Source: Planctomycetota bacterium
Lineage (GTDB): Bacteria; Planctomycetota; Phycisphaerae; UBA1845
DNA: 64,000 nt
Reading direction: 5' to 3'
Assembly: GCA_030616775.1 (NCBI GenBank)
Contig: JAUWWQ010000008.1
Coordinates: 1-64,000 of the forward strand
The notes beneath the pieces are model-generated. The model saw nothing but the letters and a program-made list of their open reading frames with translations. It searched no databases and had not been told where the DNA came from. This document shows positions 1 to 64,000 of this stretch, in pieces (the stretch's first letter is position 1; the number at the start of each line of letters is the position of its first letter). Made by a program: the position numbers and the translations under genes.

Positions 1-278
1 GCACAAATAGTGCAGAACCCTCGTCCGTGTCCCAAAACCGATTAACGCCGCGCAGCTTTGCATTTCGTAAGAAATCGCCGTAACCTCTTATCTGACAAGC
101 ACTTACGAGCAAACGCGATCTGCGCAGGACCTCGGTATCTCTGAGAGTAGCGCTGTTCACTCTAAAACAGCTTTGCAGCCTGTGTAACAGCCGACCCCCG
201 TGGTGGCCGTGGAGAACGAAGAGGATCAGGCTGCGCGAAATCCTCCAACCGGAAGCACCAGTAGTCATCCCTATTCAC
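1..278. other. Non-coding stretch at left edge
   Basis: I see no convincing coding frame, RNA gene or strong hairpin here. It lies downstream of the minus-strand M42 peptidase gene, so it may hold the 3' end of that transcript and the promoter of something outside the window. Nothing further can be supported. Confidence 0.5.
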
Positions 279-1418
279 TCAGCAGGGCCGGTTGCGCGAT
301 GAGCGTAGCAGCGTTTTGTAGAACCGCTCCAAGTCGCGGAGCTGATTGCGCAGTGCATCGTCGCGGCCGGTGTAGGGCCGCAAGGCACGGGCGAGTTCAA
401 CGAACCACTTGACGGCGTTGTCAAAGTCGTGAAGGTCGATGTACTCGGGGGCGATCTTCTTTCGCTTTGTGTTGATGTTGTGATAATTGCCCAGGGCGAA
501 GCACACCCCGGTGGCTTCGTAACCGAGCGTGCAATACGCAGACGATTCGCACGTCCCGCCGTCCATAAGCTTCCGCTGATAACGAAAACTCCGGTCGGCA
601 GCGGCAAGATCCCGGGCCATCTGGTGACAGTACGCCGTCACCTCAGGCGTGAAAACGCTCGCCCGATCACCGACGCGCAGAATCGGCCCGTCGCCCATCT
701 TGGCGTGCGTCAGCTCGGTGCTGTTCTCCATGGCCACGATGTAACATTTGGACGGAATCGTTTTCTTTCGGGCCGCGGCGATCGCACCGACAAATCCAAC
801 TTCTTCGGCCCTTGTGAACAGGAAGTAGGCATCGCAGGTGTAACGCCGACGGACCAGCTCGTCTATGGTACAGAGCATGGCGGCCGCACCGGACAGGTCA
901 TCGCAGGGGCGGGCATAAATCCGCGTCCCGCGCACCCTTGGATCGGGGAGGTCCCACATGCCGATCGAGCCCGGCGGCACCTCACCGGGTACGTCCACCA
1001 GGGCCGTATCGACCCGCTTGCGCTTGTTGCGGGTGACGGTTTTCACCGAGCGGACGCGACCACGCACCCAGGTCCCGTCCACAAAGAAGCGCACCTTGCT
1101 GCCCACAAAGTACTCTTTAGGCACCCCACCGCGCCAGTTCGCCCGGAGCCGGCCCTTGGAGATCATCTTGTCGACCACGAAGCCCGGATGATCGAGATGC
1201 GCGGTGATGCAGACCGGCCGGGCGATGCGGCGTTTCCCCTGGCGAAGACGCACCAGGAGATTCCCCACAGGATCGCGTTTCAGCGTAACCTTCTTGCGTC
1301 GGGCACAGAACCGCTCGATGTAGTCCCTGACATGGTGCTCGGCGAACGGTGCGGTGGGCAGAGACAGCATATCGTGAAGCGTCTGCTGATTGGTGGAATG
1401 TCGCGCCTTACCGGCCAT
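279..1418 (-). CDS. M42 family metallopeptidase (glutamyl aminopeptidase / endoglucanase-M-like)
   Basis: Predicted cytoplasmic di-metal aminopeptidase of 379 residues, close to the usual M42 length of about 350. The metal-site pattern is visible in order: H74-x-D76 in an ITAHLDHPG motif, the bridging Asp in RPCDDLSG (about D173/D174), the catalytic Glu pair in TRAEEVGF (E205/E206), an acidic ligand in AMENS (E231, often Asp in the family) and a late His in GNYHN. The DGGTCESSAY segment is also typical. Start: ATG at 1418 with AGGAGG at 1425-1430, six bases away. It is the last gene of the minus-strand run that begins with rpsP, after tatD. M42 enzymes degrade peptides released by other proteases; the exact substrate preference cannot be read from sequence. 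Family confident, substrate unknown. Confidence 0.88.
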   Translation of the reverse strand: MAGKARHSTNQQTLHDMLSLPTAPFAEHHVRDYIERFCARRKKVTLKRDPVGNLLVRLRQGKRRIARPVCITAHLDHPGFVVDKMISKGRLRANWRGGVPKEYFVGSKVRFFVDGTWVRGRVRSVKTVTRNKRKRVDTALVDVPGEVPPGSIGMWDLPDPRVRGTRIYARPCDDLSGAAAMLCTIDELVRRRYTCDAYFLFTRAEEVGFVGAIAAARKKTIPSKCYIVAMENSTELTHAKMGDGPILRVGDRASVFTPEVTAYCHQMARDLAAADRSFRYQRKLMDGGTCESSAYCTLGYEATGVCFALGNYHNINTKRKKIAPEYIDLHDFDNAVKWFVELARALRPYTGRDDALRNQLRDLERFYKTLLRSSRNRPC

Positions 1419-1492
1419 GTTGTTCCTCCTAGCGGTGCAAATCCCCAGACCCTCTGACGGGCACTAATTGCAAATTTCATGCCAGAGAGTTC

Positions 1493-2266
1493 CTATAGGT
1501 CGAAGAACTGTCGTGTATTCCCGGCGGTCTGCTCGACGATGTCTTCGTAAGAGACGCCGCGTAGTCCTGCGAGGAACCTTGCGACGTGCACGAGGTGGGC
1601 CGGTTCGTTGGGCTGTCTACCCCGTACCGGTACGGGTGAGAGATAGGGTGAATCAGTCTCGATCATCAGAGCCTCGTAGGGATAGCTCTTGGCGATCTGC
1701 TGCAGCTCGGTCGACTTGGGGAAGGTCACGACGCCGGTGAACGATATCCGCCAACCGTGCTCCTCCAAACTCAGCGCCTCGGTAGTGCTTCCGGTGAAAC
1801 AATGAAACACGACGGGGCGCCCTTCAAATCCGTGCTCAACAAGCATTGGGATAGTGTCCGCAAATGCCTCCCGACAGTGGATGATTAGCGGCTTTGAGCG
1901 TAGGGCCGCCAGCTCAAGCTGTCGGGCGAAGACGGATCGTTGCGTGTTTTGTGCCGCAAACTCATGGTAGTAGTCGAGACCCATCTCGCCGAGGGCGACT
2001 ACGCAGGGATCATCCCAAAGCTCAGCCATGGCGGTCAGAAGATCATCGGTCACTTTTTCTGCTTCGTGGGGATGGAAAGCGCCGGCTGCATGGATGCGAT
2101 CCGGGTGAAGCCGGGCGAATTGAACGGCACTGCTTGCATCATCGAGGTTGATGCCGAGCGTGATGATACGGTCGATCCCGGCGGCATCGCATCGGGTGAG
2201 AATCTCATCAAGCCGGTCGCGAAGCTCCGGGAACGTCAGGTGTGCGTGTGAGTCGATCAAGCCCAT
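1493..2266 (-). CDS. tatD: TatD family metal-dependent hydrolase / DNase
   Basis: 257 residues, the standard TatD length, with an amidohydrolase-type TIM-barrel pattern. It starts MGLIDSHAHL, giving the H7-x-H9 metal pair. Later come GEMGLDYY (metal-bridging Glu), IHCREAF, HCFTGS and ETDSPYLSP (catalytic Asp), all hallmarks of TatD/YcfH proteins. The family includes 3'-5' exonucleases and DNA-repair-related hydrolases, and members are cytoplasmic. It lies between yraN (42 bases upstream) and the M42 peptidase on the same strand, so it probably shares the rpsP-operon transcript. Residues 184-205 hold the conserved end of the barrel. Family very secure; the particular paralogue (TatD, YcfH or YjjV-like) is not resolved. 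Confidence 0.92.
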   Translation of the reverse strand: MGLIDSHAHLTFPELRDRLDEILTRCDAAGIDRIITLGINLDDASSAVQFARLHPDRIHAAGAFHPHEAEKVTDDLLTAMAELWDDPCVVALGEMGLDYYHEFAAQNTQRSVFARQLELAALRSKPLIIHCREAFADTIPMLVEHGFEGRPVVFHCFTGSTTEALSLEEHGWRISFTGVVTFPKSTELQQIAKSYPYEALMIETDSPYLSPVPVRGRQPNEPAHLVHVARFLAGLRGVSYEDIVEQTAGNTRQFFDL

Positions 2267-2308
2267 TGAAACTCTCGTCGGTCAGAAAACCAGCACCGAA
2301 AGACACAT

Positions 2309-2737
2309 TCAGCTTCTCCTGGGCTGAAACGCATCCACGAAGTGCTCGATGCGCGGCGAACCGCGAGGAGGCCAGACCACGGTAACCAGGTCAAAACGGC
2401 AAGGGCGATCCTGCACCGATCGTTGCAACAGGAAATACCGGGCGGCGTTTTCGATCCGCCTCCACTGCGTTTTGCGCATGGCCTCCAGCGGATCTTCGGC
2501 CACGTCACTCGATCGGGTCTTGACTTCAACGAAGACGATCGTATCGCCGTCAGAGCAAATCAAATCGATTTCCCCGGCGACGCAATGATAGTTGTGGACA
2601 AGAATGCGGTGATGATGCCGCCTCAGGTATCGGGCGGCAGTACGTTCGCCACGCAGGCCCAGAAGAAGCCTGGGATCACGCCGCGGAACCGGCCAGCTCA
2701 GCTTCCTGAGCCTCTCTCTTATGGACGCGAAGTTCAC
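2309..2737 (-). CDS. yraN: YraN / UPF0102 family endonuclease-like protein
   Basis: 142 residues with the conserved UPF0102 core: GERTAARYL near residue 30, then GEIDLICSDGDTIVFVEVKT, which carries the Asp and ExK residues of the restriction-endonuclease fold, and a later CRFDLVTV-type strand. Cellular role is not settled; the family is a predicted PD-(D/E)XK nuclease, often next to rnhB or rplS. Its ATG lies 62 bases inside the end of rplS. I looked for a later start, but the frame after the rplS stop has no ATG, GTG or TTG before the conserved core, so the overlap seems real and implies translational coupling. rnhB, a frequent neighbour between rplS and yraN in other bacteria, is absent. 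Confidence 0.85.
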   Translation of the reverse strand: MNFASIRERLRKLSWPVPRRDPRLLLGLRGERTAARYLRRHHHRILVHNYHCVAGEIDLICSDGDTIVFVEVKTRSSDVAEDPLEAMRKTQWRRIENAARYFLLQRSVQDRPCRFDLVTVVWPPRGSPRIEHFVDAFQPRRS

Positions 2738-3071
2738 GGACCTTGCGAGCCTTCCCGATCCGGTGACGAAGGTAGAACAGTTTCGCCCGGCGGACCTTAC
2801 CGCGACGCCGGATCTTAACGTTCACGACGTTCGGTGAGTGGATCAGGAACTTCCTTTCCACACCCTCGTTGGCAACGATCCGTCTAACGGTAAAGCTCTC
2901 GTTGATTCCGGCACCCCGGCGGGCGATCACCACCCCGTTGAACACCTGAACGCGTTCCTTGTCCCCTTCCACGATGCGGCACAAAACGTCGACCGTATCG
3001 CCGATGTGAAACACTGGCAGCCTCGTTTTGAGATAGGGCTGTTCGACCAGTTCGATTAACGGCTGCCTCAT
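2676..3071 (-). CDS. rplS: 50S ribosomal protein L19 (bL19)
   Basis: Large-subunit protein located at the 30S-50S interface. The sequence shows the bL19 pattern: GDTVDVLCRIVEGDKERVQVFNG, then the RRGAGINESFTVRRI segment, RKFLIHSP and a basic KLFYLRHRIGKARKVRE end. I place the start at the ATG at 3071 (MRQPLIELVE), not the in-frame ATG at 3089, because a GGAG Shine-Dalgarno lies between the two, eight bases before 3071. The resulting 131 residues are slightly longer than the usual 115-120, with an Ala/Glu-rich tail. It follows trmD in the conserved ribosomal operon, and its end overlaps yraN. Confidence 0.96.
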   Translation of the reverse strand: MRQPLIELVEQPYLKTRLPVFHIGDTVDVLCRIVEGDKERVQVFNGVVIARRGAGINESFTVRRIVANEGVERKFLIHSPNVVNVKIRRRGKVRRAKLFYLRHRIGKARKVRELRVHKREAQEAELAGSAA

Positions 3072-3145
3072 CACGCTACTCCAGATCATCTATCGATGCG
3101 CCCTACCTAGTAAAGCTAGGTGCCCGCCCGCGTCCCGAGTTTATC

Positions 3146-3856
3146 CTAAGTCTTCCCCTGCCGTGAGGAACCGGCCTCATTCGCCAAGTCAGGCCGGCGC
3201 TCCAGCGTACGCTTCACGGCTTGCTCTCGCCGCCAGCTGGCAATCTTGCCGTGGTCTCCGGAAAGGAGAACATCGGGGACCTTCATGCCCCGAAAGGCCC
3301 GCGGCTTGGTGTATTGGGGATACTCTAACGTCCCCTCAACGAATGAATCGCTCGCTGCCGAGCCTTCGTCACCCAATGCCCCCGGCAGCAGCCGTACGAC
3401 TGCGTCGATCAGGACCATTGCCGCCGGCTCCCCGCCGGAGAGCACGTAGTCGCCGACCGAAATCTCCCGGGCATTGATTCCGGTGCGGATCCGCTCGTCA
3501 AAACCCTCGTAATGCCCACACAGAATAACAAGCCAAGGTTGGCCAGCCAGCTCCGCGACAATACTCTGCGTCAGCCGCTCGCCCTGCGGCGTCAGCAGGA
3601 TACGGACAGTCTCACCTTCCCGTTGGGTTTCGACGTACTCCACAGCCTCGAAGACCGGCCCACACATCAGGACCATGCCGGGTCCACCACCGAATGGCCT
3701 GTCGTCAACACTCCGGTGCTTGTCGTGAGCGAAATTGCGGAAGTCTATGCACCCGACTGATACGATGCCGCCGCGCACCGCGCGCCCAACAATGCTCGAA
3801 GCCAGAAACGGCTCGAATACTTCGGGAAACAATGCCAGGACGTCGATCCGCATCAA
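3146..3856 (-). CDS. trmD: tRNA (guanine-37-N1) methyltransferase TrmD
   Basis: Methylates G37 next to the anticodon using S-adenosylmethionine, preventing +1 frameshifting. 236 residues, normal length. The SPOUT trefoil-knot features are present: [17 protein letters not shown] at the start, [33 protein letters not shown] and the knot motif [20 protein letters not shown]. It ends with the C-terminal helical domain carrying [15 protein letters not shown]. Two adjacent Met codons (3856 and 3853) are possible starts. It begins only 16 bases after rpsP; the usual intervening rimM is missing. Confidence 0.97.
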
Positions 3857-3872
3857 TCACTGAGCTTCGCGC

Positions 3873-4139
3873 CTACTTCGACCGGGCGCCCACAGGGACG
3901 CCATGCTTTTCCAAGAGCCGTTTTACCGTATCGCTCGGCTGTGCGCCGACACTAAGCCAGTATTCGATCCGGTCGCGCTTCAGTACCACCTGTCCTTCTT
4001 CGTTCGGGTCAACAGGGTTGTAACTGCCCAGCTCTTCGATGACCCGGCTGTCGCGGGCCCGCTGACTGTCGACCGCCGCCAGCCGAAACGCCGGGCGGTG
4101 TCGACGACCTACTCGTTTCAGTCTTATCCGCACAGCCAC
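3873..4139 (-). CDS. rpsP: 30S ribosomal protein S16 (bS16)
   Basis: 88-residue small-subunit assembly protein. The typical bS16 sequence is plain: AVRIRLKRVGRRHRPAFR, then DSRVIEELGSYNP, and YWLSVGAQPSDTVKRLLEKHG. The start is a GTG at 4139-4137 preceded by AGGAG six bases upstream. It is first in the operon rpsP-trmD-rplS-yraN-tatD-M42 peptidase, with a good promoter about 70 bases ahead of the start. Confidence 0.97.
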   Translation of the reverse strand: MAVRIRLKRVGRRHRPAFRLAAVDSQRARDSRVIEELGSYNPVDPNEEGQVVLKRDRIEYWLSVGAQPSDTVKRLLEKHGVPVGARSK

Positions 4140-4215
4140 GGTCTTCTCCTATTGCCTCTGAGCACGCGAGCCGGCTGCCGCGAGGTACGGTCAGCCGCCG
4201 GCGCAGAGTCCGGTC

Positions 4216-4243
4216 AGTATAGCTGGAAACCGACCAATGACAA
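4216..4243 (-). promoter_or_regulatory. Predicted sigma-70-type promoter of the rpsP operon
   Basis: Reading the minus strand, TTGTCA (4243-4238) is followed by a 16-base spacer and TATACT (4221-4216), five of six matches to consensus in each box. Transcription would begin near 4209, giving a leader of about 70 bases before rpsP. Based on consensus matching only. Confidence 0.6.
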
Positions 4244-4464
4244 GCGCACCGGCGACTGGTTAATTGGCTTATGCGGCTAGAGCATTCTCGTTTATCGTGC
4301 AGCGGCCAGCCCCTGTGCCGGCCGTGACCTAGTTGCCCCTGGACAACGCCAACGCAACGGAAAGGACCGCTACGCGAAGACCGTGATCGCTATAAGGCGT
4401 GTCGGTGCCCGACCCGCGAGCTGCCCGATCGCTGCAGAAAGTTATTGGTCTGTGTTTCGAGGTC

Positions 4465-4510
4465 CTCAAAAAAGAAAGCACCGCTCACCCTAGGGCGAAA
4501 CGGTGCTTTC
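4465..4510 (-). terminator. Rho-independent terminator downstream of nrdJ
   Basis: A perfect 10-bp stem, GAAAGCACCG (4474-4483) with CGGTGCTTTC (4501-4510), encloses a 17-base loop. On the minus strand the stem is followed by a run of six T (complement of 4468-4473). It sits about 240 bases after the nrdJ stop and before the rpsP promoter, so it should separate the two transcripts. The 4511-4747 interval holds no gene that I can see. Confidence 0.75.
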
Positions 4511-4747
4511 CGGAGGGGAAAGAAGCCTGGTACAGCTTATATCAACCTCTCGGTCATCCTCCGTATAAGGTCCCGTATTATATACGCGTGTGCCGGTATT
4601 CGGGTTCCGGCCGGTGTGGGCCGCTCCACGTCACGTACTATCGACAGAAGCTACCGCGGATCTTTCATCTGTCAACAAAATAATTATACCCACGAAGCCG
4701 AAAAAATCAGCTCAAAACACCTAATTTTACAGGACACTACACCGACC

Positions 4748-7420
4748 TCAGCACTTCGAGAACCCACAGGCCTCGCAAATTACGCAACCTTCACTGAATC
4801 GCAGCGCGTTTTGGCAATCTGGGCAAAGTACCTTGTACTGGGCCTGCTGCCATTGGAACCCCCGAGCATCGAGCCTCGAGGGCGCTAGTGATCCGGCCCG
4901 CTCCTGCAACGCAGGCCCGTTCCCCCCCCCTTTCCGCCCGTCCGTCGCACCTCGTCCGTCCCAATCACCCCCTTTCGGTTTGCTCCCCCCGCCGACGGCG
5001 CCGGCGTCGTACTCCCCGGTAAGCAAGGCCTTGAGGCCGAAATCCGCCTTGGCGCGCATATATCTTCGCAGGGCCCGAGCCAATCCGTCGCCGAGGCTCA
5101 TGATCTTGCCCTCCTTGGTGTGTACTTGGAGGCTTGAGCCAATCGAATGAAGCTGGCGAATCACGTGGTCGATGCTGCCGCCAGCGCGCAGCCATAAGCT
5201 GACCATCCGGCAGATGGCCTCCAGATCGCTGTTGGCCAGGTCGCCGCCTTTGCCGAGCTGGGCAAAGACCTCCAGCTCACGGTCAGTCTTCGGATCGACC
5301 GTGATGTTGATGTGCATGTTGCCAAAGGGCGTCAGTTGCCGCACACGGATCGCGCTTTGGATCTCCGGCAGTGTAGCCGGTTCTAGTGAACCGCTGCCGG
5401 GTCCGGCGTGCTCCGCTGTGCCGGCGACGGTCACGTGGACTCTGTCGCTGCCCTTCAGCGCCATGGGCTGATGTTTCCGGCATCCGTCGCGATAGACGGT
5501 AACGCCCTTGCAACCGAGTTCGTAGGCCAGGCAGTATATCTTCTCGACATCCTGAGTGGTCGCGTCTTCGGGGAAGTTGATGGTCTTGGAGATTGACGCG
5601 TCGCAGTGCTTCTGGAAGGCGGCCTGCATTTGTATGTGCCACTCAGGTGACACGTCATGAGCACAGACGAACACGCGACGAATGTCCTCAGGCATGTCCG
5701 GAATATTCGCGAGGGTGCCGTCCGTGGCAAGACGCTCCGTCAGTCCCTCGCTATAGAAGCCGCGATCACGGGCAACGGCTTCAAAAATCGAATTGACCTC
5801 GACCATCGGCGCCGCCCCCTCGTCCTGGCCACGAAGTACATTCCGGTAAAAGGCCAGGCTGTACATCGGCTCAATGCCGCCGGAGCAACCGGCGATGATA
5901 CTGATTGTCCCGGTCGGGGCCACCGTCGTACAGGTGGCGTTGCGCATTGGCCGATGGAATTCGGTGTCCCAGGTGCTGCCCTCCCAATTGGGGAAGGCTC
6001 CTCGCTTTGCCGCCAACTTCTCGCTGTAGGCGTGCGATTCCTCGTTAACAAACCGCAGGAACCGCTCGCCCCACTTGATGCCTTCTTCGCTGTTGTAGGG
6101 GACACCGAGCTTGTACAGGACATCGGCGAAGCCCATGATTCCCAGTCCAATCTTGCGATTGGCCTTGCACATGCGGTCGATCTCGGGAAGGGGATACTTG
6201 TTGACATCGATCACATTGTCCAAAAACCGCGTGGACTCCTGCACGGTTTCCCGCAAACCGTTCCAATCGACCGTGGGCTCGCTCCTATCGTTGATATACA
6301 CGAATTCGGCGAGGTTGATGCTCCCGAGATTGCACGCTTCATAGGGCAACAGCGGCTGCTCGCCGCACGGGTTGGTGGCCTCGATTTGTCCGACGTGCGG
6401 CGTGGGATTGTACTCGTTGATCCGGTCGATGTAAGCCAGACCGGGCTCACCGGTGCGATGCGCATTGGTGACGATAATGTCCCAGATATCCCGCTTGGTG
6501 TAGACCGCAATGACCCGACCGTCTGTTTTCATCCGGATCGAAAGGGAGCCGGCTCGATTGTCTTGAGTGTCTTTGTCGCTGCGCTTGACCGCCGACACCC
6601 TGTCCACCGCTTCCGCCTCCTCGACCGGTACAAGAGCCCGGATGCCGTAGGTGTGGATCTCCAGGTCTTTGGGGACGAAGTACTCTCGGTCGGTGCGCGG
6701 GTTTTGTACGACGTGGGCGCCATCGGCATCCTTGAGGAAGGACTCCATCCACTCATCGGTTATTTTGACGGAGATGTTGTAGTTGGTGAATTGATTCAAG
6801 TCCTCTTTGGCGTAGAGGAACTTCAAGATGTCGGGGTGATGAATACTCATCATGCCCATGTTGGCGCCGCGCCGAAACGCACCCTGCTGAATTGCGTTGG
6901 TCGCCTCACTGAAAGCGCGCCAGAACGAAATCGGGCCGCTGGTCGTGCCGCCCGAGCTGCTGATATAGTCGCCGGTGGGGCGCAGCTTGTCGAAAGCAAA
7001 GCCGGTTCCGCCGCCGGCTTTTTGAATCAAGGCGGTATATTTGATCGAATCGAAGATCTCGTCGATGCTGTCACCGACCGGCAGCACAAAACAAGCGCTG
7101 AGCATGCCCATCTCGCGCCCGGCGTTCATGAGCGTCGGACTGTTGGGCATAAACCGCCGGCTGACCATCAACGAGTAGAATCGATCCTCCCACTCGCTGC
7201 GGTTTTCCGGGCCGGAATCGTAGATCAGTTCGGCTTCGGCAATAGCTTTAGCTACCCGCCGGAACAGGTCTCTGGGCGACTCCGTACACCGGCCCTGCTC
7301 GTCCTTCTTTAGGTACCGCGCGCGAAGGACGCGCTCCGCGTTCTGCGAGAGCGTTGATTCCGACTTCCAAGCGTCATCCGTGTCTCGAAAGCCACTATGT
7401 CTCACCGCCGCTTCCGACAT
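4748..7420 (-). CDS. nrdJ: Class II (adenosylcobalamin-dependent) ribonucleoside-diphosphate reductase
   Basis: Reduces ribonucleotides to deoxyribonucleotides using adenosylcobalamin as radical source, so it needs no oxygen and no small subunit. 890 residues. FMPNSPTLMNAG near 90-101 and LSACFVLP (Cys about 110) mark the substrate and redox site. The catalytic finger NPCGEQ follows near 350 and YEACNLGSINLAEF just after. APTGTISIIAGCSGGIEPMY then marks the conserved C-terminal part of the barrel. The tail ends in a CPDC / CVICEACGFSKC zinc-ribbon-like cysteine cluster typical of NrdJ. I use the ATG at 7420; a TTG three bases earlier is less likely. Expressed alone from a promoter near 7655-7683 with two NrdR-like boxes. 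No nrdA or nrdD is visible in the window. Confidence 0.96.
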   Translation of the reverse strand: MSEAAVRHSGFRDTDDAWKSESTLSQNAERVLRARYLKKDEQGRCTESPRDLFRRVAKAIAEAELIYDSGPENRSEWEDRFYSLMVSRRFMPNSPTLMNAGREMGMLSACFVLPVGDSIDEIFDSIKYTALIQKAGGGTGFAFDKLRPTGDYISSSGGTTSGPISFWRAFSEATNAIQQGAFRRGANMGMMSIHHPDILKFLYAKEDLNQFTNYNISVKITDEWMESFLKDADGAHVVQNPRTDREYFVPKDLEIHTYGIRALVPVEEAEAVDRVSAVKRSDKDTQDNRAGSLSIRMKTDGRVIAVYTKRDIWDIIVTNAHRTGEPGLAYIDRINEYNPTPHVGQIEATNPCGEQPLLPYEACNLGSINLAEFVYINDRSEPTVDWNGLRETVQESTRFLDNVIDVNKYPLPEIDRMCKANRKIGLGIMGFADVLYKLGVPYNSEEGIKWGERFLRFVNEESHAYSEKLAAKRGAFPNWEGSTWDTEFHRPMRNATCTTVAPTGTISIIAGCSGGIEPMYSLAFYRNVLRGQDEGAAPMVEVNSIFEAVARDRGFYSEGLTERLATDGTLANIPDMPEDIRRVFVCAHDVSPEWHIQMQAAFQKHCDASISKTINFPEDATTQDVEKIYCLAYELGCKGVTVYRDGCRKHQPMALKGSDRVHVTVAGTAEHAGPGSGSLEPATLPEIQSAIRVRQLTPFGNMHINITVDPKTDRELEVFAQLGKGGDLANSDLEAICRMVSLWLRAGGSIDHVIRQLHSIGSSLQVHTKEGKIMSLGDGLARALRRYMRAKADFGLKALLTGEYDAGAVGGGSKPKGGDWDGRGATDGRKGGGNGPALQERAGSLAPSRLDARGFQWQQAQYKVLCPDCQNALRFSEGCVICEACGFSKC

Positions 7421-7648
7421 CAAATCCCCGCGCCTCCACCGGCTGTTATGCCGGTCTTGTTGTCTCCCTTAGCGAACACAGACCCGCAACCCGCGTATCA
7501 ACGCTGCCGCTGCTGTGTTCGTTTGCAGAAAACGTAGCCGAATCGGCGCTAACGACTGACGCCAATTCAGGTGCGTCCTCCGTCGTCCACAAGCACTCGC
7601 AGTCATCCAGCCGCAACCGTGGTGTCGTGTCCCGGCGGCCGTTGGACA
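7421..7648 (-). promoter_or_regulatory. Structured 5' leader of nrdJ
   Basis: About 225 bases of untranslated leader are predicted between the promoter and nrdJ. It contains a 9-bp perfect stem (CGAACACAG at 7473-7481 with CTGTGTTCG at 7513-7521) and a 6-bp hairpin (ACCGGC 7438-7443 with GCCGGT 7450-7455) just before the GGAGG Shine-Dalgarno region. I looked for a cobalamin riboswitch, the obvious expectation for a B12 enzyme, but saw no B12-box (GCCACTG). Function unknown. Confidence 0.4.
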
Positions 7649-7654
7649 AGCTTG

Positions 7655-7683
7655 ATACTACGCCACATATCGGCCCTTGTCAA
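7655..7683 (-). promoter_or_regulatory. Predicted nrdJ promoter
   Basis: On the minus strand a perfect TTGACA (7683-7678), a 17-base spacer and TAGTAT (7660-7655) form a strong sigma-70-type promoter. The two NrdR-like boxes overlap the spacer and lie just upstream of the -35 element. Confidence 0.65.
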
Positions 7684-7705
7684 GGATAAATACCACATAT
7701 TGTGG
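7660..7705. promoter_or_regulatory. Tandem NrdR-like boxes
   Basis: Two similar sites sharing CCACATAT occur exactly 30 bases apart (cores at 7663-7672 and 7693-7702). The second, ATACCACATATTGTGG, fits the known NrdR box (acaCwAtATaTwGtgt) in most positions; the first is weaker. Pairs spaced about three helical turns apart around the promoter are the normal arrangement for the ATP/dATP-sensing repressor NrdR, which would shut nrdJ off when dNTPs are plentiful. nrdR itself is not in the window. Confidence 0.55.
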
Positions 7706-8005
7706 GCATCTGCTGCCTGAACACAAACTCATACGCAGTACGACGTTACGGTAAAACTGTGGATGTAAAAAACATGTTTCTCGCCGGACACCAGGCCGCC
7801 CAGGCCCATCGCGTCGCCCGCGACTACGGCCAAAAGCTATACGAGTGGATTCGCGAAAACTACCACCCAATCAGCCGCATCGGCGCCCCTCCCCTCCAAA
7901 CCGACGACTTCGGCATATTGCTACTTGGAACATCGGGACGGTAATAGCAATGGGTGCCACCCGACCCCGCGTGGTACCCGGTCCCATGTGCCAGCCGACA
8001 AGGTC
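7706..8005. other. Intergenic region between nrdJ promoter and the NPCBM gene
   Basis: A plus-strand frame of up to 80 codons (7702-7944, with an ATG at 7774) reads through this interval, but it has no Shine-Dalgarno and no recognisable family. I do not call it a gene. No other structure was recognised. Confidence 0.35.
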
Positions 8006-9415
8006 TTACGGTCGGATCAGGGCAGGTTCGATCCAGTTGAAGCGGTCTTGGAGGTCGCCGTTCTGGCCGAAGTCGACGACCAGTTCGATGCGGTTGGCCC
8101 GGGTTACGTCCAGGCGGACGGGGCCGTGGAGAGTGCCGCGGCGGACATCGGCTTTTTCGAACCGGGGTTTGCCGTCCACGAGAATGTAGGCTGAAACGTC
8201 CGCGTAGGGGCCGCTGTCGTCGTCGATGCCGAAGTATGTCACGAACTTGCGATAAGCGCCTTTCAGATCGTAGGTGAGCTTCGAGTGGCTATGGACGCCG
8301 ACGCCGTGCTCGAACACGGTGCCGGCAACGGTGATCGGCCCGCCGAGCACGTTGCGGTCGTTAGCGTATTCCCAGCCGAGCGAGAGCATGGGGGTGTGCT
8401 GGTAGCTGATCGGCCGGTGGGTGGAGAGCCATTCCCACTTTCCGCCGACGACGTCGACGCGCACGATTTTCTCGGCCTCGATGCGGATTTGCTCCCCACG
8501 GTGCAAACGTGCTTCGACGACATTACCCGACCATTGCAGGTGGGTGACCGTGAGCCGGCCGCTGCTGCGAAAGGTCAGTATCAGATGGGGTCGATCCAGC
8601 CGGGGCGGCGGTGAGGAGGCCAGGCACACCACAACCACCAGTCGATGCGGCACGGTGGTCTGGCCAAACGAACTTTCGATTGACACGCCGTCAGCGTCGA
8701 TCCTAGTGACAAAGCCGTCAACGACGTCCCCGTTGGTCAGGAGGATGCGATCTTCGTCGGCGTCGGCAGCCCGCTGGAACCACTTTACTGATTCCCGGTA
8801 GGCTGGTTGCCCGGCCCGTGCGCTGTCGATCCGGGTGATCGACTCGAGCGGCACGGCAATATTCCCAAGGTCCGTGGTCTCGACGACGACGGATTCATCG
8901 CGTGCTCCGGCCAGGCGGCCGTAGAGCACGTCGCCGCCTGTCAAGCTCAGCGTCACGTCACGTCGTCCATGCTGGGAGATCGGTACGGTGGTGGTGATAC
9001 GTACAAGGTCCGCAAACGGGATCCGCTGATCTTCCCCGTCGTCGGTGTGGATCAGCGCACCTTCGGTGATGGACAGGGTTGCCAGTTGTCCGCGAACAGC
9101 GTCCTCTGTCACTGTCTTGACACTGACTTCAATCTGCCTGTCTGCGACCTGGTCGGCAGCCGTGAATGACGCTAACGCGGCGACGGCGATTGCCGCGGTG
9201 AGTCGGGTGGCCCACCTCTGTGGGCTGGCCCACTTCCGTCGGGTGGCCCGCCTCTTCAGAGGTGGGGGACACGATGGTCCACCGGAGTCGCATCCCCCAC
9301 GGCTAAAGCCGTGGGGCACCCACGACTGATGTTGACCCGTCGTTCGTGCTCCGGGCTTAGACAAGTGGGGCTGAATCGTGCGCCCTCGTCCGGGATGGCA
9401 GTGGTATGTCGACAT
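8006..9415 (-). CDS. Exported NPCBM/NEW2-domain protein
   Basis: 469 residues if translation begins at the ATG at 9415, two bases after the stop of the preceding gene, which suggests coupling. The C-terminal 150 residues form an NPCBM-type carbohydrate-binding module: GTVFEHGVGVHSHSKLTYDL, FVTYFGIDDDSG, then a VDGKP...RIELVVDFG strand pattern. The middle contains two weak repeats of the type LTGGDVLYGRL and LTNGDVVDGFV, as in other planctomycete surface proteins. A signal-peptide-like core (RLTAAIAVAALASFTAADQ) lies unusually far in, near residue 70. The first 68 residues are encoded by repeat DNA with an insertion-like look, so the N-terminus may be an artefact of repeat invasion. Last gene of the MoxR operon. 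Likely periplasmic or surface sugar binding. Confidence 0.7.
   Translation of the reverse strand: MSTYHCHPGRGRTIQPHLSKPGARTTGQHQSWVPHGFSRGGCDSGGPSCPPPLKRRATRRKWASPQRWATRLTAAIAVAALASFTAADQVADRQIEVSVKTVTEDAVRGQLATLSITEGALIHTDDGEDQRIPFADLVRITTTVPISQHGRRDVTLSLTGGDVLYGRLAGARDESVVVETTDLGNIAVPLESITRIDSARAGQPAYRESVKWFQRAADADEDRILLTNGDVVDGFVTRIDADGVSIESSFGQTTVPHRLVVVVCLASSPPPRLDRPHLILTFRSSGRLTVTHLQWSGNVVEARLHRGEQIRIEAEKIVRVDVVGGKWEWLSTHRPISYQHTPMLSLGWEYANDRNVLGGPITVAGTVFEHGVGVHSHSKLTYDLKGAYRKFVTYFGIDDDSGPYADVSAYILVDGKPRFEKADVRRGTLHGPVRLDVTRANRIELVVDFGQNGDLQDRFNWIEPALIRP
9211..9316. repeat. Palindromic repeats inside the 5' end of the NPCBM gene
   Basis: CCCACCTCTG (9211-9220) is exactly inverted as CAGAGGTGGG (9257-9266). 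A perfect 10-bp palindrome with an AA centre, CCCCACGGCTAAAGCCGTGGGG, lies at 9295-9316. Its GGCTaaAGCC centre resembles the GGCTttAGCC core of the other palindromic repeats in this window. Both fall inside the reading frame, upstream of the signal-peptide-like region. Confidence 0.7.
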
Positions 9416-9417
9416 CG

Positions 9418-10461
9418 TTATTTCTGAAAGATCGGCAGCAAGCGGTTGGGCATTTGCAGGATGATCAGTGCCATGGCTGTTCCATACTCCTGTCCTGCTT
9501 GCCCTCGCCAGAATCCCTCGGGAGCCTGTTTCTCCAGCAGCTCATGCCTCACTGCCGGCCACCACTGAACCCAATACGCGTCACCGGCCAGGAACATCGC
9601 CTGGGCGGCGTAGTAATGCCCGTAGAAGTAGTGGCCGACCGTCTGTTCCTTCGGCGGTGCAAACCGCCCGATATATTCTAGGCCTCGTTCGATCTCGCTG
9701 CCGCCGTAAATGCCGGAATATTGGAGAGTCGCGACCCCGGCGGCGGATCGCGCAAAAGCCGAGCCGCCCGAGTTGAGCATGTAGCGAAAGCCACCGTCGG
9801 GATTTTGGCTGGCTTTTACGTATTCGATGGCCTTGTCGATGACAGTCTTATCGACGTAGACGCCGGTGTTGCGGGCCGCCCGCAGAGCCATGACCTCGCA
9901 AACCGTTACCGACAGATCGGCGTCATCGCGAACCGGCTGATACCGCCACCCGCCCTCGTCGTTTTGGGTGGTGGCAATAAGCCTGACCGCCTTGCGAAGG
10001 GTCTCGCGAACGTCGGACCGGTTTGTCATCCCGTATACTTCAGCGAGAAACAGCGTGGCGAAGCCGTGACCGTACATCGGACCGTGGGACGTCTCCGCAG
10101 CCAGAAGGCCGCTTTCCGAGCTGTGGGTCAGGACAAACGAAAGGGCCCGGTCAACGACCTCGCCGTAGCGACCCCGACCCGGCATGTTGCCATCGGACAT
10201 AAACGCAAGCCCCACCAGGCCGGTGATGCCCACATGGGGGCCGTAGTGCGACAGACTTCCGTAGGAGCCGTCCTCAGCCTGCCGCTCAGCGAGCCAGGCA
10301 AGACCACTCTCGACAGCCAGGCGCTGCTTGGTAGTGATTTCCGACTCGATGGGGGTGGCGGTGCGCGGCGTATCTGCTGACAAGGCAATGGCACTATACG
10401 ACAGCGCTATTGCCGCAAGGAGCCGGCCCGGCTTCATAATCGGCAACATGACGGCGCGCAT
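9418..10461 (-). CDS. Exported prenyltransferase/squalene-cyclase-repeat protein
   Basis: About 347 residues from the ATG at 10461. It begins with a signal peptide (MKPGRLLAAIALSYSAIALSA) followed by repeated alpha-alpha motifs of the squalene-cyclase/terpenoid barrel type: GLAWLAERQAEDGSYG, TTQNDEGGWRYQP and VKASQNPDGGFRYM, then EAPEGFW-like endings. The QW-type repeats are clear, but no DxDD cyclase motif is seen, so enzymatic cyclisation is doubtful. Such proteins are common next to MoxR/VWA operons in Planctomycetota, where their role is unknown. The start overlaps the preceding stop as TGATG, so translation is coupled. Exported, probably periplasmic; the ligand is not predictable. Confidence 0.75.
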   Translation of the reverse strand: MRAVMLPIMKPGRLLAAIALSYSAIALSADTPRTATPIESEITTKQRLAVESGLAWLAERQAEDGSYGSLSHYGPHVGITGLVGLAFMSDGNMPGRGRYGEVVDRALSFVLTHSSESGLLAAETSHGPMYGHGFATLFLAEVYGMTNRSDVRETLRKAVRLIATTQNDEGGWRYQPVRDDADLSVTVCEVMALRAARNTGVYVDKTVIDKAIEYVKASQNPDGGFRYMLNSGGSAFARSAAGVATLQYSGIYGGSEIERGLEYIGRFAPPKEQTVGHYFYGHYYAAQAMFLAGDAYWVQWWPAVRHELLEKQAPEGFWRGQAGQEYGTAMALIILQMPNRLLPIFQK

Positions 10462-11090
10462 CAATCCTCGGTCTCCTGCAAAGCCCGGTAATAGCGCTCG
10501 ATCCACTCCCGGTACCGTTCCAGGAAGCTCTCGGTGATGCCCTGAATGATCTCCTCGCGCTCGCGCATCGGCAGATGACCCCACGTGCGGCGCAACTCAC
10601 GAAGATCGCCGCTGGTCGATTCGCGGTCCAGTGGCTTGCCCTCTGCGTCACTGGGGCTTGATGACGAGGAGTCCATCTGGCTATCCGTGGGGCGCCCGTC
10701 CTGGTCGGAGGTGCGGCGTTTGCCCTTGGGCATGCGGCGTTTGTCCGAATCCGATGGCGGACCCGTACGGCGACGCGGACGGCGCTGCGAAGCCGCTGCC
10801 TTGATGGCATCATCCAAGCGGTCCAGGATTTTGCTCTGCACCGTCTGCGTTTGGCCACCGGCGTCAAACTCGATTTCCAGCTTGCGGGCCGCCTCGCTCA
10901 TCAAGCGAATGATGCTGTCCATCAGGTCTTCATCGGAGTCGGCAGCGGCCTGGCGAATCAGACGCTCACCCAGTCTTTCGTCCTTGTCGTCCGGTTCGGT
11001 TGCTTGGGGCTTGTCCTGCCCTACTGCCGGGACCCAGCCGAGCAACACCAAAGCCAGCACGCTTACCACGTGTCTGAATTGCGCGGTCAT
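10461..11090 (-). CDS. Secreted low-complexity protein of the MoxR operon
   Basis: 209 residues, no family recognised. It opens with a signal peptide (FRHVVSVLALVLLGWVPAVGQ, cleavage near residue 25), then an acidic helical stretch and a basic/serine-rich linker (residues about 100-160: RRPRRR, KGKRR, then SSSSSPSDAEG). A C-terminal helical segment, ITESFLERYREWIERYYRAL, follows. It lies 30 bases after the giant coiled-coil gene and is coupled (TGATG) to the squalene-cyclase-repeat gene, so it probably works with the products of this operon outside the cytoplasm. A scaffold or anchoring role is only a guess. Confidence 0.65.
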   Translation of the reverse strand: MTAQFRHVVSVLALVLLGWVPAVGQDKPQATEPDDKDERLGERLIRQAAADSDEDLMDSIIRLMSEAARKLEIEFDAGGQTQTVQSKILDRLDDAIKAAASQRRPRRRTGPPSDSDKRRMPKGKRRTSDQDGRPTDSQMDSSSSSPSDAEGKPLDRESTSGDLRELRRTWGHLPMREREEIIQGITESFLERYREWIERYYRALQETED

Positions 11091-11120
11091 GATACTTGTC
11101 TCACCGAAACCTTCTCCGCC

Positions 11121-14100
11121 TTACGGATGCTGCACCCGCTCGGTGACCATTTCGGTCAGCCGGCGAACTTCCGACTGGTCCTCACCCAGCATTCTAAGCT
11201 CACGTAGTTGCTCTTCCGTTGCATTGTCGATGTCCAGAGATCCATGAAGCGATCCAGTTCGCTCGTTGATGTCCACCTGCATGGCCTTGAGCACGAGCAA
11301 CTCGACCACCGTGGGCACCGGTTTATGTTGGACCATTTCGCCTTGACCGCTGCCCCCGCTACGATCCGACTCGACGAACTCGGTATCGACGGGAAGCGAT
11401 TGCGTCTGCACAATAGCGTTGACCAGTTTCTCCAATTCACGGACGATGCGATCCGTTGCGGCCACAAGATCGTTGTCTATTCGACGGCCACTGAGCTGCC
11501 GCCGGCTTTCGTCCATCCACTTCCCGACTCGCTTCAGGGCCCACTCATAAACAACCACCTTTTGAAAATCCTGGACTTGTGCATCGACCATAGCCCGCAC
11601 GCCGGCTTGTTCGCGGGCCAACTTGGAGGCCAGGCGTGCTTCCAAACGTGCGATCCGCCCGCGAGCCTCGATTGCGCCTTTGAGTTTGCCGATGCCGGTG
11701 TTGACGTCGCGCTGGGCTGAAAGAATCTCTTCGAGATCTTCCCGTATCTGTTCGAGGGAGCGCCACAGCGCTTCCTCCGCCGTTTCCTGTGCGGCCTCTT
11801 CCAGGCGGGCCAGTGCTTCTTCGAGTAATGCGATGGCTTCATCCTGTGCGAGCTTGGCCGGCTCAGCCTGACTTTCGCGAAGATGCGCTTCGGCCTCACC
11901 CATGGGAGTCGCCGCCTGGCGAACGGGTCGAGCAGCGACGGCGGCTCGTTCCACCATGGCAAGCTCCTGCCCCAGCAGCCTGGTGTTTCGTTTGAGCGTC
12001 CGCTGCTGTTGTGCGAATGAGTCAAACGTCGCCCGGTCGGCGCCGACCACACCGGCCTCGTGCGTGGCCCGTCGAAGGGCCTGCTGCTGCTCGAGCAGGT
12101 ACGCCACCTGATCCTCGGCACGCTCCAGACGCTTGCGCAGTTCTTCGAGTTCCTTATCGTCGCGGTCGCGCAGGGCTACGATCATTTTTCGGAGCCCGTC
12201 GGCTGCCGTTTTCTGGGCGATGGTCGCCGCGGCGGTTCGATTTTCCTCGATCGCCTCGACGGCGGTGTGCATATGCTTGGCTGTTTCGTGGGCCCGAGCC
12301 GCCCGAAGAGCCGCGTCGAGGGCTTGGGCACCGGGCTGATCCTTCTGGCGAGACGTTGCCGAAAGCTGCTTCATGCGTGCGAGGAGCTGTTCTATGTCGT
12401 CGGCAAGTTGTCCCTGTTGACGTTTGGTGCGTTTGAGTTTGGTCAGCTCCTCATCGGTCAGATATTCGACCGGCTTGCCCAGCATGGACTTGCCCAGCTC
12501 AGTGGTCTGATGGCGAAGGGCCTCTTGCCGGTCGAGCACATCGCGCGTTCTGGTGAGGAGTCCGTGAAAGCTGCCCCACTGGGATATGACGCGTATCAAG
12601 GCGTGCAGCCGCTCGACGGCCGCCTCCTGTGATTGCGCCGCCTGCCCCAATGTCTGCTGCTGTGTTTGGGCTTCGACCTGCTCGCGAACCTCGCTAAGCG
12701 CCGTGCTTGCGGTGGTCATAGGCCCGGCGGCGATCTGCTCGAGGGCCCTGCCCAAAGAGACGATCCGATTGCGAGCCTGCTCGTTCCCGGCATGGTTGGC
12801 CTTCATCCGCTCGATGAGCTTGTGAAAGCGAACAGCCAGATTGCGAAGGCGGCGGATCAGCCGTGCCTGTTGACCCGATAAGGTCGGGACGACTTCGCGC
12901 TCTGTATCCGTGAGGGTCGTCGGCTCGTCAGCGTGGCGCAACAGCGCCGTGGTGCGATCGAGCAGGTCTGCTTGATCGAGCGCAGCCTGACGAATACGGG
13001 TCTCCAGCAGGGCGATGTCACTTCGCAGGCGGATGTCGAACTCCACGTCACTGATGATCTTGATTCGCATAGATGCCGACCGGCCCACCTGGCCCTCACC
13101 CTCCGGGGAGGTGCGATTGTCGGTGGCCTCGGCCCGGTAAATGAGCAGGTCGCCCGCCGATAGCGACAACGGTGCGACACTCCACGGATAACGAACGATT
13201 CCCTCCACTCCGTCATCGTCGCGTGCCAAGCGCAGCCGGTCGGTCAGCGGTACTGTGCGGCTCTCGCTGCCACCGACGTGCTCGGCTTCCAGAGTAAGAC
13301 GGGCGATGCCGAAATCGTCTTCGACGCGAATCAATAACGGTACCGATCCCTTCGGTGTCAACTCGGTGACGGCCCGCGGCTCCACTATGGTGACGGTAGG
13401 CGGCGTATCCGGTATGACCAAAACCGAATACCTGGTTGCAGCACGGTTCTCGAAGCCTTCCGCATCACGCAGTTCTACCCGAAAGTGGACGTCGCTGCGG
13501 ATCTCGAAGCGCGACAAAAGCCTGTGGTGGTCCTCCGGATCGACGGTAAGTGGAATCAGCTCGTCGGTTTCCGTGCGCAGCCCCACGCTGGTCCCGGTCG
13601 AATCCGGTGGAATCGGTTTGCTGGCACGCAACGTCACCTGCATATGCCCGCCGATCGGCGCCTTAACCGGCCCGTCACCCAGGTCGTGTACGCGGGTACC
13701 TTGGCTGGATGCATACGGCGGCGGTTCGACGGCGGCCAGGGCCTCAACGACCTGCGGACGCCGTACCACCCGAATCCCATACGGGCTGCGCATCGTGCTG
13801 TCGTCACCGGCTTCAAACCAGTACGCAAGGTCCGCGGTGACGGCATCAATCGTGGCATAGAAGGTGTTATCCAGGTCGCGCTGCATGGCCAGCGTGGTGA
13901 TGCCTCCGTCGGGCTCGCGAAGGTGAACGACACCGCGCAGGGCATCGTGGAGGCCGCGCTGCACGTTCATGCGAACCGTCACTGACTCACCCACTGCCAC
14001 GGTTCGGTCACCGGTAAGCGGCAGTATCGAGACGTTGCGAGGCCACTCGATCTCGCCCCAGGGATGGATGTAGCGATACAGGCCGACGCGGGCCCAACCC

Positions 14101-14597
14101 GGTGAGACGAGCAGGACGACGGTAAGCACAGTTACGCTGACGACCAGCATCGCGCTACGCAGCATGAGCGGCCGTAACGACAGCGCGGATTCCAGCGGGA
14201 CATTTTTGATAACCTGCTCAGTGTTGGCGATCACCTGCTGCATCATTCCTTCCGAGCCGGCGTCGCGGTGTTCCATGAAGTTGACGGTGCTCAGGAGCCG
14301 GTCCTGAAAGGTGCCGAAGTGCGTTTCGAGCCGGGTGGCGATTTCATCAATGCCCAGGCGGGCCTGTAGAGGCCGGTGCACCCAACGGAAGGTCGCCCCG
14401 ATCAACCCCGCAACAGCCACCCCGGCAACCGCTATGCGAAGCAGCGGCGGCAGGCATACGAGCCAGTCCAACACCGCGATTATCAGGAAACCGGCCACCG
14501 CGGCGGCCAGGACGGTGCAAACACCATAGGCAACCAGCCGGACGCGAATGGCGGTCCGCAACGTAGTAAGGCGGTCAATAAGCTGCGACGGCGGCAT
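11121..14597 (-). CDS. Giant membrane-anchored coiled-coil protein (DUF4175-like)
   Basis: 1,158 residues from the ATG at 14597. Two close transmembrane helices come first (VAYGVCTVLAAAVAGFLIIAVLDWLV and LLRIAVAGVAVAGLIGATF). A third hydrophobic segment near residue 150 (SAMLVVSVTVLTVVLLVSPG) is followed by beta-rich domains, including VTIVEPRAVTELTPKGSVPLLIRVEDDFGI. From about residue 570 to 1,060 it is almost all heptad-like coiled coil rich in Gln, Glu, Arg and Ala. This layout matches large envelope proteins (DUF4175 type) found beside MoxR/BatA genes. Most of the chain should be periplasmic. There is no Shine-Dalgarno before the ATG; instead a tandem heptamer repeat occupies that position. 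A GTG/TTG start a few codons upstream inside the repeat is possible. The exact biochemical role is unknown. Confidence 0.75.
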   Translation of the reverse strand: MPPSQLIDRLTTLRTAIRVRLVAYGVCTVLAAAVAGFLIIAVLDWLVCLPPLLRIAVAGVAVAGLIGATFRWVHRPLQARLGIDEIATRLETHFGTFQDRLLSTVNFMEHRDAGSEGMMQQVIANTEQVIKNVPLESALSLRPLMLRSAMLVVSVTVLTVVLLVSPGWARVGLYRYIHPWGEIEWPRNVSILPLTGDRTVAVGESVTVRMNVQRGLHDALRGVVHLREPDGGITTLAMQRDLDNTFYATIDAVTADLAYWFEAGDDSTMRSPYGIRVVRRPQVVEALAAVEPPPYASSQGTRVHDLGDGPVKAPIGGHMQVTLRASKPIPPDSTGTSVGLRTETDELIPLTVDPEDHHRLLSRFEIRSDVHFRVELRDAEGFENRAATRYSVLVIPDTPPTVTIVEPRAVTELTPKGSVPLLIRVEDDFGIARLTLEAEHVGGSESRTVPLTDRLRLARDDDGVEGIVRYPWSVAPLSLSAGDLLIYRAEATDNRTSPEGEGQVGRSASMRIKIISDVEFDIRLRSDIALLETRIRQAALDQADLLDRTTALLRHADEPTTLTDTEREVVPTLSGQQARLIRRLRNLAVRFHKLIERMKANHAGNEQARNRIVSLGRALEQIAAGPMTTASTALSEVREQVEAQTQQQTLGQAAQSQEAAVERLHALIRVISQWGSFHGLLTRTRDVLDRQEALRHQTTELGKSMLGKPVEYLTDEELTKLKRTKRQQGQLADDIEQLLARMKQLSATSRQKDQPGAQALDAALRAARAHETAKHMHTAVEAIEENRTAAATIAQKTAADGLRKMIVALRDRDDKELEELRKRLERAEDQVAYLLEQQQALRRATHEAGVVGADRATFDSFAQQQRTLKRNTRLLGQELAMVERAAVAARPVRQAATPMGEAEAHLRESQAEPAKLAQDEAIALLEEALARLEEAAQETAEEALWRSLEQIREDLEEILSAQRDVNTGIGKLKGAIEARGRIARLEARLASKLAREQAGVRAMVDAQVQDFQKVVVYEWALKRVGKWMDESRRQLSGRRIDNDLVAATDRIVRELEKLVNAIVQTQSLPVDTEFVESDRSGGSGQGEMVQHKPVPTVVELLVLKAMQVDINERTGSLHGSLDIDNATEEQLRELRMLGEDQSEVRRLTEMVTERVQHP

Positions 14598-14605
14598 GAT
14601 AAACA

Positions 14606-14633
14606 AATTACGAATTACCAATTACCAATTACG
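14606..14633. repeat. Tandem heptamer repeat (AATTACG/C) x4
   Basis: Four 7-base units, AATTACG, AATTACC, AATTACC and AATTACG, lie eight bases ahead of the start of the giant coiled-coil gene, where a ribosome-binding site would be expected. Confidence 0.85.
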
Positions 14634-14684
14634 AAATGAACGTGCGATCCCACGGTTCTTCGCAACCGGTAGCCTGTAATGCTC

Positions 14685-17156
14685 CTACATCAATCCGAAC
14701 ACTTTCCGTAAGATCCACTCCATAGATATCATTGCAGCGAAAAGTATCAAAACCAATTTGGAATCCCACAAAGGTTCCGTTATGTCGTCAGGAATCTGCA
14801 CGCTGCGGTCCCGGATCGTGCCGAAAACCGCCTCCATCCGGTCCAGGTCTACGACCCTCCCGCCGGTGGCTGCGGCGATACGCTCCAGGGTTTCGTGGTC
14901 CGCTTCCGGGCGGCGCGATTCCAGATCGGGTCGCTCTACGCGAACAGGAGCCCAGGCGATCCGTTCGCCCTGACGCGGGGCGATGTCCGCAGTCTTGATG
15001 ACAAACCGGCCGGGACGCGGCGCGATCCAGGTCCCTTCATAGCGATTCGATTCGGGCCCGAGGCGATGTACGTCGAACCGTCCCACCACGGCCGGTGCGT
15101 CACCACGTTCCATCGTCGAGGAGTTGGAGTCCACGGAGGGTGAATCCGCGTAGGCTGAAGCCTGCGGCTCGGTAGCTACGATCTGAATGACCTCGCCCTG
15201 TTCGGCGAGAATCTGGGAGTCGAAGATTTCGACCTGGGTCTGCACGGGCGAGCCGTACGGGTAGACCCGTCGATCCGTCCGCAGAACCAGGCGGCGATTC
15301 TGAGCCACGCGTGAACTGGGCATCAGCTCGCGGGCCACCTTCACCCAATAAATGTCATGCAGTAGCTCACCTGTGTGGCGTCGCCATCGCCAGGTATCGT
15401 CAGTAGCCTGGAAGAAGAGCTTGCCTGCGCCGTATCGGCCGGTGACAACGATTGGCATGGGTCCGAAAGCGCTTCGACTCGTGGGGTGCTCCAGCAGGAC
15501 GGACGCTCCCGGTTTCGGACCTCGGGTGCGTGCCAACCAGAACAGTTCGGGGAGGGCCGTAAAGAACCGTTCGCTTTCGGCGCGATCCGCAGTGAATCGG
15601 AAGATGGGGCTTCGTTGACCCTCCGGGGTAAGTTGAGCCCGGAATCCGGTGGGCAGGGTGGTGTCATAGTGTCCCAGGAAGGTCGGATCGATGCGTATGG
15701 GCAGGAGCTTTTCGAGGGGCGTACCCAGGAAGCGGTAAGGGGCTGATCGCTCGCCGGCGACCAGGCCAAACCCGCCACCTCTATTGCCAACAAAATCCAA
15801 CAGCATGTTCATCTGTGCGCCGGTCAGCCAGCCGCCACGGGGGTTGACGTCGCCAAACAACACCACATCGTATCGGTTCAGCTCTTCGGGCGTTTCGGGG
15901 AATCGGCGGATCGGATCGGTACCTTCCTGAACGAAGTGTTCATCAGCTTCAATCAGCAAGACGCTCAGGTCCACAGTTTGCTCGCGGAGCAGTGCATTCT
16001 TCAGGTAGCGGTATTCGTATCGCGGGTAGCCGTCCACGTAGAGAATCCGGAGTCGATCGTCGAGAATGGTGACATCGACCTGGGCCGCATTGTTCTCGGT
16101 CGTAAGCTCACCCGGCAGTGGTGGTACCTCCACCCGGTAGCGCACCGTTCCGGTTTGCGACGGTCTGGTCTGTAACTCGACACTAATCGAGTCTTGCGAC
16201 GGATCGAGCACGAGCTGCCGCGATGCCACGGTGGTGCCGCTTCGCAGATCGACCAGGAGCACCGTGACAGTGGTCGGCTGGGTCAGGCCCTGGGCGGTGA
16301 CTTGAGCTTCCACAGCCAGCACATCGTTGACGAAGACGGTCTCCTGGGCCCGCAGCGGGCCGACGTCGATGTCGCGCCGCCTCTCCGTCGAGCCGATTCG
16401 AACCGGAAAAATGGGAATCTGTCGATCCCGGGCCAGATCGAGTGCGTCCTTCATACTGGTCGGATGGGTGGCCTGACCGTCGGTAGCGAGGATGATCGCC
16501 GCCAGCCGTCGTCCTTGGGCTTTCTCGATTATGTGGCGGATCGCACCGGCCAGGTCCGTCGTTGGGCCTTTAGCCTCGGCGTTTATGATCGACCCAACGA
16601 GGCTGCCGACGACCTGGTGAGCTGCAAAGAACCCTTCCGTATCCACCTCTCCCGAGAAGGTGCAGAGCTGAATTGCGTTGCGCTTAAGCAGTGCCTCTAA
16701 TGGAGCGGCCTCGTTGCGCACCATTGCATTCTGGATCAGTTCCAGACGCGAATGGTCCGCCAGGGCGATCGGATCCTTAAGCCCTGCACCGCGCGCGATC
16801 GACACTGCCAAATCCTCGTCACGGTAACTTTCGGCTGCGGCCATGCTCAGTGACGTGTCCAGCGCGACGACCGCATGCGACGGCTCGATGCGGTTACGTT
16901 GCAGAACCAGCGACGGCTGGCAGATAATTGCCACCGTCAGCGCCGCCAGCCCACAGCGCAGGGCAGCCAGCACGATCCGCCGGAGGGCGGAAGCCCGCTC
17001 TCGCCGATAGGTCATGGCAATCCACGTGAGCACCAGCACCGCAATGCAGAACACCGCCCAGACTTCCAGCGGACTCTCCCATCTGAGCGCAAGCGGAGCG
17101 TCACCCCCTAAATGGATGTCATCCAGGTCAAGAAGCCATTCCACAAGCTGCTTCAT
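14685..17156 (-). CDS. Membrane protein with von Willebrand factor A domain (BatB/GATase-like type)
   Basis: 823 residues. Two transmembrane helices (about 33-49 and 60-79) precede a VWA domain whose MIDAS motif is DTSLS at D100, with LATDGQATHP as the later metal-site loop. Next come beta domains, a class-I glutamine-amidotransferase-like region (RILYVDGYPRYEYRYLKNAL, then VVLFGDVNPRGGWLT) and a final transmembrane helix (LVLILFAAMISMEWILRKV). This architecture is typical of planctomycete VWA proteins next to BatA. It sits six bases after the BatA-like gene. A copy of the dispersed palindromic repeat is read in frame at 15141-15170 and encodes the peptide EPQASAYADS. Probably an envelope factor acting with the MoxR ATPase; substrates unknown. 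Confidence 0.82.
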   Translation of the reverse strand: MKQLVEWLLDLDDIHLGGDAPLALRWESPLEVWAVFCIAVLVLTWIAMTYRRERASALRRIVLAALRCGLAALTVAIICQPSLVLQRNRIEPSHAVVALDTSLSMAAAESYRDEDLAVSIARGAGLKDPIALADHSRLELIQNAMVRNEAAPLEALLKRNAIQLCTFSGEVDTEGFFAAHQVVGSLVGSIINAEAKGPTTDLAGAIRHIIEKAQGRRLAAIILATDGQATHPTSMKDALDLARDRQIPIFPVRIGSTERRRDIDVGPLRAQETVFVNDVLAVEAQVTAQGLTQPTTVTVLLVDLRSGTTVASRQLVLDPSQDSISVELQTRPSQTGTVRYRVEVPPLPGELTTENNAAQVDVTILDDRLRILYVDGYPRYEYRYLKNALLREQTVDLSVLLIEADEHFVQEGTDPIRRFPETPEELNRYDVVLFGDVNPRGGWLTGAQMNMLLDFVGNRGGGFGLVAGERSAPYRFLGTPLEKLLPIRIDPTFLGHYDTTLPTGFRAQLTPEGQRSPIFRFTADRAESERFFTALPELFWLARTRGPKPGASVLLEHPTSRSAFGPMPIVVTGRYGAGKLFFQATDDTWRWRRHTGELLHDIYWVKVARELMPSSRVAQNRRLVLRTDRRVYPYGSPVQTQVEIFDSQILAEQGEVIQIVATEPQASAYADSPSVDSNSSTMERGDAPAVVGRFDVHRLGPESNRYEGTWIAPRPGRFVIKTADIAPRQGERIAWAPVRVERPDLESRRPEADHETLERIAAATGGRVVDLDRMEAVFGTIRDRSVQIPDDITEPLWDSKLVLILFAAMISMEWILRKVFGLM
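15141..15170 (-). repeat. Dispersed palindromic repeat read in frame inside the VWA gene
   Basis: The minus-strand sequence GAGCCGCAGGCTTCAGCC and the following TACGCGGATTCA match the intergenic repeat copies at 20423, 21652 and 33676 with only a few changes. Here it is translated without a stop. Confidence 0.8.
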
Positions 17157-17162
17157 ACCTGC

Positions 17163-19430
17163 TCACCGCTTGGAAGCCGGTGCCACGCTCCGCTGCGAGC
17201 CGAACCGCATGGCCATCCACATCTCCAGTAAGAGCAAACCGATCACTGCGTATAGCGCGCTTAAGGCCAACTCTGTTGATCTGGCGGCAACGGGTTCCTT
17301 TGGAACCATGTTGGTGTCGCCGATCAGATGAACGTTTCGATCGAGGGCGGTGGCAAACTCGTCTTCGCCGATCGGGATGAGGTCGGATTCGGCGGGATCA
17401 ACATTGACGGTGAACACTCGAACTTCGGAGCCGATTGACACGGTGACCGCTTGGGCGTGCTCGACAGGGCCGTAGGTCATTGCGAGTGCTTCACCCTCCG
17501 GGACTAGAGAAGGCTCCGCCAGAGTCCCCTCGTCTGTAGTGACGCGCAAGGGAAGGGAACTCTCCAACGGGGTCAGAGGTTCACGGATCATCTGCCCCAC
17601 CGTGACGTTGCGATGATCGCCGTGGCGCGGGGACAGGAACGCCATCGCGCTTAGCATAAGAGAAACGTAGTCACCCTTGGCGGCGAGGTTGTTCCAATCC
17701 ATGTTGGCCGTCGTGGTGCACAGCAGGACTCGCCCCTTACCGAATGTCGATGCGAGCAGTGCCGGGTGGTTGTTGGTGTAGCTCAAGACGACTTCAGCGC
17801 GGTGCGGATCAGGCTCGATCGGCACATAGCGCTCCACCCGCGATAAGAACAGGCCACTCTCGGGATGGTCGGCAAAATCAGCCACGATTGAATGGACTGC
17901 ATCGTCTATCCTGAAGCCGAAGAAGGTGGCATCCTCCAGGGGTACCACCACCGGTCGGGCAATCCTACCGGGCAGCAAGCCGTTGCCGTCGGCGTAAGCG
18001 AACTGGTTGTAGTTGTCCACGCTCACCAAGTCGCCGCCGAAGAGCATCAGGCCGCCACCGCGGGCCACGAAGCTCTCGAGCTGTTTCCACAACTGGTTGG
18101 GAAGGCGCGGGACATTACACAAAGCGACGACGTCATAGTCCGACAGGGCTTCGCCGGTCAGCTCGGGTTCGGTGATCACCTTTGGCACGATCAGAGTCGA
18201 GTCGGTTCCCAGTGGCACTGGAGCGAGGGCCGTGGCCAGAAAGCCTGCCTGACCGTCGAACTGCGTGGTGCCCGGGCGACCGTCGACCAGCAGCACCGGC
18301 ATGGTCTCCCGGACCTCGATCGACAGGTACCGTGTGTTGTCGTGCTCCAGCACATCTTCCGGATGGGGGGCGAGTTTGGCTTCCATCAGGTGAGTACCGG
18401 GAGTGGAGAACTCGGTGGTGATGGTGGCTGCTGTGGACTCGCCGGGGGCCAGGGTGGGTAACTGTTGGCGACGGATGATCCGGCCATCGCGGCGGATTTG
18501 CAGGGTAAGGTTATGTGCGTTCGAGGACCCGCTATTCGTCACCTCCGCCGCAATCGATACGGGCAGGTTGATGCCGATTAGGGGGGATTGGGCTACAAAG
18601 CGAGTAACCGCGACGTTGTCGGATGGGCCCGGTGCGGCGTGGACCACCGTCAGATCAGCGGCGGAATCGGCGAGCATGTCGGCAAGATGGCGCATAGCCA
18701 AGACGGCGGGCGTGGGATTCTCCGTTGTTTCGCTGTGCCAGACGCTGCGAGGAACATCGGAAATGAGATAGACTGCATAGTTGCCTCTGGCGACCTGAGA
18801 ATCCTGGAGGATTTCGACGGTTGTAGTTAGCGCTCCAACGGTATCGGTTCCTCGTTGGGTGGGCTGGAGGGCGGCAAGGCGCTCTTTGACGAGGCGGCGG
18901 TCGTAGGCGGTGTGGGCGATCACGGCCACGGCCGGAGACGAAAGCGTCACTATGCTGACAGGGTCGGTTAGAGGAAAGGTGTCAAGCAGGTCTTGGGCAC
19001 AACGTTTGGCTGATTCAAACCGGGTTGCCCCATCGGCTCTGCGAGCGTTCATGGACAGGGAGTTATCGAGCAAAAGCACTCGGTGAACGCGAGACGAATG
19101 CGACGGCCACAGCGGCAATGCGGGCAAGAACGGGCGGGCAACCGCCAGGCCCAAAAGGACGACTACGGCTATGCGGATCAAAAGGAGCAGCGACTGTTCG
19201 AGGCGGATACGCCTTGCACTGCGTCGGTTGGCGGCGAGCAGAAACGACATCGCAGCCCAAGGGACGCGCACGTAACGTCGGCGGTTGATCAGGTGTACCA
19301 GGATCGGAATCAGCCCGGCTAAAAGAGCAAGGCCCGCGATTGACGGATGGACGAAGGGGACGGCGAGGAGGGATGAAGGATGAAGGATGAAGGATGAAGG
19401 ATGAAGGATGAAGGATGAAAGTGTGGCCAC
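17163..19430 (-). CDS. BatA-like membrane protein with VWA domain
   Basis: About 755 residues. It has the BatA N-terminal signature PFVHPSIAGLALLAGLIPILVHLINRRR with WAAMSFLLAANRR, a second helix (LLLLIRIAVVVLLGLAVARPF), a VWA region with MIDAS-like DNSLS, and further beta and amidotransferase-like domains (VVALCNVPRLPNQLW; GGGLMLFGGD). A C-terminal transmembrane helix (ALYAVIGLLLLEMWMAM) follows. I place the start at GTG 19430: AGGAG overlaps the DUF58 stop codon and lies seven bases upstream. Directly after it, seven GGATGAA units are translated as repeated SSFILHP before the BatA signature, and no normal start codon remains at the expected position. Acts in the inner membrane, presumably with MoxR and DUF58 partners. 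Confidence 0.82.
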   Translation of the reverse strand: MATLSSFILHPSSFILHPSSLLAVPFVHPSIAGLALLAGLIPILVHLINRRRYVRVPWAAMSFLLAANRRSARRIRLEQSLLLLIRIAVVVLLGLAVARPFLPALPLWPSHSSRVHRVLLLDNSLSMNARRADGATRFESAKRCAQDLLDTFPLTDPVSIVTLSSPAVAVIAHTAYDRRLVKERLAALQPTQRGTDTVGALTTTVEILQDSQVARGNYAVYLISDVPRSVWHSETTENPTPAVLAMRHLADMLADSAADLTVVHAAPGPSDNVAVTRFVAQSPLIGINLPVSIAAEVTNSGSSNAHNLTLQIRRDGRIIRRQQLPTLAPGESTAATITTEFSTPGTHLMEAKLAPHPEDVLEHDNTRYLSIEVRETMPVLLVDGRPGTTQFDGQAGFLATALAPVPLGTDSTLIVPKVITEPELTGEALSDYDVVALCNVPRLPNQLWKQLESFVARGGGLMLFGGDLVSVDNYNQFAYADGNGLLPGRIARPVVVPLEDATFFGFRIDDAVHSIVADFADHPESGLFLSRVERYVPIEPDPHRAEVVLSYTNNHPALLASTFGKGRVLLCTTTANMDWNNLAAKGDYVSLMLSAMAFLSPRHGDHRNVTVGQMIREPLTPLESSLPLRVTTDEGTLAEPSLVPEGEALAMTYGPVEHAQAVTVSIGSEVRVFTVNVDPAESDLIPIGEDEFATALDRNVHLIGDTNMVPKEPVAARSTELALSALYAVIGLLLLEMWMAMRFGSQRSVAPASKR
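19371..19419. repeat. Heptamer tandem repeat (GGATGAA) x7, inside coding sequence
   Basis: Seven perfect GGATGAA units (49 bases) begin 11 bases after the predicted GTG start of the BatA-like gene. Because 7 is not a multiple of 3, gain or loss of one unit would shift the frame. All three frames of the repeat are open and give the same cyclic heptapeptide. Confidence 0.92.
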
Positions 19431-19440
19431 GGTTACGCTC

Positions 19441-20385
19441 CTAACCCCCACCCAACACGCGGGACGAGCGTCTACGGAGCCTGGCACTGCGTGTTGCCAG
19501 ATATCCACTCAGCGCCGCGTCCAGCGGTGTCGTGGTATCGAATATCGTGAAATCGATGTGCATGTGACCGCAACCGGTCCGCAGTCGGGCTTGGAAGCGA
19601 TCGACTTCCTCCAGATAACGTGCTCGGAGCAGTCGCGGGTCGGTGAGCAGCTTCCCGGTCGACTCCAGGCCGTCGAACATGGTGGGCCCCTTGAGTGGAA
19701 GCGTCAGCTCGGCGTGGTCCCAGATGTTCCAGACGATCAGCTCATGATGACGGTAACGCAGGTATTTGAAGCCTTTGAGAATCGCGTCCGGGTCGTCGAA
19801 CAGGTCGCTGATGAGGATGATCAGCGTCCGGTGGCTAAGTAGCTCGCCCAGTTCGTTGAGCACCCTTCCCATGGATGTCTTCGCGGGACCGGTCTTGCTG
19901 GTCAGTTCGTGTATGAGCGTCTTCCAGTGTTGGGCGTTGTTGGCAGGCCTGACAGACTGAGTCAGGTGCTCATCGAACAGGGCAAGCCCGACCGAATCCT
20001 GCTGCTGTATGGTCAGGTAGGCGATGGCGGCGGCGACGGCGGTGGCGTATTCATATTTGGTCATGCCGGCACGGGGCGAGCGGTAGTCCATTGATTCGCT
20101 GCCGTCGACGACCAACATGACATTAAGGTTGGCTTCCTGCTCGTACTCCTTGATGTAATATTTGTCGGTCTTGCCATAGACCTTCCAGTCGATGTGACGA
20201 AGATCGTCACCCTGGGTATATGCGCGGTGATCGGCGAACTCGACGGATACCCCGCGACGGGGGCTATGATGCATCCCGCTGAAGAATCCCTCGACAATCA
20301 GCCGGGCCCGCAACTCCAGCCCGGTGATCTTGGCGAGCACCTTCGGATCGAGGTACCTTCGATAATCCTGTCTGCCGGTGTCCAT
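19441..20385 (-). CDS. DUF58 domain protein
   Basis: 314 residues, with no transmembrane helix. The DUF58 signature is clear: VEGFFSGMHHSPRRGVSVEFADHRAYTQGDDLRHIDWKVYG, followed by a VWA-like fold with VMLVVDGSESM as MIDAS motif and LIILISDLFDD. DUF58 proteins are cytoplasmic partners of MoxR ATPases and BatA-type proteins. The 156-base gap to moxR holds a short heptamer repeat and one palindromic repeat. Its stop codon overlaps the Shine-Dalgarno of the BatA-like gene. Confidence 0.92.
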   Translation of the reverse strand: MDTGRQDYRRYLDPKVLAKITGLELRARLIVEGFFSGMHHSPRRGVSVEFADHRAYTQGDDLRHIDWKVYGKTDKYYIKEYEQEANLNVMLVVDGSESMDYRSPRAGMTKYEYATAVAAAIAYLTIQQQDSVGLALFDEHLTQSVRPANNAQHWKTLIHELTSKTGPAKTSMGRVLNELGELLSHRTLIILISDLFDDPDAILKGFKYLRYRHHELIVWNIWDHAELTLPLKGPTMFDGLESTGKLLTDPRLLRARYLEEVDRFQARLRTGCGHMHIDFTIFDTTTPLDAALSGYLATRSARLRRRSSRVLGGG

Positions 20386-20395
20386 GTAAATGGTG

Positions 20396-20416
20396 AATTG
20401 CGAATAGCGAATTGCG
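20396..20416. repeat. Short tandem heptamer repeat AATTGCG / AATAGCG / AATTGCG
   Basis: Three 7-base units lie 11 bases upstream of the DUF58 start codon. The unit sequence differs from the other two heptamer families in this operon, but length and placement match. Confidence 0.7.
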
Positions 20417-20422
20417 AAGGAC

Positions 20423-20457
20423 CTGAGCCGCAGGCTTCAGCCTGCGCGGACTTCAAC
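20423..20457. repeat. Dispersed palindromic repeat (single copy)
   Basis: CTGAGCCGCAGGCTTCAGCC followed by TGCGCGGACTTCAAC. It is the same family as the three tandem copies at 21652-21768, the pair at 33676-33771 and the in-frame copy at 15141-15170. The GCAGGCTtcAGCCTGC centre is a near-perfect palindrome. Confidence 0.85.
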
Positions 20458-20541
20458 AGTGGCAACAGGTCAGGAAGCAGCAGCAGCCGGGCACATCCTT
20501 TCTTCCTGGTTCGTCGTTCGAGACTCGCAATTCATCCCTTC

Positions 20542-21630
<1,089 letters not shown>

Positions 21631-21651
21631 TAGTACAACTCCTCTGATCCT

Positions 21652-21768
21652 CTGAGCCGCAGGCTTTAGCCTGCGCGGACTTCAACTCCACTGAGCTACA
21701 GGCTTTAGCCTGCGCGGACTTCAACTCCACTGAGCCACAGGCATTAGCCTGCGCGGACCTCCGGGCAG
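21652..21768. repeat. Three tandem 39-base palindromic repeats
   Basis: Units at 21652-21690, 21691-21729 and 21730-21768, each of the form CTGAGCC(G/A)CAGGC + palindromic core + TGCGCGGACTTCAACTCCA. The first two are nearly identical and the third diverges at its 3' end. They lie 22 bases before the moxR start, so they will be transcribed as hairpins in its leader or form part of its promoter region. Confidence 0.9.
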
Positions 21769-21848
21769 GTTGGACCCGCAGTTTGTGGATACCTGTGCGG
21801 AACTCCGTACCACTCGACGGCCGGGGCTCGGGTGAGCCGATGCGCTGA

Positions 21849-22895
21849 TCACGGTTCCTCATTGATTATATTGATGAGTGACCGCAGTCGACCCGCGCTC
21901 TGCCGATTAAAGGCAAAGACCAGCCTGATCTTGTCCGGATAGGCCCCATTTTCGCCGTCCAAGGGGGCGTGCACCTGCTCGAAACGACCGCCTGCAAGGA
22001 TATCGGCGAAGGTCTCGTCGATCTGGGAGAGCGTTTTACTGGAAAGTGGGCTGTTCAGCCGCAGGACCAGCTCATCCCCGACGAAGCGGGAGGAATGGTA
22101 GCGGCGGTAGAATTTCAGCACCTCGGCCACGGCGTCCTCGGCCCGATCGGTCAGGTAGAACAAGTCCATGTCCTCCGGGTTGATCATCTCGCAGCCGAGC
22201 AGCTCCGCCTCCACAAACTCCCGCCAACGCTGCCAGTAGCTGCCGCCCGGCTCATCACACATCACGATCGGAATCGGCGACGACTTGATCGTCTGGACCA
22301 AAGTGAGCGACTCGAACCCCTCATCCTGGGTACCGAACCCACCGGGGAACAGGGCGATGGCCCGGGCCTCTTTGACGAAGATGACTTTGCGGGTGAAGAA
22401 GTATTTGAAGTTCACCAGCTTGGGATCGTCGGCGATGATGGCGTTGGTTTCCTGCTCGAAGGGCAGGCTGATGGCCATGCCGAAGCTCGCCTCTCGGCGG
22501 GCCCCGTGGTGTCCGGCACGCATGATCCCGCCTCCGGCGCCGGTGATCACCATCCACCCGTGCCGCTGCATCAGTTCGGCGAACTTTTTGGCTTGCAGGT
22601 ATTGCGGGTGGTCTTCCGGCGTGCGCGAGGAGCCGAACATGCTCACCTTGGGGATGTCCGTATACGGTGCGAACACCTTGAACGCATAGCGAAGCTCCCT
22701 CAGGGCAGCGTTGAGGATCTTCAGGTCACCACGGTCGGCGCCGTCGGCCACTAGCCGGCAGATCGTAATGAGCATCTGAGCAAGCAGGTCGTCGTCGTGG
22801 CCGGGCGCGTATTCCGAGAGGAACTTCTTAATCGCCTCCGACCGCCCTTTCCGCCAATCCTCTAGCGAACCAGGCGAAATAGCGGACTCGTCCAT
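21849..22895 (-). CDS. LOG family protein (nucleotide-monophosphate nucleosidase-like Rossmann fold)
   Basis: 348 residues from the ATG at 22895; a GGGAG Shine-Dalgarno precedes it. The LOG pattern is present: VSMFGSSRTPEDHPQY, VITGAGGGIMRAGHHGARR, and PGGFGTQDEGFESLTLVQT, corresponding to the PGGxGTxxE catalytic/nucleotide motif. LOG proteins hydrolyse the N-glycosidic bond of nucleoside 5'-monophosphates (as in cytokinin activation) or remain uncharacterised; many are mislabelled lysine decarboxylases. It is longer than the core LOG family (about 190), with N- and C-terminal extensions as in the larger YgdH/PpnN-like subgroup. Stands alone on the minus strand. Confidence 0.87.
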   Translation of the reverse strand: MDESAISPGSLEDWRKGRSEAIKKFLSEYAPGHDDDLLAQMLITICRLVADGADRGDLKILNAALRELRYAFKVFAPYTDIPKVSMFGSSRTPEDHPQYLQAKKFAELMQRHGWMVITGAGGGIMRAGHHGARREASFGMAISLPFEQETNAIIADDPKLVNFKYFFTRKVIFVKEARAIALFPGGFGTQDEGFESLTLVQTIKSSPIPIVMCDEPGGSYWQRWREFVEAELLGCEMINPEDMDLFYLTDRAEDAVAEVLKFYRRYHSSRFVGDELVLRLNSPLSSKTLSQIDETFADILAGGRFEQVHAPLDGENGAYPDKIRLVFAFNRQSAGRLRSLINIINEEP

Positions 22896-22919
22896 GCATG
22901 TTCTCCCGGGGATCCGCAA

Positions 22920-23397
22920 AACCAGCGCGTCCCATCTCCCCTATCGGCCAATGGACTATATGCCGGCAATTGCGCAGGGACCACCGGGCAGGGATAGAGA
23001 CGGCCCCACAAGCCCCGTAAGAACAGGCATTTTCGGCCTTCCAGCGTGCCTGGCAACTTTATCGATCCCGATGCCCCTCGGCACGCAATTCCCTATGTAC
23101 TCAATTGCGACGATGCCACCTGGGTATCGGCATCGTCGGGTTCCAGTCGTTCGCACAACACGGCGCCCACGCTAGTGGAGATAGCGCGGACCACCCCGGC
23201 TCATTCCGCCACCGACGGCATCACCCCCGTTATTCACGGTGCCATCGCCATATTCCGCGACGCCACCGCCGTCCTAATCCCATGCGCAGGCTTTATCGCC
23301 CCTGGGACAGACCACAGGTCGATGCTCACGATCGCCCTGCCCATCCGCCTTACTTTCGAGATTCAGCTTTTCCTCTCGTCGCTCGACCGAACCGCGC
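22920..23397. other. Intergenic region without recognised genes
   Basis: Several frames are open here, but none has coding-like composition, a Shine-Dalgarno or family resemblance. I see no RNA gene. Confidence 0.4.
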
Positions 23398-23643
23398 TTA
23401 GCCACTTGGCTCCGCCGCTCCACCACGAGTCCTCCCTCGGTATATTATAGCACGCAGCCCTACAGCCCCGGCAATGTAGACCAACAACTCTGCGCACCGG
23501 TAAAGTGTGCTGATATTCACGCGGTCACTGTATCCGCCGTAACAATCCAAGTAGGCGTCGAGGTCCCATATCGGAATCTGGAACATGATCCTGTTGAAAA
23601 CGAATACAGCCAGCAACATGTATGCTACTTCCAAAATCGTCAC
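23398..23643 (-). CDS. Possible small membrane protein
   Basis: 81 codons starting at GTG 23643, with a G-rich stretch (GGCGGGGGG) eight bases upstream that could serve as a ribosome-binding site. The translation has two hydrophobic segments (TILEVAYMLLAVFVFNRIMF and LYRCAELLVYIAGAVGLRAIIY) joined by a polar Tyr/Asp-rich loop, and a basic tail, as expected for a two-helix membrane protein. No family recognised. Stands alone between the LOG gene and the divergent lysine reductase gene. It could be a chance frame. Confidence 0.4.
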   Translation of the reverse strand: MTILEVAYMLLAVFVFNRIMFQIPIWDLDAYLDCYGGYSDRVNISTLYRCAELLVYIAGAVGLRAIIYRGRTRGGAAEPSG

Positions 23644-23660
23644 GATTGCCCCCCGCCTTG

Positions 23661-23681
23661 TTCATCCTTCATCCTTCAACC
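23661..23681. repeat. Short heptamer repeat TTCATCC TTCATCC TTCAACC
   Basis: Two exact and one variant copy of the complement of the GGATGAA heptamer found at 19371-19419, showing that this unit is dispersed. Confidence 0.7.
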
Positions 23682-23877
23682 TTCCGAGGCAGTTCCATTC
23701 ATCACTTGAGCGGTAACGCAAGGTGGTTATCCCCGATACACGCGGTCTGACGAACCACGAGCTGTAACTCCCGAGGGGCACTCGCCCGGGCGAGCTTAAT
23801 CGTGCGTCCACGCCGAAGGACCGGTTGCGGCGGTTGACCCCGGTCGATTTGTCTTCTAGGCTCACCGCACAACCGCG

Positions 23878-25173
23878 ATGATCGGTATTCGCCATGAAAA
23901 TAAGAGCCGATGGGAGTCCCGGGTGCCAGTGGTCCCGGACGACGTCCGAGCCCTCATCCGTGACCACGGGGTTGGGTTTTGCGTTCAGAGATCACCAACG
24001 CGAGTATTCTCTGACGCCGAGTTCGCCGCCGCCGGTGCGACCATAGCCGACGACTTGCCGGACTGTCCCATCGTCATGGGCATCAAAGAAATCCCACCGG
24101 ACAAGCTCCTCCCCAATCGAACGTACGTCTTGTTCTCCCATGTCATCAAGGGGCAGCCGGCCAACATGCCCATGCTCCATCGTCTGATGGAGCTGAAGTG
24201 CCAACTGATCGATTATGAACGGATCGCAGACGGGGAAGGTCGGCGGCTGGTGTTCTTCGGTCGCTTCGCCGGGCTGGCCGGGATGATCGATACTCTCTGG
24301 GCACTCGGACAGCGCTGGCGGCACGAAGGTGTGGAGAACCCCTTCACCGACGTGCGCCAAGCGTATCAATACAAGAACATCGAGCACGCCAAGGCGGACA
24401 TTGCGGAAGTCGGGGAGCGTATTCGGCAGCGTGGGCTTCCGGAGGCATGCCGGCCTCTTGTATGTGGTTTCGCAGGGTACGGACAGGTTTCCCAAGGGGC
24501 TCAAGAGATTTATGATCTGCTGCCCGTTGAGATGGTGTCGCCCGGTGAGCTGGCCGCCGTGCCGCTCGCGGCTAACGCTTGCTTTAAGGTTGTTTTCCAC
24601 GAGAAGCACATGGTCGAGCGGATCGACGCCTCGTCCCCCTTTGAGCTACAGGAGTACTACAATCACCCCGAGCGCTATCGCGGACAATTTTACACCTACT
24701 TGCCCCACCTGACGGTGCTGGTCAATGGCATCTACTGGGAGCCGAAGTATCCCCGCCTGGTCACGCGGGAACTGCTCCGTGACCTATACCGGCGGGCGGG
24801 TCCGCCTCGCCTCCGCGTGATCGGGGACATTTCGTGTGACATCGAGGGCTCGGTGGAATGCACGATCCGAACGACGGAGCCGGACAATCCGGTCTTCGTC
24901 TACGAGCCTGATACCGGCCGGACTTGCGATGGCGTGGATGGCGAAGGTCCGGTTGTCCTGGCGGTGGACCATCTTCCATGCGAGCTTCCTGTGGATTCCT
25001 CGACTTATTTCAGCCAGTCGCTCAAGTCCTTCATTCCCGCCCTGGCCCGGGCGGACTTCAGCGGGCCACTGGCTGACAGCGGCTTGCCACGCGAACTGAT
25101 TCGGGCCACGATTGTCTACCATGGAGCGCTGACCCAGCCATACCGGTATCTGGAGCAGTTCGTGAAGGAATAA
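23878..25173 (+). CDS. Lysine-ketoglutarate reductase (saccharopine dehydrogenase, lysine-forming) domain protein
   Basis: 431 residues resembling the N-terminal half of animal and plant AASS. It starts MIGIRHENKSRWESRVPVVPDDV (alanine-dehydrogenase/PNT N-terminal domain), with SHVIKGQPANMPML and YERIADGEGRRLVFFGRFAG. The dinucleotide-binding segment is FAGYGQVSQGAQEIYDLLP, and DISCDIEGSVECT comes later. It would condense lysine and 2-oxoglutarate to saccharopine in the cytoplasm. The next gene supplies the second half of the pathway as a separate polypeptide. No Shine-Dalgarno is visible before the ATG, but the family N-terminus fits this start. No lysine riboswitch was seen upstream. Confidence 0.87.
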   Translation: MIGIRHENKSRWESRVPVVPDDVRALIRDHGVGFCVQRSPTRVFSDAEFAAAGATIADDLPDCPIVMGIKEIPPDKLLPNRTYVLFSHVIKGQPANMPMLHRLMELKCQLIDYERIADGEGRRLVFFGRFAGLAGMIDTLWALGQRWRHEGVENPFTDVRQAYQYKNIEHAKADIAEVGERIRQRGLPEACRPLVCGFAGYGQVSQGAQEIYDLLPVEMVSPGELAAVPLAANACFKVVFHEKHMVERIDASSPFELQEYYNHPERYRGQFYTYLPHLTVLVNGIYWEPKYPRLVTRELLRDLYRRAGPPRLRVIGDISCDIEGSVECTIRTTEPDNPVFVYEPDTGRTCDGVDGEGPVVLAVDHLPCELPVDSSTYFSQSLKSFIPALARADFSGPLADSGLPRELIRATIVYHGALTQPYRYLEQFVKE

Positions 25174-25279
25174 TCGAGCTGTTCAAGGCGCGTTACACAG
25201 AGGTCGTTGGACCGGATCGTGCTAGAGACTCTTGCCTGATGACTCACCACGCGATCGAGACTATGCAGGAGGTTGATCT

Positions 25280-26617
25280 ATGAAGAAGGTTTTGGTTCTA
25301 GGTGCCGGCCTGGTTACGCGTCCTCTGGTGCGTTATCTGCTCGACCAGCCGGATTTCCACGTGACTGTTGCCACCCGAACGGTCAGCAAGGCCGACGCCC
25401 TGGTTGCCGGCCGCCCAAGAGGGACAACCTTGACCCTGCTGGCTGACGACACTGAGAAGTTGGCCAAGCTCATCAATGAGCACGATCTGGCTGTCAGCCT
25501 GTTGCCCGCTCCGCTTCATCCCGTGGTTGCGGACCTGTGTATCAAGCACCGCAAGCACATGGTGACTACCTCGTATCTGAGCCCGGCGATACAGGCCCTC
25601 GACGGCCCGGCCCGCGAGGCAGGGGTTACAATCCTAAACGAGATCGGTGTGGACCCGGGCATCGACCACATGTCAGCCATGCGCATCATCGAGGACGTGA
25701 AGGCCCGGGGTGGTAGAATCGTCAGCTTCAGATCGTACTGTGGCGGCTTGCCGGCCCCGGAGGCCAACGACAATCCGTTCGGGTACAAGTTCTCCTGGAG
25801 TCCCCGAGCAGTGTGCACGGCGGGCAAGAGTTCCGCCCGGTTTCGCGAAGACGGCAAACAGGTAGACATCCCCGGCCCGGAGCTGTTTACCTGCGTTCAT
25901 CCGCTGTATGTGGAAGGGATCGGGCAGCTCGAGGCCTATCCCAACCGCGACTCGCTGGGCTATGTCGGGCTATATGGCCTGGAGGGCATAGAAACCATGT
26001 TTCGGGGGACCCTCCGTTACCCAGGCTGGTGCGAGACGCTTAAGAAGATCGTAGATCTGGGCTTGCTCGACGAGACCCCGATTACATACCCGGCTGGTAC
26101 CACATACGCCCAGTTCATCGGCCGGTTCCTGAAATCCCGGCCTTCGGGCGACGCTCGGAAGGACCTGGCCGCACAGCTTGGGCTTGATGCCGCCTCGCCT
26201 ATCCTCGATCGCTTGGACTGGCTCGGCCTGTTTAGCGACGAGACGATCACCATTACGGGAAAGGAGACTACACCGCTGGATGTCTTGGGCTCGCGAATGG
26301 AACAGAAGATGAAGTACCAGCCCGGCCAGCGGGACATGATCGCACTTTGCCATTACTTCGTTGCCGGGTTCGAGTCCGGACCGGACGAGCGGATCACGTC
26401 GACCATGATTGACTATGGTCAGCCGGGTGGAGACTCTTCCATGGCCCGCACGGTCAGTCTGCCTGCCGCCATCGCCGTCAGGTTGATCCTGACCGGAGGG
26501 CTCATGGCTCCCGGCGTGCACATACCCGTGACGAAGGAGATCTACAACCCGGTCCTCGACGAGCTGGCGAGTTTAGACATCCGCTGCATGGAGAACACCG
26601 AATCTTTGGGAGCCTGA
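25280..26617 (+). CDS. Saccharopine dehydrogenase (glutamate-forming)
   Basis: 445 residues matching the C-terminal half of AASS. The Rossmann start is MKKVLVLGAGLVTRPLVRYL. The signature VTTSYLSPAIQALDGPAREAGVTILNEIGVDPGIDHMSAM follows, then YCGGLPAPEANDNPFGYKFSWSPRA, which lines the saccharopine pocket. Converts saccharopine to 2-aminoadipate 6-semialdehyde and glutamate with NAD(P). AGGAGG lies a few bases before the ATG. It follows the reductase by 106 bases on the same strand, so together they form the two-step saccharopine route of lysine breakdown, run in eukaryotes by one fused enzyme. Confidence 0.92.
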   Translation: MKKVLVLGAGLVTRPLVRYLLDQPDFHVTVATRTVSKADALVAGRPRGTTLTLLADDTEKLAKLINEHDLAVSLLPAPLHPVVADLCIKHRKHMVTTSYLSPAIQALDGPAREAGVTILNEIGVDPGIDHMSAMRIIEDVKARGGRIVSFRSYCGGLPAPEANDNPFGYKFSWSPRAVCTAGKSSARFREDGKQVDIPGPELFTCVHPLYVEGIGQLEAYPNRDSLGYVGLYGLEGIETMFRGTLRYPGWCETLKKIVDLGLLDETPITYPAGTTYAQFIGRFLKSRPSGDARKDLAAQLGLDAASPILDRLDWLGLFSDETITITGKETTPLDVLGSRMEQKMKYQPGQRDMIALCHYFVAGFESGPDERITSTMIDYGQPGGDSSMARTVSLPAAIAVRLILTGGLMAPGVHIPVTKEIYNPVLDELASLDIRCMENTESLGA

Positions 26618-26716
26618 TCCGGCATCGAGGGTCTGAGGTCACCAACTGGCACAGCTATTGCAGTCGCATCGCCGAATGGGTGGTTGCGGATTTTTGGGCG
26701 CAGTGGCGATGGCGAC

Positions 26717-26775
26717 CCCACCTGACCGATAAATGTTTACTCGTGTGACGGGTGTTTCGGAATCGGCCAGGTGGG
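26717..26775 (+). promoter_or_regulatory. Inverted repeat ahead of the aminotransferase gene
   Basis: CCCACCTGACCGAT (26717-26730) is inverted as ATCGGCCAGGTGGG (26762-26775), with one mismatch over 14 positions and a 31-base loop. It ends 12 bases before the Shine-Dalgarno of the aminotransferase gene. It could be an operator, an attenuating hairpin or a processed site; nothing distinguishes these. Confidence 0.45.
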
Positions 26776-26799
26776 CAATGTCACCCTGGAGGCAAAGAA

Positions 26800-28113
26800 G
26801 TGTTAGGCATCAAGCAGGAGCAGCAGTCGGGGCATAGCTGGATTGGCCCGGCTCCGTGGATCGAGACATCGCTTCCAGGTCCCAACGCCAAGGCGTTGAT
26901 CGAACGGGATCGCCGTTACAGCTCCCCCTCGCATACCCGTGATTACCCCCTGGTCGTGCAGCGCGCCGTGGGCTCTGTGATTGAGGACGTTGACGGCAAT
27001 CGCTTCCTGGATTTTGCCGCAGGGCTTGAGGTCTGCCTGACCGGCCATTGCCACCCCAAGGTCATCGCCGCGATCGAGGCACAGGCCAAAGCACTTATTC
27101 ACATTTGCGGCAGCGACTTCTACCACTCGCCGATGGTCGAGCTGATGGAACAACTCGTGGAGATCGCCCCCGGCAAGCGCCCCAAGCGCGTGCTCCTGAC
27201 CAACAGCGGAACCGAAGCCGTCGAAGCGGCCATCAAGCTCTGCCGTTATCACACCGAAAGGAAATGGATCATCGCGTTTCACGGCGCATTCCATGGACGC
27301 ACCATGGGTGCCCTGGCCCTGACCTGCTCCAAAACGCGGCAGCAAGAACGATTTGGACCGCTTGTCCCAATGGTGGCTCATGTTCCCTATGGGGATGCCA
27401 AAGCGATCGAAACGCACCTATTCAAGTACAAAATGGCTCCGGAGGAGGTTGCCGCCATCTTCGTCGAGGCGATGCAGGGCGAAGGAGGGTATGTGGTGCC
27501 GGATTCGTCGTTTTTGCCGAATCTTCGTGCTCTGTGCGACAAGCATGGCATCATTCTGGTTTGCGACGAGATTCAGTCCGGCCTCGGACGCACCGGCAAG
27601 TGGTTTGCGTTTGAGCACTTCGGTATCGTGCCCGACGTAATTTTGATGGCCAAAGGACTCGCCAGTGGGATGCCGCTCGGGGCCCTTATCGCTAACGCGG
27701 ACATCATGGACTGGGAACCGGGTGCCCACGGAAGCACGCTAGCCGGCAATCCGGTCTGTTGCGCGGCGGCGCTCGCCACGCTGGATTTGATCGGGTTAAC
27801 TCTTATGGCCAATGCGGCCAGGCTCGGCGAGCGCCTGCGGGCTCAGCTTAGAGTAATGGCCGACAAACGGAAGGTTGTGGCCAACGTTCGCGGGCTTGGG
27901 CTAAAGTGCGCCGTTGACATCATCAACAAAAAGAGCGGCAAGCCCGATCCCAAGCTGCGCCACCGAATCCTACAGGCGGCGTTCGAGCGCGGTCTGGTCC
28001 TGCTGCCCTGTGGAGAGCACGGTATACGCTTTTGCCCACCCCTGTGCATCAATGAAACCCAGCTCGATGTGGGGCTAAAAACCCTTGACGAAGCCCTCGC
28101 GACGGTTGTCTGA
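26800..28113 (+). CDS. Class III PLP-dependent aminotransferase
   Basis: 437 residues from GTG 26800, chosen because GGAGG lies seven bases upstream; no such site precedes an earlier in-frame candidate. Class III features: DVDGNRFLDFAAGLEVCLTGHCHP, TNSGTEAVEAAIKLCRYHT, AFHGAFHGRTMGALALT, VCDEIQSGLGRTGKWFAFEHF and the PLP-binding Lys in LMAKGLASGMPLGA. Related to 4-aminobutyrate, acetylornithine and lysine 6-aminotransferases. Its position after the two saccharopine-pathway genes suggests it acts on a lysine-derived amino donor such as 2-aminoadipate or lysine itself, but the fold alone does not fix the substrate. Confidence 0.9.
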   Translation: MLGIKQEQQSGHSWIGPAPWIETSLPGPNAKALIERDRRYSSPSHTRDYPLVVQRAVGSVIEDVDGNRFLDFAAGLEVCLTGHCHPKVIAAIEAQAKALIHICGSDFYHSPMVELMEQLVEIAPGKRPKRVLLTNSGTEAVEAAIKLCRYHTERKWIIAFHGAFHGRTMGALALTCSKTRQQERFGPLVPMVAHVPYGDAKAIETHLFKYKMAPEEVAAIFVEAMQGEGGYVVPDSSFLPNLRALCDKHGIILVCDEIQSGLGRTGKWFAFEHFGIVPDVILMAKGLASGMPLGALIANADIMDWEPGAHGSTLAGNPVCCAAALATLDLIGLTLMANAARLGERLRAQLRVMADKRKVVANVRGLGLKCAVDIINKKSGKPDPKLRHRILQAAFERGLVLLPCGEHGIRFCPPLCINETQLDVGLKTLDEALATVV

Positions 28114-28176
28114 GCCGATCAACAGCCCTGGCCCGCCCCTGGTCGAGCAGGTCGATTCGTAGAGATCGCCGCCGAT

Positions 28177-28632
28177 CTACCGCCGATTCGTTGCAGCCGG
28201 TCGCCGCAATTTGATCTTCATGTCGCGCCGCGTGGTCCTCGAAGCCTCAATGACTTTCATGGCTTTCTTGATGTCCGGAACCTTTAGGACCACCACGGTT
28301 TTACCACCCCTGGCGCCGGTCGTGCAGTACATATATCCGATGTTGATGTGAGCGGCCAAGAGGCGTTCACAAAGGTCCGCCGCCGCCCCCGGCCGGTTGG
28401 CCAGCGTCACCCCCAGCACGTCCGTTTCCGCCACTGGTACGTTGAGCTGTTGAAGAATCGGCCTGGCCGCCGCCGGATCATCCACAATCAGCCGGAGCAC
28501 GCCATGTTCCATCGAATCCATCATGGCGATGCTGGTAACGTTTATCTTAGCCTTGGCGATCTCCCGGAAAACCTGCGGCAGCACGCCTGGCTTATTAACA
28601 AGAAAGATGGAAAATTGCACGCGCTTTTCCAT
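28177..28632 (-). CDS. Tandem ACT domain protein
   Basis: About 151 residues from the ATG at 28632 (MEKRVQFSIFLVNKPG), with GGAG a few bases before; an upstream in-frame start at 28686 is less likely. Two ACT domains are visible: FLVNKPGVLPQVFREIAKAKINVTSIAMMD, and then VTLANRPGAAADLCERLLAAHINIGYMYCT. ACT pairs bind amino acids and regulate enzymes or act as standalone sensors. It faces the lysine-breakdown genes, convergent with the aminotransferase, so an amino-acid-sensing role there is plausible but unproven. A basic C-terminal tail (KIKLRRPAATNRR) is present. Confidence 0.8.
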   Translation of the reverse strand: MEKRVQFSIFLVNKPGVLPQVFREIAKAKINVTSIAMMDSMEHGVLRLIVDDPAAARPILQQLNVPVAETDVLGVTLANRPGAAADLCERLLAAHINIGYMYCTTGARGGKTVVVLKVPDIKKAMKVIEASRTTRRDMKIKLRRPAATNRR

Positions 28633-28762
28633 GGGAGTCTCCAGTATGGTGGGTAAGCTCTCGGCATCTGTCACCTGCTTGGCCACCAGTATAGCATCCG
28701 ATCGAGCCGATTACAACGCGGATCCAGGCACTACAGACACATCCGGCCCTGAGTTTTCCTCA

Positions 28763-28883
28763 CTAGTACGACAGCGCTAGGTTCGTTCCGAATCGCGGTT
28801 GGCGATGTCGAAAACGCCGTTGCCGGATTCGATAAACCGGCGATTGCGGGCCGCAACCGAGGTTCGTAGCGCTGTCATACTAG
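28763..28883. mobile_element. MITE-like element with terminal inverted repeats
   Basis: A 121-base unit bounded by CTAGTACGACAGCGCTA (left) and the inverted TAGCGCTGTCATACTAG (right); the arms match except one base. Beyond the arms the interior also contains complementary segments. It has no coding capacity. The CTAG ends may include a duplicated target. Looks like a non-autonomous transposon relic, though a structured RNA cannot be excluded. Confidence 0.5.
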
Positions 28884-28923
28884 GCTAAGCCCACCTTCCT
28901 GAGACGTCTTCCTAGCGGCCAGT

Positions 28924-29997
28924 CTAGATGATTCCGCATCCGCGCCATCGGCGGCACTGAAGACGCAACCCCAAAAGCCCGCACATGACAAAAACCGACG
29001 TGCTCAGCATCGCTACGCCGCAGAGTCTACCTATCGTCGGAGGCCCAACGTCGGAATCCTGATCAGTGTTGTCACCGATACCGTCGCCATCGCTATCGGC
29101 CGTCTCAGTCGGGTCAAGCGGAAACGCATCGCCGATGTCGTCCACGCCGTCGTTGTCGTCGTCGATATCGGTATTGTCGCCAACGCCGTCGTCGTCGGTG
29201 TCGGCTGTCTCTACGGGGTCTAGCGGGAACGCGTCGCCGTTATCGCCAACGCCATCCTGGTCGGAATCGCTTGCCTCAGCCGGATCAAGCGGGAAGGTGT
29301 CGTCGGCATCGTCCACACCGTCGTCATCGTCGTCCTCGTCGGCGTTATTGCCGACTCCGTCGGCGTCGGTGTCTGCCGATTCGGTTGGATCGCTCGGGAA
29401 GGCATCGTCCGTGTTCGGAACACCGTCACCATCCGGGTCGCCAGCCGGGTCGGCGACGGACAACGCCAACTGCCCACCTTGAAGGTTTCCTCCCGCAAGT
29501 GAGAACGCCACAAAAGGAAAGCCGGCGTCGAACTCCGCTCGGCTTAACTGGCCCGCCTCAGTGGATCCCACGGCGTTCAACGTGCCGCTGGCGCTCACCG
29601 TGACCTCAACCGTGGCCACACAGATCGGCTCTTCGCTTAGCGTAAGCAAACCCGGCGCACTGCTCGACATTAGCGAAGTGGCTGAGGGTGTCGGTAGCAT
29701 CGTCACTTGGAATGTATACGCGCTCGGGTCCACATCCCACGTGAAGGTGCCCAGCTCGATGCCCGGACTAGTCGCCGCGAAATCAAACTGCAGGTTCCGC
29801 AGGTCGGCAAGCGGGTTGTCATCGCCCTCGACCGATAGCAGGATGTCCACAAACACCTCAGCACCGGCTGGGACATCTCCCACAATGGGATTCATGTCAG
29901 CGTCGTTGGGCTCCAAGGTGACTATCAGATCAGCCTGGGCCAACGGTACAAAAAGCACCCCAACTGCTATTAACGCTACAATGATGCAACGGCGCAT
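28924..29997 (-). CDS. Secreted protein with thrombospondin type 3 calcium-binding repeats
   Basis: 357 residues starting at the ATG at 29997, MRRCIIVALIAVGVLFVPLAQA, a signal peptide. Residues about 25-185 form a beta domain. This is followed by six or so Asp-rich repeats of the type DPDGDGVPNTDDAFPSDPTE (TSP3/calcium-binding), about 105 residues. The C-terminus is hydrophobic (LCGVAMLSTSVFVMCGLLGLRL) and then basic and Cys-rich, which would act as membrane anchor or sorting signal. Likely calcium-stabilised and extracellular. A hairpin terminator at 30242-30281 lies upstream and belongs to the next gene. No exact family recognised for the N-terminal domain. Confidence 0.75.
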   Translation of the reverse strand: MRRCIIVALIAVGVLFVPLAQADLIVTLEPNDADMNPIVGDVPAGAEVFVDILLSVEGDDNPLADLRNLQFDFAATSPGIELGTFTWDVDPSAYTFQVTMLPTPSATSLMSSSAPGLLTLSEEPICVATVEVTVSASGTLNAVGSTEAGQLSRAEFDAGFPFVAFSLAGGNLQGGQLALSVADPAGDPDGDGVPNTDDAFPSDPTESADTDADGVGNNADEDDDDDGVDDADDTFPLDPAEASDSDQDGVGDNGDAFPLDPVETADTDDDGVGDNTDIDDDNDGVDDIGDAFPLDPTETADSDGDGIGDNTDQDSDVGPPTIGRLCGVAMLSTSVFVMCGLLGLRLQCRRWRGCGII

Positions 29998-30241
29998 TGC
30001 TCGTACCACTCTGTGTTGTTGCACCCCGTGGGTCGCAATCCGATCGGGCCTCAAAACCGCAGTCCAGGTCCGGTGTATTCTTGCGCACCGCACTGGTCCC
30101 GTCACGAACTTTCCCGAAAAAACACGCGACCTCGGTGACTCAGGGCCGGTAGCACTGTTTGGTACCGTGTGAACAGCAAGGTACTCGGACGCTCGACTCG
30201 GCTGTTCCCGCTGAGCTGGCCCAAGACCCGGATACGAAAAG

Positions 30242-30281
30242 CGGTGGCGTAGCCACAACGGTCGTTGCGGCTACGCCACCG
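30242..30281 (-). terminator. Strong hairpin terminator after the dockerin-like gene
   Basis: 18-base arms, CGGTGGCGTAGCCACAAC and GTTGCGGCTACGCCACCG, with one mismatch and a 4-base loop. On the minus strand the stem is followed by CTTTTC. It lies 75 bases after the stop of the dockerin-like protein gene and before the thrombospondin-repeat gene. Confidence 0.7.
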
Positions 30282-30356
30282 AATCCTGACTACATCTCGC
30301 AACACAGACCCGTAAGGCGCTACCATCGGCAGTCCGCTGCTGGGTGCCGACGCCTT

Positions 30357-31502
30357 TTACCCGGGTGGGCAAGTAACTTCCATCGACACATTCAGCCAGG
30401 GATCGTACACGCCGGCGCCGTTAAGCAGGTCGATCACACGCAAGATGTCCGGCGGACCGCACATGTCGCTCCGGTCTACGTCGCACTGCCACATCTCGCA
30501 CGTTCTGACGCCGTTCAGGCAGTCGATTACGTACAGGATGTCCGCCGGTGCACTGGTGTTGTCAGCAGCACTCACATCACCCGGCAGGGAGCCGAGGCAC
30601 GTAGTCGTGTCGGCGTAGGTGACGCACGTCCACTTGCCGGTCGAGATCAGGCGGTCAAAGACCAGAGTCACAGTAGCCCCGTCCTTAATCGCGTCCGTGA
30701 TCGTCGGCGGAGTCTCGGCCGGGTGTACGCTTACCGAAAAGTCGCCGGGACCAACGGCAGCTGCACACGAAGCATCGGAAAAAGTAAGGTCAATCGAGTT
30801 CCAACCAGCCGGCTCCGTTCCATCGGGTTTCGACGGCTGACGGGCATCGATCGCGCAATTAGGTGGGTCAGTGGAAACGATCACACACCCCACCTCGATC
30901 ATCAGGTTCTCGATCGTGCCGACGCCGGCCTCCTCAACCGCCCAATACGTTCCATCCTCGGTCTCTCCTTGCTTGATCACATTGGCAAACAGGTTGGCAA
31001 GCGACAGGGTGTACGTGCCCTCCACATCAGGGGCCGTCAAAGAACCCGCCGCCAGCACAATCTCTGTGTGACCCAGGCCTATCACCACCGCCTCTGCGAT
31101 CGGGTAGGGGGCGTTGCCAATGTCGTTGTTGATCGTGTTCTGCCCGCCGCCGATCTGCACAAGATCGCCCTCGCGGCCGGGAACATTCGCCGTCCCGCCG
31201 AAGCCGGCCGGATTGGTAATGCCCTCCGGAATCACGAAGCTGGCAATCGGGCCCGAACTTGGCGTGACCGCCTGCCCCAGAGCGCCGCCGTCAAACACAA
31301 GGTCAAAGCCGAAAAGCGCCAGCCCCTCGTTGTCCGTGTCACTACTCAGAACGCCACGAACCTCGTAATTGACCGTGGCGCCCGGCGGGACGGTGACCAT
31401 GTCAAACCCGGTATCCGATACAACCCAGACATTCAAATCCGTCGCCAACGCTGTCGAGCCGCTTAGCGCCGCAGCTATGGCCAAACCCAGTAACTTCCTC
31501 AT
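30357..31502 (-). CDS. Secreted protein with dockerin-like domain
   Basis: 381 residues. The signal peptide is MRKLLGLAIAAALSGSTALA. The main body is beta-rich and unrecognised (PPGATVNYEVRGVLSSD, LFGFDLVFDGG). Near residues 310-365 are two EF-hand-like dockerin halves, LPGDVSAADNTSAPADILYVIDCLNG and CDVDRSDMCGPPDILRVIDLLNG, each with the Asp-rich loop and following helix. Such dockerin-like ends are common in Planctomycetota surface proteins, where no classical cohesin partner is known. Probably exported and calcium-binding. Its transcript ends at the hairpin at 30242-30281. Confidence 0.78.
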   Translation of the reverse strand: MRKLLGLAIAAALSGSTALATDLNVWVVSDTGFDMVTVPPGATVNYEVRGVLSSDTDNEGLALFGFDLVFDGGALGQAVTPSSGPIASFVIPEGITNPAGFGGTANVPGREGDLVQIGGGQNTINNDIGNAPYPIAEAVVIGLGHTEIVLAAGSLTAPDVEGTYTLSLANLFANVIKQGETEDGTYWAVEEAGVGTIENLMIEVGCVIVSTDPPNCAIDARQPSKPDGTEPAGWNSIDLTFSDASCAAAVGPGDFSVSVHPAETPPTITDAIKDGATVTLVFDRLISTGKWTCVTYADTTTCLGSLPGDVSAADNTSAPADILYVIDCLNGVRTCEMWQCDVDRSDMCGPPDILRVIDLLNGAGVYDPWLNVSMEVTCPPG

Positions 31503-31940
31503 CGCATTCGCTCCGTTAAGTGGTGCAACCGACTATTGCACTGCCAATTGTCGCAAATCCCCTTAGCCATCAATCCTCCGGCCTTGTCGGCGCACTCTGC
31601 TCCGCGCCGACGGACAGCCGGTACATCATAGTAGTCGCCGCCGGACCGCCGCGGCGCGAGGTTTTCTAGCCGGAAGCCCGGTGTCTCCTCCACGTCGGAC
31701 CCCGCCGGCACCGCGTCTCATAAAAAACCCGACTATCATCGCTGGACCAAAACTCGCTGGACCGAAACTCGCTGGACCGAGAATCCCTTCTCGGTCCTCG
31801 CCTTACAGCGTCAAATTTCCCGTTCCAGTTTAATCAGAACGCCGTTTTGCCGTCCCGTCTGCATTGCCGCTGCTTGTCAGCTCGATTGTGGCGGTTTCGT
31901 GGTTTGACGCCGTGGCGAGCAAACGCGACTCTACCCGCCA
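31503..31940. other. Intergenic region with a 15-base tandem repeat
   Basis: Contains three tandem copies of TCGCTGGACCNAAAC-type units at 31739-31753, 31754-31768 and 31769-31783. I see no gene. This should hold promoters for the dockerin-like gene (minus strand) and the UbiB-family kinase (plus strand), but no convincing boxes were found. Confidence 0.6.
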
Positions 31941-33647
31941 ATGACACCACTTGCTTTCACACGCAGCGTGCGAAGCCTCAACCGGTTGCGTCACATCGCG
32001 CAGGTGCTGACGCGCCACGGTTTCGGACACGTCGTTGCTCGGATCAACTTGGCGCGCTTCGTGCCCGTTTGGATGCTCCGCAAGAAAGCACCGGCACCGG
32101 CACTCGAAGAGGGCGCCTCGGCCATCGGTCGGCGGCTGGCCCAGGTCTGTGCCGAGCTCGGGCCGACCTTCATAAAGTTCGGGCAGATGATGAGCACACG
32201 GCCGGATATCGTTCCGGCCGAAGTCCTCACGGAGCTGCGCGTACTTCAGGACGATGTGCCGGCCTTCGACACCACCGTTGCAATGGACATGATCGCTGAG
32301 GAGCTGGGTCGACCCGTTGACGAGTGCTTCGCCTCGATCGACGACAGGCCGATCGCGAGCGCTTCGATCGGTCAAGTCTACCGGGCGCAGACAAAGGACG
32401 GCGCCGAGGTCGTCGTCAAGATACGCCGACCGGACATTGACGAGATCATCACGCTGGACATGCAACTGCTGCGCTGGCTGGCCGAGTCACTGGAAGACTT
32501 CATGCCGGAACTGCGGGTCTACAGGCCAACCATGCTGGTCAGCGAACTCGAGGAGATGCTCACGCGTGAGTTGGATTACGTCAATGAGGCCTCCGCCACC
32601 ACACGTTTTGCGAAAGCCTTCGAAGACGAAACCGGAATTCGCATCCCCAACGTACACTGGGACCTGTCCGGTTCGCGCGTTTTGACGCTGGACGTTCTTC
32701 GGGGGACTAACGTTGACACACTGCTGGCAACGTCTGATGAGACGGACGGAAAGATTGATCGCCGGCTGGTCGCTCGTCGACTGGCCGAGTGTTATCTCAA
32801 ACAGGTATTCGAAATCGGCGTATTCCACGCCGACCCCCATCCGGGCAACATTCTGGTCGACCCACCCGCAAACGTCGGACTTATCGACTTCGGTCAGGTT
32901 GGGACGATCACCGATGACCTGATGACCCAGCTCATCGTCATCGTCTACGCGTCGGTCAATCGGGAGATGGACGTGATGATCGACTCGTTCGCCGATCTCG
33001 GCGCTTTGGGACCGGAGACGAACCGGCGGCAGCTACATCGCGCCCTTCAGGTGCTTCTCGACAAATACTACGGCCTGCCGCTCAAGCGATTGGATCTCAG
33101 CACGCTCACGACCGAGTTTACTGAGGTGGTGCGCCGCCACGACGTGGTTGTTCCGCGGGATCTGCTGATGCTGGCTAAGGCGCTCGGCACCGTAGCCAGT
33201 GTCGCCGCACGACTCGATCCCGACCTGGACCTGCTGGAACTGCTCAAACCCCGGTTGCAGCGAGCGCTTACCGAAAGGCTTTCGCCGCAGCACCTGGCCC
33301 GTGGGGCGATGGTCTGGGGATGGCACGTGTTCAGCCTGGCCCGCAGCGCGCCGGCACAACTGCGTGACTTTCTGCGTGGGCTCCGGTCAGGGGCCTGGAA
33401 GCTGCACGTCCGTCACGAGAACATCGAACGACTCATCAGCGAACTGGATCGTTCCAGCAACCGGCTGGCCTTTTCGATCGTGATCGCCGCCATTATTGTA
33501 GGCAGCTCCGCGTTGGTCAGCACCGCGACGGACCTGACACTCTTCGGCCTCAAGGTTCAGTACTTCGGCGTGATCGGCTATCTGATAGCCGGGTTCCTGG
33601 GCCTGGCCCTTATCTGGGCGATCTTCCGAAGCGGCCGATTGCATTAG
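31941..33647 (+). CDS. ubiB: UbiB/AarF/ABC1 family atypical kinase
   Basis: 568 residues, usual length for bacterial UbiB. The KxGQ motif appears in FIKFGQMMSTRPDIVP, followed by the Ala-rich nucleotide loop ASIGQVYRA, the ExD-type TRELDYVNEA, HADPHPGNILV and the metal-binding IDFGQVG. Two transmembrane helices are at the C-terminus (FSIVIAAIIVGSSALVST and VIGYLIAGFLGLALIWAIF). UbiB proteins sit at the membrane and support ubiquinone or menaquinone biosynthesis or lipid-linked processes by ATPase activity. No quinone genes are adjacent here, so the symbol reflects family only. Confidence 0.9.
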   Translation: MTPLAFTRSVRSLNRLRHIAQVLTRHGFGHVVARINLARFVPVWMLRKKAPAPALEEGASAIGRRLAQVCAELGPTFIKFGQMMSTRPDIVPAEVLTELRVLQDDVPAFDTTVAMDMIAEELGRPVDECFASIDDRPIASASIGQVYRAQTKDGAEVVVKIRRPDIDEIITLDMQLLRWLAESLEDFMPELRVYRPTMLVSELEEMLTRELDYVNEASATTRFAKAFEDETGIRIPNVHWDLSGSRVLTLDVLRGTNVDTLLATSDETDGKIDRRLVARRLAECYLKQVFEIGVFHADPHPGNILVDPPANVGLIDFGQVGTITDDLMTQLIVIVYASVNREMDVMIDSFADLGALGPETNRRQLHRALQVLLDKYYGLPLKRLDLSTLTTEFTEVVRRHDVVVPRDLLMLAKALGTVASVAARLDPDLDLLELLKPRLQRALTERLSPQHLARGAMVWGWHVFSLARSAPAQLRDFLRGLRSGAWKLHVRHENIERLISELDRSSNRLAFSIVIAAIIVGSSALVSTATDLTLFGLKVQYFGVIGYLIAGFLGLALIWAIFRSGRLH

Positions 33648-33675
33648 TACCGTGTTTCACAAGTCTCTCGACTAT

Positions 33676-33771
33676 CTGAGCCGCAGGCTTCAGCCTGCGC
33701 GGGCATCCCCGGGGGCTTTGAACCCACAGGCGGGACGCGGACGTCCGCGCAGGCTGAAGCCCGCGGCTCGG
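33676..33771. repeat. Inverted pair of dispersed palindromic repeats upstream of proS
   Basis: One copy in plus orientation (33676-33705) and one in the opposite orientation (33743-33771, GTCCGCGCAGGCTGAAGCCC and on). They can pair with each other over nearly 30 bases to form a long hairpin in the region between the kinase gene and proS. Confidence 0.8.
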
Positions 33772-33862
33772 GGTAGAATCATCGTCGCACTGTTTATGAA
33801 ACGCGGTGCTAATACCAACCGACGCTTGCAATCCACCGGTACAGACGGTATTCAAGCCCGCT

Positions 33863-35614
33863 ATGAAATGGACGGGCTTCTTCATCCCGACCGCCAAGGA
33901 AACGCCCACTGAGGCCACAGTACCCTCGCATCAACTGATGATCCGGGCCGGTCTGATCCGGCAGGTCGTGGCCGGGGCCTACACTTATCTCCCGCTGGGG
34001 TACCTCGCCCTGCGCAAGATTGAGAACATCGTGCGGGAGGAGATGAACGCCGCCGGGGCGATCGAGCTGCACATGCCGGCCATGCACCCCATCGAATGGT
34101 GGCAGCAAACCGGCCGGGTCGAGGCCATGGGCGAGACACTCCTTCGCCTGGCCGGTACCGGAGACGATTGGCGATCGCGCACTGTATTGGGTCCTACGCA
34201 CGAGGAGCCTATTACGGAGATCGCCCGGGCGTACATCAACAGCTATAAGCAGTTGCCAATCAACCTCTACCAGATTCAGACCAAGTTTCGCGGCGAGGCC
34301 AGACCCAAAAGCGGCGTCTTGCGGACCCGCGAGTTTCTGATGAAGGATGCCTATTCGTTCCACATGGCCAAGGATGGGCCGGGCGGTTTGGACGAGGGCT
34401 ACCAGAAGATGTACGACGCGTACTGCGCGATCTTCAGCCGCTGCGGTCTGCCCTACATGATCGTCGAGGCGGAGTCGGGACCGATCGGCGGTGACGCCTC
34501 ACACGAGTTCATGGTCCCAACCGACGCCGGCGAGGACTGGCTGGTCCAATCAGAGGACGGCTCCTACGCCGCGAATCTCGAACGGGCCGAGGTCGCCCCC
34601 CTGGACGACAAACAGGGCGGCACGAACGCGCCGCTGGCGGAGGTTCACACGCCGGGGCTTTCGACCATCGACGAGGTATCGGGATTCCTGAAGTGCCAGC
34701 CGTGCCAGATGATCAAGACGATCATTTATGAAGCGGACGGACGGCCGCTCGTGGCCCTGGTTCGCGGCGATCACGAAGTGAATGAGGCCAAGCTCGCCCG
34801 GGCGGCCGCGGTGGGCCCAGTCAAAGCCGCACAACCCGAGCTGATCCGCGAAGTGACCGGTGCGGAGGTCGGTTTCGCCGGCCCCGTCGGACTTAATGCC
34901 CGGGTCATCGCCGATCAGGCCGTCACCGTAATGCACGACGCAGTGACCGGCGCCAACAAGACGGATTATCACATAACCGGAGTGAACGCTCCACGGGATT
35001 ACCAGATCAAGGAATCCGCAGATATTCGAATGGCCGTGGAAGGTGACCGGGCGCCGAACGGATCGCCGCTTGTTTTCAAGAAGTGCATCGAGGTCGGCCA
35101 CGTCTTCAAGCTCGGTACGAAGTACTCCAGGGCCATGGAAGCGACCTGTCTCGACAGGGACGGTAAGGTCAAGCCGTTTATCATGGGCTGTTACGGCATA
35201 GGGCTCAACCGGATCATGGCCGCCGCGATCGAAGCTTTCCACGATGACAAGGGTATTTGCTGGCCCATCTCGATCGCGCCACAGCAAGTCGTCATCTGTG
35301 CACTGGACATGCGTGACCAGTCTGTCACGTCCTTGGCACAGAAGCTGCACGACGAAATGGAGGCAGCCGGGATCGAGGTTCTGCTGGATGATCGCGACGC
35401 CCGCCCCGGCTTCAAGTTCATGGACGCCGACCTGATCGGCTTCCCGCTCCGCGTCACCGTAGGCAAGCGTGGCCTGAGCGAGGGCGTCGTCGAGTTACGA
35501 AAACGCGGCACGGGCGAAGTCCAGAAGCTACCACCCGATCAGGTTGTCGCCGCGGTATCTCAACTGGCCCAGGAAATGCTCAAGCAAGAACGGACGCACA
35601 CCCGTATCCGTTAG
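33863..35614 (+). CDS. proS: Proline-tRNA ligase (bacterial type)
   Basis: Charges tRNA-Pro with proline. 583 residues from the ATG at 33863 (MKWTGFFIPTAKETP). Motif 1 lies near PLGYLALRKIENIVREEM, motif 2 is TKFRGEARPKSGVLRTREFLMKDAYSFH, the YbaK-like INS editing domain lies between about 220 and 405, and motif 3 is GCYGIGLNRIMAAAIE. The C-terminal anticodon-binding domain contains VLLDDRDARPGFKFMDADLIG. A good Shine-Dalgarno is not visible; the start is set by the family N-terminus. Confidence 0.97.
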   Translation: MKWTGFFIPTAKETPTEATVPSHQLMIRAGLIRQVVAGAYTYLPLGYLALRKIENIVREEMNAAGAIELHMPAMHPIEWWQQTGRVEAMGETLLRLAGTGDDWRSRTVLGPTHEEPITEIARAYINSYKQLPINLYQIQTKFRGEARPKSGVLRTREFLMKDAYSFHMAKDGPGGLDEGYQKMYDAYCAIFSRCGLPYMIVEAESGPIGGDASHEFMVPTDAGEDWLVQSEDGSYAANLERAEVAPLDDKQGGTNAPLAEVHTPGLSTIDEVSGFLKCQPCQMIKTIIYEADGRPLVALVRGDHEVNEAKLARAAAVGPVKAAQPELIREVTGAEVGFAGPVGLNARVIADQAVTVMHDAVTGANKTDYHITGVNAPRDYQIKESADIRMAVEGDRAPNGSPLVFKKCIEVGHVFKLGTKYSRAMEATCLDRDGKVKPFIMGCYGIGLNRIMAAAIEAFHDDKGICWPISIAPQQVVICALDMRDQSVTSLAQKLHDEMEAAGIEVLLDDRDARPGFKFMDADLIGFPLRVTVGKRGLSEGVVELRKRGTGEVQKLPPDQVVAAVSQLAQEMLKQERTHTRIR

Positions 35615-35788
35615 TTTGTCAACCCAGGGATAACGTTACGCCAAGGGATTCGCCCATGATGTCACCGACCGCTGGATTTGGCGGTACCGCGACTCTCCGA
35701 GGCGCAATAACCCAACCCTAAGCAGGACCTGCGCCGATAGCTCACGGGAACAGGACGCGTGACAGCATCACGCCGCTCGTGTTAGACT

Positions 35789-35809
35789 CTGGGTGTCCGG
35801 GAGACCCAG
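35789..35809 (+). promoter_or_regulatory. Hairpin covering the ribosome-binding site of the PIN operon
   Basis: CTGGGT (35789-35794) pairs with ACCCAG (35804-35809), and the loop contains the GGGAG Shine-Dalgarno of the first gene (ATG at 35811). A possible promoter, GTGACA (35759-35764) with an 18-base spacer and TAGACT (35783-35788), lies just upstream, so the hairpin may be at the very 5' end of the mRNA. It could dampen translation. Confidence 0.4.
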
Positions 35810-35810
35810 C

Positions 35811-36467
35811 ATGGAGGCCCAACTGATTCAGTTTTCGACCGTTGTGGTAGGCAAAATCCATAACCCAAGCATCCTGAATCCTGATTTCTTGAGCGTTAAC
35901 GGAATTGTGCCCAATGATTGGGGCTGGGAAGTCGCCGAGACCGTAACGACTCCACCGTTCGCCGTCGTTCGCTACGCCAACGGCGTCGCCGTGACCGTCG
36001 AGTTCAACAAGCTGCAGGTTACCGACGTCGACGTCCGTGACGACCCAACCACGAGCAAAGCGGCCGAGATTGCCACAAACTACGTGCACACACTGCCACA
36101 CGTGCGGTACACCGCCGCCGGCCTCAACTTTCAAACCGTTGTGGCGGTAGAATCGCCCGAGACGTATCTCAAGGAACGGTTCGTAAAGGCCGGCCCTTGG
36201 AACACCGAGAAACGACAATTGTCCGCCGCCGGTCTTCGGCTAGTCTATGCTCTCGGTAACGAAGGTCGCGTGACTCTATCGCTTGACGCCGGCGAAGCTC
36301 AAAACTCTGGCGACAAAACCAAGAAGAAGGTCGTCATTGCAAACGCGAACTTTCATCGGGATTGCGGGGAGCACCCGGACCATGAACAGGTTGCGAAACA
36401 CCTGACCAACGTCGCCAACGACTGGTCCATGTATCGTGAATTGCTCACGGAAGCCATAACCGAATGA
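35811..36467 (+). CDS. Unknown protein, first gene of a three-gene PIN operon
   Basis: 218 residues from the ATG at 35811 (MEAQLIQFSTVVVG), preceded by GGGAG. Not recognised. It is alpha/beta with no transmembrane segment or signal peptide: an N-terminal beta-rich part (FAVVRYANGVAVTVEFNKLQVTDVDV), then helices (KAAEIATNYVHTLPHVRYTAAG), then a C-terminal lysine-rich loop and helix (DHEQVAKHLTNVANDWSMYRELL). The stop codon overlaps the start of the next gene as ATGA, so the genes are coupled. Such proteins accompany PIN nucleases in several bacterial genomes, but I cannot name the family. A third component or an additional antitoxin are the leading guesses. Confidence 0.72.
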   Translation: MEAQLIQFSTVVVGKIHNPSILNPDFLSVNGIVPNDWGWEVAETVTTPPFAVVRYANGVAVTVEFNKLQVTDVDVRDDPTTSKAAEIATNYVHTLPHVRYTAAGLNFQTVVAVESPETYLKERFVKAGPWNTEKRQLSAAGLRLVYALGNEGRVTLSLDAGEAQNSGDKTKKKVVIANANFHRDCGEHPDHEQVAKHLTNVANDWSMYRELLTEAITE

Positions 36468-36982
36468 GCGAACGTATGCCCTTCCTTATCGACGCAAACG
36501 TCACCGCACGCAGCGAGACGGACGCCGGTGAGCCATTCAGAAGCTCCGAGGACGTCGCCTTCGACCTCGAGCACAGCAGACGTGGCTTGTTCGTCCACAT
36601 CCCATCGACAAGCGTGACCGTCACCTTCGTCCCTTCGCTCGGCGTCTACCTTGAATCTGGCGGCTTTTGGGACGTCTCCGCATCCGGACATGAGTGGCCC
36701 GACATAAGCGAAGCTCTCGCCAACGCTTGGGCTTCGCTTCACAAGGAAAGCTGGTTCTTGGCAGAGCCCCTCGACCGTTTGACGCGAGCCACAAAACAAA
36801 CGTCGACGACGATTAGCTCCGTCGCAAGGCTCCTCCGCCGTCACCACCGAGATGAACGGCTGCGTCGCATGTCTCCGGAAGCCCGAGCAACCTACGACCG
36901 AATTCGAACACTCCGGGGAGAAATCGGCCCGCTCGACTTCGATATCGTAGAGGCCCTTCGGGAGCTCCGCGACGATGAGTGA
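36464..36982 (+). CDS. Putative antitoxin of PIN operon
   Basis: 172 residues, second gene of the operon. The first 110 residues (MSERMPFLIDANVTARSE...) are not recognised; the C-terminal part, RRMSPEARATYDRIRTLRGEIGPLDFDIVEALRELRDDE, resembles VapB-type antitoxin tails that wrap around a PIN toxin. Its start overlaps the previous stop and its last 8 bases (ATGAGTGA) contain the start of the PIN gene. Antitoxin-before-toxin order and overlap are typical of type II toxin-antitoxin modules. The long N-terminal region, much bigger than normal VapB (about 75-90 residues), is unusual and may bind something other than DNA. Confidence 0.68.
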   Translation: MSERMPFLIDANVTARSETDAGEPFRSSEDVAFDLEHSRRGLFVHIPSTSVTVTFVPSLGVYLESGGFWDVSASGHEWPDISEALANAWASLHKESWFLAEPLDRLTRATKQTSTTISSVARLLRRHHRDERLRRMSPEARATYDRIRTLRGEIGPLDFDIVEALRELRDDE

Positions 36983-37454
36983 GCGGATGGTCATTGATGC
37001 GAGCGTTGCCGCAAAGTGGTTTCTGCAAGACGTTATGGAAGCGGACATTGACCTCGCAGACGAGATACTCGTCACGTTTCTCTCGGGCGACCTGGAACTC
37101 CACGCCCCTCGGATTTTTACGTATGAATTGTGCGGCCTCCTGACCAAAGCCTGCCGCCGCCGATTGCCGGGAACCAATGGCTTTCGGCTTCCGAAAGAAC
37201 AGGCTCTCCGCTGTGCTCATGAGCTATTCAGCCTATCGATACACGTCGCTGAAGCCACAGAAGCCGAAGGATGCGAGGCCCTGGGCATGGCTGTTGACTA
37301 CTCGAAAAAGCACTATGACATGACCTACGTCCGCCTCGCCCAGCATCTCGATTGCCAATGGTGCACCGCGGACGAGACGGCGGACGAAGCCGTACCACCT
37401 GCTTTCCCGCGCAACCACATCTTGCACCTGCAGGCCCTACGCCCCTCTCCTTGA
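36975..37454 (+). CDS. vapC: VapC-like PIN domain nuclease
   Basis: 159 residues with the full PIN acidic set: D8 in VIDASVAAKW, E51 in TYELCGLL, D115 in HYDMTYVRLAQ and D133 in TADE. These bind divalent metal for RNA cleavage. VapC toxins typically cut tRNA or rRNA, and that is the expected role, kept silent by the preceding antitoxin-like protein. Starts eight bases before the antitoxin stop. Downstream, CCCCCTGCTTAGGGGG at 37496-37511 may act as a weak terminator. Confidence 0.85.
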   Translation: MSERMVIDASVAAKWFLQDVMEADIDLADEILVTFLSGDLELHAPRIFTYELCGLLTKACRRRLPGTNGFRLPKEQALRCAHELFSLSIHVAEATEAEGCEALGMAVDYSKKHYDMTYVRLAQHLDCQWCTADETADEAVPPAFPRNHILHLQALRPSP

Positions 37455-37494
37455 GCCAATTCGGACAGTCGCATGCTGATGCTCCGCTGTACAA

Positions 37495-38229
37495 CCCCCC
37501 TGCTTAGGGGGAAATAATGGACGTTATCATCCTCTATCTTGCGCGAATAGGTGTACCCTGCAGACCGCAAGGGCGAGCAGTCACGTTGGGTCACATTGAG
37601 AGCTTCTTTGGATTTGGGACGGGCTGCCCATCCCGTTTCGGGGTGGGCTCGGGACCTTACCCGCAGGGGAAGGTCGGGATGTTACCCTCATAACGTACCT
37701 GCCCCGGCAGGCCTCCCTTCGGCCTAACGCCTCGGGTCCCGGAGCCCTGCGGGTCACTGTCAACGATGCCCAGCGATTCATCGCTGGGTGAGAAAACATC
37801 GAATGGATTATAAAGTCCCGTAGGGACGATTGAAGGTTGTTGTGTCCTCATCCGTCCCTCCAGGACTAGTCAGTCGAAAGGGCAACGGAGTCCCAGCGAT
37901 GAATCGCTGGGCTATTGTCGGGTGCCTCTTCGGAGCAAGAAGGCCGTACGCCATCTAGAGATGTGGGGCCCAACACGGGCCGGAAAGGCTACATACGTAC
38001 ACGACGGAGCGTTGGAATCAAGATCTCTAAGCTCTAGTTTCTTGTGGGCGGAAGACGACCACCGGGAGGAACCGGAAACCCGAGACCGCCCATTACCTAC
38101 GATGCACCGCGCAACAGTGCGTCAAAACCACCCGCGCTACATGGTATGACGCTTCCGCCTACGACGAGAACCGCCCGGAGAGCCTGAAAGACAACGCCAC
38201 TGCTGGACGCTGACATCGCATACCCCATA
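37495..38229. repeat. Repeat-rich intergenic region with several palindromes
   Basis: About 735 bases without a credible gene. It contains the palindromes CCCAGCGATTCATCGCTGGG (37769-37788) and CCCAGCGATGAATCGCTGGG (37892-37911), the short palindrome GTCCCGTAGGGAC (37815-37827), plus hairpins CCTGCCCCGGCAGG (about 37699) and CCATCCCG/CGGGGTGG (about 37628). The mosaic of short palindromes looks like a dispersed BIME/REP-like composite. No transposase is present nearby. A small part at the right end holds the start region of the hydrolase gene. Confidence 0.7.
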
Positions 38230-39180
38230 ATGACACCGACGATGCTCCGCCAACGATTGATGATTATGACGTTGCTGTGGGCGAGCGTTGCGGCAGGTGA
38301 CCCAATAGAACTGACTCCGGGAGAGTTCACAGCGAAGTTGAACGGGCTGAGGCTGTGGTACAAGGTCTCCGGCCAAGGTCCGGTGTGCATCATGCCCACG
38401 CCCGGTTGGGGACCGAGCTCGGACCTGTACTTCCGCACGCTCACGCCGCTTGAAGACACGTTCACCGTGGTCTACCTGGACACGCGCGGCACCGGCCGGT
38501 CGGAGCGGGCGGCTTCCACGATCGAGTATACCTGGGATCATTTCGTCGACGACTTGGAAGCCCTCCGGGAGCACCTCGGTCAGGCCAAGGTCTGGCTGAT
38601 GGGCCACTCCGAGGGCGGCGTACATGTGATGCAGTACACGCTCGAGCACCCCGATCGCGTGAGCGGCCTGATCCTGCTCACCACCCACGCTTCCATGGAT
38701 CAGCAGCGCTGGATCGACGTGCAAAGACGAATGGAGCTTCGTAGCAGCGAACCCTGGTACGCACAAGCCCGCAAGGCGTTGGAAACGCTCGGTCAGGCTA
38801 CCAATGCGGACCAGTGGCGGAAGAACCTTATCGCTGCGTTGCCCTTCTACTTGTCGGACGTGGCCAAGCTTCCCGACTGTCAGAAGCATTGGCGAGCGGA
38901 GTGGATGTCATACGACGCCTTTCGCGGGAGCATCGATTCAAAGCGGATCCCGTTTACCCTCGTCGATCAGCTTGGGCGGATCAAAGCTCCGACGTTGATT
39001 GTGGTCGGAGACGACGACTTCATCTGCTCTCCGGCTGCGGCACAGCAGCTACATCTGGGCATCCCCAACTCGAAGCTACTTCTGATCGAAGATGCCGGTC
39101 ACTTTCCCTGGCTCGAACAGCCCGAGGCATTTTTCTCGGGGATTCGCTCATTCCTCCCGGTGCTGGGTTTGGGTCAGTAA
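38230..39180 (+). CDS. Exported alpha/beta hydrolase (proline iminopeptidase-like)
   Basis: 316 residues. An N-terminal hydrophobic segment (LMIMTLLWASVAAG) suggests a signal peptide. The fold shows LYFRTLTPLEDTFTVVYLDTRGTGRSER, the nucleophile elbow GHSEGG (Ser about 138), the acid region VVGDDDFICSP and the His in DAGHFPWLEQP. Related to proline iminopeptidases and other S33-type hydrolases acting on small peptides or esters. Several in-frame Met codons (38230, 38242) could start it; no clear Shine-Dalgarno decides. Stands alone. Confidence 0.82.
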   Translation: MTPTMLRQRLMIMTLLWASVAAGDPIELTPGEFTAKLNGLRLWYKVSGQGPVCIMPTPGWGPSSDLYFRTLTPLEDTFTVVYLDTRGTGRSERAASTIEYTWDHFVDDLEALREHLGQAKVWLMGHSEGGVHVMQYTLEHPDRVSGLILLTTHASMDQQRWIDVQRRMELRSSEPWYAQARKALETLGQATNADQWRKNLIAALPFYLSDVAKLPDCQKHWRAEWMSYDAFRGSIDSKRIPFTLVDQLGRIKAPTLIVVGDDDFICSPAAAQQLHLGIPNSKLLLIEDAGHFPWLEQPEAFFSGIRSFLPVLGLGQ

Positions 39181-39344
39181 TAAGCTGTTCGACCAATGTT
39201 TATCTGGACTCTCCGCCGCCGGTAATCCCTTGCCGACATTATCGGTCCGTGCGGCTTCTTGTCGATTCTATTGGCTAAGCCGCTTTTCCAGGCCAACCGA
39301 TAAACACGTCGTGTATAAGCGTGTCCAGATTAGGAGCAGACGAC

Positions 39345-41297
39345 ATGAGACGTGGATTATTGATGGGCGCTATTCTTGCAGCCTCACCCTGGTTGATTGG
39401 ATGTAGTGGAACTGTCACGCGGACGGAGCTGACACAGGTCGCAGTCAGGTTCGTGATACCGCCTGAACCGGAGCCGTTTGCCAACGCCGACACTGATGCC
39501 GACGCGCGTTGGGTCGTTGACGCCTCATACGACGGGTTCGTCGACACCGACAGCACGGCAAGACCGGTGCCCGACGCCTACCACGTGGCTTTGTGGGGTG
39601 GCCCGTTCGAGGGCAACGATGTGACGTACAGTGCCACCTCTCTGGCGCCGGGTTCGTACACCTTTGCCTACCTTGACCGTCCCGACGACAGCCTGATGCA
39701 GGGGTGGCTCGAGGTCAATTACGAGGGCAAGGATCTGCTGGACTATTTGTACAAGTGGAAGAACAGCATCCCGGAGCAGAAACAGCGGCTTGCCTATGAC
39801 TATGAAATCAGTGGTCGGACGGACAGCATAGATCCGGCGGCCTTTAAGAGTCTCACTAAACAGCTTCGGGCCTTTGACCGTTTGGAGAAGCAGCTCGATG
39901 CGGCCATTACGGCCGAGGTCAAGGCCCAAACCGCGAGACACCAACAGGTTCGTGACCTGCTCCGTGATGCGGAAATCCTCATCTTGCCCGGCAGCGATCA
40001 GGTCTTCCACGCGACAACGCGCGCCGCTTTCAGCCCCGACGATTTCGAGGCGGTTCGCGCCGCCGGAGCACTGACCAAGATGGTTCTGGTGGCGGACCAT
40101 CAAGACGCCCAATGGAAACTCCGCTGTGTCGATCAGTTGTATGATGATCTGCTGCGCTGCAAAGCGGTAATGGGACAAGAGGCTGATCGGCTCGAACGGC
40201 GCAAGGGACTGTTCCTACTGACCGACCACCTCCACAATCACGACAAACGCTTCGTCGAGAATGAAATGCGTCTCCAGGTCGTGTTGGGTGCGATCGACCG
40301 GCTGGACCAGCACATGAGCGATCTGCGTGATCGCCGGATGGCCCTGGCGTTCATCAGTGAGCTGGTCGCCCCCGACGGAGCCTTCCGAGCGCTCGATCAG
40401 GAAAAACGGGATCTGCTGCAAGAAAGGGTCGTGCTTCAGGCTGAGAAGAACCGGCTGGACTTGCTGTTTGACGAATCCAATGAGAATAGTGCCAGGCGCG
40501 TTGACCTTGAGCGGAATCGTCAGCACGTCACCGCAGCAATGGTTTCGCTCGATGCCCGGCTTGCAGACCTCGGCAAAGCCCGCAAGGTGCTTGAGACAAT
40601 GACTGAGTCCACAGATGTGATTCATCGCCAGGGCGACACGCGGCTGCTGACGGCTACGGTAGTTGAGGACCAATTACCTTTCGCCATTCGTCAGGCCATT
40701 CAGCGCGAGTCTCTCATGACCGTGCGGTTGCAGACCGAGGACAACTTGTTCGTGCCGGCGAAGGCAAGCGTGGCTCGGGCCGGTGCATTCACCCCGGCAA
40801 CATACCCGCGCACACCTTGGACTGCTGAAGGACAGTATGAATCGCCACCTCCCAGCCTGAGACCAGAGCGTGCCGATGTAGTTCAGTTCACCGAGCGGCA
40901 AGAGTACGAGCCGCAAGTGACCCCATCTGGCGATAAGGCAGGGTGGACGCCCCCTCCCAGTCCAAGACCAGCGCATGCAGATGCAGTTCAGTTCACCGAC
41001 TGGCAAAAACAGGAGCCCCAAGTGGTCCTCTCTCGCGATCAAATAGACTGGGCACAATCCGACCGGGACGACTGCCCGTTGTGGCTGAAGCTACTGGTAC
41101 CTCCGTGTTGGCTGGCTAATCGAGATAAGGCCAACCTGGCAGCCGCTAATGATGATGCTCAACTTGCCGGTCTTCGAGACAAGCAGGCAACCCCGCAAGA
41201 CGATCAGACATACCCCCCTCAGGCTGAAGAGAAAGACCCGGGATGTCCTTGGATAGTCCGCTTGCTCGTACCTCCATGTTGGTTCGCCGATAACTGA
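39345..41297 (+). CDS. Lipoprotein with coiled coil and duplicated C-terminal motifs
   Basis: 650 residues from the ATG at 39345, with AGGAG eight bases upstream. The signal is lipoprotein-type: lipobox WLIGC with the lipidated C20. The middle is mostly helical and rich in Glu, Gln, Lys and Arg (residues about 190-430), predicted coiled coil. The C-terminus has two duplications. First, a 30-residue proline-rich unit starting PPPSLRPERADVVQFTERQ recurs as PPPSPRPAHADAVQFTDWQ. Second, CPLWLKLLVPPCWLAN recurs as CPWIVRLLVPPCWFADN at the very end. No family recognised. Anchored in the envelope, possibly a structural or tethering protein. A 14-bp hairpin follows. Confidence 0.75.
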   Translation: MRRGLLMGAILAASPWLIGCSGTVTRTELTQVAVRFVIPPEPEPFANADTDADARWVVDASYDGFVDTDSTARPVPDAYHVALWGGPFEGNDVTYSATSLAPGSYTFAYLDRPDDSLMQGWLEVNYEGKDLLDYLYKWKNSIPEQKQRLAYDYEISGRTDSIDPAAFKSLTKQLRAFDRLEKQLDAAITAEVKAQTARHQQVRDLLRDAEILILPGSDQVFHATTRAAFSPDDFEAVRAAGALTKMVLVADHQDAQWKLRCVDQLYDDLLRCKAVMGQEADRLERRKGLFLLTDHLHNHDKRFVENEMRLQVVLGAIDRLDQHMSDLRDRRMALAFISELVAPDGAFRALDQEKRDLLQERVVLQAEKNRLDLLFDESNENSARRVDLERNRQHVTAAMVSLDARLADLGKARKVLETMTESTDVIHRQGDTRLLTATVVEDQLPFAIRQAIQRESLMTVRLQTEDNLFVPAKASVARAGAFTPATYPRTPWTAEGQYESPPPSLRPERADVVQFTERQEYEPQVTPSGDKAGWTPPPSPRPAHADAVQFTDWQKQEPQVVLSRDQIDWAQSDRDDCPLWLKLLVPPCWLANRDKANLAAANDDAQLAGLRDKQATPQDDQTYPPQAEEKDPGCPWIVRLLVPPCWFADN

Positions 41298-41359
41298 CCA
41301 CGCCCGCAGGCATCGTGCCACAGACAAGACACCGGGCTTGAGCCCGTAGCACCGCCGTA

Positions 41360-41396
41360 AAGGCCCTTGTGGAGCATTTGGTTCCACAAGGGCCTT
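41360..41396 (+). terminator. Long perfect hairpin, likely terminator
   Basis: 14-bp perfect arms AAGGCCCTTGTGGA and TCCACAAGGGCCTT, 9-base loop, 63 bases after the lipoprotein stop. There is no long T-run, so termination efficiency is uncertain; it may also act as a mRNA-stabilising hairpin. Confidence 0.6.
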
Positions 41397-41591
41397 GCCT
41401 TAAGTGCACGATAGGGCCTGCGCATCACCCTTCGCCCACGCGGACGCCCCCGCATGGACACGCAAAAATCATCCTGACACCTTTTCCTTTTTTGCCGGTT
41501 GCCACGGTGCCCGTCGTTGATCCGGGCCGGACGACGTTCTCGGGAAGAACGGTGCCGCGAAGCGACGGTCTTTAAAATTCCCGAGACCGGC

Positions 41592-41640
41592 TTGACTTCG
41601 CATCCGCCACGTGCTACAGTGCACTAGTAAGCTAGTGCAC
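41592..41640 (+). promoter_or_regulatory. Promoter and operator of the GntR-ABC operon
   Basis: TTGACT (41592-41597), 17-base spacer, TACAGT (41615-41620). Overlapping the -10 end and the predicted start is a perfect inverted repeat, GTGCACTAG TAAG CTAGTGCAC (41619-41640). A dyad there is the expected place for autorepression by the GntR protein encoded next. Confidence 0.7.
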
Positions 41641-41668
41641 AGCAACGATGCCCTGGAGCTTGGACCAC

Positions 41669-42061
41669 ATGAGCGTCGATCCGAACAATCCCATCCCAAT
41701 CTACCAGCAGATCGCCGACTACATCCGCCGCTCCATCGCCGCCGGTGTCTATCGCCCCGGCGAGATGATCCCCTCGCTGCGGGTTTTGGCGTTGGAGCTG
41801 ACGGTCAATCCCAACACGGTCCAGCGTGCCTTCGAGACGCTCGAACGTGAGGGGCTGATCCATCCGCGCAAGGGCCTGGGCATGTTCGTCACGCGTCATG
41901 GGGCGACTTCGGCGCAGTCGAAGTCCCGTACCGCTGTTTACGAGACCTTCGTCCAGGGCATCCGCGCCGGCTGCGACGCCAAGATGACCACCCGGCGAAT
42001 CCGCGGCGTCTTCGAGCAGGCAGCCCGTGATGTCGCCACTGAAGTGAGGAGCGCCAAGTGA
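41669..42061 (+). CDS. GntR family (YtrA subfamily) transcription regulator
   Basis: 130 residues from the ATG at 41669 (MSVDPNNPIPIYQQIADYI); an in-frame ATG at 41648 is also possible. The GntR winged helix is typical: PGEMIPSLRVLALELTVNPNTVQRAFETLEREGLIHPRKGLGMFV, followed by a short effector region as in YtrA-type regulators, which sit in front of ABC genes and repress them. GTGA overlap with the ABC ATPase gene couples translation. Likely binds the dyad at 41619-41640. Confidence 0.9.
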   Translation: MSVDPNNPIPIYQQIADYIRRSIAAGVYRPGEMIPSLRVLALELTVNPNTVQRAFETLEREGLIHPRKGLGMFVTRHGATSAQSKSRTAVYETFVQGIRAGCDAKMTTRRIRGVFEQAARDVATEVRSAK

Positions 42062-42972
42062 CCACGCCTCCGTCGCGGCCATCGGCCATCGAGACCACGT
42101 CACTCACCAAGCGCTACGGTGACCAAGTGGCGGTGGACAGTCTCTCCCTGTGTGTGCCGACCGGCACAGTATTTGGCTTCATCGGCCCCAACGGCGCCGG
42201 CAAGACTACCACCATCAGAATGCTGATGAACACTCTGCGCAGCACCGCGGGCAGCGCCCGCCTGCTTGGTCTGGATGTCGCCTGCCACCGGGCCGAACTG
42301 CGCCGGCGAATCGGCTACGTCCCCGAGCTGCACTTCATCTACCGCTGGATGCGCGTCAGCGACGCCGTGTGGTTCTGCCGCTCACTGCACCGGACTTGGA
42401 ACGACCGGCGATGCCGCGAGCTGCTGGACATTTTCGAGCTCGACCCCAACAAGTGCGTCCGGCAGCTCTCCAAGGGCATGGTGGCCAAGCTGGCCCTGCT
42501 GCTGGCGGTTGCCCACGAGCCGGAACTGCTGATCCTCGACGAGCCCACCTCCGGGCTCGATCCGCTGGTACGCGAGGAGTTCCTCGACGGCGTGCTGCGG
42601 ACCGTCTGCACGGGCGACCGAACGGTGCTCTTCTCCAGCCACGTCATGAGTGACGTGCAGCGTCTCGCCGACCGAATCGGCATAATCTGCGGCGGGCGGA
42701 TGCTGGTCGACAGCCGGACCGACGAGCTGGTCGCCGGTACCAAGCGGGTGCGCGCGGTCGTGAGCAACGATACGCCGCTTGAGCGACTGCCTGCCGGCAC
42801 CATCTGGCATACGGTGCGCCATCGCGAGTGGCTGTTCACTGTTCACCGGTTTTCGCCGGCGACGATCGACGAGCTGCGCAACAGCTACCCGGTCGAGAAC
42901 CTCGAGGTACACGATCTTGCGCTGGAAGATATATTCAAAGACTTTGTCAAAGGCCGGAGAGGCGCAGCATGA
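42058..42972 (+). CDS. ABC transporter ATP-binding protein
   Basis: 304 residues. Walker A is GPNGAGKTT, signature is RQLSKGMVAKLALLLAVAHE, Walker B is LLILDEPTSGLDP, followed by the H-loop in VLFSSHVMSDV. C-terminal extension of about 80 residues as in the CcmA/NatA group. Works in the cytoplasm on the permease encoded next; likely exports or handles a lipid, antibiotic or ion, but substrate cannot be told. GTG start; stop overlaps the permease start as ATGA. Confidence 0.93.
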   Translation: MTTPPSRPSAIETTSLTKRYGDQVAVDSLSLCVPTGTVFGFIGPNGAGKTTTIRMLMNTLRSTAGSARLLGLDVACHRAELRRRIGYVPELHFIYRWMRVSDAVWFCRSLHRTWNDRRCRELLDIFELDPNKCVRQLSKGMVAKLALLLAVAHEPELLILDEPTSGLDPLVREEFLDGVLRTVCTGDRTVLFSSHVMSDVQRLADRIGIICGGRMLVDSRTDELVAGTKRVRAVVSNDTPLERLPAGTIWHTVRHREWLFTVHRFSPATIDELRNSYPVENLEVHDLALEDIFKDFVKGRRGAA

Positions 42973-43661
42973 ATGCGCTGTTGTGGAAAGACTACCGGGT
43001 AAACCGCCTCGTCCTGCTGACCGGTTTAGTCCTGCTGTTGGCACCGCTGGTCGCCTTCTGCACGATCAACGCCGTCTCGCAGTGGCGCTACGGTCAGCCA
43101 ATCTTCCCCTGGCCGGCGGCGCTGGGCTTTGCCAGCGTGATTAGCCTGCTGCTATCGTGCATAACGCTGACCCTGCTCGGTGGTGCGGCGTTTGCCTGCG
43201 AACGGTGCGACCGCTCAGCGGAGTTCCTGGCCGGACTGCCGGCCACGCGGCCCCAGATCATCGCCAGCAAAGTTGTCATCGCGGTAGGGGCGGGCCTGGT
43301 CATCTGGGCCGTCGATCTGCTGGTCTTCTTCGTAATTGTTCCATACAGCGGCGAGATGGGGCCCGAGACGGTAGAGAACGTCGCGAATTTCCGCACGAAG
43401 ATGCTACCCATGCTGGCGGCCATGTCATTCAGCATGTTCGGTGCCGCCTGGTTCGGCTCGTCGTTCCTGCCCAGTCACAACATTGCCGCCGGCTTGGCAT
43501 TCGGTTTCCCGGTGCTGGTCTTCGGCATCCTGCGCGCCGTCGAGTTCGTGCTCGAGCAGAACGAGTTCGCCGTCGATTGGCTCCCGACCGTGCTGGCCGT
43601 CCTGGGCCTGGCTGGTTTCCTGGGCGGAATCCTCATCTACGCCCGCCGCGTTGAACCATAG
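42969..43661 (+). CDS. ABC-2 type transporter permease
   Basis: 230 residues from the ATG at 42969. About six hydrophobic segments: LVLLTGLVLLLAPLVAF, ALGFASVISLLLSCITLTLLGG, IIASKVVIAVGAGLVIWAVDLLVFFVIV, MLPMLAAMSFSMFGAAWF, IAAGLAFGFPVLVFGIL and VLAVLGLAGFLGGILIY. The starting segment MNALLWKDYRVNR and residues ERCDRSAEFLAGLPATR match ABC-2 permeases of the YtrA-linked type. Transcribed with the regulator and ATPase; spacing and overlaps show a tight three-gene unit. Confidence 0.9.
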   Translation: MNALLWKDYRVNRLVLLTGLVLLLAPLVAFCTINAVSQWRYGQPIFPWPAALGFASVISLLLSCITLTLLGGAAFACERCDRSAEFLAGLPATRPQIIASKVVIAVGAGLVIWAVDLLVFFVIVPYSGEMGPETVENVANFRTKMLPMLAAMSFSMFGAAWFGSSFLPSHNIAAGLAFGFPVLVFGILRAVEFVLEQNEFAVDWLPTVLAVLGLAGFLGGILIYARRVEP

Positions 43662-44060
43662 CCGCTCCTGCTCACAGTCATCCCATGCGTCTGGTTCGAG
43701 AAGGGAGCCATCGGCAACCGTTGGGGGATCACCGGGTCGATCCCACGGTTGTCGGACACACGAGTTGGCATTACACGTCGTAATAATTCGTCGTCTGCCC
43801 GCACGACCAGCAATGTGCCGTTGGGGTCTGATGCTCGACTCTTGACCAACGCGTGTCGCTAACTTCAAGATGTGTTTCGTCGAGCGTACACCCCGGTGTG
43901 CACGACATCGCGGGTGTATTTCTGCCCAACACTTACCGGCCAGCAGCCAGCCTGGCACGACGCTGCTGATAGATTTCCGGCGGGGCCGTCATGTTAAGCG
44001 GTTGGTCCGTCATCCGACCAATACTCGCAGGTCCGCCTTCCCCCGCAAGAGTCCGAGGAG
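43662..44060. other. Intergenic region between ABC operon and smc, no gene seen
   Basis: Contains no recognisable gene or strong hairpin. It should hold the 3' ends of the two convergent transcripts (ABC permease on plus, smc on minus). Confidence 0.5.
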
Positions 44061-47000
44061 CTAGGCCACGTTCACGCCGGTAAACTCTACGCTCACCTGC
44101 GTCGAGACACCGGGCTCTTGCATGGTAATCCCGTAGAGTTGATCCACCACGTTCATCGTCCACTTCGAGTGGGTAATGATGATGAACTGCGTGTCGCGGA
44201 CGAATTCCTGAAGGATCCGGTTAAAACGCTCGTTGTTGGCTTCATCGAGGGCGGCATCAACCTCATCCAGAAATGCACACGGTGCGGGACGGGACTTGAA
44301 AATACTCATCAAAAGCGCAATCGCCGTCAGGGACTTCTCGCCGCCGGACATCAGCGAGATGGCCTGTAGGTCCTTCCCGGGCGGCTGAGCCAGGATTTCG
44401 ATCCCGCACTCCAGGACGTTGTTAGGATCTTCGAGAATGATATCCGCCCGACCGCCGCCGAAGAGCTTGCGGAACAAAGCTCGGAAGTTCTCGCGGATCT
44501 GTTCCAAGGCGGTCGTGAAGCGCTCCCGTGACTCGCGATTCAGCCTGTCGATCAACTGTTCAAGCTGTCGGTGCGAGGCGGTGAGATCATCCCGTTGTCC
44601 GGTCAGGAACCCGTGCCGTTGTTCCAATTCTTCCAGCTCGGTAATCGCATCAAGATTCACGTGGCCGAGCCGTTCCATCTTGCCACGAAGCTCGGTGATT
44701 TCGGCTTCGACCTGTTCCCAATCCTGTTCCTGATAGTCGTATTGCGTGTAGCGTTCGGCCAGATCAATGGCCAGCTCATCCGAGACCCGGGAGACTAGAT
44801 CGTCACGCCGGACGTTCGTCTCGGTGAACGACATTTGGTGCTCGTGCAGTTCAGTCTCGACGGTCTCAAGGCGGCTGCGCGCGGTCTTCAGGGTTTCGGT
44901 CAGGTTCTCCGACTCGTGCCGGAGGGCCTCCCGCTGGTGTCGCAACTCCGTGCACCTACCTTCCAGTTGCTCGATGGTGGTGTTCAACGTCGAGAGCTGC
45001 TCCTGCCCCCGCTCGACCGTGCTCTGGGCATCCGTGATTCGGGCTTCACATTGTTCGCGATCGTGCCTGACGGCACCGACCGTGGTCTCGAGTTCCCCAT
45101 TGATTCGTCTAAGGGAGTTGATCGTGTCGGTAGCGGCGGCACGCTTTTCAGTCAATTGGCCGGCGCTTACCTTGACCTGCGTGAGCTCTTCCTGCACCTC
45201 CCGTCGCGTGGCCACGATCTTGTCAATTCGATCCTGATGGGCTGCAACTCTCTGTTCGCGCTGTTTGTTTTCCCGTTCGACGGCTTCGAGTGATTTGCCC
45301 TCGGCAGCGCTCTTTTCGAGCACTTCGTTGATCTGGTGCTCGATCATTGCGACCTCTTGAGCGATCAAGGGCTGCTCGTTGGCTAACCGTTTGACCGTTT
45401 GGTCGATGCCCTGCAGGGCGGTGTTCGCCTCCACCTTGGCCGTGCTGGACTCGTAGATCGCGGTTCGCAGCTCTTGCTGCACGTCATCCAGGTGGCTGAT
45501 TTCCGCGTCAATGCGGTTGAGCTGGTCACCAAGTGTGTGGATCCGCTTGTCGAGTTCGATTGTACGGGCCTCGATGTCGCGCAACTCGCTCTTGCGGGAG
45601 ATCAGACCTGTCCCCGACGAGGGCGGGCCCAGACTGACACGGCCGTCCGGCTCCACCACCTCGCCCTGCAGAGTGACAAAACGATGGCCGGCGACATCCA
45701 TAGCAGCCATGGCCAGCGCGGTATCAAGGTCCTCCGTCATGACGGTCTTTCCGAACAGATGGCGCCCGAGAGGCTCGAACTGGTCGGGGAATCGAACGAG
45801 GTCAATGGCCCGTGCAACGAAGCCGGGCTGTCCCGAAAAGTCTCGTTCGTTGACAATCGGCGGCAGGCGGTCGAGGCAAAGGGCGGTCAACCGTCCGGGG
45901 AGGTCGCTGAAAACCTCCGGGTGGGCGAGGAAGGTACGGCTATCGGTGATGACCAAGTGCTGGGCAGCCTCGCCCAACAGCGATTCGATGATGCGGGCAT
46001 GGGCGACATCGGCGTCAAATATGTCGGCCACAAGTCCGGCTACGCTGTCCAGCGCCGCCGGGGCGCCGTTTTGATGCTTTTCGTCAAGAAGTCGGCGTGC
46101 CCCGGCGCCGACACCTTCCATGCGTTGCTCCAAATCTTCCAGCAACTCGCGACGCGACAGCAAGGCGCTGCGCTGCTCTTTGGCTCCGGCAAGCCCGTCT
46201 ACAACCTGCTGCCTAAGGGCCCCGGTGCGGGCGGCTTGGGCCTTTTTTCCTTCAAGACGTTCTGTCTCCTCGGCGATCAGGACATCGAGCTCGCCCAGGC
46301 GCATATTAAGCTGGGCCTTCTGCTCTAGAGTGGACTCCAATTCAACGACGATTCGGGCGTCGCGTTCGGAGAGACGGCCTTTTTGACCGACCAGCGATTC
46401 GCGATGGGTGTTGAGCCGGATGATCTCATTATGCATCTGGGCGCTGTTGCGCAGCAGATCAATAATGCCGGCCTTTTCATCTTCGAGGATCGCCTGGGCC
46501 TGGGTCAAGTCGCGGGCCAGCGACCGATCGTGTTCTGTCAGCTCATCAACGCGGGCGTGCAATTCACGAGTCTGGTGCTGCAAACCGACCGCTGATTCCT
46601 GTGCCTCGACCAGTTGACATTGACTCTCCTCCAGGCGCCGGGTGTCGGCGGCCTGGCGCTCCTTCAATCGCTCTAACAGCACCCTCTGTTCGTCGGCGCG
46701 TTTGCGGGCTGACTCGATGCGCTCTTCCTGGGCCAGAAGTCCCGACTTGGCCTGGAGGAACTCGCTGTCCGCGGTGTTGATTTCCTCAGCCAAACGATCA
46801 AGCTGTGACGTGAGTTGCGCCCCGTTTGCCTCGTTCCGGTCGATTTCGGTGCGGATCCCGGTGACATGGTCGCTGCGCTGTTGCACCTCGTGGGTCAGGC
46901 GGTCTACCTGTTCGGTGAAGCGGTGATATTCCGCCATCGCGTAGCTGGAACGAAGCTCGTTCAGGCGGGCCTCATATGCTTTGTAACTCCGAGCCTTGCC

Positions 47001-47627
47001 GGCCTGAAGCTTGACGCTGCGAAGACGTTTCTCCAGCTCCGCAATGATGTCCGCGACGCGCAGCAGGTTCTGCTGGGTCCGCTCCAGTTTCCGCTCCGCT
47101 TCGCGCCGTCGCGCTTTATACTTACTGATTCCTGCAGCCTCGTCAAAGATGATGCGGCGTTCCGCGGGGCTGCTCTGGAGCAGGCTGTCGACGCGGCCCT
47201 GTTCGATGACCGAGTAGGCCTCCACGCCGACGCCGGTATCCATGAACAGCTCGCGGATATCCTTAAGACGAATGGTCTCACGATTGAGCAGGTACTCACT
47301 TTCGCCCGACCGGTAGAGCTTTCGCGTGACAGTGACCTCCTCTTGATCAAGCGGAAGGGTCCGGTCGGAGTTGTCGAAGACCAGGTCGACTTGAGCCACG
47401 CTGCTGCTGTGGCGTGTGCTTGAGCCGTTGAAGATCATGTCGCTCATTTGCCGGCCCCGAAGCGAGCGGGCGGACTGTTCGCCGAGCACCCATCGGAAGG
47501 CATCGACCAGGTTGCTTTTGCCGCAGCCGTTCGGGCCCACAATGCAGGTGATCCCCGGGCCAAAGTCGAAGTAGACCTTGTCGGGGAAGCTCTTGAATCC
47601 AAGGGCGGTAATGCGTTTGAGGAACAT
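44061..47627 (-). CDS. smc: Chromosome partition protein SMC
   Basis: 1,188 residues, the standard bacterial length. Walker A is GPNGCGKSNLVDAFRWVLGEQSARSLRG (31 onwards). Next come a long coiled coil, a hinge region near 510-680 (AARRLLDEKHQNGAPAALDSVAGLVADIFD; AMAAMDVAGHRFVTLQGEVVEPDGRVS), a second coiled coil, and the C-terminal signature LMSGGEKSLTAIALLMSIFK with the Walker B box CAFLDEVDAALDEAN. Forms the condensin ring with ScpA and ScpB (not in this window) to organise and segregate the chromosome. Start: ATG at 47627 preceded by GTACC region; an AGG-containing Shine-Dalgarno is weak. Confidence 0.97.
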   Translation of the reverse strand: MFLKRITALGFKSFPDKVYFDFGPGITCIVGPNGCGKSNLVDAFRWVLGEQSARSLRGRQMSDMIFNGSSTRHSSSVAQVDLVFDNSDRTLPLDQEEVTVTRKLYRSGESEYLLNRETIRLKDIRELFMDTGVGVEAYSVIEQGRVDSLLQSSPAERRIIFDEAAGISKYKARRREAERKLERTQQNLLRVADIIAELEKRLRSVKLQAGKARSYKAYEARLNELRSSYAMAEYHRFTEQVDRLTHEVQQRSDHVTGIRTEIDRNEANGAQLTSQLDRLAEEINTADSEFLQAKSGLLAQEERIESARKRADEQRVLLERLKERQAADTRRLEESQCQLVEAQESAVGLQHQTRELHARVDELTEHDRSLARDLTQAQAILEDEKAGIIDLLRNSAQMHNEIIRLNTHRESLVGQKGRLSERDARIVVELESTLEQKAQLNMRLGELDVLIAEETERLEGKKAQAARTGALRQQVVDGLAGAKEQRSALLSRRELLEDLEQRMEGVGAGARRLLDEKHQNGAPAALDSVAGLVADIFDADVAHARIIESLLGEAAQHLVITDSRTFLAHPEVFSDLPGRLTALCLDRLPPIVNERDFSGQPGFVARAIDLVRFPDQFEPLGRHLFGKTVMTEDLDTALAMAAMDVAGHRFVTLQGEVVEPDGRVSLGPPSSGTGLISRKSELRDIEARTIELDKRIHTLGDQLNRIDAEISHLDDVQQELRTAIYESSTAKVEANTALQGIDQTVKRLANEQPLIAQEVAMIEHQINEVLEKSAAEGKSLEAVERENKQREQRVAAHQDRIDKIVATRREVQEELTQVKVSAGQLTEKRAAATDTINSLRRINGELETTVGAVRHDREQCEARITDAQSTVERGQEQLSTLNTTIEQLEGRCTELRHQREALRHESENLTETLKTARSRLETVETELHEHQMSFTETNVRRDDLVSRVSDELAIDLAERYTQYDYQEQDWEQVEAEITELRGKMERLGHVNLDAITELEELEQRHGFLTGQRDDLTASHRQLEQLIDRLNRESRERFTTALEQIRENFRALFRKLFGGGRADIILEDPNNVLECGIEILAQPPGKDLQAISLMSGGEKSLTAIALLMSIFKSRPAPCAFLDEVDAALDEANNERFNRILQEFVRDTQFIIITHSKWTMNVVDQLYGITMQEPGVSTQVSVEFTGVNVA

Positions 47628-48083
47628 AGGGTTGGGTACCTCCGTGTGCCCCGGTCAACCGGCCGTCCGTGACCGCCGCAAGTATCGTACCCGCGCCCCC
47701 GCGAGCACGCAAACGCCGGCAGACTACCACAACCCGGGCCGGAGTACAAAAGCGGAGAGGCTCAAACGAGCCGTGGGGGAGTCTCGCAGGACCAGGCCTG
47801 CCGGGAGTCGCCGGGTGTGGCCAGTCTTGTTGGCAAAGCCCAATAAATCGTGTGTGGCTGTAGTTTGGCACACCAACATCCTGAGCGAAGCGAAGAATCC
47901 GGCTCCGTACTGTGGGCAAGAGATCCTTCGCTTTGCGAAGGATGCCACAAAAATCCGATGTTGCCAAGAAGTATGGCCACACACCTTGACACGACCCCCC
48001 CTCCTCTATTATCAAGTTCTGTCAGCTCATTCCGTTTTCAGAAGCTCCGTTTTCAAGTGGTGAACTAAATGAAAGGCATCAAG
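47628..48083. other. Intergenic region upstream of smc and of the Cys-rich gene
   Basis: 456 bases between two divergent genes, without a gene. Contains one copy of a 63-base direct repeat (see 47920-47982). AT-rich segments near 48000-48060 may hold the promoter for the plus-strand genes. Confidence 0.55.
47920..47982 (+). repeat. 63-base direct repeat, copy 1
   Basis: GAGATCCTTCGCTTTGCGAAGGATG... through TATGGCCACAC. The second copy lies at 50091-50153 in the same orientation with about seven differences. The ATCCTTCGC/GCGAAGGAT part is itself palindromic. Confidence 0.85.
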
Positions 48084-48407
48084 ATGAATCGCATCAATTT
48101 CATGGTCTGTTGTGTCGCGGCAATGGCACTGTTGCTCTACTCAGAACCGGCGGGCTCGATTCCGCCGACCGTACTACAGGCGGCGGTCAAGACCCTGGGT
48201 GTGGTCGCACCGGCCAAATGTTGCGCCAATACTTGCTGGCACGGGTTGGGCTGCTGTGGCTGCACCGGAGCGTGCAACTGTCCCTGTGAAACGGGCGACT
48301 GCACCGGCTCGTGCCCTCAGTCCGTTAGTGTTTGCGGCTCCTGTTGCGGCCAGTTTGATCAAGCGGCGGATCTCGCTTGTAGCATTGATTGCGAGACGAC
48401 ACAATAA
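48084..48407 (+). CDS. Small secreted cysteine-rich protein
   Basis: 107 residues from the ATG at 48084 with AAAGG upstream (an ATG at 48069 is also in frame). N-terminal signal peptide (MVCCVAAMALLLYSEPAGS). The remaining part has 16 cysteines in about 64 residues, several in CC or CxC pairs (GLGCCGCTGACNCPCETGDCTGSC). No family recognised. Possibilities are a disulphide-stabilised extracellular peptide, a metal-binding protein or a modified peptide precursor. It lies just before a thioredoxin-fold gene and between copies of the 63-base repeat. Confidence 0.7.
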   Translation: MNRINFMVCCVAAMALLLYSEPAGSIPPTVLQAAVKTLGVVAPAKCCANTCWHGLGCCGCTGACNCPCETGDCTGSCPQSVSVCGSCCGQFDQAADLACSIDCETTQ

Positions 48408-48494
48408 TGATTCTCAAGGTAGTGTAGGCGCAGGGAACGCCCGCGCACTGCTATTTTCATCGGTACACCGTGAACAATGGAGAACCTATCCATC

Positions 48495-50030
48495 ATGCCC
48501 AGAAGACGTCTTGCCTATGGACTTGTAATGCTGTTCATCGCAACCGGGCGGACCTACGCTGGTGATGCCCAAGCGCGAGAGACCGACCGCGCTCCTCGCG
48601 AGATCGACGCCAAGTGCTGGTTCAACGCCCAACCGGTGCGGCTGTATGACCCGCCGGAGCTGATCCTGCTGGAGTTCTGGTCGGTGCGCTCCCGCGAAAG
48701 CCGGGAGTTTGTGGACACCATTAGCGCGCTGCACGAGGCTTATGATGACGGGCGCTTGCTCATCGTTGCTTTGACGAACGATGAGTGCAAGGACGCCAAG
48801 GCTTTCATTCACCGAGAGGAAATCCCTTACAAGGTGGGCGCAGAGAGCCGGTCGCCCAAGGACTACGGGATCGACGAACTGCCCGGCGTCGTGCTGATCG
48901 ATTCGGGAAAGCGCCGGATCGTGGCCCGATGGTCCGGGCGCCAGGTGAAGGGTAAAGCGATCGCGAAAGCGATCCGGGACTTCCTCGGCCCCCCGACGGG
49001 GGGCGGAGGCGACTCCGGGTCCCTTCCCCCGGAGCAGAGGGCGGTGTTGCTGGAGACTATCTCAGGCGTCAACGATGGGCTCGCCGGCCTGACGGAGCAA
49101 ATCCTCGCCACCGATGGAGAAATCGGTCCGGAAGACCTCTGGCCCCTGGAGCGCTTCTACGACGACAACATGCTCGAAGACCCTACCCGGAACGATGCGC
49201 TGGCGCGGGCCGCGAATTACGCCCGGAGCGCGATCCTGGGGGACCGGACCGTCGGATACGGCAAGCTGTTCGCCAGTGGGCGATTAAGCGACGCAGCCAG
49301 GCTCGCGATCCGCGACCGGGTGCTGGAAATTGCCCGAAAGGATCCATCGGACAAGGTGCGCGGCGGCGCCATCCACGCCCTGCGCCGGATCATCGGTCAG
49401 CCCGGAGACCCGGTGCTCCTAGAGGCCCTGCGCAGCATGCGCGAGGCGGTGGGCAGCGTGCGCGAACGGGTGGGCAACCCCTTGATCCGTGCTTCGCTCG
49501 ACCAGACCCTCAAGGAGCTTGATCCCGCGACTCGCGCTGCAACGCTTGCAGAAAAGGAGACCCGACCGGTTGGGCTGCGCCTGAGCCGGATGCTCAAGGC
49601 GTCGCCCGATCCGGCGTCGAGTCCCTGGGCCGAAGCCCACGCGTACATCCAAACTGTTCCCCAGCGAACCACCGAGCAGCTTCTGGAGGACTACTGGTCC
49701 TTTCCGGATCCGCCGGACGACGAGATCGGCCGGCAGAACGCAACGCTCAAGCGTATGGAGGCCCGACGGCAGGTCGGGCATCGCCTGGCGCGCGGCGAGG
49801 TTCGCGACCTGCGGGCGCTGAAGGACCATCTCGCGCGAGCCCTTTCTCAGGAGCCGGACGTGTGGATCCTCAGAGGTATTGTCGATAGCCTCAAGGACAT
49901 CGCGGAACACGGCGGGCGGGGTCTCCGCGCGGAAATCATGGAGCTGTTTGAGCAGCGGTTATCGGCGGAGAGCGACCGGTACGTACATGCGCGCCTGGAG
50001 ATGTATTTGCAGGAACTGAAGACGCGGTAA
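48495..50030 (+). CDS. Secreted thioredoxin-fold protein lacking redox cysteines, with C-terminal helical domain
   Basis: About 511 residues. Signal peptide MPRRRLAYGLVMLFIATGRTYAG. Residues about 30-170 have a TlpA/thioredoxin-like fold: ELILLEFWSVRSRESREFVDTISALHEAYDDGRLLIVAL, with the normal WCxxC replaced by WSVRS, and the conserved cis-Pro loop GIDELPGVVLID. So a redox role is unlikely. The C-terminal two thirds are helical with HEAT/ARM-like character (AARLAIRDRVLEIARKDPSDKVRGGAIHALRRI). Possibly a binding scaffold or a chaperone for secreted peptides. Downstream of the Cys-rich gene on the same strand. The ATG at 48495 has GGAG 12 bases upstream; the ATG at 48477 is a weaker alternative. 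Confidence 0.7.
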   Translation: MPRRRLAYGLVMLFIATGRTYAGDAQARETDRAPREIDAKCWFNAQPVRLYDPPELILLEFWSVRSRESREFVDTISALHEAYDDGRLLIVALTNDECKDAKAFIHREEIPYKVGAESRSPKDYGIDELPGVVLIDSGKRRIVARWSGRQVKGKAIAKAIRDFLGPPTGGGGDSGSLPPEQRAVLLETISGVNDGLAGLTEQILATDGEIGPEDLWPLERFYDDNMLEDPTRNDALARAANYARSAILGDRTVGYGKLFASGRLSDAARLAIRDRVLEIARKDPSDKVRGGAIHALRRIIGQPGDPVLLEALRSMREAVGSVRERVGNPLIRASLDQTLKELDPATRAATLAEKETRPVGLRLSRMLKASPDPASSPWAEAHAYIQTVPQRTTEQLLEDYWSFPDPPDDEIGRQNATLKRMEARRQVGHRLARGEVRDLRALKDHLARALSQEPDVWILRGIVDSLKDIAEHGGRGLRAEIMELFEQRLSAESDRYVHARLEMYLQELKTR

Positions 50031-50090
50031 GGGCACTCCTCGGCGCGCAGCGAAGCATCTCCACGAGGCACCCCGGAATGGGCGCGGAAA

Positions 50091-50153
50091 GAGATTCTTC
50101 GCTTCGCGAAGGATGACACAAGAATCCGACGTTGCCAAAAAATATGGCCACAC
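50091..50153 (+). repeat. 63-base direct repeat, copy 2
   Basis: GAGATTCTTCGCTTCGCGAAGGATG... through TATGGCCACAC. Same orientation as copy 1 (47920-47982); about 89 percent identical over 63 bases. It overlaps the possible extended 5' end of the following kinase gene. Confidence 0.85.
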
Positions 50154-50218
50154 CCGAGTCAGTGAAGCCTGGCCTGAACGGATCGCTCCACGCCGCGGAT
50201 TGGAGTATAATCAATGGC

Positions 50219-52201
50219 ATGGGTACACGTCGCAGCCAGCATGGTAGGGTACACGCCCCCACCCGGCGGCCTACCACTCGTCGCCGTGGGCCGGTCAAAT
50301 CGCCACCACGATCGGGGCGGATAATCGACTATCAGGGCCTGTTCGAGCAAGCCCCCGATGCCATCCTCGTTGTCGACAGCAAAGGTCATTACATCAACGC
50401 GAACCCTGCAGCCTGCGTCCTGACCGGCCACACACGGGACGAATTGCTACAGATGCGCATCGGGGATCTCACCATCCCTTCGGAGCGGACTCGCTCCGCC
50501 GAACGTTTTGACCTGTTGCAAAAGACCGGGCGGACGCGCAGCGATCACATTCTGCAGCGAAAGGATGGCACCCAAGTACCGGTCGAGGCCCACGCCATTA
50601 AGCTGGGGGATAGGACCTATCAGACCGTTATCCGCGATATCACCGAGCGGCTGGACTCTCAGCAGGAGCTGCAACGTTCCCTGGACGCTTACAGCACCCT
50701 GGTAGACCTTTGCCATGCGGCGGTTATCGCCGCAGACTCCAAGGGCAGGATTACGTCGTGGAACCCTGCCGCGGAAGCCCTATTCGGGTACTCCGCAAAA
50801 GAGGCCGGCGGAATGTCCATTACCAAGCTGATCCCGCGGCGCCTTCGGCGTAAGCATCTGTCCGGCTTTCGTCGACACGCCGACTCCGCCGGCGAGGAAC
50901 CCTTCGGCAGGACGATCTACACCGAAGCTCTGCGGAAGGACGGAACCGAGGTGCCTATCGAGATCTCGGTAGCCGTTGGTCGGCAGGCGGACACGCCCGT
51001 CTTTACCGCCGTCGTCCGCGACTTCACCGAGCACCGGGATATGATCGAGAAGCTCAACGACGCCTTGCAGCGCCTGCAGTTTCACGTTGTACGCATGCCG
51101 CTGGCGTACATCGTGTGGGACACGGATTTTCGCGTTGTCGAGTGGAACCCGGCCGCAGAGCGAACCTTCGGTTACGCCAAGAACGAGGCGCTCGGCAAGC
51201 ACGCCTATGACCTTATCGTACCGCCGGATGCGGTCTCGGCTGTGGAGGCAGTGTGGTTCGATCTTCTAAAGGGTGACACTTCGAGTCATTCGATCAATGC
51301 AAACGTACGCAGGGATGGATCCAGATTGACCTGCGAATGGTTCAATACTCCGCTGCGCGATTCGGCGGGCCGGATACGAGGCGTCGCTTCGATGGTGATG
51401 GACGTATCCAAGCGGGAGGCCATGGAGGCCCAAATACGCAATGCTCAGAAGCTGGAGAGCCTGGGGGTGATGGCCAGCGGTATCGCCCACGATTTCAACA
51501 GCTCGCTGATGATTATCCTTGGCAACACCGCTTTATTGCGGTCGGTCAAAGGTCTGCCTGCTGGAGCGATCGAGCACATCGAATTGATCGAGGAGGCCGG
51601 GTCACGCGCCGACATGCTGATCAAACACCTCCTGGCCTATTCCCGCACCGGACGCCATAATCCACAGCCCACAGACCTCAATACGGTCATCCAAGACGCG
51701 ATCAAGTTCGTGCGATCGTCGATCGGAAAACAACACGACCTGAAGCTCCGGTTGGCAGATGGTCTTGCCACTATCCTGGCTGACCGCAGCCAGGTCGAGC
51801 AGATTCTCCTGAACCTGTGCTTAAACGCCAGGGAGGCCATGGCCGACGGTGGGGCCATAGGGATCACGACGCGGCATGCTGAGTTGACGGCCGCTGATGT
51901 CGCCCGTTGCGTTCCACACGATTCCAGGCCGGGGCGGTACGTCGTGATGGTCGTCACCGACACCGGCTGTGGTATGGATGAGGGCACCGTCACGCGGGTG
52001 TTCGATCCCTTCTTTACCACGAAAGTGGAGGGTCATGGGCTGGGGCTTGCTGCGGTGCTGGGCATCCTGCGGCAGCACAACGCGATGGTGATGATCGATT
52101 CAACGCCCGGAGCGGGAACCGAGGTCCAAGTCTTTTTCCCCATCCACCAGGAGGAGACAAAGCCGAAACGTCGCCAGCCCGCAAGGAAACGCCGATCCTA
52201 A
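50219..52201 (+). CDS. Three-PAS-domain sensor histidine kinase
   Basis: 660 residues if it starts at the ATG at 50219; longer starts at 50132/50147 lie in the repeat. Three PAS domains in order (YQGLFEQAPDAILVVDSKG; YSTLVDLCHAAVIAADSKG; LQRLQFHVVRMPLAYIVWDTDF), each ending in a VIRDITER-type PAC. Then a HisKA box, LGVMASGIAHDFNSSL (phospho-accepting His about 424), and HATPase motifs VEQILLNLCLNAREAM, VVTDTGCGMD and FDPFFTTKVEGHGLGL. No transmembrane segment, so a cytoplasmic sensor, with basic N- and C-terminal tails. A TATAAT at 50206-50211 lies only seven bases before the ATG at 50219, suggesting a leaderless mRNA. The cognate response regulator is not adjacent. Its stop overlaps the stop of the convergent Wzz gene. 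Confidence 0.87.
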   Translation: MGTRRSQHGRVHAPTRRPTTRRRGPVKSPPRSGRIIDYQGLFEQAPDAILVVDSKGHYINANPAACVLTGHTRDELLQMRIGDLTIPSERTRSAERFDLLQKTGRTRSDHILQRKDGTQVPVEAHAIKLGDRTYQTVIRDITERLDSQQELQRSLDAYSTLVDLCHAAVIAADSKGRITSWNPAAEALFGYSAKEAGGMSITKLIPRRLRRKHLSGFRRHADSAGEEPFGRTIYTEALRKDGTEVPIEISVAVGRQADTPVFTAVVRDFTEHRDMIEKLNDALQRLQFHVVRMPLAYIVWDTDFRVVEWNPAAERTFGYAKNEALGKHAYDLIVPPDAVSAVEAVWFDLLKGDTSSHSINANVRRDGSRLTCEWFNTPLRDSAGRIRGVASMVMDVSKREAMEAQIRNAQKLESLGVMASGIAHDFNSSLMIILGNTALLRSVKGLPAGAIEHIELIEEAGSRADMLIKHLLAYSRTGRHNPQPTDLNTVIQDAIKFVRSSIGKQHDLKLRLADGLATILADRSQVEQILLNLCLNAREAMADGGAIGITTRHAELTAADVARCVPHDSRPGRYVVMVVTDTGCGMDEGTVTRVFDPFFTTKVEGHGLGLAAVLGILRQHNAMVMIDSTPGAGTEVQVFFPIHQEETKPKRRQPARKRRS

Positions 52202-54075
52202 TGCACTTGCGTATCCGGCGGCTGGTCGGCGAACAGTCGGACCGCTGCCTGGGGGATCTTCCTGATCTTCTGATAGGTCCAGGGCTGCTCTATGCTGAGA
52301 TAGGCCATCGACCCAACGAATCCAGTGAGTCCCACGAGACAGGTCACGATTAGCGGAGTGACAACCGCCCTGCGAAGGAAGAGGTAGCGCCGGTCCTTTG
52401 CGGTTATGATCTCATCGATAGACTCGAGCAGGGGCAATCCGAGGCTTCGGGCCACCTGCCCGGAGGCCCGGTAAACATGATCGAACACTTCGGCAAGGAC
52501 AACGAACACGACGCCGGTGGCCAGACCTGCCAGAAGGGACAGCAAGACAATGGTCTGGGACTTCGGGGATATGGGGATGCTGCTGCCGCGCGCCGGCTGC
52601 CCTTCGGAAAACTGTAGCAGCCGGTCTTGCTCGATTGCCTTGATAGCCGGCTCGATGCTGGTCAGCGTCGTCTCCAGCCGTCTTTGCTTCTGTTTGGCCT
52701 GTGCTACCAGTCCCGTGATCTCCGCAAATTCCTCCTGTTTGTCGTAGACCTCCCGTTTGGCCTGGCGTAACTGGTTGGTGGCCAGCTCGTTGGTCTGCAT
52801 GCTGATCTCAATGTCCTTGAGCTTGGCCTTTTGGGCGGCAATCTGTACGAGCAACCTGGCACGATCTCCATTGTACGGTTGCCCGGCCAGGACCGCAGTT
52901 GGTGATAGCATCGCCATCGTGTCAAGCGATCCGTTGGTGACCGCGGCGGTATGGTCGATGGCGCGCTGGTGCTCCAGCTCGTCCTGAAGCCAGCGATGCC
53001 GAACCAGGAGCTTTTGGATTTCCGGATGGAGATCGGTCATCCCTCGGGTCGTCCTCAACTCCACAATCTTCTGGTCCACTTCCCGGACTTGACCGCTGAG
53101 CTGATGGGCCTGCGGGCTCAAGTAAACCTCGTTACCGGGAGCCTCACCTTCATCAGCCGGCCCCGGTTCCGAGGCCACCGGCGGCTCCGTCGCGGCCAGC
53201 AACTGCTGCAACGCTGACAGCTCGGCCTCGTATTCTCGTTGCCGCAACTGCAATTCCCGGCGTTCCATTTCCAACTGTGCCAGCTTCAGCGAGATGGCAC
53301 CGGGATTGGTCGGGTCCACGTGGGGATTCTCCAAGCGGAGACGTGTCTCCTCGCGCTGAGTCTTCTTTACTTCCGCCCGTGCTTCTTGGGCTTCCCGCTC
53401 GAAGTAGTCACGCTGACTGGTCAGAAAGTTGTGAATCCAGACCATCGTACGGCGGCCGTAGGTGTGTTTCACCTCGTCGACCAGCTTCCTGCCGATGGTC
53501 GGATCCGGGCCGGTGTATGTGATCCGAATGATGTCGATCTGTTCGCTGGGTGAGACGGTTGAGACCTTAAGCCCGGAGGCGAGCGAACGTGCCAGGGCGT
53601 TGCGCCGTTGTATGGAGGCGCCGGTCATGGTTCCGTCCGGATTACGCTCGAAGTCTTTGGTCAAGCCAAGATTCTCAGCGACCTCGGACATGCACTCGAT
53701 CGAGGTCAGATCCTGCACAATGGTGTTGCGGAAGTATTTGAAGGATGCGGCGCCTGCAGAAATCGGAAGATTCGTCATCACGGGATCGTTTCGGCGCTCG
53801 AAGGACGTAGTGGCTCTGTAAGTCCGCGGATAATAGAGACTCAGAACAAATACGGCGCAGGTCACAATACTGAAGGGGATGAAAAACGCCCAACGATGCA
53901 GTGACAACATCCGCAGGGCGTCGTGCAGTGTTTTGCGAATCTCTGCGAAGGGGCGATCCTCATCGATGATGTGCTCCCCACGACCCAACGAGCCTGCACC
54001 ATTTGGTCGATAACGACCTGAGGAGTACGCTTGCTTCTTTATAAGCCTCCCGCTTTTGTCACGCTTGTGCGGCAT
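52198..54075 (-). CDS. Polysaccharide chain-length/export protein (Wzz/GumC type)
   Basis: 625 residues. N-terminal cytoplasmic stretch, then a transmembrane helix (FFIPFSIVTCAVFVLSLYY). A Wzz-type beta region (TFRATTSFERRNDPVMTN) and a long helical coiled coil (about 200-450) follow, with a second transmembrane helix (TIVLLSLLAGLATGVVFVVLA) and a C-terminal third one (AVVTPLIVTCLVGLTGFVGS). Such GumC/Wzz proteins set chain length and couple polymerisation to export of exopolysaccharide; tyrosine-kinase domains are absent here. The gene ends convergently with the histidine kinase, the stop codons overlapping. It begins the polysaccharide locus. Confidence 0.88.
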   Translation of the reverse strand: MPHKRDKSGRLIKKQAYSSGRYRPNGAGSLGRGEHIIDEDRPFAEIRKTLHDALRMLSLHRWAFFIPFSIVTCAVFVLSLYYPRTYRATTSFERRNDPVMTNLPISAGAASFKYFRNTIVQDLTSIECMSEVAENLGLTKDFERNPDGTMTGASIQRRNALARSLASGLKVSTVSPSEQIDIIRITYTGPDPTIGRKLVDEVKHTYGRRTMVWIHNFLTSQRDYFEREAQEARAEVKKTQREETRLRLENPHVDPTNPGAISLKLAQLEMERRELQLRQREYEAELSALQQLLAATEPPVASEPGPADEGEAPGNEVYLSPQAHQLSGQVREVDQKIVELRTTRGMTDLHPEIQKLLVRHRWLQDELEHQRAIDHTAAVTNGSLDTMAMLSPTAVLAGQPYNGDRARLLVQIAAQKAKLKDIEISMQTNELATNQLRQAKREVYDKQEEFAEITGLVAQAKQKQRRLETTLTSIEPAIKAIEQDRLLQFSEGQPARGSSIPISPKSQTIVLLSLLAGLATGVVFVVLAEVFDHVYRASGQVARSLGLPLLESIDEIITAKDRRYLFLRRAVVTPLIVTCLVGLTGFVGSMAYLSIEQPWTYQKIRKIPQAAVRLFADQPPDTQVH

Positions 54076-54383
54076 ACGCCAAACACTCTGCCCGGTTTCT
54101 GCTTACGCGCCGGGTTGGTTCACTACAAGGATGCACCCCGCCGAACGTCAACACGGCAACCGGTGGGTCCGCCGTGTTGCTCGAGTAGCGCGCGGTCGCG
54201 CCTCTTTTTTCGGACGCCGTGTGGATGCGCTTGAGGCCAAAGAGCCGGTGGGCGACACAGGTCGGTACTGCTGTATCTTACGGTGATATTACAATGGCAT
54301 TACCGGACGGTCAACGTCACCACATTGGTGGGTCGGCCTTCTCCACATCAGCGCACGATTTGGCAGAGTGAAACGGGCAAACG
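54076..54383. other. Intergenic region between Wzz/GumC gene and GT4 gene
   Basis: 308 bases without a gene that I can support. It should contain the promoter of the Wzz-type gene and the end of the glycosyltransferase transcript. No clear terminator seen. Confidence 0.45.
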
Positions 54384-55562
54384 TTACGCGACCGGGGGGC
54401 AGGTCGCTCCACTGATCACACCGGAGGTGGCCCCGTCGGGTGTGACCACCAGCGCCCGGTAGTACGCCTCGTAGGCACGGACCGTCCGATCAAAGTCGTA
54501 CTCTTCGGCACGAGCTCGGGCCGCAGCCGCAAACCCTTGGTGATGGTCTGGATTCCGGGCAAGCAAAGTCAACGCGTCGGCAATTGCGGCACAACTGCAG
54601 GGTTCCACAATGCGTCCGTCAATTCCATTTCGCACCATGCGCGCGTTGTCGCCTACGTCCGTGGCAATCACGGGCAGGCCGGTTGCCATAGCCTCGAGCA
54701 GTGCGTTACTCATCCCCTCAGATGCGCTGCTGCATACATAAGCGTCCATGCATCGCATAAGCGCCGGGACGTCCTCACGCCTGCCGGCGAAGACCACACG
54801 ATTGGCTATGCCTGCCGCGCGGGCCTGCTCGGTTAGCGACGCCCGGAGCGGGCCGTCCCCGACGACGAGTAGTCTGATGTGGGAAACGTATTCAGCGGCG
54901 CAGGCCACCGCCCTAATCAGTGTGGCATGTTGTTTCACCGGCGTCAAAGAGCCCACGGTCCCCACGACGAAGGTCAGGTCATCGAACCCGAAACTGGCCC
55001 GCATCCGCTCCCGTGTACCGTTTTGCAGGCCACCGAATTGGCGCAAGTCAACGCCGTTTCGCAGTACGTCGATCCGGTCTGAGGGGACGCTGGCCTGGTC
55101 GTGGAGTTGCCGCCGACCAGCCTCGGACACGCTCACGAAACGAGCACCGGCAAGCACGGCCCCTCGGGCCCATCGCCGTTGTCGCCTGCTAAACGGCTGC
55201 GTCGTCTCCAAACCGTGAAAGCCAAGCACCAGCCGAGCCCCGGATGTCAAGTACCTGGCGATGATTGCATCGACCCAACATCCCGTGTTGCGAGCATGAA
55301 CCAGTGCGGCCCGATAATCGCGGGTGATTTTTGCGAGCCTAAGTCCGGTCCACCACGATCGCCCAACTACAGCGATTGGTCGGCAGGCCACGTGATCAGG
55401 CAGACGTGTCGACAGGGAGCCCGCACCGCGGAGCGTGACAACAACATGACGAAAGGCTGACGGATCAAAGGCGCGCAACAGGGTCACAAGTGTGCGTTCC
55501 GTACCACCGCCTTCCAGCGAATGGACGACGTGGACAACGACCGGACGGTTAGCAGAGTCCAT
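54384..55562 (-). CDS. Family 4 glycosyltransferase
   Basis: 392 residues from the ATG at 55562 (MDSANRPVVVHVVHSLEGGGTER). Two Rossmann-like GT-B domains. N-terminal domain with GTERTLVTLL and HARNTGCWVDAII; C-terminal domain with RNGVDLRQF, VGTVGSLTPVKQHATLIRAVA and the E-x7-E motif in SSASEGMSNALLEAMATGLPVIATDVG. Transfers a nucleotide-sugar-derived residue to a growing glycan on the cytoplasmic face. It overlaps the O-antigen-ligase-like gene by 14 bases, so both are co-translated. Donor and acceptor unknown. Confidence 0.9.
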   Translation of the reverse strand: MDSANRPVVVHVVHSLEGGGTERTLVTLLRAFDPSAFRHVVVTLRGAGSLSTRLPDHVACRPIAVVGRSWWTGLRLAKITRDYRAALVHARNTGCWVDAIIARYLTSGARLVLGFHGLETTQPFSRRQRRWARGAVLAGARFVSVSEAGRRQLHDQASVPSDRIDVLRNGVDLRQFGGLQNGTRERMRASFGFDDLTFVVGTVGSLTPVKQHATLIRAVACAAEYVSHIRLLVVGDGPLRASLTEQARAAGIANRVVFAGRREDVPALMRCMDAYVCSSASEGMSNALLEAMATGLPVIATDVGDNARMVRNGIDGRIVEPCSCAAIADALTLLARNPDHHQGFAAAARARAEEYDFDRTVRAYEAYYRALVVTPDGATSGVISGATCPPVA

Positions 55563-56910
55563 GTTGCAGACGGCCGAAAACGGCATCCTTCTCGCTTTGG
55601 TATGGGATTTTCGCCAACTCCGGGACTTCAACGCCCGCAGTCGCCTCGCGCAGCACAACGCGGTATAGACACAGTGGCAGAACAAGAATCCACCAGAACG
55701 ATTCGCAATAGAAGCGCTCGGTTCCCAATCCGGTTACGAAATACGTGACAAAGGCAACAAAGAATCCATAGGTGAGCAGCTTCGTCTCGATGGGATGTTT
55801 TGTACTGTTGGCCAGCCTGTTACTGAGAAAAAGGAACCTCAAGGATCCCGCAACCATCAGCAGAAAGACGATGCCGCCGTGGATGCCGAACTCGGTGAAG
55901 CACACCAGTAGCGTGTTGTGCGTTGATCGTTTGTAATAGCGCGGGTTGTAGGATCCAATCACGCGTGGGAAATTGCCGGGGCCGACACCCTGCGGGTTGT
56001 CCGCAAGGACTCTTAGCGAAAGCAGCCAGATTTCGGAGCGGCCGACGGTGGCCGTATCCTGGGCAAGTGCTTCTCTATCGGTGAGCGTTCCCATCCTGTT
56101 CCAGAAATGGTCGTCGGTAAGCGCATACGTGATTGCCGCTCCGGCGATAAGAAGACAGTGGATACGATATCGTCTGGCGCGCGGTGCCATGAGCACGGCG
56201 GCCAGTACTCCACCGACAAGGCCGATAAACGCCGAACGTGTTCGACACAGAATGATCGTGTTGCATGACAACGCCCCGGCTACCGCCGCGAATATGCGCC
56301 ATCTCCACTTGCGAGCAATCAGAAAGGCCGCGCCGATGATGGGCAGTACAGCGGAGAGGTGCGCGGCCAAGCCGGATGTCGTTGAAAAATCCGGACCGCC
56401 GATCATCTCCAGACGCCCGAGGTAAAATGCGGAGGCGGGTGCCGTGAACGCGTCATACCCTACGTATAAGCTTCCCGCGACAAGGGTCCAGGTTACCAGT
56501 TTCAGGTTCTCCCGTGTGGTTGCAAGCCGCCCGAGGATGAGGACGAATAACAGCATCTTCCACATTTTTTCGAAGGCGTAGGCCGAGTCGGTGTTGTAGC
56601 CGTAACCAAGGACCAGGTTCAGCCCGCCAGACGCCACTAGAATCAGTACACCAACCTCCCATAGGGAAACGAAGGGCTTGATTTGGGGCACGTGCTTCCG
56701 ACCGGTAAGCAGCCCCAGGATCGTAAATATGGCCGCAAGTAGGGAGAATCGCATGCCAAGGGCCGCCAGGGGCGCACCCCACCACGTCCACTTCGGGTGC
56801 ATCTGGTAGACCATCAGGTAGTTGAGCACGCCCCAGATTGGGTTCACCAGGGCCATGAGACAGGCGCCCCAAAAAAGGACAAAATAGAGGATGGTTTTAA
56901 GAGGCCACAT
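55549..56910 (-). CDS. O-antigen ligase / polymerase family membrane protein
   Basis: 453 residues with about ten transmembrane helices, e.g. ILYFVLFWGACLMALVNPIWGVLNYLMV and MRFSLLAAIFTILGLLTG. The Wzy/WaaL-like signature appears late: TVGRSEIWLLSLRVLADNPQGVGPGNFPRVIGSYN, then RSTHNTLLVCFTEFGIHGGIVFLLM, with the HN dyad. Acts in the inner membrane, joining lipid-linked oligosaccharide units or transferring them to an acceptor. Whether it is a polymerase (Wzy) or ligase (WaaL) cannot be settled; with a Wzz protein nearby, polymerase is likely. First gene of a two-gene minus-strand unit. Confidence 0.85.
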   Translation of the reverse strand: MWPLKTILYFVLFWGACLMALVNPIWGVLNYLMVYQMHPKWTWWGAPLAALGMRFSLLAAIFTILGLLTGRKHVPQIKPFVSLWEVGVLILVASGGLNLVLGYGYNTDSAYAFEKMWKMLLFVLILGRLATTRENLKLVTWTLVAGSLYVGYDAFTAPASAFYLGRLEMIGGPDFSTTSGLAAHLSAVLPIIGAAFLIARKWRWRIFAAVAGALSCNTIILCRTRSAFIGLVGGVLAAVLMAPRARRYRIHCLLIAGAAITYALTDDHFWNRMGTLTDREALAQDTATVGRSEIWLLSLRVLADNPQGVGPGNFPRVIGSYNPRYYKRSTHNTLLVCFTEFGIHGGIVFLLMVAGSLRFLFLSNRLANSTKHPIETKLLTYGFFVAFVTYFVTGLGTERFYCESFWWILVLPLCLYRVVLREATAGVEVPELAKIPYQSEKDAVFGRLQHGLC

Positions 56911-57080
56911 CTTGCAACTCTACGACGCGGTCACGTTGACGCAGCGCGCCAGTCTCCTCATCCGCGCAACAGTGTTCCGCATCTGCACGAATCGTATGTC
57001 GACAGGATGCGCTGACCGCTAAAGACATGCCTTCCCAAGCGTCGTTCACGAACATGAAACCCCGTCAGGCTGGATCGCCC

Positions 57081-58079
57081 TCAGCGGCGCTCATAGACCG
57101 CCAGCAGGCAGGACTCCGGATAGCACAGGCCGCAGCGTCGCAACAGAAGCCGGAAACACAGCTCGACATATCGCAACCGCCGGAAGCGACCGGATGCCCG
57201 ACAGTCATCCAGGCGAGCAAAGTAACGCTCCTGAAACCCCGCTACGCGAAAAACCTCCGAGAGGCACCTTCTGGTATTCATCCGGTAGACGACCGGGAAG
57301 GTGTCTCTCTTCTCGACCTTCCACATCAGACTCTTCAATCGATGATGAAAGCGAAACGGTATCAACCGTGCGGCGGTGGAGACCGGCGCCCATTTGTTGA
57401 CCGTGTATACGACCACCCGGCTGCCGGGTCGGGTTGAACGCACCAGAGACGCCAGGGCCTTGTGCGGCTCTGCAATGTGCTCTGCCACCATTCGCAGCGT
57501 CACGACGTCGAACGACTCCTCGGTATTGAAGTCTTCAATCGGCTGCTTCACCTTCCGGTGAACGTAGCGGTTCTCGTCCAATGTGTCGGACGGATCGACG
57601 CCTACGAGGAGGCTGCACCGGCACGCCAGGATCTGCGCCAAGCGAGGATTGCTGGGGAATATCATTCGACCACAGCCCACGTCCAGCCATCGCATGCCCG
57701 GTTGGACCAGTTTGGCCACCAAGGCTTCGTAGTAATCGTCCGGATTGAAGTAATCGAAGGCCCACTGCATGCGCGGTGCCCATCCCGTTCGGACCAGGTT
57801 GCCATGTTTGAGCCGAAATGTGCGTTCGAGATCCGCACGCGTTAATGTGATCTCGGCGGGCGCAAGTCGATCCGTCAGGCGCGCGGCGTTACCTGCATTG
57901 CAGACATGTGGTTTACTCGTTATGGAGACGGGGGACATTTGCGCCGGTCTCATAACTTGCGCCAAGGGGCTGTCACTATTAGCCCGGTTCGTCATTAGCT
58001 GTAGGGTCCGGCACTGCACATGAGCCTCGCCCAGAATATCGGTCCTGGTCGGGCTGCGCTTAATCGTTAGGTTTGCCAA
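57081..58079 (-). CDS. Class I SAM-dependent methyltransferase (polysaccharide locus)
   Basis: Up to 332 residues; later Met codons (about residues 29, 43 and 48) could start it. SAM-binding motif I is RWLDVGCGRMIFPSN, and ESFDVVTLRMVAEHIAEPHKAL with PGSRVVVYTVNKWAP gives motifs II/III. The C-terminal helical part is rich in Arg and Leu. Cytoplasmic, presumably methylating a sugar or glycan intermediate. Stands alone on the minus strand, divergent from the next methyltransferase. Confidence 0.83.
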   Translation of the reverse strand: MANLTIKRSPTRTDILGEAHVQCRTLQLMTNRANSDSPLAQVMRPAQMSPVSITSKPHVCNAGNAARLTDRLAPAEITLTRADLERTFRLKHGNLVRTGWAPRMQWAFDYFNPDDYYEALVAKLVQPGMRWLDVGCGRMIFPSNPRLAQILACRCSLLVGVDPSDTLDENRYVHRKVKQPIEDFNTEESFDVVTLRMVAEHIAEPHKALASLVRSTRPGSRVVVYTVNKWAPVSTAARLIPFRFHHRLKSLMWKVEKRDTFPVVYRMNTRRCLSEVFRVAGFQERYFARLDDCRASGRFRRLRYVELCFRLLLRRCGLCYPESCLLAVYERR

Positions 58080-58136
58080 TCTGGATTGTTCACCGGGTTC
58101 AGAATCAGTGCCGATAGCACAGTGTGAGAGCAGCTT

Positions 58137-58148
58137 CCCAGTACTGGG
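58137..58148. promoter_or_regulatory. 12-base perfect palindrome between divergent methyltransferase genes
   Basis: CCCAGTACTGGG lies in the 180-base gap between the two divergent methyltransferase genes (57081-58079 minus, 58266 plus). Such a palindrome in a shared upstream region could be an operator. No protein evidence. Confidence 0.3.
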
Positions 58149-58265
58149 ATCGGGGATACCAATAGTCCGAGCTATTCGAGGACTTGCCGTCTTATCGAGA
58201 CTGCTCGCGGTGATGACGGGGTGAGCAATTCCTGGGGATTACCGTTTCGCTAAAAGGCCGCAGTG

Positions 58266-59099
58266 ATGAAGCTGAGGACGCCTCCTCCACCTGATCGCAC
58301 GGTCCGTCAACTCAAGAACCACTTTGAAGTGGAGAAAGCCATTGCCTCGCGGCTGAAACAAGTCGACCGGGCTGAGCGTGCGCGGATCCACCGCACGATG
58401 TACGACGAGCTGTTTGAGAAGGTCCCCGACCACCCGCGCCTGCGGCGGCGAGAAGATCCCCAGCGTAGCGCCGCCAACAACAGCGCACGACTCAGACTGC
58501 TCAATCGCTTTATCAACAACGGCACGGTGATGGTCGAGTTGGGACCGGGCGACTGCCGGTTGTCCTACGCACTTTGCAGGCACGTGAAGTCTGTTTACGG
58601 AGTCGGTCTCTCCGATGAGCGCGAGGATTATCAGGACGCACCCGAGAACTTCAGGCTTCTGGTCTATGATGGGTACAACCTCGCACTTGAACAAAACTCT
58701 GTAGACATCTTCTTCAGCGACCAGCTCGTCGAACATTTGCACCCCGAGGACACCGCCTTGCACTTCCAGATGGCCAGAAATATCCTTAGAGACGGTGGGG
58801 TTTATGTCTTTTGCACACCGCACAAGTTCACCGGCCCTCACGATATCTCCAAGTACTTCTGCAAAGAACCCCAGGGTTTTCACCTCAAAGAGTGGACCTA
58901 CGCGGAGCTGGTGTCCGTCTTGAGGGAGCTAGGCTACCGTTCCTGGCAGGGTTTCTGGAGCGTCAAGTCACAGTCATTTCGCGTACCGGTCTGGTGCTTC
59001 CTCGTGGTTGAACGGCTGCTGCGTCTGCTTCCCGCCTTCGCCCGCCGTGTGCTGGGGCGGTACCTTCTGGGGAATATCTGCCTGGCTGCTTGGCGATAA
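58266..59099 (+). CDS. Class I SAM-dependent methyltransferase
   Basis: 277 residues from the ATG at 58266 (MKLRTPPPPDRTV), with AAAAGG upstream. SAM-binding motif I is TVMVELGPGDCRLSYALCRHV, a motif II region is NSVDIFFSDQLVEHLHPEDTALHFQ, and GGVYVFCTPHKFTGPHDISKYF follows. The end (PVWCFLVVERLLRLLPAFARRVLG) is hydrophobic and basic and may contact the membrane. Next to the kinase gene on the same strand. Likely glycan or lipid-carrier methylation. See the finding on WbdD-like capping. Confidence 0.84.
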   Translation: MKLRTPPPPDRTVRQLKNHFEVEKAIASRLKQVDRAERARIHRTMYDELFEKVPDHPRLRRREDPQRSAANNSARLRLLNRFINNGTVMVELGPGDCRLSYALCRHVKSVYGVGLSDEREDYQDAPENFRLLVYDGYNLALEQNSVDIFFSDQLVEHLHPEDTALHFQMARNILRDGGVYVFCTPHKFTGPHDISKYFCKEPQGFHLKEWTYAELVSVLRELGYRSWQGFWSVKSQSFRVPVWCFLVVERLLRLLPAFARRVLGRYLLGNICLAAWR

Positions 59100-59197
59100 G
59101 GGCCTGACCATCTATAGCAGCAGTCTGGTTCTCACGTATTCTCTGTAGTTGACATGTAGCTCAGGAGCCGGTCTTTAGCGTCCGATAGTCCAAGAGG

Positions 59198-60358
59198 TTG
59201 CAGAAGTGTGCGCGGCCGAACGGACGGCCGGGCTCCGACGGGACCACTTTGAATGAAACGCGTTTCCTTATGCGATGGGCTGTCGGTAAGAGGCCGGCCG
59301 AGCGGCTGACGCCGGAGCGCCGGCGGCGTTGGACTCAACGTCTGGAGCGCTCATGCCGCGAGCATTGGCCTGATCTTGATGCTGACATCAGCATCACGCT
59401 AAGGCGCCGAGTGTATCGGGGATCCGGCGGCCTGATCCTATGTGGGGTGATACGAGACACACGGGTTTGCCGGTCGTTTTGCGTCAAGTGGTGTCCCGCC
59501 GCGGATGCTACTGCCATGGCACTGACGCTGACGCGCATGAAGTGGTGGCGCCGGCACCATCCTGTGCTATGTCGTAAGGTCGTGAGTATTCTGGCGTTTT
59601 GGCCCGACGAGAAGGTGTTGTTGATGGAGGGGCGCCGCGGTGAACGACTTGGGCGATACTTAGTCAACGGGTTTACACCTGCACCGAGGTCTGCGTCGGC
59701 TCTGGACCGCTACAGTACCGGGCTCGGCGAATGGCTCCGCGCCTTTGCCGGCGGGCATCCCAGATATGGGGCCGACATTGAACCGCTACTGGGTATGCAA
59801 GCCCGACGCCGAGACGACGGCCGGCTTACGGTCAACGCCCGCTGTCTCCTCGAGAAGCGCATCGAGCGCGGCCGGCGGGCTGCCCACGCACTGAGTCGGG
59901 AAGGACTGACATCCGCACGCTCCTGGGCCGATCGCTTCGATCTCGATGCCATCACCGCGGCATTTGGCGATCACGAGCCGGCCGGCTTTATCCATGGGGA
60001 CGTGAAGCCCGACAATGTTCTGATCCGAGACGGTGATCTGACGGTGATCGACTGGTGGACGACGCCGCGGGTGAGCTGGTCACTGGCGGATGTGGCTTCC
60101 TTTGCAGGGAACCTGTGGCTTTATGGCAAATGTCCTGCTGCCGACCGGGTATGGCGTTGCTTCGCACAGGCTTACTACCAGGGAGGATTGGACGATCGAA
60201 CAAGGCAGGCCGTCGATCTTGTGGCTACGATTATGTGTTTGACGGTAGCTGCCGAGAATACCCGGCAATGGTCCCTTAGCAAAATGGTAGTGCGGGGTTG
60301 GTGCCAACGCTTCGCTCGTCGCTTGTTGACCACAGCGAGCCCCATCGCACGAGTGTGA
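59198..60358 (+). CDS. APH/RIO-like kinase in the polysaccharide locus
   Basis: Up to 386 residues; the true start may be TTG 59249 or ATG 59270 (MRWAVGKRPAERL), as no Shine-Dalgarno decides. The C-terminal half has a phosphotransferase (aminoglycoside phosphotransferase-like) core: the catalytic loop FIHGDVKPDNVLIRDGDL and metal-binding VIDWWTTPR. N-terminal part: ILCGVIRDTRVCRSFCVKWCP. Such kinases phosphorylate small molecules or sugars, including terminal sugars of polysaccharides. Followed 13 bases later by a methyltransferase gene. Kinase fold sure; substrate not. Confidence 0.78.
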   Translation: MQKCARPNGRPGSDGTTLNETRFLMRWAVGKRPAERLTPERRRRWTQRLERSCREHWPDLDADISITLRRRVYRGSGGLILCGVIRDTRVCRSFCVKWCPAADATAMALTLTRMKWWRRHHPVLCRKVVSILAFWPDEKVLLMEGRRGERLGRYLVNGFTPAPRSASALDRYSTGLGEWLRAFAGGHPRYGADIEPLLGMQARRRDDGRLTVNARCLLEKRIERGRRAAHALSREGLTSARSWADRFDLDAITAAFGDHEPAGFIHGDVKPDNVLIRDGDLTVIDWWTTPRVSWSLADVASFAGNLWLYGKCPAADRVWRCFAQAYYQGGLDDRTRQAVDLVATIMCLTVAAENTRQWSLSKMVVRGWCQRFARRLLTTASPIARV

Positions 60359-60371
60359 AAGGGCTGCAAAA

Positions 60372-61151
60372 GTGGCGCTTACAAAGAACGTGGATGACAA
60401 CCGCCTGCAGCAGCTCAAACACTCCCTGCGCAACTCATACACCAAACAGTCCGCGACCTACGATGCCCAGCGGACCATCAGCGCCAACGGAAAGTTCTTT
60501 TTTGAAGTGGCCTATCAGACAATTGATGAAATGATAGGCCCCACGAATGAAGATACGGTCCACGTCGACATGCCCTGTGGAACTGGACGTTTCCTGTTCT
60601 ATCTGCGCGATCGCGGACGAACCCACAAGATGTTCGGGGTCGACCTTTCCCCGGGGATGCTCCGAACCTGTCAGCACAAGGCAGGAGAACATTCAAAGAC
60701 CTTGTTGCTGGTAATGGGGGATGCCTTCCGGCTTCCTCTGGCCAATGACAGCATCGACATCCTGACAAGCATGCGTTTCTTTCACCTTTTCCCGCGGCGT
60801 TACTGGCCGGCGATACTTGCGGAAATGCATCGCGTTATTCGCCCCGGAGGCTTTCTTATCGCCGAGATGCGGAACCTGTTTCGCGGTGTGGCCGGCGCGT
60901 TGTACGTGGAGTACCGGGATCGCTGGTTCCACGGCGGTCGACGGCGTTCGTATGTCTGGCCGCACCAGGTTCGTAGCCTGTTCCGCCGGTGGTCGTGCGT
61001 TGAGAGTCGAGGTGTCGGTCTGGACGGCTTGGCGCGCCTGTCTACCGTGGCACCGGGACCGGCGCGCCACCTGCACGGTCTGACCAGGTATCCGCTCTGC
61101 CGGCACCTTGCCAAGGAGCTGGTCGTCAAGGCCTACAAGCCGCTTCGCTGA
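60372..61151 (+). CDS. Class I SAM-dependent methyltransferase
   Basis: 259 residues from GTG 60372. Motif I is VHVDMPCGTGRFLFYLRDRG, motif II MFGVDLSPGMLRTC, then NDSIDILTSMRFFHLFP and VIRPGGFLIAEMRN. A clear Rossmann-like MTase. Starts 13 bases after the kinase gene and its stop (TGA) overlaps the ATG of the next gene, so kinase, methyltransferase and thymidylate-kinase-like protein form one coupled unit. Confidence 0.87.
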   Translation: MALTKNVDDNRLQQLKHSLRNSYTKQSATYDAQRTISANGKFFFEVAYQTIDEMIGPTNEDTVHVDMPCGTGRFLFYLRDRGRTHKMFGVDLSPGMLRTCQHKAGEHSKTLLLVMGDAFRLPLANDSIDILTSMRFFHLFPRRYWPAILAEMHRVIRPGGFLIAEMRNLFRGVAGALYVEYRDRWFHGGRRRSYVWPHQVRSLFRRWSCVESRGVGLDGLARLSTVAPGPARHLHGLTRYPLCRHLAKELVVKAYKPLR

Positions 61152-61843
61152 TGTTGCTGATCACCTTTTCAGGATTGGACGGGAGTGGGAAGAGCACACA
61201 CGTGGCCCGCACGGCCGATTATTTGTCACGGCGGGGCTATCGCGTAGGTGTACTGCCGGCGGCGCGCATTTCCGCCGGCGGGATACTGGTCGTGGCGAGC
61301 CACATATTGCAGCGTCTGACTCCAAGGGCACGACAAGCCAAGAAGCAGACCACATCGGCGCAATCACAACACCAAGCGTATGCCGTAGGTCCGGCCGTCC
61401 GGCCCGGCTGGAGACAGCGGGCAGTGAGCCTCACAAGGCTGATCGTTTATCCACTTGACTGCCTTGCTCTTTTCTTATGGATCCGACTGTTGCATTGGCG
61501 GGGATACACCGCGGTTGTGTGTGACCGTTATATCTACGACAAGATGGCCAACCTGCCGAAGGCGAACGGTACGCTTGGGCGGCTGATGTGCCGGCTTGCA
61601 CCAAAACCCCGCGTTGCGTTCTTGATCGACACCTTGCCGGAGGTGGCCCGGCGGCGACGTGAGGAGCATGACGCCAGTTACTATGCAGCGAAGTATGCTG
61701 GTTACCGGCAATTGATCAGCGCACGGCGCGAACTGACATCCATACCCAGCACGACGATCGAGGAGACACAAGAAGCTGTGGAACGGGTCATTGATGCCTG
61801 CATCGCCCAACAGCCAATCGCCTTCACCTACCGGACAGCGTGA
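61151..61843 (+). CDS. Thymidylate-kinase-like P-loop protein
   Basis: 230 residues. P-loop ITFSGLDGSGKSTHVAR near the start and the DR(Y) motif VVCDRYIYDKMANL. A predicted membrane-like or hydrophobic insert (LIVYPLDCLALFLWIRLLHW) replaces part of the lid region, absent from true Tmk. Similar proteins occur in polysaccharide loci of many bacteria with unknown role; it may phosphorylate a nucleotide-sugar or glycan terminus. Translation is coupled to the preceding methyltransferase by a TGATG overlap. Confidence 0.82.
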   Translation: MLLITFSGLDGSGKSTHVARTADYLSRRGYRVGVLPAARISAGGILVVASHILQRLTPRARQAKKQTTSAQSQHQAYAVGPAVRPGWRQRAVSLTRLIVYPLDCLALFLWIRLLHWRGYTAVVCDRYIYDKMANLPKANGTLGRLMCRLAPKPRVAFLIDTLPEVARRRREEHDASYYAAKYAGYRQLISARRELTSIPSTTIEETQEAVERVIDACIAQQPIAFTYRTA

Positions 61844-61876
61844 TCCAACGGCCAACCGGACTGGCCCGCTTGCGGC

Positions 61877-62089
61877 CTAGTTGCACGGCGGAGCGAGGGC
61901 ATCCGGGCCGTTGAGCCAGCCTATCTTGAACCCCGCTTTGGACATCCAACCCAAAGCGGCGGGGCGAGGCGGACGAATCCAGCGGCCCGAGGGTAGCGCC
62001 AGCCGCGACGCAAAACGCAGACCTCGCTTCCATGCCGCCTGTCCTTGTTCTCGCGCCGTGAAGTTGTCGAGTTCCTGCTGATCACTCAT
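61877..62089 (-). CDS. Small basic protein coupled to the SGNH hydrolase gene
   Basis: 70 residues, MSDQQELDNFTAREQGQAAW..., with a basic, proline/glycine/tryptophan-rich C-terminus. Its ATG overlaps the stop of the SGNH hydrolase gene by ATGAGTGA, the same overlap as in the PIN operon. No family recognised. Possibly a genuine coupled small protein; it could also be a chance frame. Confidence 0.45.
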   Translation of the reverse strand: MSDQQELDNFTAREQGQAAWKRGLRFASRLALPSGRWIRPPRPAALGWMSKAGFKIGWLNGPDALAPPCN

Positions 62090-63302
62090 GTCGCCTTACG
62101 TCCTGGTTGCTTGGGGACAATCGCTCTGACTGCGGGTGACGCCTGCTCGGCAAACCTTTCGGTTGCACGGCCTCCGCCAGGGAGGCTGTCGTGTCCTCAC
62201 GTTTGTCCTTGCGCCTGGTTACCAGTGAGACAATATGCGGTCTTATCTTGCCGCCTATGAAACCTGCCAGTCTGGCTTTGCCGTCTTCGGTGAAGTGACA
62301 GTAATCCGTCATCAGATCGCTGCTTCCGCGCAGAGCGGCCGCCACGTCGATCACATGGACATCATCCCATCGCCCGGCGAACGAGCGCGTCATGTTGTTC
62401 ACGTCGTCGACCGCATCAGCCCACCGCCGTTGCAGGTGGAATCTGTACTCGTACTCGCGGTTGAATACCTGGGTGCACAGGAAGACCTCGATACCACGGG
62501 CCCGAGCGATGGATACCAGCGTACGAATGTTCTGCCGGTAGGGCTCGACACTCAGGTAGGGTCGCGGCCCGGACTGGTCAATATCCTTTATGATATCGAT
62601 TTTGATGCCTCGCGTCCCGACCTTCCTCTCGAAGACTGCCCGGAATCCTGCAAAGGCTGCCGAGTGGTCTAGAAACTCGGGCAGGCGGTCCCAAAACAGT
62701 GGAGCGTCTCTTTCGAACCGCTTCCTGAAGTGTGTATAGTCTGGTGCTACGGTCTCGCTGAATGCGAATATGGCGTCGTTGATCGCCTGGTACACGACAA
62801 TGGCATCGGGCTTCAGCGGAAGACAGCGGGTGATGAAGTTGATCAGCGACTCTAAGCTGGTCCAACACTGGTTACCGGCGTTGATCACCTCCAGGTTGAG
62901 ACCGTGCCGGGCGAAATCGCCGCGGAGCTCCTGTTCCAAATGCACCGGGTATCCGTTCCAGGTGGTCGATCCTCCCAGGCAGAAAATGCGGTAGGAGTCC
63001 GGGGCCTTCTCACGCGAGAATGGCTTACCGCGAAAACCGAGCTCGTTGACCTCCGGATGCTCCGGGTTGGGAACGTAGGGCAGGTAGGGGTAATCCCCAC
63101 GCTGCAGGGGCCACGACTTCCCCAGGCGCCAATCACGGCGTTGGCGGTAAGTCTCGCGCAATTCGCCCACCGATACGTATGTCCAGGCGTCGATGGCCCG
63201 AGCCATACCCTCGGCCAGTCCCATCATTAGCGCGAAAATCGCCATGATGAACAACGCCTTCTTCCGTCGCGACAGCGGTGGTGTAGCAGCGTCGGCTCGC
63301 AC
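62082..63302 (-). CDS. SGNH/GDSL hydrolase family protein (membrane-anchored)
   Basis: 406 residues. N-terminal transmembrane helix (ALFIMAIFALMMGLAEGMA). SGNH blocks: the nucleophile Ser in CLGGSTTWNG (S112), the oxyanion Gly in NAGNQCW, Asn in AINDAIFAF and the catalytic D333-x-x-H336 in TDYCHFTEDG. Such proteins, often lipase- or acetylesterase-like, are linked to glycan acetylation or deacetylation in polysaccharide loci. The C-terminus is a basic tail. GTG start at 63302 has GGAGGAG three bases upstream (short); a later Met at about residue 20 is possible. Minus strand, last recognisable gene of the polysaccharide region. Confidence 0.86.
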   Translation of the reverse strand: MRADAATPPLSRRKKALFIMAIFALMMGLAEGMARAIDAWTYVSVGELRETYRQRRDWRLGKSWPLQRGDYPYLPYVPNPEHPEVNELGFRGKPFSREKAPDSYRIFCLGGSTTWNGYPVHLEQELRGDFARHGLNLEVINAGNQCWTSLESLINFITRCLPLKPDAIVVYQAINDAIFAFSETVAPDYTHFRKRFERDAPLFWDRLPEFLDHSAAFAGFRAVFERKVGTRGIKIDIIKDIDQSGPRPYLSVEPYRQNIRTLVSIARARGIEVFLCTQVFNREYEYRFHLQRRWADAVDDVNNMTRSFAGRWDDVHVIDVAAALRGSSDLMTDYCHFTEDGKARLAGFIGGKIRPHIVSLVTRRKDKREDTTASLAEAVQPKGLPSRRHPQSERLSPSNQDVRRHE

Positions 63303-63580
63303 TAACTCCTCCCGGGATCATCCCAAGCGCACATTCCAGTAGATTATCGGTTGTCATGTGGTCACGGTTGCTTTGTTTTCGGTGGAGTTCTCAGGTCAAA
63401 TCGCACTTGTAGCACATACCGATCGGTGCGATTAGCCGACCCCGCACTAATGTGCCAACGGTAGACGGACTTCAGTTGGCGCGATACGCTGACGGGACAC
63501 AGTGCGGCTTACGGCGGTTGTCCGCCTGGTGCTCGTCACTGTTGCGGCAGTGAGATTTGCCGGGTGGGAGGTCCTACTTC
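63303..63580. other. Intergenic region upstream of fxsA
   Basis: 278 bases; a weak inverted repeat GCCAAC (63454-63459) / GTTGGC (63475-63480) is visible. No gene. Confidence 0.4.
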
Positions 63581-64000
63581 GTGTTGTTGCGTCTGGTGCT
63601 ATTGTTGACCATTGTTCCGCTCGTGGAGCTGCTGATTCTGCTGCGCCTCGCGGAGTGGTTCACCTGGAAGAGCACCATCGCACTGGTCGTTGTGACCGGG
63701 GTCGTTGGAGCCTGGCTGGCGAGACGCGAGGGGCTCAAGGCGCTGGCCCGGATACGCGCCGATCTGGCCGCTGGGATCCCGCCGGCCGGTGCCGTTGTGG
63801 ACGGTGCCCTGATTCTTGCCGCAGGCCTGGTCTTGGTAACGCCCGGCATCCTGACCGACATGTGTGGATTTGCCCTGCTGGTTCCGCCGGTCCGTCACTG
63901 GGTTCGGCGACGTCTGAGTGAAGCATTCAAGAAACGGATGGTGGTGATTCATAACGGTCAGCACGATTCGTTCATCGACGTTCCGGCCACGGGTAGAGAT
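63581..64000 (+). CDS. fxsA: FxsA family membrane protein (partial, cut by window end)
   Basis: 140 codons from GTG 63581 without a stop before the window end. Shine-Dalgarno GGAGG at 63567-63571, nine bases upstream. Early hydrophobic segment VPLVELLILLRLAEW, then the FxsA segment TIALVVVTGVVGAWLARREGL, GALILAAGLVLVTPGILTDMCGFALLVPP and RRRLSEAFKKR. FxsA is a small inner-membrane protein known in E. coli for relieving phage T7 exclusion by F; its normal function is unclear. The rest of the gene lies outside the window. Confidence 0.88.
   Translation, partial: MLLRLVLLLTIVPLVELLILLRLAEWFTWKSTIALVVVTGVVGAWLARREGLKALARIRADLAAGIPPAGAVVDGALILAAGLVLVTPGILTDMCGFALLVPPVRHWVRRRLSEAFKKRMVVIHNGQHDSFIDVPATGRD

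Follow-up and report, generated by a model that had tools for sequence, protein, structure and literature searches.

Heptamer repeat arrays at gene junctions of a Planctomycetota operon as probable remains of small S23-encoding insertion elements

Tandem repeats of three different 7-bp words lie next to the genes of a single operon in a Planctomycetota genome. The locus raises the question of which process places heptamers at such sites. The window analysed here is a stretch of 64,000 nucleotides at the beginning of contig JAUWWQ010000008.1 (assembly GCA_030616775.1). The operon is encoded on the minus strand in the order MoxR, DUF58, BatA-like, VWA and DUF4175-like. It comprises a MoxR-type AAA ATPase gene (20542-21630, PF07726), a DUF58 gene (19441-20385, PF01882), a BatA-like gene with a GTG start (17163-19430, PF07584 and VWA), a VWA-domain gene (14685-17156) and a large coiled-coil gene resembling DUF4175 (11121-14597, PF13779). 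All four arrays named in the initial annotation are present in the sequence. The array described there as four AATTACG/C units eight bases before the giant coiled-coil gene spans 14606-14632 (AATTACG AATTACC AATTACC AATTAC(G), 3.9 copies). It forms an outward-reading GAATTAC-type arm, with the ATG (14597) located 8 nt downstream. The GGATGAA array, reported to follow the GTG of the BatA-like gene directly, consists of seven mismatch-free units at 19371-19419. It begins 11 nt past the first base of the GTG (19430), which is preceded by AGGAG. On the gene strand, the array reads as seven TTCATCC units and encodes FILHPSS repeats at the N-terminus of the BatA-like protein. The array ahead of the DUF58 gene was recorded as three AATTGCG units and is indeed found at 20395-20418, 9 nt upstream of the ATG (20385), but its middle unit differs (GAATTGC-GAATAGC-GAATTGC-GAA, 3.4 copies). 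The fourth array (TTCATCC, 3.4 copies, 23661-23684) lies away from gene starts. It is contained in a 94-bp dispersed repeat with 85% identity to positions 14368-14461 of another locus of the analysis (L004).

The arrays at 14606 and 19371 have one arm each, and the gap between the MoxR and DUF58 genes has inverted ends that can fold. The whole gap (20386-20541, minus strand) may represent a gene-less element composed of the 20395-20418 array as left arm, the palindrome GCAGGCTGAAGCCTGC and a degenerate right arm (GTTCGTC GTTCGAG ACTCGCA ATTCATC, 20509-20537). The right arm adjoins the MoxR stop codon, is inverted relative to the left arm and pairs with it in the predicted fold. The gap is predicted to fold end to end (z = -3.35), with equally stable structures in 1 of 200 shuffles. 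No Rfam family was found in a search of positions 14000-24500.

Heptamer arrays are over-represented in this genome. The assembly comprises 4.45 Mb in 108 contigs, of which 2.55 Mb (57%) were analysed using gene calls from our own script. Seven was the most over-represented short period, with 23 exact arrays compared to one in a Markov shuffle. Once mismatches were allowed, 46 lag-7 arrays were intergenic (against none in shuffled gaps) and five were coding. The genome-wide count proposed at the outset thus places the arrays between genes rather than within them. Dispersed, mainly intergenic tandem 7-bp repeats of this kind are what defines the short tandemly repeated repetitive sequences (STRRs) of cyanobacteria, and the analogy drawn initially with these repeats is fair. 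Three GGATGAA units with one mismatch allowed matched the genome 32 times and the reversed control did not match. The words of other arrays vary (GAATNNN, GATTGNN, TCAGNNN, AAGGTCN in addition to GGATGAA). Mixed arrays retain a fixed core while the other bases vary (mean conserved run 3.2 vs 2.1, 0 of 400 permutations). Sixteen arrays share their gap with an inverted partner. The unit is not always seven bases long as initially claimed, since an 8-bp family, AAACGTCN, tends towards gap edges with the same polarity as the heptamer arrays.

The placement of the arrays is not confined to translation starts. Among 56 arrays with a score of 10 or more, 22 lie within 40 nt of a stop codon only, 17 of a start codon only, two of both and 15 of neither. 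Arrays within 15 nt of stops number 21 against 7.5 expected, and within 25 nt 23 against 11.8 (0 of 2000 shuffles for both). The corresponding numbers for starts are 10 against 5.7 (p = 0.04) and 17 against 8.7 (p = 0.002). Divergent gaps, which are bordered by starts only, are depleted in arrays (5 vs 13.7, p = 0.003). The initial annotation had placed the arrays always at translation starts. The mild enrichment near start codons is real, but stops are favoured at least as strongly and a start-specific rule had to be dropped. Its more general suggestion of a mechanism acting on heptamers is supported insofar as some process places arrays at gene boundaries. The arrays are also oriented. Of 34 classified arrays located 40 nt or less from a boundary, 33 have their GAAT, GATTG or GGATGA words pointing into the gap, with 21 inward vs 0 opposite at left boundaries and 12 vs 1 at right boundaries. 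The associated p-value of 2e-8 is optimistic because the orientation words were picked after the data had been inspected. The outward G-rich polarity had raised the idea of telomere-like end addition at breaks, which was abandoned because the bracketed gaps proved to hold S23 genes. GAATNNC arrays across phyla showed no universal orientation (30 out vs 31 in).

The S23 protein is the 23S rRNA-intervening-sequence protein (IVP), a four-helix bundle. The three best gaps with paired arrays (457-556 bp) each contain a small PF05635 (23S_rRNA_IVP) gene, with E-values from 1e-15 to 4e-23. The genome encodes six PF05635 genes, four of them within the analysed DNA (L010, L096, L122, L128). All four have arrays on both sides, compared to 7 of 1376 other genes (0.5%, p = 2e-9). 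The four genes are bracketed by four different array words, mostly in inverted copies. Their neighbours, named by eye from the sequences, are presumably atpD/atpG, DUF58/MoxR, a carboxylase pair and an efflux pair. The four full elements are thus located between protein-coding genes and not in 23S rRNA genes as the classical intervening sequences are. A full element also occupies another, paralogous MoxR-DUF58 junction of this genome. The S23 element includes no transposase or integrase, and the copies within one genome are diverged, with no recent jump caught. One S23 protein weakly matches bAvd (E = 0.004), below the bAvd cut-off.

Homologous junctions of related genomes occur with and without the PF05635 gene. 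The following distances were taken between aligned protein ends and are accurate to a few bases. With a PF05635 gene, the atpG-atpD gap measures 480 bp (G000) and 448 bp (its congener G001), and in G004, G003 and G021, which have no such gene at this site, it measures 4, 83 and 81 bp, respectively. The MoxR-DUF58 junction on contig C45 spans ~440-635 bp in three congeners, where it includes the gene, whereas the two neighbours adjoin without a gap in G003. At the DUF1156-Swt1 junction, Gloeocapsa and Chlorohelix have a PF05635 gene, and in Thermus oshimai and Meiothermus the neighbouring genes are contiguous. Where a homologous junction is empty, both the PF05635 gene and the arrays are missing, and the 4-83 bp or gapless state of these junctions argues that gene and arrays arrive jointly, at the boundary of adjacent operon genes. 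The array at atpG-atpD has 31 of 32 bases identical between G000 and G001, although the flanking proteins share 68-81% identity. A survey of the class (81 genomes) detected GAATNNN arrays in 1 of 14 genomes (7%) lacking PF05635 and 36 of 67 genomes encoding it. The proportion rises from 33% at one or two PF05635 copies to 43% at three to five and 90% at six or more. The rank correlation between copies and arrays is 0.55, or 0.52 after accounting for genome size, and includes shared ancestry because the surveyed genomes are related.

PF05635 genes flanked by arrays occur in many phyla. Among the first 27 loci from all sources, four of which came from loci selected by heptamers, 25 have an array of period 7 or 8 in one flank or both, and in 21 both flanks carry one (score 8). 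For random windows drawn from these loci, the corresponding figures at this score are 12% and 0.4%. An independent test covered 30 loci on plasmids and one viral contig, retrieved by protein similarity alone. At score 9, arrays adjoin the gene on at least one side in 27 and on both sides in 21 of these, and the flanks of other genes used as a control contain an array in 8 of 56 cases. In the last 11 loci, from Chloroflexota, Bacteroidota, Spirochaetota, Bacillota and cyanobacteria, lag 7 was the best on 22 of 22 flanks. The words among the plasmid and viral loci, which range from cyanobacteria to Treponema, are mostly locus-specific. They include GGGAACA in Nostoc edaphicum, GGTGACA in Anabaena, GGGTGTA in Calothrix, GAGGACG in Azospirillum, AAGGTTN in Riemerella and CCGCTCT in Treponema. 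Upstream arrays are purine-rich (21/27) and downstream arrays pyrimidine-rich (21/28). The flanking arrays are direct rather than inverted in 7 of 27 cases, and one locus (L299) has no array. In viral contigs, an S23 alignment search recovered no conserved stretch, and of two single-protein scans one yielded a single locus and the other none. No phage match was found. The reverse association is much looser. Cross-phylum loci selected by GAATNNC arrays hold an S23 gene in 4 of 114 cases, in two of which it adjoins the array. An S23 gene beside every heptamer array is therefore ruled out. Most arrays of the Planctomycetota genome lack an adjacent S23 gene and thus can exist alone.

We suggest that heptamer arrays form the terminal repeats of small insertion elements resembling intervening sequences (IVS), and that the arrays of the window are remnants or derivatives of these elements that lack the gene. 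We assign this reading a probability of about 0.6. In a full element of approximately 350-560 bp, a PF05635 gene would be bordered on one side by tandem copies of a 7-bp (sometimes 8-bp) word and on the other, in most cases, by inverted copies of that word. Such elements would insert into the few bases separating neighbouring operon genes, which would leave the arrays hugging stop and start codons. Movement might proceed through an RNA intermediate that folds and is bound by S23 protein, similar to rRNA intervening sequences, and the host would provide the enzyme. Units would then be gained and lost slowly through slippage. Gene-less arrays in this genome match the element ends in words, polarity and placement, and based on these shared features the arrays of the MoxR-DUF58-BatA-VWA-DUF4175 operon are probably gene-less remains or non-autonomous derivatives. 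Neither the window nor the BatA-homologue loci of 30 relatives contain a PF05635 gene, and the link for the three operon arrays is therefore one of resemblance.

The arrays could also have come first, by replication slippage at gene junctions, with S23/IVP elements inserting preferentially into existing arrays. The many arrays without an S23 gene would fit such an order of events, and the homogeneous arrays of cyanobacteria and gammaproteobacteria resemble plain slippage products. The BatA array, which has seven units in both G000 and G002 and differs in point substitutions only, is likewise in line with this possibility. These two genomes are not strains of one species. However, the smallest of the empty counterparts of filled sites are too short to have held arrays, and inverted copies of one word on the two sides go beyond what slippage alone would produce. 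We consider an arrays-first origin unlikely. Even less probable is that the arrays are functionless low-complexity slippage repeats, with an S23 association incidental to a shared intergenic location. In favour of this reading, heptamer simple repeats are over-represented in many genomes (PMC4692102). The both-sided association (4/4 vs 0.5% in this genome, 21/30 on plasmids and the viral contig vs 0.4% in random windows), the dose relation across genomes and the polarity rule speak against an incidental link, and for the S23 loci the slippage-only explanation is already contradicted.

Translational control at gene starts would explain the position of the operon arrays differently. The BatA array might act as a phase-variable switch, because one 7-bp unit shifts the frame, and the other two arrays would replace ribosome-binding sequences. 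The mild enrichment at starts and the in-frame position of the BatA array behind its AGGAG-GTG start are compatible with such a role. TAACTGA repeats before starts of Beggiatoaceae genes have been proposed as regulator sites (PMC4679880). Against this role, the preference for stops equals or exceeds that for starts, and divergent gaps are depleted in arrays. The homologue in G002 keeps seven in-frame units with a few substitutions, which suggests a slow rate of change. Control of translation therefore has little chance of being the explanation. Among the same genomes, the DUF58 array of G002 is shifted by one unit at equal length, and the BatA homologue of G001 lacks the array and has 15 codons fewer ahead of the conserved PFVHP motif. 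In another genome of the class, a second gene carries TTCATCC units just after its start, which reads MKPSSFILHPSSFRKGFSLPEV (L177).

We know of no accepted origin of bacterial heptamer repeats, reported since the cyanobacterial STRRs, and of no function for the S23/IVP protein. A link between repeat and protein would provide a partner for both and define an element whose ends, cargo and target can be tested. Insertion elements of this type would account for odd N-terminal extensions such as the FILHPSS repeats, as well as for S23 genes inside CRISPR, restriction and ATP-synthase operons. In a wider and more tentative reading, which we hold at below even odds, S23/IVP genes with heptamer ends could constitute an unrecognised class of mobile elements over at least eight phyla. 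Such elements would insert exactly between co-transcribed genes, build a new word at each site and be the source of most bacterial heptamer repeats including cyanobacterial STRRs. The literature searched, with early STRR papers outside its coverage, does not describe heptamer-array ends as a general feature of S23 genes.

Several known systems share parts of the proposed architecture. The 23S rRNA intervening sequences with an S23 reading frame in Leptospira and Coxiella have the same PF05635 family, complementary ends and a sporadic spread, and the Coxiella IVS is of similar size (~430 bp). In contrast to these, the elements described here are located between protein-coding genes within operons and usually have clear 7-bp arrays at both ends, and arrays without the gene are frequent. 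The STRRs of heterocystous cyanobacteria, to our knowledge described without a gene partner, are likewise 7-bp units that are intergenic and dispersed. AATTACG words are common to this genome and to Dolichospermum loci where they flank S23 genes. The Avd protein of diversity-generating retroelements is a four-helix-bundle relative of S23. Unlike in Avd systems, the annotation of the loci read shows neither a reverse transcriptase nor a template repeat, and specifically no reverse transcriptase was annotated beside the annotated plasmid S23 loci. REP/BIME and other intergenic palindromes share the intergenic location, avoidance of divergent gaps and inverted arms, but the arrays are tandem heptads with a fixed core, and full copies contain an S23 gene. 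In the Coxiella IVS, a published precedent, the S23 reading frame follows two or three GACAGAT heptamers, depending on the strain (PMC4990558). TAACTGA repeats of Beggiatoaceae, Cyanobacteria and Bacteroidetes are heptamers near starts with a patchy distribution across phyla, for which a translational regulator was proposed and a binding protein or a mobile element suspected, and S23 is unmentioned in that work (PMC4679880). An array of the TAACTGA family (TCAGTTA/TCAGTTG) is present in the genome studied here (L010, position 17402).

Heptamer arrays recur at the start of a gene in another genome of the class (L177), where a prepilin-like gene carries four TTCATCC units at 1501-1528, directly 3' of its ATG (MKPSSFILHPSSFRKGFSLPEV), paralleling the window's BatA-like gene with its units just past the start. 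Two surveyed genomes, G040 and G096, hold another heptamer family, since matches to the reversed control pattern (35 and 48, respectively) outnumber those to the pattern itself in both.

Arrays of an 8-bp unit, AAACGTCN, in which one base varies, are found at the loci L031 (3281-3339), L046 (12948-13034), L091 (18003-18095) and L078 (5406-5483), and are frequently inverted and placed at gap edges. The REP-like palindrome GAGCCGCAGGCTTNAGCCTGCG is found at window positions 20419-20460 and 21648-21758, and three of its copies make up a 39-bp tandem. GAGCCG points outward from gene 3' ends in 59 cases and the opposite way in 11.

Upstream of position 1504 in L300, a very long and almost perfect array flanks an S23 gene on both sides in direct rather than inverted order. 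Plasmid S23/IVP genes lie within or adjoining defence-like gene clusters at L300, L305, L308, L314, L315, L318, L319 and L321-L323, with the neighbour pairs cas6-cas4, csx2-cas1, cas10-cmr3, hsdS-hsdR, DUF1156-Swt1 and helicase-methylase.
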